Below are positions 1-27,267 of a stretch of DNA of 27,267 bases, piece by piece. The stretch spans positions 1 to 27,267 of the IMG/VR virus record IMGVR_UViG_3300047547_000123, one strand, 5' to 3'. This DNA comes from a virus. The translations under genes were made by a program, and so were the position numbers. Numbering within the stretch: position 1 is the first letter of the stretch; each line of letters begins with the position of its first letter. The notes beneath the pieces were generated by a model, which had not been told where the DNA came from, made no database searches, and saw only the letters and a list, made by a program, of their open reading frames with translations.

Positions 1-412
1 CCAAATCTTTAGATATTTGTACGTTAGACCTATCGGGGTAGTTTATTAAGTATTTAGCTATTTTTACGTATACTTCCTCTGTGTACAAGGCATTATAATG
101 TGCTTCTCCAAAACCACCTCCTTCCCCCCCATTTGAGTTATTAAACCCATCAGTATACGCGTCAAATTCTTTAATCCAGCCTATTTCCTTCTTACCAAGC
201 ACTGTAGGGTCTGAAACAGTTAACTCCAGTATTTCAAATATAGGTAGGCTACCAGAAACATTATACGCGTGCTGTAACTTATGATTACTGTGGGTTCCAT
301 TTTTCAGCCTATTAAAGTGCTGGCTCTTCCTTAATTCTAGATTAATACTATACCCAACATAAAACTTATTAAAAATATTCTCAAAATACATTACATATAT
401 ACCACTTAGCAT
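1..412 (-). CDS. GIY-YIG homing endonuclease, N-terminal part (runs off the window)
   Basis: Reading the minus strand from ATG at 412 gives about 137 codons open to the window edge. The protein begins MLSGIYVMYFENIFNKFYVG, which carries the GIY and YVG halves of the GIY-YIG nuclease core, followed by a segment with conserved-looking Arg and His (LRKSQHFNRLKNGTHSNHKL) and a glycine-rich stretch (NGGEGGGFGE). This is typical of free-standing phage homing endonucleases, which cut intronless or empty alleles and promote their own spread. A good ribosome site (GGAGA, 5 bases before ATG) and a strong promoter precede it. The C-terminal DNA-binding part lies outside the window. The family call is secure; the target is unknown. 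Confidence 0.85.
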   Translation of the reverse strand, partial: MLSGIYVMYFENIFNKFYVGYSINLELRKSQHFNRLKNGTHSNHKLQHAYNVSGSLPIFEILELTVSDPTVLGKKEIGWIKEFDAYTDGFNNSNGGEGGGFGEAHYNALYTEEVYVKIAKYLINYPDRSNVQISKDL

Positions 413-443
413 ATCGTTCTCCTTTTTTTCTAATGCTGTACTA

Positions 444-472
444 ATTATACAGTAAGTATAAAATTTTTTCAA
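444..472 (-). promoter_or_regulatory. sigma70 promoter for the GIY-YIG gene
   Basis: On the minus strand TTGAAA (467-472) and a perfect TATAAT (444-449) are separated by 17 bases. An AAAATTTTA block lies just upstream of the -35, as at most other promoters in this window. It points at the GIY-YIG gene starting at 412. Confidence 0.75.
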
Positions 473-515
473 GACTAAAATTTTATACGTATAAACTATT
501 GATCGGAAATATATT

Positions 516-707
516 ATGGTTACTTATAAAAGTACTCGCAACCGCCCTGTCGAGCTAGGAAAGCTAGTTATTGATAAAGATACTGGTGTAACTCTAGATA
601 CTAATGATTCTGTTTTAGATAAGTTGGTAGTCGAAGGCTTCTTGGTATCTACTACCAAAGAAGCTGTAGTTGCAAAAGAGCCAGCAACATTCAAGCTATT
701 TAAATAA
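516..707 (+). CDS. small hypothetical protein, paralogue of the product at 755-961
   Basis: A 63-residue acidic/basic mixed protein and the only plus-strand gene I accept. It aligns along its length with the convergent gene at 755-961: both start MV-Y-S, then N--V--G, GV-L, D--L--LV-EG-L and VV. I judge about 30 percent identity by eye. No membrane segment or known motif is visible. The stop is followed at once by a bidirectional terminator. Its ribosome site is weak (GGAAA about 10 bases upstream) and a possible -10 TATAAA lies at 490-495 with a poor -35. Function unknown; the paralogy is the main reason to accept it. Confidence 0.65.
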   Translation: MVTYKSTRNRPVELGKLVIDKDTGVTLDTNDSVLDKLVVEGFLVSTTKEAVVAKEPATFKLFK

Positions 708-748
708 TAAAAAAGCCCGCTAAGCGTAATGCTTAGCGGGCTTTTTTC
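708..748. terminator. bidirectional intrinsic terminator
   Basis: An 11-bp perfect GC-rich stem (715-725 with 731-741) with a 5-base loop is flanked by an A-run on the left and a T-run on the right, so it can terminate both converging transcripts: the gene at 516-707 from the left and the reductase operon ending at 755 from the right. Confidence 0.92.
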
Positions 749-754
749 ATGCTC

Positions 755-961
755 TTACTTCAACGTTCCAGACTTTACTGGTACGTCCGTAACTGGCTTT
801 GGGGGTTCTACTACAGTACCTCCATTTTTAATAAGCAAACCTTCTTTTACCAGAGCCTCTAGGCCATCATCCTCAGCCGGTAAATCTACGCCAGGATTTG
901 CAGTTACTTGGTATTGTCCATAGGACACTGTTTTATTAGATGCTGATGTATAATTAACCAT
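755..961 (-). CDS. small hypothetical protein, last gene of the reductase operon
   Basis: A 68-residue protein starting MVNYTSASNKTVSYG, with a good ribosome site (AAGGA six bases before ATG). It starts 10 bases downstream of the reductase stop and ends at the bidirectional terminator, so it is the last gene of that operon. It resembles the protein at 516-707 over most of its length, with a proline-rich tail (VVEPPKPVTDVPVKSG) in place of the shorter one. No known family recognised. The conserved LV-EG-L stretch suggests a small folded core. Confidence 0.8.
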   Translation of the reverse strand: MVNYTSASNKTVSYGQYQVTANPGVDLPAEDDGLEALVKEGLLIKNGGTVVEPPKPVTDVPVKSGTLK

Positions 962-970
962 TTTTATTCC

Positions 971-1885
971 TTAAATAATTTCGCAACCATTAGCAGAACA
1001 CGCTAGTGTTTGCGTTCCTTCCACGTTATCAGTATCTTCCACAATGGAATCCCAGTCTAAATTAGCAGGGATTTGCTTGCTAAGTTCTAGGTACTGCTCT
1101 TCCGTACATTCTTCGTACGGGGCCTGACGGTACGAACCGCCGTCATAGGGCAGGAACGATACACCAGACATTTCATCAAAATGCTCCCATACAAATGCAC
1201 CTACAGCAGGCCACTCTTTTTCAGAAACAGAAATAGTGACTGAGGGTTTATGTTCACAATAGAAGCGCTGGTAGGCCAACCACAGTTTCAAATGCTGAAT
1301 AGCTGTAATATCCGCACGAGTAAGTGCCCCTTCTGGAGCCTTCTTAGGGAAGGTAAATACTACTGTGGTATCAGGTTTCATCACGCAAGGCTCGTTAGGT
1401 ACTCCACGCGAGATCATAAACTGGGTAAGTGGATCTTTAACGTCACCACGTACACGGCGGTAGTAATATTTACTGTGCCGTGTGTGTAGTCCACTAGCGG
1501 AGTCTGTCAATTGTGATGTTGTACCTTCTGGCTTAATAGCGGTACAGGCTACACTAGCAGGCACTCCAATTAGTGTTGCTTCCAGTTTATTCATATCAAC
1601 AACTGCATCGCGAATATCCATCAGTCTATCACGTAACATAGGATCATCAGGATTATTAAGCAGTGGGTTATCTAAGGCCCCTGTCATTGATACGCCAAGT
1701 AAGCGTTCTTCTTCGGTGTTGTCTTTCCATACTTTACGCAGGTAAGGGAACTCAGTAAGTGTGGACTGCCAGGTACCCAGAATAGCAGCAAGTTGTGCTT
1801 TGTAGATAAGTTGCTCTACCGTATCTTCTGCCCGTACAATTACTGTGGATAAATTACAGAATTGATATGGGCGGAGAATAATTTC
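971..1885 (-). CDS. class II (B12-dependent) ribonucleotide reductase, exon 2
   Basis: This is the C-terminal half of the reductase begun at 4227. The reading frame is open upstream of its first ATG (1687) to the intron end, and the protein there reads EIILRPYQFCNLSTVIVRAE, a segment diagnostic of adenosylcobalamin-dependent reductases. Later come the phosphate-binding PEGTTSQL stretch and SASGLHTRHSKYYYRRVRGD. The tail ends TLACSANGCEII, a Cys-x4-Cys pair likely to pass electrons from thioredoxin to the active site. Joined to exon 1 the enzyme has about 633 residues. Exon 2 begins with GAA (Glu), which supplies the catalytic glutamate and puts the partner cysteine 11 residues after the radical cysteine, the spacing I recall for the Lactobacillus enzyme (Cys408/Cys419). 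Confidence 0.9.
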   Translation of the reverse strand, partial: EIILRPYQFCNLSTVIVRAEDTVEQLIYKAQLAAILGTWQSTLTEFPYLRKVWKDNTEEERLLGVSMTGALDNPLLNNPDDPMLRDRLMDIRDAVVDMNKLEATLIGVPASVACTAIKPEGTTSQLTDSASGLHTRHSKYYYRRVRGDVKDPLTQFMISRGVPNEPCVMKPDTTVVFTFPKKAPEGALTRADITAIQHLKLWLAYQRFYCEHKPSVTISVSEKEWPAVGAFVWEHFDEMSGVSFLPYDGGSYRQAPYEECTEEQYLELSKQIPANLDWDSIVEDTDNVEGTQTLACSANGCEII

Positions 1886-3240
1886 CTTAGCAGGGTTGTT
1901 TACGCCCTACTTTTCGACTATATCATAATATTGGCTTTATACTGCATACTAGCAGGTATAATATCAATATATGGCTTTACAAATGTGTTAATGAATTTAA
2001 TAATTTCTACCTGCTGTGCTATCTGGCATGTTTTATCATACGAGATAGAGTGGATGTTGTAGGTAGATAGGTACTCAGTCAAGTCCTGATGAACGTCTTT
2101 GGTAGTACCTTGACAGATACCAATACTTTTAGTATCTTTCCAAAAGAGGCAACCATCGTCTAGAAATAACCATAACATGCCCAAGGGGGTTAGCGCATTC
2201 ACCATTTCTTTATGGGTAAAGCTCTCAATTTTATTGGTAACATGTTCAGGTAGCTTGCCAGAGTACCACGTACAGTACTCATGACCTTGTGCGTGTACAT
2301 GTACTTTAATTTTTTCGATACCATACAGTGCAGGATACGCATTCTTTAGCATGCTTACCTTCCAACGAAGGTACTCTAGCTGTTTAATGCCGTGAGTAAT
2401 TCGTAATACCTTACGTACACTGTCATAACTACCATCGCCTAACACTTGCGAGAATACCAGAGCCTCATTATCCGACGTACAAGGGCTAATTCTTGGAATT
2501 TTGATTTTATTAAGGCAACTAGCTTTAGCTTGTACAAAGTTAGCCACGCCTAATTCCCTATCAAAGAAGCCAGGGCGTGTAGCTGCGTCAGTACCAAGCA
2601 GCTGCCAGAAATCTGACACAGTTTCTGATCTAATCAAGGCTTCTTGGATCTCTGACTCCGTAGGCTTGAAGTATTCAGACAGTGACATTTGACAAAGACT
2701 GCGTACTCTACGTACTAACTCCATTTCGCTGACACTAAATTCTTTAGTCAAAGTATCCTTAGCTTGCTGAAATGTACTACCTACTGCGCGTAGCTCTTTA
2801 ATACGCGTGTACATATCTTTAGTATCTACAAGATTGAGTTTTGGTACTAATTCTTTCCAAGTATCTGGGTACGCAAACCGCAATTTAAGCATTTTTGAAA
2901 TACTAATGCCGAGCAATCTTTCAGCAAGCCGTGTAGCTGTATGCTTTCCTGAAAGATTAAATTCTTCTACCAAAGTAGTACCAACACCGTCTCTTTGAGT
3001 TCTAGAGTGTTCCACCAACTCTATAACTCTATTCATAAATTTGTTTTCATCCATATATTTTCTCCAAAACTTTTCGTCTTTAGTCTGTGAACCTTCACCA
3101 GTTAAGGTGCTTGGCTGCTGATTACCCAACGTTCTCTATTCTTAAGCATTCACACTCACCGTTTCCAGTCATGTTGTAGCTAGGAACTTTAACAGGCTTC
3201 CAGCAATTTACGAAATTTTTAACGTGATCCTACTATCTCA
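1886..3240 (-). ncRNA. group I self-splicing intron in the reductase gene
   Basis: A 1,355-base insertion splits the reductase. On the minus strand the core elements are visible: P1 (exon GUGUUCU with intron GGAUCAC, final U.G at the splice site), P3 (UUUCGU 3215-3210 with ACGAAA 3077-3072), P4 (UUGCUGG with UCAGCAGC), P5 (GGAA/UUCC), a P6 hairpin CACC/GGUG, the R element GGUUCACAGACUAAA, the S element AUGAUAUAGUC (P7: GACUA 3085-3081 with UAGUC 1920-1916), a probable P8 (3071-3064 with 1934-1927) and a 6-bp P9 hairpin. The intron ends in G at 1886. The first three intron bases are TGA, which stops exon 1 translation in unspliced RNA. Splicing restores Asn-Pro-Cys-Ser-Glu. The ORF sits in the P8 loop. 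Confidence 0.9.
1918..3054 (-). CDS. LAGLIDADG-type intron-encoded homing endonuclease
   Basis: A 378-residue protein inside the intron. Two LAGLIDADG-like helices are visible, ALVFSQVLGDGSY (about 198-210) and PLGMLWLFLDDGC (about 290-302), each with acidic residues at the end as needed for metal-dependent cleavage. The N-terminal ~170 residues are helical and charged and look like helix-turn-helix DNA-binding modules. I chose ATG 3054 because GGAGA lies six bases upstream. The longer TTG reading from 3129 would run through the ribozyme P6-P7 core. The stop codon lies within the 3' strand of P7, so the gene nearly fills the intron. It should cut intronless reductase alleles to spread the intron. 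Confidence 0.85.
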   Translation of the reverse strand: MDENKFMNRVIELVEHSRTQRDGVGTTLVEEFNLSGKHTATRLAERLLGISISKMLKLRFAYPDTWKELVPKLNLVDTKDMYTRIKELRAVGSTFQQAKDTLTKEFSVSEMELVRRVRSLCQMSLSEYFKPTESEIQEALIRSETVSDFWQLLGTDAATRPGFFDRELGVANFVQAKASCLNKIKIPRISPCTSDNEALVFSQVLGDGSYDSVRKVLRITHGIKQLEYLRWKVSMLKNAYPALYGIEKIKVHVHAQGHEYCTWYSGKLPEHVTNKIESFTHKEMVNALTPLGMLWLFLDDGCLFWKDTKSIGICQGTTKDVHQDLTEYLSTYNIHSISYDKTCQIAQQVEIIKFINTFVKPYIDIIPASMQYKANIMI

Positions 3241-4227
3241 AGAACACGGGTTAGTGCCGTAATCATAGTCTGCATTACGTCTACCATTTTTCTTTGCAAT
3301 CTTTTGAGCTGCTTCGCGGTTAAAGATACCACGCTCACCACTTTTAGATTCATAGAGGCTTAGCCACTCTTGCATAAAAATACCTACTTCAGGTTTTTCC
3401 GTATAGCAGGCACTATTATTAGCTAAAGCACGCTGTCCGTTTTGCTCCCACCATGCGCCACTTTTAGCGTGCCGCATACGGTCGTCGCTGAGGTTCGATA
3501 GGCTAATCATAGCACTACGTCGTACCCCTCCGACAACAACCACTTCGCCGATCTTGCACATAATATCGTGACATTCTAGCGATGTTAGCTTACGTCCTGT
3601 AGCTCCTTTAAAGATTTTAATAACGAATCTGAACAGGTCTTCCAAAGGTCCAGGACCGCTAGCACGACCTCCGAAGGTCTTTAGTCTGGCTCCTGCGGGA
3701 CGTACTTTACTAACATCCCATAGCGGTTGTTCGCCGCTATATAGCAAGGCAATCATCTGTCTCAAACTTTTAGCCCAACCTTCTTTACTATCATGAACTA
3801 CAATAGTCGTATCGCTTGCAAAGATGCGATCAGGTACTTCTGGCAGTTTTGACACATACTGTCGCTCCACTGAAAAACCCACCCCTGTTCCGCACAGCAG
3901 AATAAACATAGCCTCGTCGAAAGCTTTTGGGTCGTCTACCGGTAGGTAACTACAATTGTATCCAGCTGTATTGTCCCTTGCCAAAGCATCTCCGGCTGTC
4001 ATAATAGCTCGCATACTTGGTAACACTTCTTTATTTACCATAGCTTCGCGGATATTATCGTATGTTTCCTGGTCAATATCATAACTATGCTTGTCGGCCA
4101 GATGACCTTGCATAAACTCTAGGTAGCGGTCTACACTCTCCTCCCAGTTTTCTCTACGATTTTCTTCTTGAAGGTACCGCGCGTACCGTGATTTTGCAAT
4201 AAATTCTTCGTAAACTGTATCAATCAT
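3241..4227 (-). CDS. class II (B12-dependent) ribonucleotide reductase, exon 1
   Basis: The first 329 residues of a reductase that makes deoxyribonucleotides for phage DNA synthesis with adenosylcobalamin as radical source. Visible are AGYNCSYLPVDD with the first redox cysteine (about Cys92), LLCGTGVGFSVERQ, GGVRRSAMISLSNL and the terminal GTNPCS, where Asn326 and Cys328 are the expected catalytic Asn and thiyl-radical Cys. Ser329 is the last exon codon; the following TGA belongs to the intron. The start overlaps the previous gene as ATGA. No class I small subunit is seen nearby, in line with a class II enzyme that needs no separate radical protein. Confidence 0.92.
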
Positions 4228-4439
4228 TTAATTCCTTTAGTTTGAAGACGTGATTCGCACACGCCAAAAATCGCCTGTAGTTTAAATTCTAGTTGGTCAT
4301 TAACATCTACTAAATAACTTGTATATGTTTCAAGGTCTTTAATGCTAATAACGCCCTTGCTGTAGTAATACTCCAGCAGCTTCGCACTAGCCTGTCTTGA
4401 TTGTGCGACTGCCTCTAAAATATCTGATGCTACACTCAT
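4224..4439 (-). CDS. hypothetical protein, 71 aa
   Basis: A small, largely helical protein (MSVASDILEAVAQSRQASAK) with a Tyr-rich stretch LEYYYSKGV and no motif I recognise. It is tightly coupled to both neighbours: its ATG shares a base with the dUTPase stop (TAATG) and its TGA overlaps the reductase start (ATGA). This points to co-translation with nucleotide-metabolism genes. Its function cannot be told from sequence; an accessory role for the reductase or dUTPase is only a guess from position. Confidence 0.75.
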   Translation of the reverse strand: MSVASDILEAVAQSRQASAKLLEYYYSKGVISIKDLETYTSYLVDVNDQLEFKLQAIFGVCESRLQTKGIK

Positions 4440-4882
4440 TAACCTGTACTCCCAAAACCATTAACCCCGCGCGCAGTATCGTTCCATGAGTCTACAAAAA
4501 CTGGTAGGTAAATAGGCACAATAGAAAGCTGCCCGATTCGTGTAATGTATTGTTGAATTACAAACCGATCGTCCCCTTGATTATGGATAAATACTTTCAA
4601 AGTGCCCCTATAAGCTGCGTCAATTATGCCCGTTCCGTGGCAAGTCAGACCCCTTACTCTCATTGAACTACGTGGGTCAATTAACCCACCATACCCTACT
4701 GGAATCTTTACAGCAATACCTGTGTCTACTAGAGCAGACCCGCCAGGTAGAATTTCTAGACTCTCAGCAGAGTAAAGATCTGCACCCATATCAGTAGGAT
4801 GGGCTCGCACAGGCAGTACCGCCTTAGGGTCTACCCGAAGGCATTGAATAGGGTAGTGCGGTATAGTATTACAACTGGACAT
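4439..4882 (-). CDS. dut: dUTP diphosphatase (trimeric dUTPase)
   Basis: A 147-residue enzyme that hydrolyses dUTP to dUMP and pyrophosphate, keeping uracil out of DNA and feeding thymidylate synthesis. All five motifs of the trimeric family are present in order: DMGADLYS (I), DPRSSMRVRGL (II), GIIDAAYRGTLKV (III, with the catalytic Asp and substrate-stacking Tyr), RIGQLSIVPI (IV) and RGVNGFGSTG (V, the flexible C-terminal lid). Length is normal. The start overlaps the end of the flap exonuclease gene by 14 bases. Motif III has Thr where Glu is usual after RG, a mild change. Confidence 0.95.
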   Translation of the reverse strand: MSSCNTIPHYPIQCLRVDPKAVLPVRAHPTDMGADLYSAESLEILPGGSALVDTGIAVKIPVGYGGLIDPRSSMRVRGLTCHGTGIIDAAYRGTLKVFIHNQGDDRFVIQQYITRIGQLSIVPIYLPVFVDSWNDTARGVNGFGSTG

Positions 4883-5720
4883 TTGTTAAAGTACTTTCAA
4901 TTTCTTTTAGATTATCTGGGCCAATAGCTTCATCGCAGAAACTAATTAGGTCCATTAGTTGGTAGTTCAATCTTAGTGCATCAGCGCCAAAATCGTTCAA
5001 GTTTTTAATATATACGTATTTACCAGGCAAAGGAAGCGCGTCTGCAATATCTAGCGTAGAGCCATATTCTCGCACTAACTTAAGTGCTGTCTTAGGCCCA
5101 ATTTTTAGTACACCTGGAACGTTATCACCGGCGTCACCTTGAAGACACTTTATACTAATATAGTCTTCTACGCGCCAGTCGTAGTGTTCATTATAATTAT
5201 CGTAAGTTACTTCTTTACGTGTTACGTAGGAAAAGCGACTAGTTTGTTCATTACAGAGCAAATCATAATCTTTATCGCTAGAAATTAACCAGATTTTATT
5301 TAATGAATATTTAGCACGATTATTAACTATGTGTGCTGCAATATCATCTGCTTCAACACCTTGGAATCTAAATACTGGATAGTTAGTATTTTCTCTATAG
5401 TACTCGATGATTTTAAGATACTCTGCAAAGAACTTTTCAAAGTATGCTTCGTCTTCTGGACTCTGCTCTTCTCTAAGCTTTTCTCTGTTGTACTTATACT
5501 CAGGATAGAGCTTTCTCCTATAAGAACTTTTACCCCAATCGCTAAGAATAATTACTTGCGTAGCTTTATAGGACTTTTTAAGGCTTTCTACTGTTTGAAC
5601 GTACTCATCAAGAAAAAAGAGTGCCTTCTTATGCTTAAATCTAAAGCAGAGATTTAAGCTATCTACTACTAGAACAGTTCCTTCGACACCTGCTGTTAGT
5701 GTGTTAAATGTTTTTGCCAT
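4869..5720 (-). CDS. 5'-3' exonuclease / flap endonuclease (T5 D15-like)
   Basis: A 283-residue structure-specific nuclease that removes 5' flaps and RNA primers. Metal-binding acidic motifs are visible in order: VVDSLNLCFRF, LSDWGKSSYRRKLYPEYK (helical arch with Arg/Lys), GVEADDIAAHI, SSDKDYDLL and LQGDAGDNVPGV, followed by the helix-hairpin-helix IGPKTALKLVREYG that grips DNA. A longer frame starts at 5780, but the promoter -10 is at 5752-5757, so that ATG would lie upstream of the transcript start. I therefore use ATG 5720 (MAKTFNTL). First gene of the operon that continues through dUTPase to the reductase. No clear Shine-Dalgarno. Confidence 0.93.
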   Translation of the reverse strand: MAKTFNTLTAGVEGTVLVVDSLNLCFRFKHKKALFFLDEYVQTVESLKKSYKATQVIILSDWGKSSYRRKLYPEYKYNREKLREEQSPEDEAYFEKFFAEYLKIIEYYRENTNYPVFRFQGVEADDIAAHIVNNRAKYSLNKIWLISSDKDYDLLCNEQTSRFSYVTRKEVTYDNYNEHYDWRVEDYISIKCLQGDAGDNVPGVLKIGPKTALKLVREYGSTLDIADALPLPGKYVYIKNLNDFGADALRLNYQLMDLISFCDEAIGPDNLKEIESTLTNVQL

Positions 5721-5739
5721 ATTTTGGTAAATTTTTAGT

Positions 5740-5773
5740 GACGAAGCCTCTATTATACCACAGAGGCTTCGTC
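5740..5773. promoter_or_regulatory. 12-bp palindrome bracketing the promoter -10, possible operator
   Basis: Perfect inverted repeat: arm 5740-5751 (gacgaagcctct) pairs with 5762-5773, with a 10-base spacer that contains the whole -10 hexamer. A protein bound here would block the flap-exonuclease operon. In RNA reading in from the SbcC side it would form a stable hairpin just after the nuclease gene, but with no U-run, so it is a poor intrinsic terminator. Confidence 0.75.
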
Positions 5774-5780
5774 GAATCAA
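5752..5780 (-). promoter_or_regulatory. sigma70 promoter for flap exonuclease, dUTPase and reductase operon
   Basis: TTGATT (5775-5780), 17-base spacer, perfect TATAAT (5752-5757), with AAAATTTA upstream. The -35 and the sequence after it (CTTGATTCG) match the promoter at 10412-10440. It overlaps the 3' end of the preceding nuclease gene. Confidence 0.85.
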
Positions 5781-6232
5781 GTCGTAAATTTTATTGTTTC
5801 ATTTTGAAGCCAGTCATCGAGTAATGCTACATAAAACATATGCGGGTCTCTACATATGAATACATAGTTATACAAGCCTTCTGGTGGCTTTTCGAATGAT
5901 ACGAAAAGTTTACTTCTATCATGCTTAAATATAAGCAAAGGTACTTTATCTACCTGTCCGGCCTCTCTAACAGTCTGTTCCCAAAACTGTAATAGTTGAG
6001 GGTTTTTACTGGTAAGTACAGCACTAGTTAAGTGATCGTCTGCATAATGCTTTGCTTCAACGCAGAATACATTATTGGAGTTGGGTATATACAGATCACC
6101 TTTTAGTTTATGTTTAGGGTCTAAGGCTCCTGAGCCTGGTACCCTTTCCCAGCCTAGTCCTGTATGTTGACGCAAAGCCTCTTTAATAACAGTCTCCGCT
6201 CTAGCGCCTTTAGCACGAGGGTCAACTGCCAT
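5777..6232 (-). CDS. PD-(D/E)XK-type nuclease, Holliday junction resolvase-like
   Basis: A 151-residue protein starting MAVDPRAKGARAETVIKEAL. It has the pattern of small PD-(D/E)XK nucleases: an N-terminal Glu in a helix (AETVIKEAL), Asp at LKGDLYI, then Glu-x-Lys in CVEAKHY on the next strand, with a basic region around it. Such enzymes cleave branched or damaged DNA. Position directly after SbcC and before the flap exonuclease matches T5 D14 as I recall the map. I chose ATG 6232, which has AGGA eight bases upstream and overlaps the SbcC stop by 11 bases, rather than the upstream ATG at 6280. The exact substrate cannot be told from sequence. Confidence 0.75.
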   Translation of the reverse strand: MAVDPRAKGARAETVIKEALRQHTGLGWERVPGSGALDPKHKLKGDLYIPNSNNVFCVEAKHYADDHLTSAVLTSKNPQLLQFWEQTVREAGQVDKVPLLIFKHDRSKLFVSFEKPPEGLYNYVFICRDPHMFYVALLDDWLQNETIKFTT

Positions 6233-8036
6233 AATCAATCCTAGATATACCGTCTTCTTTGACAATATTGACTCTATCAATTAGAGGGTGAGTGAAGCTA
6301 TGTGATACTAATACTGTATTAAGACCTGGCTCATTTAGCAACACTTCAATAATACGTTCTTTACCTTCAGCATCCAGCGATTCTACTGTTTCATCTAAGA
6401 TAAGTAAGTTTGTTTTAGTATTGGACAAACTCTGCATTAGCTTGCGAATAGCCAACAAAGTAGCAACGTTAACGCGGGCACGCTCGCCAGTACTAAGGGC
6501 TGCAATATCAATATCCTCTCCGTTGTCTGTAATGACCACATTGAGCTTATCAGCTTGTGATATTTCAAATTTAAGCTGGAATCTACCATCAGCCATTTCT
6601 GTAAGGTATTCATTAGTCAGATTCTCCAAATCTTTTACTAAACATTCGATTTTATACGCTACTAAACCTGTCGTGCTGAAGGCCTTTACCAATACTGCAT
6701 AATTGCTACTAATCTTTATCAGCTCTTCTAGCTTCGTAGTACAGAAAGCACGCTCTGCTTCAAACTCCGCAATTTGTTTTAGTGTATTATCTACACCAGC
6801 ATTATGAACAATAGCTTTAGTATTAAATGCTTCAGTAGACTTAAATGCTGCTTCTTGCTTAGAAATTTCTAGATTAATAGCATCGAGTTGTTTTCGAATA
6901 GACGCAGCATCTGGCAACACTTGTGGCAGCTTAGGGTCGTATAGTCTATGATACTTTTCCCAGGTATCTTGGGCCTCCATCGCAGCACGATGTTCAGACT
7001 GCAACTTGGTTAACTGAGTACGCTCTAGTTCTAGTACTTCTAACTCTTGCTTTTTATCTGCTGTAGATGCTAAGATTTTTGTTACTTCTGCATCAATATG
7101 TGCCCTATCTACTCCGAGGGACTGCCCACAAGTAGGGCACTTATCTTTAGTATTTTTAAGGCTAGCAAGTTGATTCTTATTTAGGGTAAGTTCTGCATTG
7201 CAAAGAGAAATACGTTCTTCTAAATTTTGTTTTTTCTTCAAATCAAAATTTACGCTAGGAATTGGATACAGTACGACGGCATCCAATAGCTTTTTATAAG
7301 TTAAATTCTGCGATATAGTAGCTGACTCAGAATCAACATTTTTGAGGGAAGTCATCAACTCTAAACGTGTAGTGTATAACCCCACATCAACTTCTTTGAC
7401 TTCCATCAATTCGATTTTTTCTAGATTACTTTTAGAATACTTAGCAAGCCAAGACTGTACACTAGACAGTTTACCTTCCCACAGAGTCACGTCTTTATTA
7501 ACGGACTGTGCTGCCGTTTTAATAACATCCAGTGCTTTATTATACTTGCTCAAATTAAGTAAGTCAATAAGGAACTTTTTTCTGTTACTATCAGTTGCAG
7601 TTAGGAACTCTAAACTTGCTGCGGAGCTTTGGTAAACAATTTGACTAAAAGTCTTATGGTCGTACCCAATAAGTACTTCAATGTCCTTAAATGTTTGAGT
7701 AGCAGTGTGCGCAGAAATATCTGTACCATTGCGTGTCAGGCTTACGTGCTGAGTACTACCTCTGGTAGTAGATATTTCATAGCTATCTCCGTCTTTCTCA
7801 AATTCTAATTTAATCCAATAGCTTTTACTACCGCCGTTGCGATTAAGAATATGTTGCTTCTTAACCCCCTTAGAGTTCTTATTAAACAGTACCTCCTCTA
7901 AAATAAGAGCTATAGAGCTTTTACCGTGTCCATTTTTTCCGACTAACTGCGTGATAGAATTTTGGTCTAATTCAATTGAATTATTATCACCGTAACTAAA
8001 GCAGTAGCCCCAACTAAGTTTTTTATAGTTAATCAT
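6222..8036 (-). CDS. SbcC/Rad50/gp46-like recombination ATPase (T5 D13/D12 type)
   Basis: A 604-residue SMC-like ATPase that works with the SbcD-like nuclease encoded just upstream to process DNA ends and drive recombination-dependent replication. The start MINYKKLSWGYCFSYGDNN leads to Walker A GKNGHGKSS (about 33-41). Long coiled-coil stretches flank the zinc hook CPTCGQ (about 300-305). The C-terminal ATPase half has signature LSTGERARVNVA, Walker B NLLILDETVESLD and switch LVSHSF. ATG 8036 overlaps the SbcD stop; a GGAG lies ten bases upstream. The upstream ATG at 8081 would add 15 residues inside SbcD and is less likely. Confidence 0.93.
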   Translation of the reverse strand: MINYKKLSWGYCFSYGDNNSIELDQNSITQLVGKNGHGKSSIALILEEVLFNKNSKGVKKQHILNRNGGSKSYWIKLEFEKDGDSYEISTTRGSTQHVSLTRNGTDISAHTATQTFKDIEVLIGYDHKTFSQIVYQSSAASLEFLTATDSNRKKFLIDLLNLSKYNKALDVIKTAAQSVNKDVTLWEGKLSSVQSWLAKYSKSNLEKIELMEVKEVDVGLYTTRLELMTSLKNVDSESATISQNLTYKKLLDAVVLYPIPSVNFDLKKKQNLEERISLCNAELTLNKNQLASLKNTKDKCPTCGQSLGVDRAHIDAEVTKILASTADKKQELEVLELERTQLTKLQSEHRAAMEAQDTWEKYHRLYDPKLPQVLPDAASIRKQLDAINLEISKQEAAFKSTEAFNTKAIVHNAGVDNTLKQIAEFEAERAFCTTKLEELIKISSNYAVLVKAFSTTGLVAYKIECLVKDLENLTNEYLTEMADGRFQLKFEISQADKLNVVITDNGEDIDIAALSTGERARVNVATLLAIRKLMQSLSNTKTNLLILDETVESLDAEGKERIIEVLLNEPGLNTVLVSHSFTHPLIDRVNIVKEDGISRIDYGS

Positions 8037-8982
8037 TAATACGAGGCTCCAAAGTTTCAAACAACTTAATAGCTGCTTCAATATTATCTGGTTTAAGGTT
8101 AAGAATATACTCTAAGTATTCTTTTAGTTCCTGAACCATTGTCATATCTGGCTCTAGCATTAGGGTTACATCGGTCTGTCTAGTAGATATTTTCTTATCT
8201 AGTAAAGCAGTATTAGTTACATTGCCTAATTCTGAGAGATCACCGCTAACTTCGTATATCGTGTGATGATACTCAGTAGCAGGCATACCTTCTCCGGCGT
8301 TGATAGTCTTTCTTAATAGCTGTGGTAAACCTAAGCTAATCCACTCGTGCGTTAGAGAAACACTATCAAAGATTATTACACCATTATCCACAGGATTGCG
8401 GTGAAAACTAGTAACCATAGGGCTGCCAGGATACAGGATATTACGTTGAGAATTTTCATAGCTATGGAGATCACCTGCAAGGACAATTTCCCATCTATCC
8501 AGAAGTTCAAGTGGTATTTCTGGCTTGACGTGAGGAGGAATTTCTCCACGTACGTGGGTAACGAGTACGTTCCCTTGGAAGTCTTTACCTTGAGAAACAA
8601 AGTCCTTAATTTTATTGTACGGTATAAAATCAATGTTGTCCAAGCTAAAGTAATCGTCAATAATGCTAACCCTATTGTTAATAGCATGTGTTGCACCTTT
8701 TAAACTTGTTAAAAATGTAGTATTCTTTTTTACAGATTCGTGATTACCTGAAATAATAAAAGTATCTTTCGTAAAGATACTAAGCATCGTGAAGTAAACC
8801 TCTAGTTCTTCCATACTAGGCATTTTATCGAAAACATCCCCACCTAAAATAACGAGGTCTACAGACTCCTGTAGCTTTGAGATTTTGTCGTTGAATAGTT
8901 TATAGCGATTTTTAGCCCAGTCGATAGGTACGTTCTTTTGGTTTAACTTAATGTGAATATCAGCAATAAATAGTATTTTCAT
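8029..8982 (-). CDS. SbcD/Mre11/gp47-like nuclease subunit
   Basis: A 317-residue calcineurin-like phosphoesterase, the nuclease half of the SbcCD complex. The metal-binding motifs are all present: FIADIHIK (Asp, His), LGGDVFD, ISGNHES, VTHVRGE and AGDLHSYEN. The C-terminal part, with an acidic helical tail, should dock on the SbcC coiled-coil base. Start overlaps the preceding stop as ATGA, and its own stop overlaps the SbcC start, so the two subunits are translationally coupled. The insert PHVKPEIP after the fifth motif recurs in the small protein at 18793-18990. Confidence 0.93.
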   Translation of the reverse strand: MKILFIADIHIKLNQKNVPIDWAKNRYKLFNDKISKLQESVDLVILGGDVFDKMPSMEELEVYFTMLSIFTKDTFIISGNHESVKKNTTFLTSLKGATHAINNRVSIIDDYFSLDNIDFIPYNKIKDFVSQGKDFQGNVLVTHVRGEIPPHVKPEIPLELLDRWEIVLAGDLHSYENSQRNILYPGSPMVTSFHRNPVDNGVIIFDSVSLTHEWISLGLPQLLRKTINAGEGMPATEYHHTIYEVSGDLSELGNVTNTALLDKKISTRQTDVTLMLEPDMTMVQELKEYLEYILNLKPDNIEAAIKLFETLEPRIND

Positions 8983-9170
8983 TCGCTAACCATTTTTATT
9001 TTTAAAGTATTGAAGCAGTCCGTTATAGGTCCATAATTGCGCGTATATTCTAAGCCGAGCATCTCAACTACGCCGTTATCAATATCATCTGCAAGTTGAC
9101 GTAGGTACGTAACAATTTCTACGGTTGATCTAGGATTGTTAAGCATCGGGTCATGTGCATTAGCTTGCAT
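8979..9170 (-). CDS. hypothetical protein, 63 aa
   Basis: A small protein beginning MQANAHDPMLNNPRSTVEIV with a helical middle (LRQLADDIDNGVVEML) and a Tyr/Asn-rich strand after it. It overlaps the preceding small gene by 11 bases and the SbcD start by 4, so it belongs to the recombination operon. No known motif or transmembrane segment. Function unknown. Confidence 0.7.
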   Translation of the reverse strand: MQANAHDPMLNNPRSTVEIVTYLRQLADDIDNGVVEMLGLEYTRNYGPITDCFNTLKIKMVSE

Positions 9171-9330
9171 CTGATAACTCCAATTCTACACGAATTAAAG
9201 ATTTACCAGTTTCGCTAGAAGTGAACCGTTCTATATTAATAGAGTCCACGTCTATCTCATTGCGTTCTATTCTAGATAGAAGCTCGATAGTTCGCTCTTT
9301 TGGTGTTTTAAGTTGATTTAGTTTATACAT
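9160..9330 (-). CDS. hypothetical protein, 56 aa
   Basis: A short gene found by translating the gap between the terminator and the next gene. It reads MYKLNQLKTPKERTIELLSR and ends VELELSDAS, with a charged helix (RIERNEIDVD) between. Its stop lies inside the next gene, in phage-like overlap. The ATG is only three bases after the T-run of the single-stranded-DNA-binding-protein terminator and has no ribosome-binding site, so expression must depend on terminator read-through, an unseen promoter or coupling. Function unknown. Confidence 0.65.
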   Translation of the reverse strand: MYKLNQLKTPKERTIELLSRIERNEIDVDSINIERFTSSETGKSLIRVELELSDAS

Positions 9331-9333
9331 AAT

Positions 9334-9363
9334 AAAAAAAGCCCCTATGGTTAGTAGGGGCTT
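9334..9363 (-). terminator. intrinsic terminator after the ssDNA-binding protein gene
   Basis: A 9-bp GC-rich stem (9355-9363 with 9339-9347), 7-base loop, then seven T on the minus strand. It ends the 10391-9371 operon, but the next start codon follows three bases later. Confidence 0.92.
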
Positions 9364-9370
9364 GAGTTAA

Positions 9371-10009
9371 TTAGCCCAGTTCGTTTACAGCTTCTGAGTC
9401 TGTAGTAGAATCGGCTTCTTCGTCACCACCTTGAGTAATACGTTCCAGGGTCTTCAGAACGTCTTCAGGGGTAGGTCTTGGATATTTTTCGTCAATAGTT
9501 TTGTCTTTTGCAATAAGCTCCCGTTCAGCAGGAGTAAGTGCACGAGGCTTACAAGCCAAGGCCTTCAATTGGTACTCAACGTTAAAGGGCAGAGGCCCGG
9601 TTTTAACGCGTTTGAATACCACGTCCCATCCGGTATCTAGATCAGTAGGGTCACCAATATCTTCTGCTGCAGTAAGAATCTGTTCAAACAGTTTCTTTTT
9701 AAGGTTAATTACTTTAGCTTTGCCATCTTTAGGGTCGATACAGTTAGCCACATAGCTCCAAGAGCATTTAGCTTCTGGAAAGAACTTCTGAACATGGTCT
9801 GTTTCACGATTATTGAATCGCTCTTCTTCTCGGTCAAATGCAAGGCACTCTACTGGAATATCTTTGTTATTGCTACCCTTGAGCCAGTACACATAGCGTG
9901 GAAGAACGCCACCGAATAGACGTACAGTATTGTCACCGTCGGTATATGTATAGCTATCTACTTTAGAAGATTGAGCTTTGCCTTTAGTTTTATTGAATGC
10001 GATTGCCAT
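9371..10009 (-). CDS. single-stranded DNA-binding protein, probably gp32-like
   Basis: A 212-residue protein with the layout of a phage ssDNA-binding protein: a basic N-terminus (MAIAFNKTKGKAQSSK), a beta-rich core with aromatic and basic residues (TVRLFGGVLPRYVYWLKG, KCSWSYVANCIDPKDGKA, DLDTGWDVVFKRVKTG) and a very acidic tail (GGDEEADSTTDSEAVNELG) of the kind used to contact replication partners. It would coat lagging-strand DNA. The core style recalls the T4 gp32 fold family, but I cannot confirm a complete zinc site. It overlaps the preceding gene and is followed by a strong terminator, consistent with high, separate expression. Confidence 0.72.
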   Translation of the reverse strand: MAIAFNKTKGKAQSSKVDSYTYTDGDNTVRLFGGVLPRYVYWLKGSNNKDIPVECLAFDREEERFNNRETDHVQKFFPEAKCSWSYVANCIDPKDGKAKVINLKKKLFEQILTAAEDIGDPTDLDTGWDVVFKRVKTGPLPFNVEYQLKALACKPRALTPAERELIAKDKTIDEKYPRPTPEDVLKTLERITQGGDEEADSTTDSEAVNELG

Positions 10010-10391
10010 TTAGAGTTTCCTCGTATTTAAAATATAGTTTGTTGCCTGCTATTTTTAGCAGTGGATTGTGTTTAATCTTCGATATATCCAAGTCAGGATA
10101 ATAGCTTAAGTCAAGGTATTTAATGCCGTACAGTTTGTACATTGCGTAATCACGCCTACCTGCTAAGTTAATATACTGACGAATATAAAGAGGATCTGTT
10201 GTTCGATCATCGAATACTGCTAACGGATTAACTAAGAAGCTTTCTCCGTACATTTTTCTAGAATCGTAAGTTGCTGGAATACCATGTACACGTACAGGAT
10301 GCTTTGTGTAATAATGCCGTAGGGTATTTATAGAGGATGTTGTATCTTTACATAATGAGCTAAGGTACTCTAGGTTGAATTTTAACGCCAT
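9990..10391 (-). CDS. hypothetical protein, 133 aa, first gene of the SSB operon
   Basis: A basic, Tyr-rich protein starting MALKFNLEYLSSLCKDT, with FDDRTTDPLYIRQYINLAGR in the middle and GNKLYFKYEETLNGNRIQ at the end. An excellent ribosome site (GAGG, four bases before ATG) and a strong promoter precede it. It overlaps the ssDNA-binding protein gene by 20 bases. No known family recognised. Its place between the SF2 helicase and the ssDNA-binding protein suggests an accessory role in replication or recombination, which is only inference. Confidence 0.75.
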   Translation of the reverse strand: MALKFNLEYLSSLCKDTTSSINTLRHYYTKHPVRVHGIPATYDSRKMYGESFLVNPLAVFDDRTTDPLYIRQYINLAGRRDYAMYKLYGIKYLDLSYYPDLDISKIKHNPLLKIAGNKLYFKYEETLNGNRIQ

Positions 10392-10411
10392 ACTGCCTCG
10401 CTAGAACATTA

Positions 10412-10440
10412 ATTATACCAGTTTTGACAGTACGAATCAA
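10412..10440 (-). promoter_or_regulatory. sigma70 promoter for the SSB operon
   Basis: TTGATT (10435-10440), 17-base spacer, perfect TATAAT (10412-10417), with AAAATTTAG upstream. Very like the promoter at 5752-5780. It lies just downstream of the SF2 helicase stop. Confidence 0.88.
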
Positions 10441-10449
10441 GACTAAATT

Positions 10450-11781
10450 TTAGTACCTTTCAATCTTCCAACCCTTTTGAATATAGAAAGACATACGCCC
10501 CTCATTCTGCTTTCTAGAAGGGCCGTCACTAAAATTAATATCGTAAACTTCTGGAGCAATTTTATCAGGGTGTTGCCGCATAATACGACCCACAATTTGC
10601 TCAATCAGTCCATCATAAGCCATAGGCTCAGCCAGGACAACCGCGCTTAACCTATTTACTGAGATACCTTCGGAGAATATCTGCCTGGAGCCTGCAATAG
10701 CAAAGGCAGTACCGTTGTCGATTGCTTCTGCTGCTTCCTTGCGCTCTGCAAGGGTTGTTTCTCCAGTAACCAACAAACACGTTTCACCGACATATTCTTT
10801 AACTTTCTGTAAAAATTCAATACGACTAGCTATAACTAAGACACTATGGCCTTTATCAATAGCTTGGGCTGTTAATTTGGCAATGAATTGCTGGTAATCA
10901 TCATCATACAAAAGTGCATTAATTTTCTGAGCCCACTGCAGCTTAGGGTCTAAAAATACACCAGGCTTAAGGATAAGCACAGTTGGCTCTAGCGTATTAT
11001 CTACTGGTGGGCTATAGACTTTAGAGGAAAAGAAGTCAGTGAGCAGCATATGCTTACCGTCTTTTCTTTGCATCGTACCGCTTAGGCCGATTCGGTATCT
11101 ACAGTGTAGGCTATCAATAATCTCGGTAAACGTAGTAGCTACTATATGATGTGCTTCGTCCGTGATTACAGTTCCAAATGTCTTTGCAATAGTTGGAAGG
11201 TGCTTTTTAAGACTCTGTACATTTGACACTACAATAGCTTTATCTTCTATATCGAAAACACCACTACCAATTTTACCAATATCCATACCATATAGAGATT
11301 CGGCCTCTTCTATCCATTGATCCCTGAGCGCAGTTGTATGACAAATAACTAAAGTTTTTTGACTTAGCTTCCTTGCAATATGTAGGGCCAGGAACGTTTT
11401 ACCAAAACCTACTTTAGCATTGATAAAGCAGCTATCGTCTACTGCATCATAAATTTCTTGCTGTAAAGGTCGCAAAGATACTTTAGGGTTAGGGAAGGGT
11501 ACGTCCTCTAGTATTCTTTTATCGCTGATTTCGTACTCGGCGGGTATTAAATCAGTACGCCCCACAGGGATGGATAAAACCCCCCCAGCCAGTAATTTAT
11601 AGTTACGTATATACTCTATTTTGGTAATAGGTGTAACTTTACCTGTCTTAGACCTTTCTGCTCCGCGAACCTGTACTTTGTAGGTCAGCAAATCAGTAAT
11701 ATTCTTTAACTGAACATCTGTCAACTTTCCTAGATATATCCTATTTGAAATTACTGCTTTAGGCACTACACCATTCTCCAT
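10450..11781 (-). CDS. SF2 DNA helicase (T5 D10-like, UvsW/RecG-like branch enzyme)
   Basis: A 443-residue superfamily 2 helicase. Motifs in order: RPLQQEIYDA (Q-like), NAKVGFGKT (Walker A, about 122-129), HTTALRDQW (Ia), ITDEAHH (DEAH box, about 207-212), GLSGTMQRKD (III), VIASRIEFLQ (IV), GSRQIFSEGISV (V) and IEQIVGRIMRQ (VI, arginine fingers). Phage enzymes of this type unwind branched DNA such as D-loops and origins. Its 5' end overlaps the preceding gene by 16 bases, with an out-of-frame ATG within its last codons. Last gene of the replisome operon before the promoter at 10412. Confidence 0.92.
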   Translation of the reverse strand: MENGVVPKAVISNRIYLGKLTDVQLKNITDLLTYKVQVRGAERSKTGKVTPITKIEYIRNYKLLAGGVLSIPVGRTDLIPAEYEISDKRILEDVPFPNPKVSLRPLQQEIYDAVDDSCFINAKVGFGKTFLALHIARKLSQKTLVICHTTALRDQWIEEAESLYGMDIGKIGSGVFDIEDKAIVVSNVQSLKKHLPTIAKTFGTVITDEAHHIVATTFTEIIDSLHCRYRIGLSGTMQRKDGKHMLLTDFFSSKVYSPPVDNTLEPTVLILKPGVFLDPKLQWAQKINALLYDDDYQQFIAKLTAQAIDKGHSVLVIASRIEFLQKVKEYVGETCLLVTGETTLAERKEAAEAIDNGTAFAIAGSRQIFSEGISVNRLSAVVLAEPMAYDGLIEQIVGRIMRQHPDKIAPEVYDINFSDGPSRKQNEGRMSFYIQKGWKIERY

Positions 11782-12299
11782 GTATCTTTATACTTTTCAG
11801 GGTATATTCCATAAAATAAATAAGTACCCATATACTTTAGCAGACCGGCATATAAGCCTGTGCAGTTACTGTATGACTTCAAGGACTTTACACGTTGTGG
11901 GATACCTTGAATCTCTAGAATAGACCCCATACTATCAGTAGGTATTACCCTTGTTACTTTTCTGAAAATAAGCGGGCATCTAAGACTTTTCTTATGTTTA
12001 AATAACTGACCGGCACTATCAATAAACCAGTGCCCCTGTCCTGATAATTTAATAAAGTCATGCAGGAAAAAAGCTGCATAAGCTGGACTAAAAAGGGCGA
12101 AACCTTTTCCTTCCAGGAAAAGCCTTCGCCGGCTTAGGGTGTCTCCAGGAACCTTACCATCAATAACCTTAGTATGTGTATACTCGTTGCCTGTATCACG
12201 ATGTAGGTATGTATTCTTATACACCAACAGGTCGTTCTCCCACTCTGGCTTTTCTTTATTTAGCCTGAATAGGGGATAGGTTATATCCGTCAAATTCAT
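11766..12299 (-). CDS. hypothetical protein, 177 aa, between polymerase and SF2 helicase
   Basis: A basic protein starting MNLTDITYPLFRLNKEKPEW, with aromatic-rich segments (GKGFALFSPAYAAFFLHDFI) and a Tyr-rich end (YMGTYLFYGIYPEKYKDTW). No catalytic motif recognised. I chose ATG 12299 because GGAG lies four bases upstream; the longer frame from 12320 has no such site. It overlaps the polymerase 3' end by 44 bases and the next gene by 16, so it is co-translated with the replisome. A DNA-binding replication accessory is plausible from position only. Confidence 0.75.
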   Translation of the reverse strand: MNLTDITYPLFRLNKEKPEWENDLLVYKNTYLHRDTGNEYTHTKVIDGKVPGDTLSRRRLFLEGKGFALFSPAYAAFFLHDFIKLSGQGHWFIDSAGQLFKHKKSLRCPLIFRKVTRVIPTDSMGSILEIQGIPQRVKSLKSYSNCTGLYAGLLKYMGTYLFYGIYPEKYKDTWRMV

Positions 12300-14556
12300 A
12301 GTACTCCTCAAACTTACCAAAACTATAGTCAGTACCGATATCCTGGTCTACACCTACAGGGCAGTTTGGAATACTACATCCTCGGTCTTTCTGTGTATTA
12401 CGTTTTAGAATTTCGCAGTACTGGTCTACTTGATCTTCTCTTACTAGAGCAACAATGGAGTCATGTACAAGCATAAAGATATGGGCATCTAACCCTTTAG
12501 TTTTGCATTCGTTGGCAGTGTCAATTGCACCTAGCAAGTTTACGTCGCTGGCGAGTGACTGAATTTCAGAGTTGATACCGCTTCTAACCTCGTGAGCTGC
12601 GATACCTTTATCTGCTGAAAATACATTGGGCAATCTACGCTTACGCCCAAAAAAGGAGTATGTATACCCATTTGTTTGAATAAACTCTTTTCTTGTATCC
12701 AGCCAACGCTTCAGTTTACTAAATTTCGTAAAGTAGTCTTTAATATTATCTTTGGCATCTTCTAGGGAATAATACTCTCCAGTAGCCTTAGTTACGCTTT
12801 CTGCTACTTTAGCTGCTCCTGAACCGTACAATATTCCGAACGTAATGCTTTTGGCTGCCTGACGTAAGCCGGGGTACTTAGCTTTTACCTCTTCCGCGGG
12901 ACAAGGTAAATTAAAGACCATTTTTGCAATATTTGAGTGCATATCTCCTTTACTAGAGAATACTTTTTGTAGATTACGGTCTTCGGATAGTACAGCTGCA
13001 TAATAAGATTCTGCCGTACTTAAGTCTTGGGATACTATTTTATAACCCGCCGGAGCTTTAATGGAGCCTTTGACGTAATATTCATTTCTAGGGATTTGCT
13101 GTGCGTTAAATTTCCCACTTGAACTAAGCCGCCCTGACGTTGTAAATGTAAGGTTGAAGTTAGTGCGAATCCGGCCATCCAGGTCCAGTTCAGGCAAAAT
13201 CTTCGTAATATACGAACTATGAATTTTCGATAACTGACGCATCTTAAGAATTGCTTTTGGCAATGGATGCTCTTCGGCCAGTTCTTTCAGTACTTCAGCA
13301 TCTGTCGAAATCGCGCCAGCCTTTGTCATTTTACCAGTCGGGCTCAGGCCCGCGTAATCGAACAATACTTTACGTAGCTGCATAACGCTAGCAGGATTGA
13401 AGATTGACTTTGAATCTGCTTCATAGTTTTTTACAGCTTCAAACTCGAAAATCTCCTTTCTAGCTTGTGCAATCTCTACTTCGAGATACCTATTTGCTGC
13501 CTCAAGCCTGTCTCTAGCCATTGGAATGCCTACTTCCTCCATATCTGTCAGAAACAAGATTCCCGGCATCATAAGGTTATCGTATAACCACTGTAGCTTT
13601 TGATTCTTTTCAATAATCGGTTTAAATTTTGCGTATAGCTCGTACGTTACTGCAGTATCAATAGCCGCGTATGTACTAATGATTTCGAAAGGAATCAGGT
13701 CATACGTGAAATCTTCTTGAAGAATACCCTTCTTTGCACAGTATTCTTTTTTGAAGTCATCTAGCTCCGCGTCATAGTCGCCAAAGTCAGTGTATTTTAG
13801 AGCAAGAGCTTTTAGACTATGACTATCGTTTTCATCTAGAATATAGTGCATAATCATAGTATCATGCACACGTTGACGATTAAACTTTAAACCAAGATGG
13901 TAGCTTAACATCTTGTAGTCAAACTTCAAGTTATGGAATATAATATCAAACTTCTTGATAATTTCCTCTAGAAGTTTCATGCTTTCTTCGCCAAGAACAT
14001 CTGTAAGAATATACCTACCGTGTTTTGGTTTATGTGTAATTGACAACCCCAGTACATAACCATCACGAGGGTACAGTGCTGTTGTTTCAGTATCGAACGC
14101 TACAAAGGTTTCGCCCTCGTCTAGAACCTGTTTGAGGTATGCTACGGCTTCGTCCTCATTGCAGATACCTTTATAGTCTCCAGTAGCTTTAGTACTACCA
14201 AGCGTACCTGCAACATATTTCTCAATCTTATCTACAGCACGTTGAAAGTCCGGCTTACCCTCTGGTTTAAATATCAGCATAGCTGGATTGCTGATACATA
14301 CATATTTATCGTCTACTAAAAGCCCGGCATAGTTCGTAACACTTGTAATTTTTGCATATTCTTTTGCAGCTTCGGCGCCGACCAAAATTACTAGGTCATA
14401 CTCGTCCAAGTCTACCACCAAGTCTACGTCCTTTTTAAGGAGCTTGGTAATAGGTACTGAGCTCATATGATACAAGTCAAATTCAAAGCTAAAATACTTA
14501 CTATAATTATTCTTGCTTGGGGCCTTGTCGATAATGCAGATTTTTTGTCTTTGCAT
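12256..14556 (-). CDS. family A DNA polymerase with 3'-5' exonuclease (T5 D9-like)
   Basis: The replicative polymerase, 766 residues. Proofreading motifs: AFDTETTAL (Exo I, about 153-160), FHNLKFDYK (Exo II, 207-215) and YAAIDTAVTY (Exo III, 296-305). Polymerase motifs: TTSGRLSSSGKFNAQQIPR before motif A, SQDLSTAESYYAA (A, 509-521), RQAAKSITFGILYGSG (B, 565-580) and LVHDS (C, 696-700). Motif A has Ser-Thr-Ala-Glu-Ser where most family A members have Ser-Gln-Ile-Glu-Leu, keeping the Asp and Glu. The N-terminal ~130 residues precede the exonuclease and have no visible motif. Start has AGGA five bases upstream. T5 polymerase is somewhat longer (about 855 residues from memory). Confidence 0.96.
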   Translation of the reverse strand: MQRQKICIIDKAPSKNNYSKYFSFEFDLYHMSSVPITKLLKKDVDLVVDLDEYDLVILVGAEAAKEYAKITSVTNYAGLLVDDKYVCISNPAMLIFKPEGKPDFQRAVDKIEKYVAGTLGSTKATGDYKGICNEDEAVAYLKQVLDEGETFVAFDTETTALYPRDGYVLGLSITHKPKHGRYILTDVLGEESMKLLEEIIKKFDIIFHNLKFDYKMLSYHLGLKFNRQRVHDTMIMHYILDENDSHSLKALALKYTDFGDYDAELDDFKKEYCAKKGILQEDFTYDLIPFEIISTYAAIDTAVTYELYAKFKPIIEKNQKLQWLYDNLMMPGILFLTDMEEVGIPMARDRLEAANRYLEVEIAQARKEIFEFEAVKNYEADSKSIFNPASVMQLRKVLFDYAGLSPTGKMTKAGAISTDAEVLKELAEEHPLPKAILKMRQLSKIHSSYITKILPELDLDGRIRTNFNLTFTTSGRLSSSGKFNAQQIPRNEYYVKGSIKAPAGYKIVSQDLSTAESYYAAVLSEDRNLQKVFSSKGDMHSNIAKMVFNLPCPAEEVKAKYPGLRQAAKSITFGILYGSGAAKVAESVTKATGEYYSLEDAKDNIKDYFTKFSKLKRWLDTRKEFIQTNGYTYSFFGRKRRLPNVFSADKGIAAHEVRSGINSEIQSLASDVNLLGAIDTANECKTKGLDAHIFMLVHDSIVALVREDQVDQYCEILKRNTQKDRGCSIPNCPVGVDQDIGTDYSFGKFEEYYEFDGYNLSPIQAK

Positions 14557-14578
14557 AGGTTCCTAAATTTGTTAAGGC

Positions 14579-15436
14579 TTAGATTGCCTGTATATATTCT
14601 TTGATAGAGTCAACGTATTCCTGGTTTAGATTTCCAGGATCCATATCCTCAGGTAACTTAATAATTTCTACCTCAAACTCACTTTCTTCTATAAGCGGCT
14701 TTAGCTTCTCGGCAGCAGTCTTTCCCGCTTCATCACCATCAAAAAGCAAAAATACTTTCTGAATACCTTGTGCCTTAAGTGGCAACAATTTTGATGCTGT
14801 ATCTTTTTGTAGCGTATTAGTACCAAAACAGCATGTGACATTAGTTAGACCTTTATCGAAGCAGTTAAGCATATCGAAAAGACCTTCTACAAAAACGACA
14901 GATTTAGGTTTTCCTGGATATGTCACAGGATATAATGGTAGCTCGATACCTGCAGGTAGGTTCACGTACCGTGGATTACCGTTCGAGTGCATATGCCTAG
15001 CCTGATACACTATTGTTTTACCGCGAATATCTTTAATAGGAAAGCATATCCTATCTAGAAACTTCTCGTCTAGTAGCGTGGTGAACGCATCAAAGTATTG
15101 ATAGGTTTCTTTACTAGTGTCTCTGTATACCTGATTAAAAGGTGACGCACCTTCTGGTAAGGGTAAACCTTCGAAGTCAGTTTTAATATTAGCTATCTTC
15201 TCTTTTAGTTTAGCTACACGAATAGAAACACTATGAGTATTTAACCCATAGTGTTTAAATATATTGCCCTTGAAACCACAAGAAAAGCAGTGAAACATAC
15301 CAGATGTTTTGTCGATTCGCATGCTGGGACTTCCGTCAGCATGCGAAGGATTAAGACAATGCACTAAGTAGTCTCTACCACTAATATTAAACGATAAGCC
15401 TTTTTCTTTAATTAAATTTTGAACAGCATCTGTCAT
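14579..15436 (-). CDS. DnaG-type DNA primase
   Basis: A 285-residue primase that makes RNA primers for lagging-strand synthesis. The N-terminal CHC2 zinc module is clear: Cys27, His32, Cys50 and Cys53 in CLNPSHADG and FHCFSCGFKGN. The TOPRIM catalytic core follows, with VFVEGLFDML (the conserved Glu) and LLFDGDEAGKTAAEKL (the Asp-x-Asp pair). The ATG at 15436 shares a base with the helicase stop (TAATG), which I prefer over the TTG four codons upstream. It lacks the long C-terminal helicase-interaction domain of bacterial DnaG and should work with the helicase encoded just before it. Confidence 0.93.
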   Translation of the reverse strand: MTDAVQNLIKEKGLSFNISGRDYLVHCLNPSHADGSPSMRIDKTSGMFHCFSCGFKGNIFKHYGLNTHSVSIRVAKLKEKIANIKTDFEGLPLPEGASPFNQVYRDTSKETYQYFDAFTTLLDEKFLDRICFPIKDIRGKTIVYQARHMHSNGNPRYVNLPAGIELPLYPVTYPGKPKSVVFVEGLFDMLNCFDKGLTNVTCCFGTNTLQKDTASKLLPLKAQGIQKVFLLFDGDEAGKTAAEKLKPLIEESEFEVEIIKLPEDMDPGNLNQEYVDSIKEYIQAI

Positions 15437-16809
15437 TAAGCATCCCAAGGTAAGTCGGATGAACTATCGTCTTTAGCTTCTGTTTTCTTTTTACCAGCTT
15501 TTTGAATTTTATCTGGTTTCTCTGGCGTATCCATAGGTACTGGACTAATACGTAGAGTGTTCCAGTCTACTCCACTGGTAAACTTCATTTCTGCACCACC
15601 TCGGATTTTAGTTGTATCGAATGTCATTGATGTTTCATTAGCATCCATTACAAGTGCAACGTCTGCACTGTCTAGAATACCTTTAGAGAAGCGCGCCTCG
15701 CCAGTCGCATCAATCTGGTAAGGACTTACCAGTACGATGTTATACTTACGGGCAAAGTCTTTTAGCTTGGTAGATACAGCAATCTGAGGCTTCCAGTCAT
15801 ATTTATCTACACCCTCTACCACAATTTGGTTAACATAGTCAACTACTGCTACAGTAAACTTATCGCCAAATCTAGACTTGATTTTACCAAGCTGTAGATC
15901 TAACGTAGATAGGCTAAGCGCCCTATCATCAACGATAATCATTTGATTATCTTGTTTCAATTTACAGTTACGTACTAGAGCTTCTTCGAAGCGGTACCTA
16001 TCTCTATGCACTAGAAAGTCCTCCACGTGACAGTCGCTTTCTACGAACATTGCTGCCCTAGCCTTGACTACCTTTAGTACTTCAACATCTGTTAAAGTAC
16101 CTTTACGAATACCGGTATGAGGTACACCCGCATGGATAGCCATAATACGTTCAAAGGTTTCTTTACCACTCATCTCAATAGTAAAGTACGCTGTAGTGTT
16201 CCCAGCCTCGTATTGATTGACACAGATGTTTGCGCCAGTAATGGATTTACCAGAACCCCGCTTACCGCCTATAAGTAAGTATTCCTCTTTGGCCATACCA
16301 CCTAGTACAGCATCAAAAGTATTATTAAGGCCTAGATGCACCCTATGACGAGCAGCTTCATCAGGCGGTACGAATAACATAATATTACTCATATCATATA
16401 CGCCTTCAGCACTATAAGTCTTTTCGTCTAGCGAAAGTACAATATTACTTAAGTTTTCTTTAATTTCTTTAGTGTCATAAAGAGGTAATTTATCTACGAA
16501 TGAGTCTAATTGTTTGATTGTTTCATTCTGAGTATACTGGTCAATAAGCGCATCTAGAGCTACTTCCCAACTCAACTCCGGAACATCAGTAACTTCTAGA
16601 ATAGTAACTGTTTTATGCAGCTGAGACTCTCTAGCAGTAATCTCAATATCCGGGAATCCAGGCAATGCATTATACTTTTCATAATGCTTACCGATAGCTA
16701 AATAAACGGAGGAATACGCAGAGTCAAGGTAAACTAATTTTAATTTAGCCCACAACTCTAGGTTTTTATCACGTAATAGCTTGTTTAGTACAACAGCTGA
16801 TATATCTAT
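15436..16809 (-). CDS. replicative DnaB/gp41-type helicase, apparent AUA start
   Basis: A hexameric RecA-fold helicase of about 457 residues. The helical N-domain (LGLNNTFDAVLGGMAKEE linker) leads to Walker A LIGGKRGSGKSITG (about 180-193), YFTIEMSGKETFERIMA, Walker B-like QMIIVDD, VAVVDYVNQ, and SPYQIDATGEARF near the C-terminus; the tail is charged and low complexity. The first usable standard start, TTG at 16755, has no ribosome site and would delete the start of the N-domain. The frame is open upstream to IDISAVVLNKLLRDKNLELW, which fits the usual beginning of this family. A perfect GGAGG lies five bases before ATA 16809 and two before ATC 16812, so translation probably begins there with a non-AUG codon. 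Confidence 0.9.
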   Translation of the reverse strand: MDISAVVLNKLLRDKNLELWAKLKLVYLDSAYSSVYLAIGKHYEKYNALPGFPDIEITARESQLHKTVTILEVTDVPELSWEVALDALIDQYTQNETIKQLDSFVDKLPLYDTKEIKENLSNIVLSLDEKTYSAEGVYDMSNIMLFVPPDEAARHRVHLGLNNTFDAVLGGMAKEEYLLIGGKRGSGKSITGANICVNQYEAGNTTAYFTIEMSGKETFERIMAIHAGVPHTGIRKGTLTDVEVLKVVKARAAMFVESDCHVEDFLVHRDRYRFEEALVRNCKLKQDNQMIIVDDRALSLSTLDLQLGKIKSRFGDKFTVAVVDYVNQIVVEGVDKYDWKPQIAVSTKLKDFARKYNIVLVSPYQIDATGEARFSKGILDSADVALVMDANETSMTFDTTKIRGGAEMKFTSGVDWNTLRISPVPMDTPEKPDKIQKAGKKKTEAKDDSSSDLPWDA

Positions 16810-16820
16810 GATAGCCTCCG

Positions 16821-17123
16821 TTATTTAGATAGCTTAGATTCATTGTCAATAATAACAGTATCTAGGATTTCTTCCAGCTTTTTAAGAGAAGACGCACGTA
16901 GTTTACGTAGTTCTACATGATAATCAGCACTTTGGTCAAACATAATGCTAATCTGCTCATGGGTTATAATTTGCTGCAAACCAAAGTATATTAGATCGTG
17001 CGCATTGCCACTCTCAGGGGCTACTTCTACTCTAGCGTATTTACCATAGTTATGTACGGCTTGGCGTACTACTTCTTCTTTTGTAAAGGAAGTAGAATCA
17101 GTATATGTTATTGTTACTTGCAT
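16821..17123 (-). CDS. hypothetical protein, 100 aa, first gene of the replisome operon
   Basis: A protein starting MQVTITYTDSTSFTKEEVVR with strand-rich N-terminal half (YARVEVAPESGNAHDLIYFG) and a long C-terminal helix (LRKLRASSLKKLEEILDTVI). Good ribosome site (GAGG, five bases before ATG). It lies between a hairpin leader and the helicase gene, whose GGAGG begins one base after its stop. No known family. A replisome accessory role is inferred from position only. Confidence 0.75.
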   Translation of the reverse strand: MQVTITYTDSTSFTKEEVVRQAVHNYGKYARVEVAPESGNAHDLIYFGLQQIITHEQISIMFDQSADYHVELRKLRASSLKKLEEILDTVIIDNESKLSK

Positions 17124-17137
17124 GTGTACCTCGATAA

Positions 17138-17172
17138 TTTAACATCTGTACTCTGCAAGTACAGATGTTAAA
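17138..17172 (-). other. 15-bp perfect hairpin in the leader of the replisome operon
   Basis: Arm 17138-17152 (tttaacatctgtact) pairs perfectly with 17158-17172 around a 5-base loop. No T-run follows on the minus strand, so it is not a simple terminator. It lies between the terminator at 17182-17216 and the ribosome site of the gene at 17123, and could be an RNase III site, an antitermination element or an RNA-stability hairpin. Confidence 0.8.
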
Positions 17173-17181
17173 GCACCATTG

Positions 17182-17216
17182 AAAAAGGGTAGAGAGCCTT
17201 TTATTTCTCTCTACCC
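17182..17216 (-). terminator. intrinsic terminator after the D5-like gene
   Basis: A 10-bp perfect stem (gggtagagag 17187-17196 with 17207-17216), 10-base loop and T5 run on the minus strand. It ends the ligase/D5 operon, yet the replisome genes that follow show no clear promoter. Confidence 0.9.
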
Positions 17217-17225
17217 TCCGATTAA

Positions 17226-17978
17226 TTAAGCAGCAGCTTTTGCTTCTGCTTTTTCTTTCTTATCTTGACCTTTGTAGTCCGCACAGTTGATACCACGACG
17301 GGTCAACATAGTACGAACACCGCGGTCTGTCTTATCAGTTGCTGCAGCAATTTCTGCAACAGTCATGCCATTAATACGGTCGCCAAGTGCTGCAACTGCG
17401 TCTACCTGAGTGTTAGCATGGCTTTCGCGTTGAGCAGGAATTTTTGCAATCTGCTCTTTACGAACTAGGCTCAGAGCCTTACCACGAACGGAGGCAACTT
17501 CTTTACCCAAAGCCGTAGCGATTTCTTCAATAAAAGCACCTGTGTTGGCCATCTTTACGAAAGTAGCTTCTTCAACCTCAGAGTACTTACCAGCGACTTC
17601 AACTTTTTCTGTACGCTTAACGCTATCAGTCAGTTCCAGAGCCAGCAACTTACCTTGGATTTGTTTTGCCGTAAATTTGCCACCGTTAAAGTTCTCAGCA
17701 ATTTCACGATAGGTATATACTGAAGCATTTTCAGTAACAAAAGCAGCCAGAGCATTACCCTCATCTTCGCTAAAAGTAGGCTCTTTGGTTTTAGCCATTG
17801 AAGCAACAGTACGATTTAGTTGACGCAATTTAGCAGATACGGAACGGGTAGATTTGCCCAGAGTAGTAGCAGCTTGTTCTACAATATCTGCAGGAACGGG
17901 GGTAAGGTCGCCGATAATATCCATCAAGGTTGCAGTAGCTTCGTCAGACCAGTTCTTCAGTGCGGCTTTTTCAGTCAT
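17226..17978 (-). CDS. D5-like DNA-binding protein with four HTH/SANT-like repeats
   Basis: A 250-residue protein in the position of T5 D5, a DNA-binding early regulator. By eye it is built of four related three-helix units: residues 9-54 (NWSDEATATLMDIIGDL then GKSTRSVSAKLRQL), 69-115 (FSEDEGNALAAFV then FTAKQIQGKLLAL), 132-172 (YSEVEEATFVKM then EVASVRGKALSL) and 190-229 (MTVAEIAAATDKTDRGVRTM). Each has the Trp/Phe/Tyr-Ser-x-Glu/Asp opening or an I-A helix followed by a recognition-like helix. A Lys/Ala-rich tail ends the protein. It overlaps the ligase subunit stop by 8 bases and is followed by a strong terminator, which suggests high expression. Regulator or coating protein are both possible. 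Confidence 0.8.
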   Translation of the reverse strand: MTEKAALKNWSDEATATLMDIIGDLTPVPADIVEQAATTLGKSTRSVSAKLRQLNRTVASMAKTKEPTFSEDEGNALAAFVTENASVYTYREIAENFNGGKFTAKQIQGKLLALELTDSVKRTEKVEVAGKYSEVEEATFVKMANTGAFIEEIATALGKEVASVRGKALSLVRKEQIAKIPAQRESHANTQVDAVAALGDRINGMTVAEIAAATDKTDRGVRTMLTRRGINCADYKGQDKKEKAEAKAAA

Positions 17979-18735
17979 GTTTGTTTTCTTTCAAAAAATC
18001 TTTAAGATTTGTAATAATAGGAATGCCGAGTGCTTCGGCTTTTTTACGTTTGTCGCTGCCTTTATCACCCTCGTCCACTAGCAAATTAGTTGTTTTAGTT
18101 ACTGAATCTACTACTTTGTATCCAGCGGCTTGTAACGCTGTTGTGGCTTCTGCTTTGGTTTTAAAGGAAGCTAGTTTACCAGTAATGCAAATACTTTTAC
18201 CGTTATTTGCGCTAATGGCTTCTTTTCCAGAAGCTCGGAAGTCAAAGGGTAAAAACTCTCTTACTTCTTGGAACTCTGTTTCCAGCCAACTGATCAAATT
18301 GGCTGTGGCCTTATCGCCTAGACCTGCTGTTTTGCAGGCTTCGGGAGTAATATCGTCGATATGCTCGACTACTTGACACAGACGACCCGCTAAGGTCTGT
18401 CCGATCAACGGGATTGAAAATGCAGCAATTACTTTGTCTAGTGAGGCAGATCGGCTTTGTTCAATTTCAATGAGTAGTTTTTCCGCCATACGCTCACTGC
18501 CCAACGCAGCTGCTACATCTTCAAATTCTAGAAAATAAATCTCTGGGATGGAATCAAGAGCCAGCTTGTCAACCGTCTTAGGCCCGAACCCTTTAATACC
18601 TAGAGTTTTGGTAAAGTGCTCAACCTTTTTGTAAAGTTGAGCAGGGCAGCTAGTGTCTACGCAAAATAGCTGGTCATTTTTCATGACCAAAGTAGACGCG
18701 CAGCAGGGGCATTTATCGGGTATGATGATTTTCAT
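17971..18735 (-). CDS. NAD-dependent DNA ligase, C-terminal subunit (Zn finger, HhH, BRCT)
   Basis: A 254-residue protein equal to the C-terminal third of bacterial LigA. A Cys4 zinc finger at the start (Cys9, Cys12, Cys25, Cys30, ending SCPAQLYKK) is followed by helix-hairpin-helix repeats (GIKGFGPKTVDKLAL, FSIPLIGQTLAGRL, GLGDKATANLIS) and a BRCT domain from about residue 170 (GKSICITGKLASF, then TTNLLVDEGDKGSDKRKKAE). It binds DNA but lacks the adenylation site, which is in the separate gene at 18993-19955. T5 also has a two-part ligase, as I recall. It has its own promoter and precedes the D5-like gene. Confidence 0.92.
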   Translation of the reverse strand: MKIIIPDKCPCCASTLVMKNDQLFCVDTSCPAQLYKKVEHFTKTLGIKGFGPKTVDKLALDSIPEIYFLEFEDVAAALGSERMAEKLLIEIEQSRSASLDKVIAAFSIPLIGQTLAGRLCQVVEHIDDITPEACKTAGLGDKATANLISWLETEFQEVREFLPFDFRASGKEAISANNGKSICITGKLASFKTKAEATTALQAAGYKVVDSVTKTTNLLVDEGDKGSDKRKKAEALGIPIITNLKDFLKENKHD

Positions 18736-18761
18736 AGATGGTTTCTCGACTGAATATATGT

Positions 18762-18790
18762 ATTATACACGAAACCCAGTAGTATCGCAA
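18762..18790 (-). promoter_or_regulatory. sigma70 promoter for ligase C-subunit and D5-like gene
   Basis: TTGCGA (18785-18790), 17-base spacer, perfect TATAAT (18762-18767), with AAAAATTTAGA just upstream, the pattern closest to classical T5 early promoters. Confidence 0.85.
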
Positions 18791-18792
18791 GT

Positions 18793-18990
18793 CTAAATTT
18801 TTGGGGGTAGGGGAGGAATTTCTGGCTTGACGTGCGGATTTTTCACTAAGCACCTATAAGAGGCACGCCGATCTAGTGTAGGAGATTCCTCAATGCACAC
18901 TCCGGCTGTTTTAAACAATGTACCACTCAAACCTAGAGGATGTTGGCACCGTTTATTAGCGTAGTGTGTACAGTTAATAGAGATAGGCAT
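18793..18990 (-). CDS. small Cys-containing hypothetical protein between ligase subunits
   Basis: A 65-residue protein (MPISINCTHYANKRCQHPLG) with four cysteines (about 7, 15, 32, 47) and several His, which could bind zinc. The tail is proline-rich: NPHVKPEIPPLPPKI. The eight residues PHVKPEIP also occur in the SbcD-like protein, with different synonymous codons. It follows the ligase N-subunit by two bases and shares its operon. No family recognised. Confidence 0.65.
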   Translation of the reverse strand: MPISINCTHYANKRCQHPLGLSGTLFKTAGVCIEESPTLDRRASYRCLVKNPHVKPEIPPLPPKI

Positions 18991-18992
18991 GT

Positions 18993-19955
18993 TTAAGCGT
19001 TCACTTTGTATAATATCTTAGGAATTATTTCCCCGCTACGAATGACCGCAACAGTATCACCAATCTCGATTCCAAGCATCTCAATAAAACCTGGATTGTT
19101 GAGGGTAGCACGACTTACTAGAGCATCACCAATCATCACAGGTTCTAGAATAGCTACTGGAGATACGCGACCAGTTTTGCCAACCCCCCACTCAACGTCC
19201 AGAATTACTGTCTCTACTGCTTCTTGTCGTTCTTTCAATGCAAACGCAGCCCTCGGGTGTTTACCAGTGTACCCAAGATTAACGAAAGAAGCATTATGCA
19301 CAATACGATGAACTACGCCATCACAAGGATAAATCTTATTAATCTCTGGTTCAAATACTGTTTTAAAGCCCCAAGACTCTAATGCAGCCATATCGTCGTC
19401 GAACGTACTAGTAATGTAAGGCTGTACACCATAAGCAAAGAACTCGATAGCTCTAGTGCGGAACTCGTCAGTATCTTTCAAGTTCAAAGCCCCAGCAGCA
19501 TAGTTTCTAGCGTTTTCAATGTGCTTTGGAGCTACAATCTCGCCAGTAATTTGATATGCCCCCTTTACTGGTACAGTATGAGGAATCAAGGAGTTAGTAG
19601 ATAGAAACTTATCTGTAACATCCTGTCCCTCAATGCCGTCACCACGCGTTGCTACCTGTACTAGCTTGCCATCAATATACGTGATAGAAATAGCGGCACC
19701 ATCCAGCTTTGGAGTCATAGCTACGGCCCCGCTTACATTAGCTAGCGGATGCGCACCTTCGTCTTCGTAGTGCTTCTGAAGCGAGTACATTTGGAAGAGA
19801 TGCCTAACTTTCCCTGCGCTAACAGTAGCGCCCACTTTATTATAACCAACAAGATCAGCGAGGCGATCAAAGGTAGCGTCATCAAGAATAGGAGAACCTG
19901 CATAATACGCATCACTGCACCGATCAAGATAGTTTGAAACTTGTTGTTTATTCAT
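18993..19955 (-). CDS. NAD-dependent DNA ligase, N-terminal subunit (adenylation and OB domains)
   Basis: A 320-residue catalytic subunit that seals nicks using NAD. Domain Ia is present (NYLDRCSDAYYAGSPILDD), which confers NAD use. The adenylation site is TPKLDGAAIS with Lys83, followed by TRGDGIEGQDVT, TGEIVAP, DGVVHRI and AFALKERQE. An OB fold ends the protein (WGVGKTGRVSPVAILEPV, SRATLNNPGFI). Zinc, HhH and BRCT parts are supplied by the gene at 17971-18735. The start codon overlaps the preceding small gene. Together the two subunits make about 574 residues, somewhat short of bacterial LigA. Confidence 0.94.
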   Translation of the reverse strand: MNKQQVSNYLDRCSDAYYAGSPILDDATFDRLADLVGYNKVGATVSAGKVRHLFQMYSLQKHYEDEGAHPLANVSGAVAMTPKLDGAAISITYIDGKLVQVATRGDGIEGQDVTDKFLSTNSLIPHTVPVKGAYQITGEIVAPKHIENARNYAAGALNLKDTDEFRTRAIEFFAYGVQPYITSTFDDDMAALESWGFKTVFEPEINKIYPCDGVVHRIVHNASFVNLGYTGKHPRAAFALKERQEAVETVILDVEWGVGKTGRVSPVAILEPVMIGDALVSRATLNNPGFIEMLGIEIGDTVAVIRSGEIIPKILYKVNA

Positions 19956-20121
19956 AGGTATAAATATCTGCTTTGCGTTTCCAAAACTCGTAACTTTTAG
20001 GTTCTACATATCCGAAATCTTCGGCTTTTAGTAGTGCTTCGTCTACTGTAACATCATGGAAGCGGCATTGATTCCAGTCATCTTGATTTTTCCACTCTAT
20101 AATAACTGTCTTGTATTTCAT
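19948..20121 (-). CDS. hypothetical protein, 57 aa
   Basis: A short gene in the gap upstream of the ligase. It reads MKYKTVIIEWKNQDDWNQCR and ends FWKRKADIYTYE, with an acidic helix (TVDEALLKAEDFG) in the middle. It is the first gene after the promoter at 20148, and its stop overlaps the ligase start by 8 bases. Codon use and coupling look genuine, though no strong ribosome site is visible. Function unknown. Confidence 0.72.
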   Translation of the reverse strand: MKYKTVIIEWKNQDDWNQCRFHDVTVDEALLKAEDFGYVEPKSYEFWKRKADIYTYE

Positions 20122-20147
20122 TGTGTAATCTACTGTGTAAAGAATAT

Positions 20148-20176
20148 ATTATACAATGAAAGCGGCTTAGGGTCAA
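20148..20176 (-). promoter_or_regulatory. sigma70 promoter for ligase N-subunit operon
   Basis: TTGACC (20171-20176), 17-base spacer, perfect TATAAT (20148-20153), with AAAATTTTA upstream. The 28 bases 20161-20188 are repeated with one mismatch at 21905-21932. After the -10 comes TATTCTTTACACAG. Confidence 0.88.
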
Positions 20177-20206
20177 ATATAAAATTTTAAACCCTAAACC
20201 ACAATC

Positions 20207-20554
20207 TTATTTGCACATTTTTTCGTAAACCGAAGTAATAAGTGCTCTACCTTCTTCTTGAGAAGCAATCTCCAGCAATCCCTCTAATAGAGCCTGTATA
20301 TTAGCCATTTCAGCTTCCATAGAGACACCTTCTTTGCTTGGAATCCACTCGGACTCGTAAGATAAAAAGTACTTGCGTATATTGATATAGTATTTATCCC
20401 TAAACTCACTAACTGTGAGTCTTAGCTGATAAAACTTATCAGTATTCTCGTAAATGAGTTTTTCATAGTGTAATTGGTCTGCCATCTTAAATGTTGGGGT
20501 TACGTTTAACAAATTAACTGGTGGGAAGTTAAGGTCTGGCCAGTATATAGTCAC
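20207..20554 (-). CDS. PC4/YdbC-like ssDNA-binding transcription cofactor
   Basis: A 115-residue protein whose middle reads FYQLRLTVSEFRDKYYINIR then KYFLSYESEWIPSKEGVSM. This is the pattern of the PC4 (transcriptional coactivator p15) fold: a beta-rich R-x-x-V-S-x-F-x-x-x-x-Y-I-x-I-R segment, then Trp-x-Pro-x-x-x-Gly-x-S/T. Such proteins bind single-stranded DNA as dimers and help transcription or repair. The N-terminal ~30 residues are extra. The start is GTG, one base... directly after the preceding stop, with GGGG about ten bases upstream, so it is probably translationally coupled. Role here (late transcription, recombination) is open. Confidence 0.7.
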   Translation of the reverse strand: MTIYWPDLNFPPVNLLNVTPTFKMADQLHYEKLIYENTDKFYQLRLTVSEFRDKYYINIRKYFLSYESEWIPSKEGVSMEAEMANIQALLEGLLEIASQEEGRALITSVYEKMCK

Positions 20555-21175
20555 TTATACGCGTACCCCAAGCTTTCGCAAGTGTTCCAAAGAGGCTAGC
20601 TCACATGCTGGAACATATGCATACTGCTTCCATTTCTCACTCAGGAGCCATACTCGATAGATAAAGCCCCACATTGGATGTGTGTCTTCTTTTTCGATAG
20701 CACACGCCGAGTCGTATTGAGCAGACCATACAACCTCCCCAACATTGAATCTAGTACGTACTGCGTCGTCAGGGATTAACTCAGGTTTAAAATAGTCATA
20801 ACTTGCGGGTCTAATAGGTACATTGGCTTCCTGCAGTGCCTGACTTACTTTGTCACGGGAACGATACGTTGACCTAGAAATCTCTTCTACTGAGATACCT
20901 TCCAGGTATTCGCCGATGATATATGAGATTTCTTCGGTAGTTAAAGGCTTACCGCGCAGCTCTGCACGCCGTTTAGTCTCTCGTGACTTTTTCTCTTTAT
21001 ACTTTTCAAGTAGCTGCCCAAGCCGTGTAGTATTGTAAGCAATGTTAAGAATACTACAGGCATCTTTTTTAGAAATCGGCTTAACACCAATCTCAGTAGG
21101 CTCTAGCAATGAGATAACACGCTCCAAATGAGCGTCATCAAGCATTTCGTCATCTTTTGGTTTGCGTGTAGCCAT
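20555..21175 (-). CDS. HTH-containing putative DNA-binding regulator
   Basis: A 206-residue protein starting MATRKPKDDEMLDDAHLERV. Two helix-turn-helix-like segments are visible: SKKDACSILNIAYNTTRLGQ (about 36-55) and YLEGISVEEISRSTYRSRDK (about 88-107), separated by a very basic helix (KEKKSRETKRRAELRGK). The C-terminal half is beta-rich and aromatic (FNVGEVVWSAQYDSACAIEK). I chose ATG 21175, which has AAGGA six bases upstream, over the longer frame from 21205. It could regulate phage transcription; I do not recognise a named family. Confidence 0.72.
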   Translation of the reverse strand: MATRKPKDDEMLDDAHLERVISLLEPTEIGVKPISKKDACSILNIAYNTTRLGQLLEKYKEKKSRETKRRAELRGKPLTTEEISYIIGEYLEGISVEEISRSTYRSRDKVSQALQEANVPIRPASYDYFKPELIPDDAVRTRFNVGEVVWSAQYDSACAIEKEDTHPMWGFIYRVWLLSEKWKQYAYVPACELASLEHLRKLGVRV

Positions 21176-21217
21176 TATAGTCCTTAAATATAAAAGGCAG
21201 CACAAGGCCGCCTTTTG

Positions 21218-21583
21218 TTAAGATGCCAGTACTTGCGTAAAGTACGCAGCAGCTTTGCCAGTAAGTTTACCAACAATTTCTTCGTCTACAGTAGCGCCTT
21301 TTGCCTCAATGGCAGCACGCAGTTCTGCGAGCTGAACATCTTTACTAACGCGCTTAGTGCCTTCACCATCAGCAGTCTTTTTGGTAGCTGGTTTAGTGGC
21401 TGTAGAGCCTTCTGCTTTTTTAACGTATAGGTTTGCTTGAGACAGCAACATACGCACACCGTTTGGTGACTGATCCAGAGCATCTGCGATTTGCTTAACC
21501 AGTTCGATAGAGTTTTCTGGGGTAGGATTGCCGTCCAGGTACATTTGCTTAGCTTGTTCTTTTTGTTCGTCGGTCCATGCCAT
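21218..21583 (-). CDS. small HTH protein related to the D5-like repeats
   Basis: A 121-residue protein. Its first 55 residues (MAWTDEQKEQAKQMYLDGN, then IADALDQSPNGVRMLLSQAN) match the repeat unit of the D5-like protein, in particular its fourth copy (IAAATDKTDRGVRTML). A low-complexity Lys/Thr linker (TKPATKKTADGEGTKRV) joins it to a second helical unit (LRAAIEAKGATVDEEIVGK). Good ribosome site (AAGGA). It is probably a DNA-binding protein and paralogue of one D5-like domain. Confidence 0.75.
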   Translation of the reverse strand: MAWTDEQKEQAKQMYLDGNPTPENSIELVKQIADALDQSPNGVRMLLSQANLYVKKAEGSTATKPATKKTADGEGTKRVSKDVQLAELRAAIEAKGATVDEEIVGKLTGKAAAYFTQVLAS

Positions 21584-21595
21584 GATATTTTTCCT

Positions 21596-21868
21596 TTAAA
21601 TGTCTTCGGTTGTAATGTTAGCCATTTGTTCTGGCTTAAATTGGCGATAACGATGCTTTACATCGAAATCTGCGTTGATTTGCTCAATTTCTTTAATGTA
21701 TCGGTCTTTTGCCGCACTAATTGCTTCGGCATACATAGCTTGTTCAACAGCTTCCAGCTCACTAATATCTGTACCTGCGTACACTGCAGATGGTACAATA
21801 AATGGGGCCAGTACACGGCTAGAAACCTTGCCTTTTGCGTCTGTATATTTAAAACAATAAATCAGCAT
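21596..21868 (-). CDS. hypothetical protein, 90 aa, first gene after promoter
   Basis: A small protein: an N-terminal beta-like segment (MLIYCFKYTDAKGKVSSRVL, then APFIVPS) followed by two charged helices (ELEAVEQAMYAEAISAAKDR). The first segment resembles the Y-x-D-x-x-G-x-x-S-x-R-x-x-x-P core of WYL-like domains, but the protein is too short for a full one, so this is a weak hint. Good ribosome site (AAAGGA). Leads the operon with the HTH proteins and the PC4-like protein. Confidence 0.75.
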   Translation of the reverse strand: MLIYCFKYTDAKGKVSSRVLAPFIVPSAVYAGTDISELEAVEQAMYAEAISAAKDRYIKEIEQINADFDVKHRYRQFKPEQMANITTEDI

Positions 21869-21891
21869 ATAAATCCTTTAAAGAAGTATAT

Positions 21892-21920
21892 ATTATACAA
21901 CTTTAGCGGCTTAGGGTCAA
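21892..21920 (-). promoter_or_regulatory. sigma70 promoter for HTH/PC4-like operon
   Basis: TTGACC (21915-21920), 17-base spacer, perfect TATAAT (21892-21897), with AAAATTTTG upstream. Near-duplicate of the promoter at 20148 over 28 bases. TTCTTTAAAGG follows the -10. Confidence 0.88.
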
Positions 21921-21930
21921 ATACAAAATT

Positions 21931-22179
21931 TTACTTCTTAAGATTAACGTCAATATACGTATCAATAAATACGGTACCAGGACTAAGCAACCCAATAAAG
22001 AAGAAAGGGGCTAGTACAAAAGCGGTTCCAAATAGTACTAGAGCTTGCGTTTTTGGTGTTCGATAAAAAATATGATCTAGATTATTTTCCTCAAACAATT
22101 TACGACGTGCTTTAGGAATAATAGTAATTACCGCCCAAAATGCCGTTGCCAGTGCACCAATAATATAGTACTCTAGCAT
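21931..22179 (-). CDS. small inner-membrane protein, two transmembrane helices
   Basis: An 82-residue protein with two hydrophobic segments, IIGALATAFWAVITIIP (about 6-22) and ALVLFGTAFVLAPFFFIGLL (about 46-65), joined by a basic loop (KARRKLFEENN). The basic loop suggests both ends point to the periplasm or the loop to the cytoplasm. The ATG shares a base with the previous stop (TAATG). Last gene of its operon. Role unknown; superinfection exclusion or membrane modulation would be guesses. Confidence 0.78.
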   Translation of the reverse strand: MLEYYIIGALATAFWAVITIIPKARRKLFEENNLDHIFYRTPKTQALVLFGTAFVLAPFFFIGLLSPGTVFIDTYIDVNLKK

Positions 22180-22604
22180 TAGACGGCACCAACAAGGCTA
22201 GTAGCGTGTTCAAACAACCACGTATCTTTAGACTTAACACGTGCCTTCAGGCTAAACATATGTTTTGCTTGGATAGTATCATACGTCTTAGCTACTGCGT
22301 TGGTAGGCAAAGATTGCAGCGCTTCAATCGCTACTTTTTGGTTGGAGCTGATAATGTTCTTATCAAAGTGGCCGGTGAACTCCTTAAATACTTTAGCCAA
22401 TGCAATTGCGCTGTGCGACCATGCATTAGTATTAGGAGTTTTACGACGATAATGAATATCTTTCAAGGCCATTTTAGCCTGCTCATTATTAGGCTGTTCT
22501 TTAACCACACGCTCTAGTTTGCGTTTACGATTAGCTGCAAATGTAGTGGTTTTATAACGGGCGTAGTACGCTTCTTGACTTTTACTGGTTTTACCGGCTG
22601 CCAT
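22179..22604 (-). CDS. basic hypothetical protein, 141 aa
   Basis: A strongly basic protein (MAAGKTSKSQEAYYARYKTT, then FAANRKRKLERVVKE). The N-terminal third, rich in Lys, Arg and Tyr, resembles ribosomal- or nucleic-acid-binding proteins. The rest is helical (WSHSAIALAKVFKEFTGHF). No catalytic motif seen. It overlaps the preceding gene by 14 bases and is coupled to the membrane protein gene after it. Nucleic-acid binding is likely from charge alone. Confidence 0.75.
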   Translation of the reverse strand: MAAGKTSKSQEAYYARYKTTTFAANRKRKLERVVKEQPNNEQAKMALKDIHYRRKTPNTNAWSHSAIALAKVFKEFTGHFDKNIISSNQKVAIEALQSLPTNAVAKTYDTIQAKHMFSLKARVKSKDTWLFEHATSLVGAV

Positions 22605-22872
22605 ATACTGATTTAACTTCCTGTACGTTGTTGATAATTCTTACTTCGATAGCACCTGTTTCGGCTAGACAGTCTAGTACTTTAGACATTATGCGAGCGT
22701 CCACAGGGATTGTGTACCCCTCTAGTGATAGCACGGTGCACAGTAGAGCTACATGCTCCGAGGTTAACGGTGACCACTCAGCTGGAAAAATTGAAAGTAA
22801 TTCCTTCATTTTTTCCGAGCCACTAGACTCCTCGTTAAAAATATCAAATTGCAATAGCGGTAGGCATTTCAC
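22591..22872 (-). CDS. hypothetical protein, 93 aa, possible winged-helix fold
   Basis: After a short N-terminus the protein reads PLTSEHVALLCTVLSLEGYT then IMSKVLDCLAETGAIEVRII, which has the helix-helix-wing feel of a small winged-helix protein. Overlaps both neighbours (29 and 14 bases). The start is uncertain: ATG 22872 is the longest choice, while ATG 22809 (MKELLSIFPAEW) is possible with a GGA just upstream. Function unknown. Confidence 0.68.
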   Translation of the reverse strand: MKCLPLLQFDIFNEESSGSEKMKELLSIFPAEWSPLTSEHVALLCTVLSLEGYTIPVDARIMSKVLDCLAETGAIEVRIINNVQEVKSVYGSR

Positions 22873-23140
22873 TAAGGAAATCTCCTGTGCGATTATGGGC
22901 TTCTAGCATAGAAGACACACCAAGGGCCATTGTCATAACTTCAATCATGTCTCGATATGACGTTTTATCGATCGGAAGCATTCGACCTAGGGTATCGTGG
23001 ATACGAACGAAATCGTCGTAAGGGTCGATTTCTGCAATAAATTGATATGCATCTCCATTATATGGAAAGTACGTAATTCCAGTATCTTCCAATTCGTTAA
23101 TGCTTTCCTCAAATTTAGAGAAGTAAATATCAGTGGTCAT
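22844..23140 (-). CDS. acidic hypothetical protein, 98 aa
   Basis: An acidic protein starting MTTDIYFSKFEESINELEDT, with aromatic strands (YFPYNGDAYQFIAEIDPYDD) and a helical end (MIEVMTMALGVSSMLEAHN). First gene of the operon from the promoter at 23173; AAGGGC lies nine bases before ATG. No family recognised. Small acidic first-gene proteins of phage operons are often host-takeover factors, but nothing here shows that. Confidence 0.75.
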   Translation of the reverse strand: MTTDIYFSKFEESINELEDTGITYFPYNGDAYQFIAEIDPYDDFVRIHDTLGRMLPIDKTSYRDMIEVMTMALGVSSMLEAHNRTGDFLSEMPTAIAI

Positions 23141-23172
23141 TTTTGTAGCCCTTATGTGCTGTTTAAAGAATA

Positions 23173-23201
23173 ATTATATCGCGTTTTAGCAAGCGGATCA
23201 A
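23173..23201 (-). promoter_or_regulatory. sigma70 promoter for the 23140-21931 operon
   Basis: TTGATC (23196-23201), 17-base spacer, perfect TATAAT (23173-23178), with AAAAATTTACT upstream. The 20 bases 23159-23178 (from the -10 into the transcript) are identical to 25471-25490. Confidence 0.88.
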
Positions 23202-23226
23202 GAGTAAATTTTTAATCTTGAAATAG

Positions 23227-23250
23227 AAAAGCCACCTAAAAAGGTGGCTT
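23227..23250 (-). terminator. intrinsic terminator after the phosphoesterase gene
   Basis: A 9-bp stem (aagccacct 23229-23237 with 23242-23250), 4-base loop, then a short T-run on the minus strand. It closes the transcript of the macro-domain/tRNA-Gly/phosphoesterase region just ahead of the next promoter. Confidence 0.85.
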
Positions 23251-23251
23251 A

Positions 23252-23827
23252 TTAAAGTCCTCGGTCTTTGAAACGCTTATTAATTGTTTCAAATGGGATT
23301 GGTGTGTAGTTTATGCGTTCTACTGAAACACACTCATACTTAGGGTCAGGGTCTGGTGAGTACTTAAGTTCGCCTGTTCGAACATCTGTACCTATAATTT
23401 TGCGTACGAAGTAGTTGTGTAGGTGTCCGTGAATATTACCCCTCCAACGATCAAGACTACCTCTGTGCACTGGAATATGCGTAAGTACTAGGTTGTCTAG
23501 TAAATGACTACCCCGAACGTCTTTGAATAGTTCCTGATACAAAGATAGTTTATCTTCGTCATGGTTGCCCTTAATCAGTACTTTTTCTCCATTAAGCCTA
23601 GAGAAGATACTACATAGTCTGGTGGCATTGCACGTTGCAATATCACCTAGATGGTAAATCTTATCAGTAGGCTTGACAACACTATTCCAATTGGATATCA
23701 TCGTTTCGTCCATTTCCTCAGTAGAAGTAAATGGACGCATAGGTGTTACACCATCTTCTAGTTTAAAGGTTTTCCAAGCGTTAGTATGTCCGAAGTGCGT
23801 GTCGCTAATAAGAAAGATATTTGGCAT
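23252..23827 (-). CDS. calcineurin-like metallophosphoesterase
   Basis: A 191-residue enzyme with the full two-metal motif set: LISDTHFGH (Asp, His), HLGDIA, LIKGNHDED, LTHIPVH and GNIHGHLHN. This is the short single-domain form common in phages and bacteria (YfcE/MJ0936-like or 2',3'-cyclic phosphodiesterase-like). The substrate may be a cyclic nucleotide, RNA end or nucleotide; sequence alone does not settle it. It is unrelated in role to the SbcD-like protein, though from the same superfamily. It follows tRNA-Gly by 37 bases. Confidence 0.88.
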   Translation of the reverse strand: MPNIFLISDTHFGHTNAWKTFKLEDGVTPMRPFTSTEEMDETMISNWNSVVKPTDKIYHLGDIATCNATRLCSIFSRLNGEKVLIKGNHDEDKLSLYQELFKDVRGSHLLDNLVLTHIPVHRGSLDRWRGNIHGHLHNYFVRKIIGTDVRTGELKYSPDPDPKYECVSVERINYTPIPFETINKRFKDRGL

Positions 23828-23864
23828 GATATTGCTGGTTTACTTTAAAATGCACATAAGCTAC

Positions 23865-23938
23865 TGGAGCAGCCTGCGAGAATCGAACTCGCGCCCTGAA
23901 CTTGGAAGGATCTCATTCTACCATTAAACTAAGGCTGC
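23865..23938 (-). tRNA. tRNA-Gly (anticodon TCC)
   Basis: Acceptor stem GCAGCCT/AGGCTGC, T-arm GCGAGTTCGATTCTCGC, anticodon loop CTTCCAA (TCC), discriminator T and encoded CCA. Canonical 74-base cloverleaf. It starts three bases after the macro-domain gene stop. Confidence 0.93.
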
Positions 23939-23941
23939 TTA

Positions 23942-24400
23942 TTATTTCCAGTGATGGAAGTGTACTTCATTATCTTTTAATGTATTTTCGATAATATTGA
24001 GGATTATCTCCTCGTTCCCACCACCTAGCCCAGCGCCAATTAGATATGGGATGTGGATAGGAGTATCAAAATTAACGCTTTGTGCTACTTTGTCTAGGCA
24101 TTGTTCTAGTGCAGAATATGATACGTATTTAGAACCATCACGACCATAAAACTCCTGTGTAATAGCATTAGCTATTTTTAGTGTTTTACTAACAGGTACA
24201 AAAATAACTTGACCCAAAGGGTTAATTTTTTGTACTGCGTATATCTCTAGGTTTAGGCAGTAGTCGTAAAAAATTTCTGGATATTTAGCACGAAGCTGTT
24301 TAGCTACGCCGCTGCCCATAACGCTCTGTGCATTACAGCCGTGAACAATTATACCCTCTTTAGCACGAACAATGTTAGAGGGCTTGTGGTGTATAATCAT
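23942..24400 (-). CDS. macro-domain protein (ADP-ribose-type ligand)
   Basis: A 152-residue stand-alone macro domain. The ligand-binding segments are clear: IIVHGCNAQSVMGSGVAKQL (about 17-36, the Asn and Gly-Ser-Gly-Val loop) and IPYLIGAGLGGG (about 118-129, phosphate-binding loop). YSALEQCLDKVAQ fits the usual helix between. This subtype often hydrolyses ADP-ribose-1''-phosphate, a by-product of tRNA repair, or removes ADP-ribose from nucleic acid or protein. It ends three bases before tRNA-Gly and is coupled to the gene before it (TAATATG). A role against host ADP-ribosylation or in tRNA repair is inference. Confidence 0.9.
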   Translation of the reverse strand: MIIHHKPSNIVRAKEGIIVHGCNAQSVMGSGVAKQLRAKYPEIFYDYCLNLEIYAVQKINPLGQVIFVPVSKTLKIANAITQEFYGRDGSKYVSYSALEQCLDKVAQSVNFDTPIHIPYLIGAGLGGGNEEIILNIIENTLKDNEVHFHHWK

Positions 24401-24401
24401 A

Positions 24402-24683
24402 TTAATAAGGTACGTCTGTATCGTCTAAGCCCCATGTACTATTAGTCATGTAGGGGGCAACTTCTTCTTGATAGTGCGTTTCCGCAGACCAAGAAGACCA
24501 AGCAGCTGTTATTTTATCTAAAACAGACTGCTGGAACTTAATTGAGGTATTGGCATGCAACCACTTCAAGTATTCCCAATCATCTAAAACATCACAGACT
24601 CGGCAGCCTTTATACTTACCAAGTGTAAGTACGTCTTGTAGACCTAGACGTGGATCTTTTATTTTTGAGAATGCTTTTGACAT
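24402..24683 (-). CDS. DUF3820-like (QSregVF_b) small protein
   Basis: A 93-residue protein whose centre reads LTLGKYKGCRVCDVL then DWEYLKWLHANTSIK. This matches the short F/L-GKYKG-x-x-x-x-D-V-x-x-x-Y-L-x-W-L motif of the DUF3820 / QSregVF_b family, often found beside or fused to exonucleases. The C-terminal tail is acidic with Trp (AAWSSWSAETHYQEEV). AGGT lies seven bases before the ATG. It overlaps the preceding gene by 25 bases. Function of the family is poorly known. Confidence 0.72.
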   Translation of the reverse strand: MSKAFSKIKDPRLGLQDVLTLGKYKGCRVCDVLDDWEYLKWLHANTSIKFQQSVLDKITAAWSSWSAETHYQEEVAPYMTNSTWGLDDTDVPY

Positions 24684-24856
24684 GAAAATACCTGGAGAAA
24701 GCCTTCGACGCTATTTTCGTATACAGTCTCTGTACCAATATTACGATAAGTAACTGTAGGTACATCGTACAAATAGTCGATATTCTGAATAATTACAACC
24801 CTTTGCGATTTAGGGTCATGCCATACTGTGCCGGGTAATAGTGTTTGTGTGTTCAT
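24659..24856 (-). CDS. hypothetical protein, 65 aa, start codon inside an RNA stem
   Basis: A small beta-rich protein (MNTQTLLPGTVWHDPKSQRV, then DVPTVTYRNIGTETVYEN), which looks like a compact single domain; the stretch GTVWHDPKSQRVVII recalls small beta-barrel folds. I chose ATG 24856 over the GTG at 24868. There is no ribosome site: the upstream bases form the 3' arm of a 17-bp stem whose last three bases are this ATG. Translation is therefore likely to depend on RNA structure. Function unknown. Confidence 0.7.
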   Translation of the reverse strand: MNTQTLLPGTVWHDPKSQRVVIIQNIDYLYDVPTVTYRNIGTETVYENSVEGFLQVFSCQKHSQK

Positions 24857-24983
24857 ATATAATCGCACATTCAGTGCTTGAACCTGCGTTAGCCCTACCT
24901 CTTCATGGCCTGCCTATTACGTACCCGGGATTTGTACTAGGCTATCGGTGTTCCATTGTAGCTAATATGTGCGATTATATATG
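24854..24983 (-). ncRNA. strongly folded RNA element, candidate cis-regulator or small RNA
   Basis: A perfect 17-bp inverted repeat (24854-24870 with 24967-24983) encloses 96 bases that hold further nested pairs: TTAGC/GCTAA (24961-24965 with 24889-24893), TAC/GTA, ATGG/CCAT (24953-24956 with 24905-24908), GCCTA/TAGGC (24938-24942 with 24912-24916) and GTAC/GTAC. A GGTTCAAGC stretch near the 3' side resembles a tRNA T-loop, but T-stem, anticodon arm and length (110 bases between 7-bp ends) do not fit a tRNA. The closing stem contains the start codon of the gene at 24856. A promoter-like GTGACA-18-TATAAT on the minus strand lies at the far side (25005 to about 24974). Confidence 0.65.
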
Positions 24984-25065
24984 TGAACTGCCTAGGGTGT
25001 CACAGTTCATGGCCATTTACCTACGTGGAGTTATACGTTTCCTTGCGTTTTTGGCTTAGTATAGG

Positions 25066-25138
25066 TAGTCAAGGTAGGACTCGAACCTACAACATCCGGA
25101 ATATGAGTCCGTTACTCTACTATTGGAGCTACTTGACT
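25066..25138 (-). tRNA. tRNA-Met (anticodon CAT)
   Basis: Acceptor stem AGTCAAG/CTTGACT, anticodon loop CTCATAT (CAT), T-arm GTAGGTTCGAGTCCTAC, discriminator A; CC follows but no final A, so CCA is only partly encoded. The A-U first pair fits an elongator. A lysidine-modified isoleucine tRNA cannot be excluded. Confidence 0.9.
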
Positions 25139-25142
25139 GTAT

Positions 25143-25218
25143 TGGAAACAGAGGTGAGAATCAAACTCACATAGAACGGATTTGCAATCCGACGCCTAAA
25201 TCATTCAGCCACTCTGTT
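25143..25218 (-). tRNA. tRNA-Cys (anticodon GCA)
   Basis: Acceptor stem AACAGAG/CTCTGTT, anticodon loop TTGCAAA (GCA) on a CGGA/TCCG stem, T-arm GTGAGTTTGATTCTCAC, discriminator T as expected for Cys, and encoded CCA. It overlaps the stop codon of the preceding gene by two bases. Confidence 0.92.
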
Positions 25219-25456
25219 AAATTTCAATTGCAGTAACTGCAGAATCCATGTCAAACAACCATTGTCGAATAGCTTCATACCCACCATCTTCGTCATCGAG
25301 AATCCGTTCTAGGACTTCTTCAATATATGAGCGATTAACTGTTTTGGTAAGTTCCAAGTATGCTGCAATGGCTTTAGTAGGAGAAGACGCTGACACTACC
25401 TTTTGATTAATTTCGTTATCGAAAAAAGAAAGATAGGCTACTACGTACTTATTCAT
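25217..25456 (-). CDS. acidic hypothetical protein, 79 aa
   Basis: A small protein starting MNKYVVAYLSFFDNEINQKV, one beta hairpin followed by SASSPTKAIAAYLELTKTV and acidic helices (EEVLERILDDEDGGYEAIRQ). No known family recognised. It is the first gene after the promoter at 25485 and its stop overlaps the 5' end of tRNA-Cys by two bases, so gene and tRNAs share a transcript that must be cut by tRNA-processing enzymes. Confidence 0.78.
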   Translation of the reverse strand: MNKYVVAYLSFFDNEINQKVVSASSPTKAIAAYLELTKTVNRSYIEEVLERILDDEDGGYEAIRQWLFDMDSAVTAIEI

Positions 25457-25484
25457 AAATGGCTTTCTTACTGTTTAAAGAATA

Positions 25485-25513
25485 ATTATACAATAATTAA
25501 TATTAGTCTTCAA
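25485..25513 (-). promoter_or_regulatory. sigma70 promoter inside the end of the ClpP-like gene
   Basis: TTGAAG (25508-25513), 17-base spacer, perfect TATAAT (25485-25490). The -35 is within the last codons of the ClpP-like gene. TTATTCTTTAAACAG after the -10 equals that of the 23173 promoter. No A-run upstream, unlike the others. Confidence 0.8.
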
Positions 25514-26102
25514 GTTCATTTTCCTGAGCCTGCCTAGCCATGTGTGCTTTAAGCATATTCTGGCAGCGCTTCTCTACTTCTTTATGTCCCATCCAAATAT
25601 CTTTATTCTCTAGCATGGAGTTGATCTCATCCTCCGTCAAGAAGTCTTTGTACACCTCATGTAAGAAGTCTTTAGACCATGCACGCTCAAACATAATGTT
25701 ATCGTACATCTCGCCACCCTTGCCAAATGCACCACCCGAGTAATTGTGAAACATGAACAAAGAGAACGGTGTAATTTGTAAGCTAGAACCCTGTAAAAAG
25801 ATAACGGTAGCAGCAGACATGCAAGAACCCTCAGCAGAGGTAGTAATATGCGCTTGTGACTCTGCAATAACCCGCATAAACTGAATAGCGGTATCTAGAT
25901 TGCCACCCATTGAATTGATATAAATAATTATATCGTCATCTGGGCCTGCATTACGAATAGTATCAAACCATTCAATGTAGTACTCAGGTTCTTTTACTTC
26001 TCCACTAAGATAAAACTCAAAAGTTCTACTACTTACTTTAGTAAAGAAATCTTTATCTCCAGCTAGGGAGATTGTTTCGACTTCAGCTGTTTTTTGAGTC
26101 AT
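25503..26102 (-). CDS. ClpP/SppA-like protease fold, catalytic residues altered
   Basis: A 199-residue protein of the ClpP fold: DDDIIIYINSMGGNLDTAIQ (about 55-74) is the oxyanion-strand region, then AEGSCMSAATVIFLQ (90-104) and SLFMFHNYSGG (114-124). An ungapped comparison with E. coli ClpP from memory puts Cys94 at the nucleophilic Ser and keeps His119, while the third-residue region (GHKEVEKRCQNML) lacks the usual GLID Asp. ATG 26102 lies downstream of tRNA-Ser, so the longer frame from 26156, which runs into the tRNA, is rejected. It could be a divergent protease, or an inactive relative. Prohead protease is another possibility for such phage proteins. Confidence 0.82.
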   Translation of the reverse strand: MTQKTAEVETISLAGDKDFFTKVSSRTFEFYLSGEVKEPEYYIEWFDTIRNAGPDDDIIIYINSMGGNLDTAIQFMRVIAESQAHITTSAEGSCMSAATVIFLQGSSLQITPFSLFMFHNYSGGAFGKGGEMYDNIMFERAWSKDFLHEVYKDFLTEDEINSMLENKDIWMGHKEVEKRCQNMLKAHMARQAQENELED

Positions 26103-26124
26103 AGGATTGGTATGTTGAGTTAAA

Positions 26125-26217
26125 TGGCGGAACAGGTGAGACTCGAACTCACACACCCATTTCTGAGCCTACGGTTTTCAAGACCGTTGCCGCTATGCCG
26201 ATTCGGCTAACTGTTCC
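26125..26217 (-). tRNA. tRNA-Ser (anticodon TGA)
   Basis: Acceptor stem GGAACAG/CTGTTCC, anticodon loop CTTGAAA (TGA) on CGGT/ACCG, a long variable arm as in all Ser tRNAs, T-arm GTGAGTTCGAGTCTCAC, discriminator G and encoded CCA. Confidence 0.93.
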
Positions 26218-26257
26218 AAATGTGAAATTTTGCGCGTTGGGCGCAGATTAAAGTTTT

Positions 26258-26332
26258 TGGCACCCCCGAAAGGACTTGAACCTTTACAAACAGTTTTGGA
26301 GACTGTCGTGCTGCCAATTACACTACGGAGAT
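26258..26332 (-). tRNA. tRNA-Trp (anticodon CCA)
   Basis: Acceptor ATCTCCG/CGGGGGT (two G.U pairs), anticodon loop CTCCAAA (CCA) on ACAGT/ACTGT, T-arm AAAGGTTCAAGTCCTTT, discriminator G as usual for Trp, encoded CCA. It begins one base after the stop of the small membrane protein gene. A 5-bp hairpin (TGCGC/GCGCA) separates it from tRNA-Ser. Confidence 0.92.
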
Positions 26333-26333
26333 A

Positions 26334-26474
26334 TTAATTCTTGAAGAAGTCTTGAATCACTTCACCAAAAATATAGGCAAATGTTAGTACCATATTTGTC
26401 GTAAATAGTCCTAAAACAGCAATACGCCGCCTAGTTGTAGAACTAGCTGCGTACTGTACGTTGATTTCAGTCAT
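26334..26474 (-). CDS. small single-pass membrane protein, 46 aa
   Basis: A short gene starting MTEINVQYAASSTTRRRIAV. One hydrophobic helix (IAVLGLFTTNMVLTFAYIFG, about 18-37) follows a basic RRR, so the N-terminus should face the cytoplasm; the end is DFFKN. The ATG overlaps the preceding stop (ATGA) and the stop is one base before tRNA-Trp. Function unknown; small phage membrane proteins may affect superinfection or lysis, but nothing specific is visible. Confidence 0.78.
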   Translation of the reverse strand: MTEINVQYAASSTTRRRIAVLGLFTTNMVLTFAYIFGEVIQDFFKN

Positions 26475-26701
26475 AGGGCTTTCCAGGGATTAGTATATGC
26501 ATGTGGAGCAATTGCCGCATGCTCAGACATATCTTTAAACTGAGTGTACCCAAAAGCATTACTACCCATAAGACTCATATACTCGTGTAGAATATTTACA
26601 AGCTCAGTACGATTAGTCTGCCACATTTCCTCAATAAGATTCTTTGTAGCAGGCATTACATATGTAAAGAATGATTCTAGGTGGTTGATATTATACAACA
26701 T
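26471..26701 (-). CDS. hypothetical protein, 76 aa
   Basis: From ATG 26701 the protein reads MLYNINHLESFFTYVMPATK and continues with a helix (LIEEMWQTNRTELVNILHEY) to a His/Ala-rich end (SEHAAIAPHAYTNPWKAL). The upstream part of the frame overlaps tRNA-Ser (GCT) and cannot all be coding. A GTG at 26755 is an alternative start that stays clear of the tRNA. No good ribosome site is seen for either. Coupled to the small membrane protein by ATGA. Function unknown. Confidence 0.6.
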   Translation of the reverse strand: MLYNINHLESFFTYVMPATKNLIEEMWQTNRTELVNILHEYMSLMGSNAFGYTQFKDMSEHAAIAPHAYTNPWKAL

Positions 26702-26769
26702 AATAATACTTAAATAGGAGGCCAGATTTACGCTAACGCTACTGGCTGCCTTCACACGGCAGGTTAATT

Positions 26770-26856
26770 TGGCGGAAGATATAGGAATCGAACCTATCAG
26801 CCCATCTCTGAACGGCTGTTTAGCAAACAGCGGTCGCACCTTGCAACACATCTTCC
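26770..26856 (-). tRNA. tRNA-Ser (anticodon GCT)
   Basis: Acceptor stem GGAAGAT/ATCTTCC, anticodon loop TTGCTAA (GCT) on CTGT/ACAG, long variable arm, T-arm ATAGGTTCGATTCCTAT, discriminator G, encoded CCA. Confidence 0.93.
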
Positions 26857-27267
26857 TAATAAAGGGCCAAGAACAAAGCGTAACGGTATTGCCGAAGTAT
26901 AGAAGTAACCGATACTATCACTATGGCTTAGAAAAATACTAGAACAAATAATAACAGATGTTTCACCAAAAGAAGTAACTGTTATAAACACTAAGTACTT
27001 TTCTAAACCATCGCTGGTTTAGAGCTTGCTCTGCTTACTAGGCTAGGGCTGCAGGCTCCTGGCTATAAGTTCCGACTGACTACGGACTTTCGTGGCAATA
27101 AACGATAGATATAGCTTGTTGTTCACAAGTCAGGCATCCCGGTCCTCCTATGTAGCACACATAGTACATACCACCCTAGTGCATCAATATCTAAAGTACC
27201 TATTTCTAGGATTTCTTTTTTGAAGGTAAGGGCATTTTATCCTTCGTGCAGATGCAGGGGTCTGTAA
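26857..27267. other. no convincing gene; several small hairpins
   Basis: No tRNA and no well-supported protein gene is seen in these 411 bases. Local hairpins occur at 27002-27023 (9 bp, 4-base loop), 27021-27032 (5 bp, overlapping the first), 27115-27129 (5 bp) and 27148-27164 (6 bp). At the right edge the minus strand could encode the last 19 residues of an outside protein ending MPLPSKKKS, too short to call. Confidence 0.5.

Follow-up and report, generated by a model that had tools for sequence, protein, structure and literature searches.

The window, meaning the whole stretch of DNA analysed, is 27,267 bases long and represents the entire IMG/VR record of a phage, possibly a genome fragment. 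Its replication genes specify a family A DNA polymerase, a primase, a DnaB-like helicase and an SbcD-like nuclease, and it also encodes a two-part NAD ligase, a dUTPase and tRNAs. The two parts of the NAD-dependent DNA ligase are nearby genes (17971-18735 and 18993-19955, minus strand), one with the adenylation and OB domains and the other with the zinc-finger/BRCT part, and a small ORF lies in between. At the edge of the record (2-472, minus strand) there is a partial GIY-YIG homing endonuclease gene, above cutoff in Pfam and assigned by PHROG to the homing endonucleases, such that, with the LAGLIDADG gene described below counted in, the endonuclease genes of the phage number at least two and come from different families. 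The locus of principal interest is a reductase gene in two exons, arranged as follows:

3241-4227, minus strand: reductase exon 1 (class II, RTPR-type; TIGR02505, E 6.9e-49; RNR-II_ins_dom, E 9e-9)
1886-3240, minus strand: group I intron of 1355 nt, UGAGAU...CUAAG (RF00028; independent covariance model; same intron in L084)
1918-3054, minus strand: LAGLIDADG homing endonuclease gene, in the P8 loop of the intron (Pfam LAGLIDADG_2, E 3.7e-7; PHROG 11023)
971-1885, minus strand: reductase exon 2, starting GAA ATT (EIILRPYQFCN), stop codon included (TIGR02505, E 2.9e-26)

The C-terminus of exon 1 is GTNPCS, after which, as the original prediction had it, the frame meets a TGA at 3240-3238. Exon 2 begins at 1885 (GAA ATT ATT), directly after the G at 1886, in a frame that differs from that of exon 1. 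Joining 3241 to 1885 gives a single open frame of 633 amino acids that reads GTNPCS/EIILRPYQFC (here and below a slash marks the point of insertion), the motif in the joined protein being NPCSEIILRPYQFC, with the second Cys at +11 from the radical Cys. A second Cys 11 residues past the radical Cys is the spacing of class II enzymes. Moreover, both exons match the NCBIfam model of the adenosylcobalamin-dependent ribonucleoside-triphosphate reductase (TIGR02505), each half scoring, as is expected of halves, below the full-length cutoff, and exon 1 contains the B12-reductase insertion domain known to Pfam. The spliced product aligns with the RTPR of L. leichmannii (PDB 1L1L, E 7e-47) through the NPC-x-E motif. 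In other words, the joined protein has the NPCxE motif, the Cys at +11, the insertion domain and the L. leichmannii similarity of a class II RTPR-type enzyme, and the proposal that an intron splits the catalytic Asn-Pro-Cys-x-Glu of a class II (B12) reductase is supported by the TIGR02505 match, the 1L1L alignment and the joined frame.

The choice of junctions merits some attention, as the 3' junction had been placed before GAA, giving NPCSE and a Cys 11 residues on, and alternatives had been said to add a Lys and break the spacing. Both statements are borne out: among 15 enumerated frame-keeping pairs that obey the rules of U at the 5' junction and G at the 3' junction, 3241/1885 is the only one to restore NPCxE together with the Cys at +11, and other pairs give NPCSKE and NPCSSKE products. 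All the intron-less relatives checked (78/78) encode NPC-x-E-I, with zero extra residues. Furthermore, a U before the 5' junction, a G as the last intron base and a GAAAT start of exon 2 are common to all six homologous introns (NNU/GAAAT), from which the 5' junction draws support through the P1 U.G pair at position -1, and the 3' junction through the terminal G. It had also been argued that reductase activity is tied to splicing. Since exon 1 alone is without the catalytic Glu and the entire C-terminal half, this follows necessarily from how the gene is built, but it is not evidence of regulated splicing. The original prediction was silent on the intron's LAGLIDADG gene, on the use of exactly the same site in crAss phages and others, and on the inteins at the neighbouring codon, all of which are treated below.

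The claim of a group I intron was put to covariance search. The Rfam group I model RF00028 matches at 3262-2965 (minus strand) with 40.3 bits (E 2.1e-8), which falls below its gathering score of 50; at the gathering threshold there are zero intron matches in the window, and the match is recovered in E-value mode only, such that a default Rfam scan would miss this intron. Because of this low score an independent covariance model was built, for which four homologous introns were taken from other phages and window-type sequences were left out. Its score is 84.5 bits (E 2.3e-21) for the window intron, matched at 3217-3068, and 77.9 bits for the intron of L002, a relative of the window; outside the intron family, no match exceeds 35 bits across 1.25 Mb of related reductase loci. 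The first covariance model (R1), which had a poor automatic structure and was superseded by R2, also matches the window strongly. A match of the core pattern search in a further locus (L090) lies outside any reductase and is spurious. The elements of the fold are as follows:

3241-3247, minus strand: P1 5' strand GUGUUCU, exonic, its final U at the 5' splice site; pairs with GGAUCAC
3224-3230, minus strand: internal guide sequence GGAUCAC (P1 3' strand); P1 tracks exon changes in other introns
3210-3215, minus strand: P3 5' strand UUUCGU; pairs with 3077-3072
3116-3205, minus strand: P4-P5-P5a domain (P4 UGCUGG/UCAGCA, P5a GUUC/GAAC); recovered by RNAalifold
3081-3085, minus strand: P7 5' strand GACUA, conserved core motif; pairs with 1920-1916
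3072-3077, minus strand: P3 3' strand ACGAAA; pairs with the P3 5' strand
3064-3071, minus strand: P8 5' strand AGUUUUGG; 7 of 8 positions paired with 1934-1927
1916-1920, minus strand: P7 3' strand UAGUC within GAUAUAGUC; pairs with GACUA
1890-1910, minus strand: P9 hairpin GUAGGG...CCCUGC
1886, minus strand: terminal intron G before the 3' splice site; G in 6/6 homologous introns

All the expected helices (P1, P3, P4, P5a, P6a, P7, P8 and P9) are thus located in the window intron, P1 having, besides its U.G pair at the junction, a single U-U mismatch. Six distinct homologous introns were compared (window, L084, L086, L087, L093 and L094), and in P1, P3, P5a, P6a, P8 and P9 pairing is kept despite sequence change between them; P3, for example, occurs as UUUCGU/ACGAAA, UUUUGU/ACAAAA, AUUACG/CGUAAU and CUAUGC/GCAUAG. 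With the alignment as its only input, RNAalifold recovers P4 to P9 with 22 compensatory pairs, while P3, which forms a pseudoknot with P7 and stands outside the RNAalifold fold, was assessed by hand. The insert therefore has the conserved catalytic core of a group I intron (P3-P8, with the guanosine site in P7), the U.G pair in P1 and the terminal G. P10 is weak in window-type introns and plausible in crAss-type introns.

The gene within the intron encodes 378 amino acids from the ATG at 3054, in a frame open from 3135. Its LAGLIDADG_2 match exceeds the Pfam cutoff, and its predicted structure (mean pLDDT 83) resembles I-WcaI, I-SceI and I-DmoI, with the bI3 maturase also among the fold matches; its motifs and predicted fold are accordingly those of a LAGLIDADG homing endonuclease. 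A profile search of genome contigs gave no cellular relative. The stop codon TAG of the gene sits within the P7 3' strand, and a GGAG ribosome-binding-like stretch (3065-3062, 7 nt upstream of the ATG) overlaps P8, by which intron folding may mask the ribosome-binding site.

The intron is patchily distributed. Of 80 close relatives, all but two (78) are free of interruptions; the same intron is present in one of the two and an intein in the other. The window's intron is carried by L084/L083, two assemblies of one sequence (identical over 4434 bases and counted once), with an endonuclease 69% identical to that of the window. Further afield, a homologous endonuclease occurs in four Bacteroides phages (PhiCrAssBcn14, 15, 16 and 18) and in cr108_1, and in the PhiCrAssBcn18 and cr108_1 loci its position is NPCG/E of a B12-dependent reductase that was deposited as a pair of genes. 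Homologues are also found at NPCC/E in a 149-kb phage contig (L093) and at NPCA/E in L094/L095. Indeed, every endonuclease relative whose site was examined (window, L084, L086, L087, L093, L094) is at NPCx/E of a class II reductase. The crAss enzyme belongs to the NrdJ_Z subclass (TIGR02504) and is 20% identical to the window enzyme, and the crAss and window endonucleases are ca 33% identical (range 29-34%); across lineages, the endonucleases are 30-43% identical and their host reductases 17-36%. Endonucleases are not usually better conserved than essential enzymes. That they are more alike here than their host reductases makes horizontal movement of the intron and its endonuclease, at a fixed reductase site, the simplest reading of the sequences. 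Two observations in the crAss group may be added: the PhiCrAssBcn18 intron endonuclease (L086, 1989-2927) is annotated as 'DNA polymerase III subunit gamma/tau', apparently in error, and in a crAss relative (L098, about 1298-3401) the break in the B12-dependent reductase falls at another place in exon 1, where the intron model gives two weak matches.

Evidence of homing comes from a crAss pair, one with the intron (L086) and one intron-less (L096), which differ at 58 of 2561 gene positions. These differences are concentrated at the insertion site, with 25 in the 240 positions up to 120 nt from it against 33 in the 2321 elsewhere (Fisher 6e-12); the densest 240-nt window of differences spans the site, and none of 2000 shuffles was equally dense. 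This exon-flank pattern is a clear tract of the co-conversion that is expected from double-strand-break repair. In a second pair (L094 and L183) co-conversion is marginal (p 0.02) and not convincing, and in the L184/L186 pair it is absent. For the window itself, the closest relative lacking the intron has no more than 78% identity. At the level of sequence, then, the comparisons show the intron junctions, the fold, the endonuclease family, the identical site, the patchy presence, the horizontal spread and one co-conversion tract.

Very probably, therefore, a mobile group I intron with a LAGLIDADG gene splits a class II RTPR-type reductase between x and Glu of Asn-Pro-Cys-x-Glu. The intron RNA would fold into P1-P9, guanosine would attack after U3241 in P1, and the freed exon 1 would in turn attack after G1886, such that the joined mRNA would encode the full reductase. 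The endonuclease, for its part, would cut intron-less reductase genes at a nearly invariant coding sequence, and repair would copy the intron in. The target would be active-site code that reductases cannot freely change, and it is this constraint that would have let one intron and endonuclease lineage enter at least four distant class II reductase lineages at the same boundary.

An intron that is real but no longer mobile, its endonuclease now inactive or acting only as a maturase, is an unlikely alternative. LAGLIDADG proteins can act as maturases (PMC3984707), the bI3 maturase is among the fold matches, as noted, and the collection has just one further window-type copy; yet the acidic residues of both LAGLIDADG motifs (LGDGS and DDG) are retained in every copy, and the identical site in unrelated reductases, together with the co-conversion tract, points to homing in the family. 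A decayed or truly split reductase, that is, a pseudogene or two proteins, the halves being separated by a free-standing endonuclease in the manner of nrdA of Aeh1, has a very small probability. Such an arrangement is suggested by the immediate stop after exon 1 and by the homing endonuclease between the halves, and RNR genes split by free-standing endonucleases are known (PMC3653736). Here, however, a full group I core, its helices covarying and its ends in keeping with the splice rules, flanks the endonuclease, the predicted junction restores the intron-less protein exactly, and the exons of the intron-containing reductases are open and well conserved (80% and 73% identity to L002). A mobile group I intron accordingly remains the preferred reading.

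The site is also used by other elements. In 240 reductase loci of three families, 233 cross it uninterrupted as a single aligned segment; of the seven others, five have large clean interruptions, every one of them on the NPCx motif, and two have an in-frame length difference (L025) and a frameshift near residue 130 (L185). The five are:

L002: intron on the NPCx motif
L181/L182: intron on the NPCx motif, in two records that are one sequence over the part compared
L011, about 3770-4997: intein at NPC/S
L166, about 2032-2964: intein at NPC/C, with an HNH-like stretch inside

Between its ends, the L011 intein appears to have an interrupted frame, perhaps through an internal intron or frameshift. 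That the window insert is itself an intein can be dismissed with near certainty, for while true inteins lie one codon upstream (NPC/S, NPC/C), the insert, read on in the frame of exon 1, begins with a stop codon, exon 2 is in another frame, splicing-domain ends are absent and an RNA fold is present.

In Roseobacter phage CRP-118 (L082, 1453-1624; OR420741), whose reductase is deposited as two genes, a 172-nt ORF-less group I-like insert divides the radical Cys codon (NP-T/GC-SE). It is very short for a group I intron and has no match to the generic Rfam group I model; a full-length P1 pairing, P3 and P7 are present. The inteins and this mini-intron fall within 5 nt on the same NPCx motif. Ten codons downstream of the NPCxE site, directly after the redox Cys (QFC/NLS), the reductase of Rhizobium phage RHph_N3_13 is interrupted by a group I intron of 703 nt (L081, 2009-2711; MN988507; 83.6 bits), the ORF of which is annotated as a sigma-factor decoy. 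The emerging picture is that a single intron-endonuclease lineage, specialised on class II active-site code, has probably crossed between RTPR and NrdJ_Z enzymes and between the phages of unrelated hosts, in a region which, shared with inteins and an independent mini-intron, is likely to be a contested landing site.

The case illustrates how homing elements secure a lasting target. Because the few codons flanking the radical cysteine are not free to drift, an endonuclease that recognises them is able to pass between enzymes with only ca 20% identity. It also corrects the annotation of intron-split reductases that were deposited as two partial genes. Moreover, as there are cultured phages with a homologous intron and others, closely related, that are intron-less, cross-subclass homing and competition with inteins are directly testable.

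Among phage genes, those for RNR are the ones best known to harbour group I introns, and such introns as a rule sit at conserved codons (PMC3653736, PMC3984707, PMC2814812, PMC8772380). The reviewed examples are T4 nrdB and nrdD, Twort nrdE and SPbeta bnrdE/bnrdF (PMC3653736, PMC3984707), which the window element, with its predicted splicing, resembles in being of the self-splicing group I type, some members of which have endonuclease genes, and in lying at conserved functional codons. Those introns, however, interrupt class I or III genes and have mainly HNH or GIY-YIG endonucleases, whereas here the gene is class II and the endonuclease LAGLIDADG; in addition, the window's J7/3 is, in our reading, too short for the P7.1/P7.2 of the usual phage IA type. 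A 2013 survey lists two split nrdJ genes, in phiYS40 and P60, neither with a group I intron (PMC3653736); these are likewise class II genes in two pieces, but with a 12-nt gap or a 334-nt overlap. CrAss-like phages are rich in introns and inteins (PMC7886860), and the words intron, intein and split are absent from the main text of the PhiCrAssBcn isolate paper (PMC10354031). No earlier description of a site-specific intron family at NPCx/E was found among the open-access papers searched. Close counterparts are the crAss introns (PhiCrAssBcn14-16 and 18, cr108_1), which share with the window a homologous core and endonuclease and, in PhiCrAssBcn18 and cr108_1, where it was examined, the identical NPCx/E site; they differ in that their endonuclease is without the N-terminal extension of ca 75 residues and their host reductase is NrdJ_Z. 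The L011 and L166 inteins are also mobile, lie 3 nt away on the same active-site motif and leave an intact-looking host gene, but they are unrelated elements that use protein splicing where the window element uses predicted RNA splicing. The window element thus belongs to a known kind, that of mobile group I introns within phage RNR genes. Its interest lies in the shared and contested site, which shows with unusual clarity one element at the same active-site code across enzyme subclasses.

Follow-up and report, generated by a model that had tools for sequence, protein, structure and literature searches.

A candidate small structured RNA gene with a tRNA-like T-arm and a self-complementary loop in phage tRNA and tmRNA arrays

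Several described viral RNAs come close to the structured element that we report here from a 27,267-base IMG/VR virus record (hereafter the window, that is, the whole stretch of DNA that was analysed). The packaging RNA of phi29, about 120 nt long, is closed end to end by a long helix and joined through kissing loops; however, it uses two different complementary loops and forms rings, whereas the present element has one self-complementary loop, and the Rfam pRNA family gave no match to it. The dimerisation initiation site of retroviruses, a hairpin in the genomic RNA, displays a six-base palindrome with unpaired flanks in its apical loop, a layout like that of our loop, and no kinship is claimed. 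RNAs C and D of T4 (species 1 and 2) are small stable RNAs of about the size of the element, placed by annotation just downstream of tRNA-Arg; the covariance model R2 described below found no match to them in L165 at E values up to 10, and no sequence kinship was seen.

The GOLLD and ROOL RNAs, according to one account (PMC12286853), are structured phage RNAs of several hundred nt that lie near tRNA islands, have no known function, self-associate through kissing loops and form nanocages. The element is found in the same niche (phages, tRNA islands), and a kissing loop is proposed for it from sequence, but at about 130 nt it is far smaller than the RNAs so described, and its one self-complementary loop would lead us to expect a dimer, unlike those nanocages; the GOLLD and ROOL families of Rfam did not match it. 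According to two further papers, mycobacteriophage DS6A carries a CDS-less tmRNA reduced to the tRNA-like domain (TLD-only), with an acceptor stem and a T-arm and no tag frame (PMC4131195, PMC11915505), and a molecule like it is a strong inhibitor of tmRNA, possibly through titration of SmpB (PMC4131195). Both the DS6A RNA and the element are small, combine an acceptor stem with a T-arm and have no tag frame; the element, in contrast, lacks the tmRNA D-loop motif and the CCA and possesses a P2-P3-P4 arm with a palindromic loop. Finally, the tRNA model RF00005 gave no match over the element, which falls short of the threshold and of a cloverleaf with an anticodon arm, as the first-pass annotation had anticipated in denying that it was a normal tRNA. 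One feature of the tRNA type, a T-arm with a 7-nt loop abutting the acceptor stem, is present, and no CCA end or aminoacylation signal that would support tRNA-like charging was found in the element.

The element and its nearest relative

The window contains phage genes and six tRNA genes, every one of the latter on the minus strand, which is also the strand on which the element was analysed. The features are as follows.

24854-24983, minus: whole RNA element (RNA 5' end near 24983, 3' end near 24854)
24967-24983, minus: P1 5' strand, acceptor-like, pairing with 24854-24870
24854-24870, minus: P1 3' strand, its last three bases being the ATG of the next gene
24960-24965, minus: P2 5' strand UUAGCU, pairing with 24889-24894
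24889-24894, minus: P2 3' strand GGCUAA, with family covariation
24947-24956, minus: P3 5' side, AUGG and CC with an AACA bulge between, pairing with 24905-24910
24905-24910, minus: P3 3' side GGCCAU, with family covariation
24934-24942, minus: P4 5' strand, apical hairpin stem, from the comparison with L004 (core of 5 bp in the family)
24912-24920, minus: P4 3' strand, from the comparison with L004 and family covariation
24924-24929, minus: loop hexamer CCCGGG, self-complementary, proposed kissing-dimer contact
24871-24887, minus: T-arm-like hairpin GCAGG-UUCAAGC-ACUGA with 7-nt loop UUCAAGC; the stem covaries
25064-25138, minus: tRNA-Met, the nearest upstream tRNA, 80 bases from the element
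25143-25218, minus: tRNA-Cys
23865-23938, minus: tRNA-Gly, the next tRNA on the element's 3' side
26770-26856, minus: tRNA-Ser(GCT), by ARAGORN only and below the Rfam gathering score
24659-24856, minus: 65-aa ORF, its ATG at the end of P1

The location between tRNA genes proposed at first reading thus holds in so far as tRNA-Met lies upstream and tRNA-Gly on the 3' side, but the element runs straight into a gene. The 65-aa ORF at 24659-24856 had no Pfam match and its protein had no relatives in the viral contigs searched; a protein-guided search with the ORF at 24402-24683 led to two loci. At 23942-24400 lies a macro-domain protein (Pfam PF01661) whose relatives occur in jumbo phages and in 115 Rheinheimera phage records, and a 126-codon ORF begins inside tRNA-Ser(GCT) at 26770-26856. 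The stretch 24984-25015, which adjoins the element on its upstream side, contains a 7-bp hairpin (TGAACTG...CAGTTCA) and, at 25007-25015, a second copy of the 9-mer TTCATGGCC that is also present in the element core at 24902-24910; hairpin and copy are possibly the remnant of an older element copy or of a lost tRNA. The searches for tmRNA found none in the 27-kb window.

As first reported, the closing stem P1 is perfect, with 17 bp and no mismatch. Its folding energy is -40.3 kcal/mol for the whole element, whereas shuffled sequences give -27 +/- 3.55 (z -3.75), and none of 200 shuffles did as well; because of its inverted repeats, the plus strand folds almost as well (z -3.59), so that folding energy alone cannot settle strand or meaning. 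Inside P1 the minimum-energy fold of the window differs from the conserved fold and is devoid of the conserved inner helices: P2, P3, P4 and the T-arm are weak in single-sequence folding and were supplied by comparative analysis, and one P4 pair is broken in this copy (G-A). At first pass, at least five nested helices were read by eye; the structure is real, but the conserved helices are not those of the energy minimum, nor are they all nested, since T-arm hairpin and long arm stand side by side at a three-way junction. The T-loop-like GGTTCAAGC, on the other hand, was read correctly and belongs to a conserved T-arm of the tRNA type.

Searching with the ClpP-like neighbour protein retained 80 loci, two of which (L004 and L024) contain the RNA. 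In L004 the ClpP is 69% identical and a stretch of 65 nt is 94% identical to the window; between the two phages, the core is thus conserved at 94% over 65 nt while nearby proteins are only 58-69% identical. The 130-nt elements align without a gap, and L004 again has a perfect closing stem of 17 bp (18 bp by another stem count) whose sequence is unlike that of the window. All four changed P1 pairs are compensated, compensated pairs also occur in P2 and in the T-arm-like hairpin, and two-sided changes affect 7 of 41 pairs in total; the L004 element folds at z -6.27. The 65-aa gene is missing in L004, where the ATG at the stem end opens a homologue of the next gene.

An RNA family with a conserved fold

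Starting from a gapped pattern of two core pieces common to the window and L004, we obtained 64 stretches, 48 of which match the two-sequence model R1 at E <= 2.2e-7; further members came from an exact 17-mer (57 stretches) and from a hairpin pattern of the first members (102 stretches). Members of the family occur at 105 places in the IMG/VR contigs examined; they comprise 74 distinct cores, every one from such contigs, and many of those contigs are fragments. Since the 105 places were gathered with an expression that demanded an observed loop form and a T-loop form, they cannot serve to test the loop. The covariance model R2, built from 52 sequences with the window, L004, L024, L109, L142, L146 and L148 held out, recovered all seven of these copies (the window at 24981-24857 with E=1.9e-13); over 87 sources, including the T4 tRNA region, its next-best match had E=1.1. 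In 36 whole records searched with R2, exactly one copy was present in each of 35 matching records, the sole record without a match being L181, a chance match of the hairpin pattern; the single-copy records reach 383 kb, and element loci hold up to 39 tRNAs. The contigs behind L131 and L199 measure 383 and 356 kb.

Rfam gave nothing over the window element, whether its gathering threshold was applied or E values as high as 5 were admitted, and in Rfam 15 no known family matched L106 or, tmRNA aside, the element in six more loci. Two exact patterns found no copy in 84,980 prokaryote genomes, a search whose exactness would miss diverged copies; one 161-base blastn query (L106) against 50,697 phage records and R2 on six whole cultured-phage records that contain comparable pieces of permuted tmRNA or of tRNA likewise gave nothing. 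Exact 17- and 16-mer searches each returned one true locus (both L086) along with six chance loci, and in L156-L160, L163 and L164, which matched the other 17-mer, the one that yielded 57 stretches, the element is absent. In L162 the copy is cut by the contig end, L055 was discarded as a false match of the search expression, and L086 and L091 were left out of the counts as duplicates of L004.

The fold, consisting of the closing stem P1, P2, a two-part P3, P4 and the T-arm, is real. When 73 sequences were aligned to the model, an alignment that by its making leans towards the structure, 98.2% of base-pair cells were paired and 26 of 29 pairs showed two-sided changes (a level that none of 500 shuffles reached, with slid controls pairing at 33-45%). 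In a MAFFT alignment of 52 sequences that was not fitted to the structure, 94.9% of cells were paired and 20 of 29 pairs had two-sided changes, neither figure being reached by any of 500 shuffles, and slid controls paired at 35-47%. RNAalifold independently predicted 24 pairs, 15 of them with two-sided changes. Compensatory change in relatives, which the first-pass annotation had named as a check on its fold, speaks strongly in favour, both against L004 (4 of 4 changed P1 pairs) and across the family.

Over the 73 rows, the inner 8 bp of P1 covary and P3 exchanges AU, CG and GU pairs, while in P2 the family has two-sided changes at four of six pairs. G-U pairs are numerous, and one U-G pair of P2 is U-G in 72 of 73 rows, which speaks for conservation at the level of RNA and not of DNA. 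The T-arm stands directly before the P1 3' strand as in tRNA; its stem is short, and its loop, usually UUCAAGC, has 7 nt in 72 of 73 rows. A tRNA-like G-C closure of the T-loop occurs in 9 of 73, the remainder having mostly purine-purine closure. Conservation is highest in P2-P4, the loops and the hexamer. P1 ranges from 8 bp to about 20 bp: excluding cores near contig ends, it measures 8-10 bp in 18 distinct cores and is longer in 52. In those 52, where P1 measures 15-23 bp, the 11th pair is the most frequent site of a mismatch (33 of 52); that none lies near the inner end is in part an effect of the script, which chooses the best-scoring stem.

The palindromic loop and the tRNA and tmRNA neighbourhood

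The loop was examined in 35 distinct rows (set A4) collected without demanding any loop sequence. The aligned loop hexamer can pair with itself in every one of the 35 rows and takes seven forms: GUCGAC in 29 rows and, in one row each, CCCGGG (window), UCCGGA (L004), CUAUAG (L142), ACUAGU (L146) and, with a G-U, GUUGAC (L144) and GUCGAU (L161), so that the test rests on six variant rows of 35. Moved by 1 to 6 positions, the same test succeeded in 0 to 3 of 35 rows, and in none at 1 or 2 positions either way. Inside one loop only the outermost pair of the hexamer can form, and the contact would therefore be a kissing one between two copies; judged from covariation, the hexamer points to a kissing-loop homodimer.

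The genomic context was counted over the 74 distinct cores, in which rows are related and counts are not independent. A tRNA lies within 20 nt in 50 of 74 cores, 11 cores are bounded, by motif, by CACCA and by the UUUCGAC with which a permuted tmRNA begins (UUCGAC is the D-loop motif of tmRNA, as also seen in this analysis), a further eight have their nearest tRNA within 300 nt, and five have none within 300 nt, two of these (L141 and L161) being beside a permuted tmRNA. Opposite-strand tRNAs occur in no element locus (74 cores), and the element is found directly 3' of the CCA ends of tRNAs of many identities. A short P1 goes together with a close downstream tRNA: a tRNA begins within 13 nt downstream in 16 of 18 short-P1 cores versus 10 of 52 long-P1 cores, although the rows are related and a Fisher value computed on them comes out too strong. 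Thirteen long-stem cores lie no more than 11 nt from the end of an upstream tRNA, and in 12 of 13 the CCA of that tRNA is fully paired in the outer stem, typically as CCAUAUA with UAUAUGG.

Nesting in permuted tmRNA was seen at L096, L105, L151, L169, L174, L186, L187, L188, L195, L221 and L223. There the element follows the CCA of the acceptor piece and precedes the coding piece, so that one precursor would yield two tmRNA pieces and the element RNA. An Rfam tmRNA_permuted match spans the element in L096, L151, L174, L186 and L188, and in the first four of these the model covers it only as intervening segment. Of the 35 element records, many of them fragments, 15 contain a permuted tmRNA that scores above the cut-off. 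A tRNA gene within the intervening sequence of a permuted tmRNA is on record (PMC11915505), so that the segment can carry other RNAs. Additionally, Xanthomonas phage X1 (L228:1500-1750) has a permuted tmRNA that is unannotated in its record, with an intervening segment of about element length, apparently closed by a stem and unrelated in sequence to the element. In 9 of 18 loci run through ARAGORN (L005, L006, L007, L008, L010, L012, L013, L014 and L017), a tmRNA stands directly upstream of the ClpP-like protease gene, an arrangement that suggests a phage trans-translation/proteolysis pair.

What the RNA may be

We consider it probable that the element is a small stand-alone structured RNA gene, kept in single copy in phage tRNA and tmRNA arrays, whose product would be processed and dimerise and, with much less assurance, might serve as a decoy or regulator with a tRNA-like head. 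The RNA, about 100-130 nt in size, would be transcribed together with the tRNA/tmRNA array; the short-stem form would be freed on both sides by the maturation cuts of its flanking tRNAs, and in the long-stem form, to which the window belongs, an RNase III-like activity would cleave the element's own outer stem of 18-20 bp, a long outer stem being a substrate of the RNase III type. In the mature molecule, an acceptor-like stem would stack on the T-arm, with one long arm besides, and two copies may join in the cell through the self-complementary loop at the tip of that arm. The resulting dimer would present two tRNA-like T-arm/acceptor heads, acting in trans on a factor that handles tRNA or tmRNA during infection. 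A decoy or regulator of a tRNA- or tmRNA-binding factor is our guess at its likeliest role. Both the decoy tRNA-like RNA and the stable small RNA entertained at first pass fit the T-arm and acceptor-like stem, the single copy and the tRNA-array position.

More specifically, the dimer may be a two-headed tRNA mimic, a kissing pair that holds two acceptor/T-arm elbows at a fixed spacing and captures SmpB, EF-Tu, RNase P or a tRNA-sensing defence protein, its gene being hidden in tRNA precursors or in the tmRNA gene and released by the enzymes of tRNA maturation; this is possible, and we put it forward tentatively.

Rather doubtful, in our estimate, is a cis-acting processing element with no further role, in which stem and T-arm would let RNase III and RNase P cut the tRNAs, the pieces of tmRNA and the downstream mRNA apart. 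The location right after CCA ends, the dependence of stem length on the neighbours and the pairing of the CCA tail in the precursor are what such a device would display; however, there is one copy per record even in many-tRNA arrays, the parts conserved most (P2-P4, the loops and the hexamer) are not needed by a processing stem, and the core has been kept far more closely than the nearby proteins.

The first-pass annotation had stressed a start codon buried in the stem and offered a translational switch (thermometer, ligand or protein sensor) of the gene starting at 24856. Its observations are borne out: the last three bases of P1 (24856-24854, minus strand) are an ATG that opens the 65-aa ORF, no Shine-Dalgarno-like sequence precedes it, so that the target gene would be without a ribosome site, and the ATG is sequestered in the 17-bp stem with pair probabilities of 0.93-1.0. 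As the function of the family, however, the switch fails, for the gene that the ATG opens in the window is unrelated to the one it opens in L004, and an ORF of at least 40 codons starts in or at the P1 3' strand in no more than 9 of the 74 distinct cores; an association with one downstream gene or start codon is thus not conserved in these comparisons, and we regard the switch as quite unlikely. The AUG has, by our inference, another origin: the outer stem usually pairs with the CCA tail of an upstream tRNA, and the complement of that tail (CCAUAUA/UAUAUGG) contains AUG. This would explain why two different genes share the arrangement in the window and L004, and why so few cores have an ORF start there. 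The window keeps CAUAUAUA/UAUAUAUG even though tRNA-Met is 80 nt away, and the frame of the next gene starts at that AUG.

A reduced tmRNA, a CDS-less tRNA-like domain that titrates SmpB as proposed for the DS6A type, would share with the element an identical order of acceptor stem, long arm and T-arm, as well as the position inside or beside permuted tmRNA genes, and the inhibition of tmRNA by a TLD-only RNA (PMC4131195) gives such titration a precedent. It is nevertheless very improbable, given that outside true tmRNA genes no Rfam tmRNA model overlaps the element (the window and L106 included), that both the UUCGAC motif of the D-loop and the CCA end are missing from it, and that an intact permuted tmRNA is also present in at least 15 of 35 records. 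Insertion of a mobile element, whether DNA or RNA, behind tRNA CCA ends would suit the sites directly after tRNAs of many identities and in the tmRNA intervening segment, yet the single copy in 35 of 35 matching records and a structure maintained at the RNA level make it scarcely credible.

We therefore return to a small stand-alone RNA gene as the preferred reading. With no Rfam match and no description of an RNA of this kind in the literature searched (subscription papers lying outside that search), the family appears to be undescribed and thus a new RNA class in a known niche; the novelty applies to the RNA family and not to any demonstrated mechanism. It would add to phage biology a new class of noncoding RNA with strong covariation and with a self-pairing loop predicted from that covariation, and it links three open subjects, namely the reason for the tRNA arrays and tmRNA of large phages, the role of the unexplained RNAs in those arrays, and the frequency of natural RNA-RNA homodimers.
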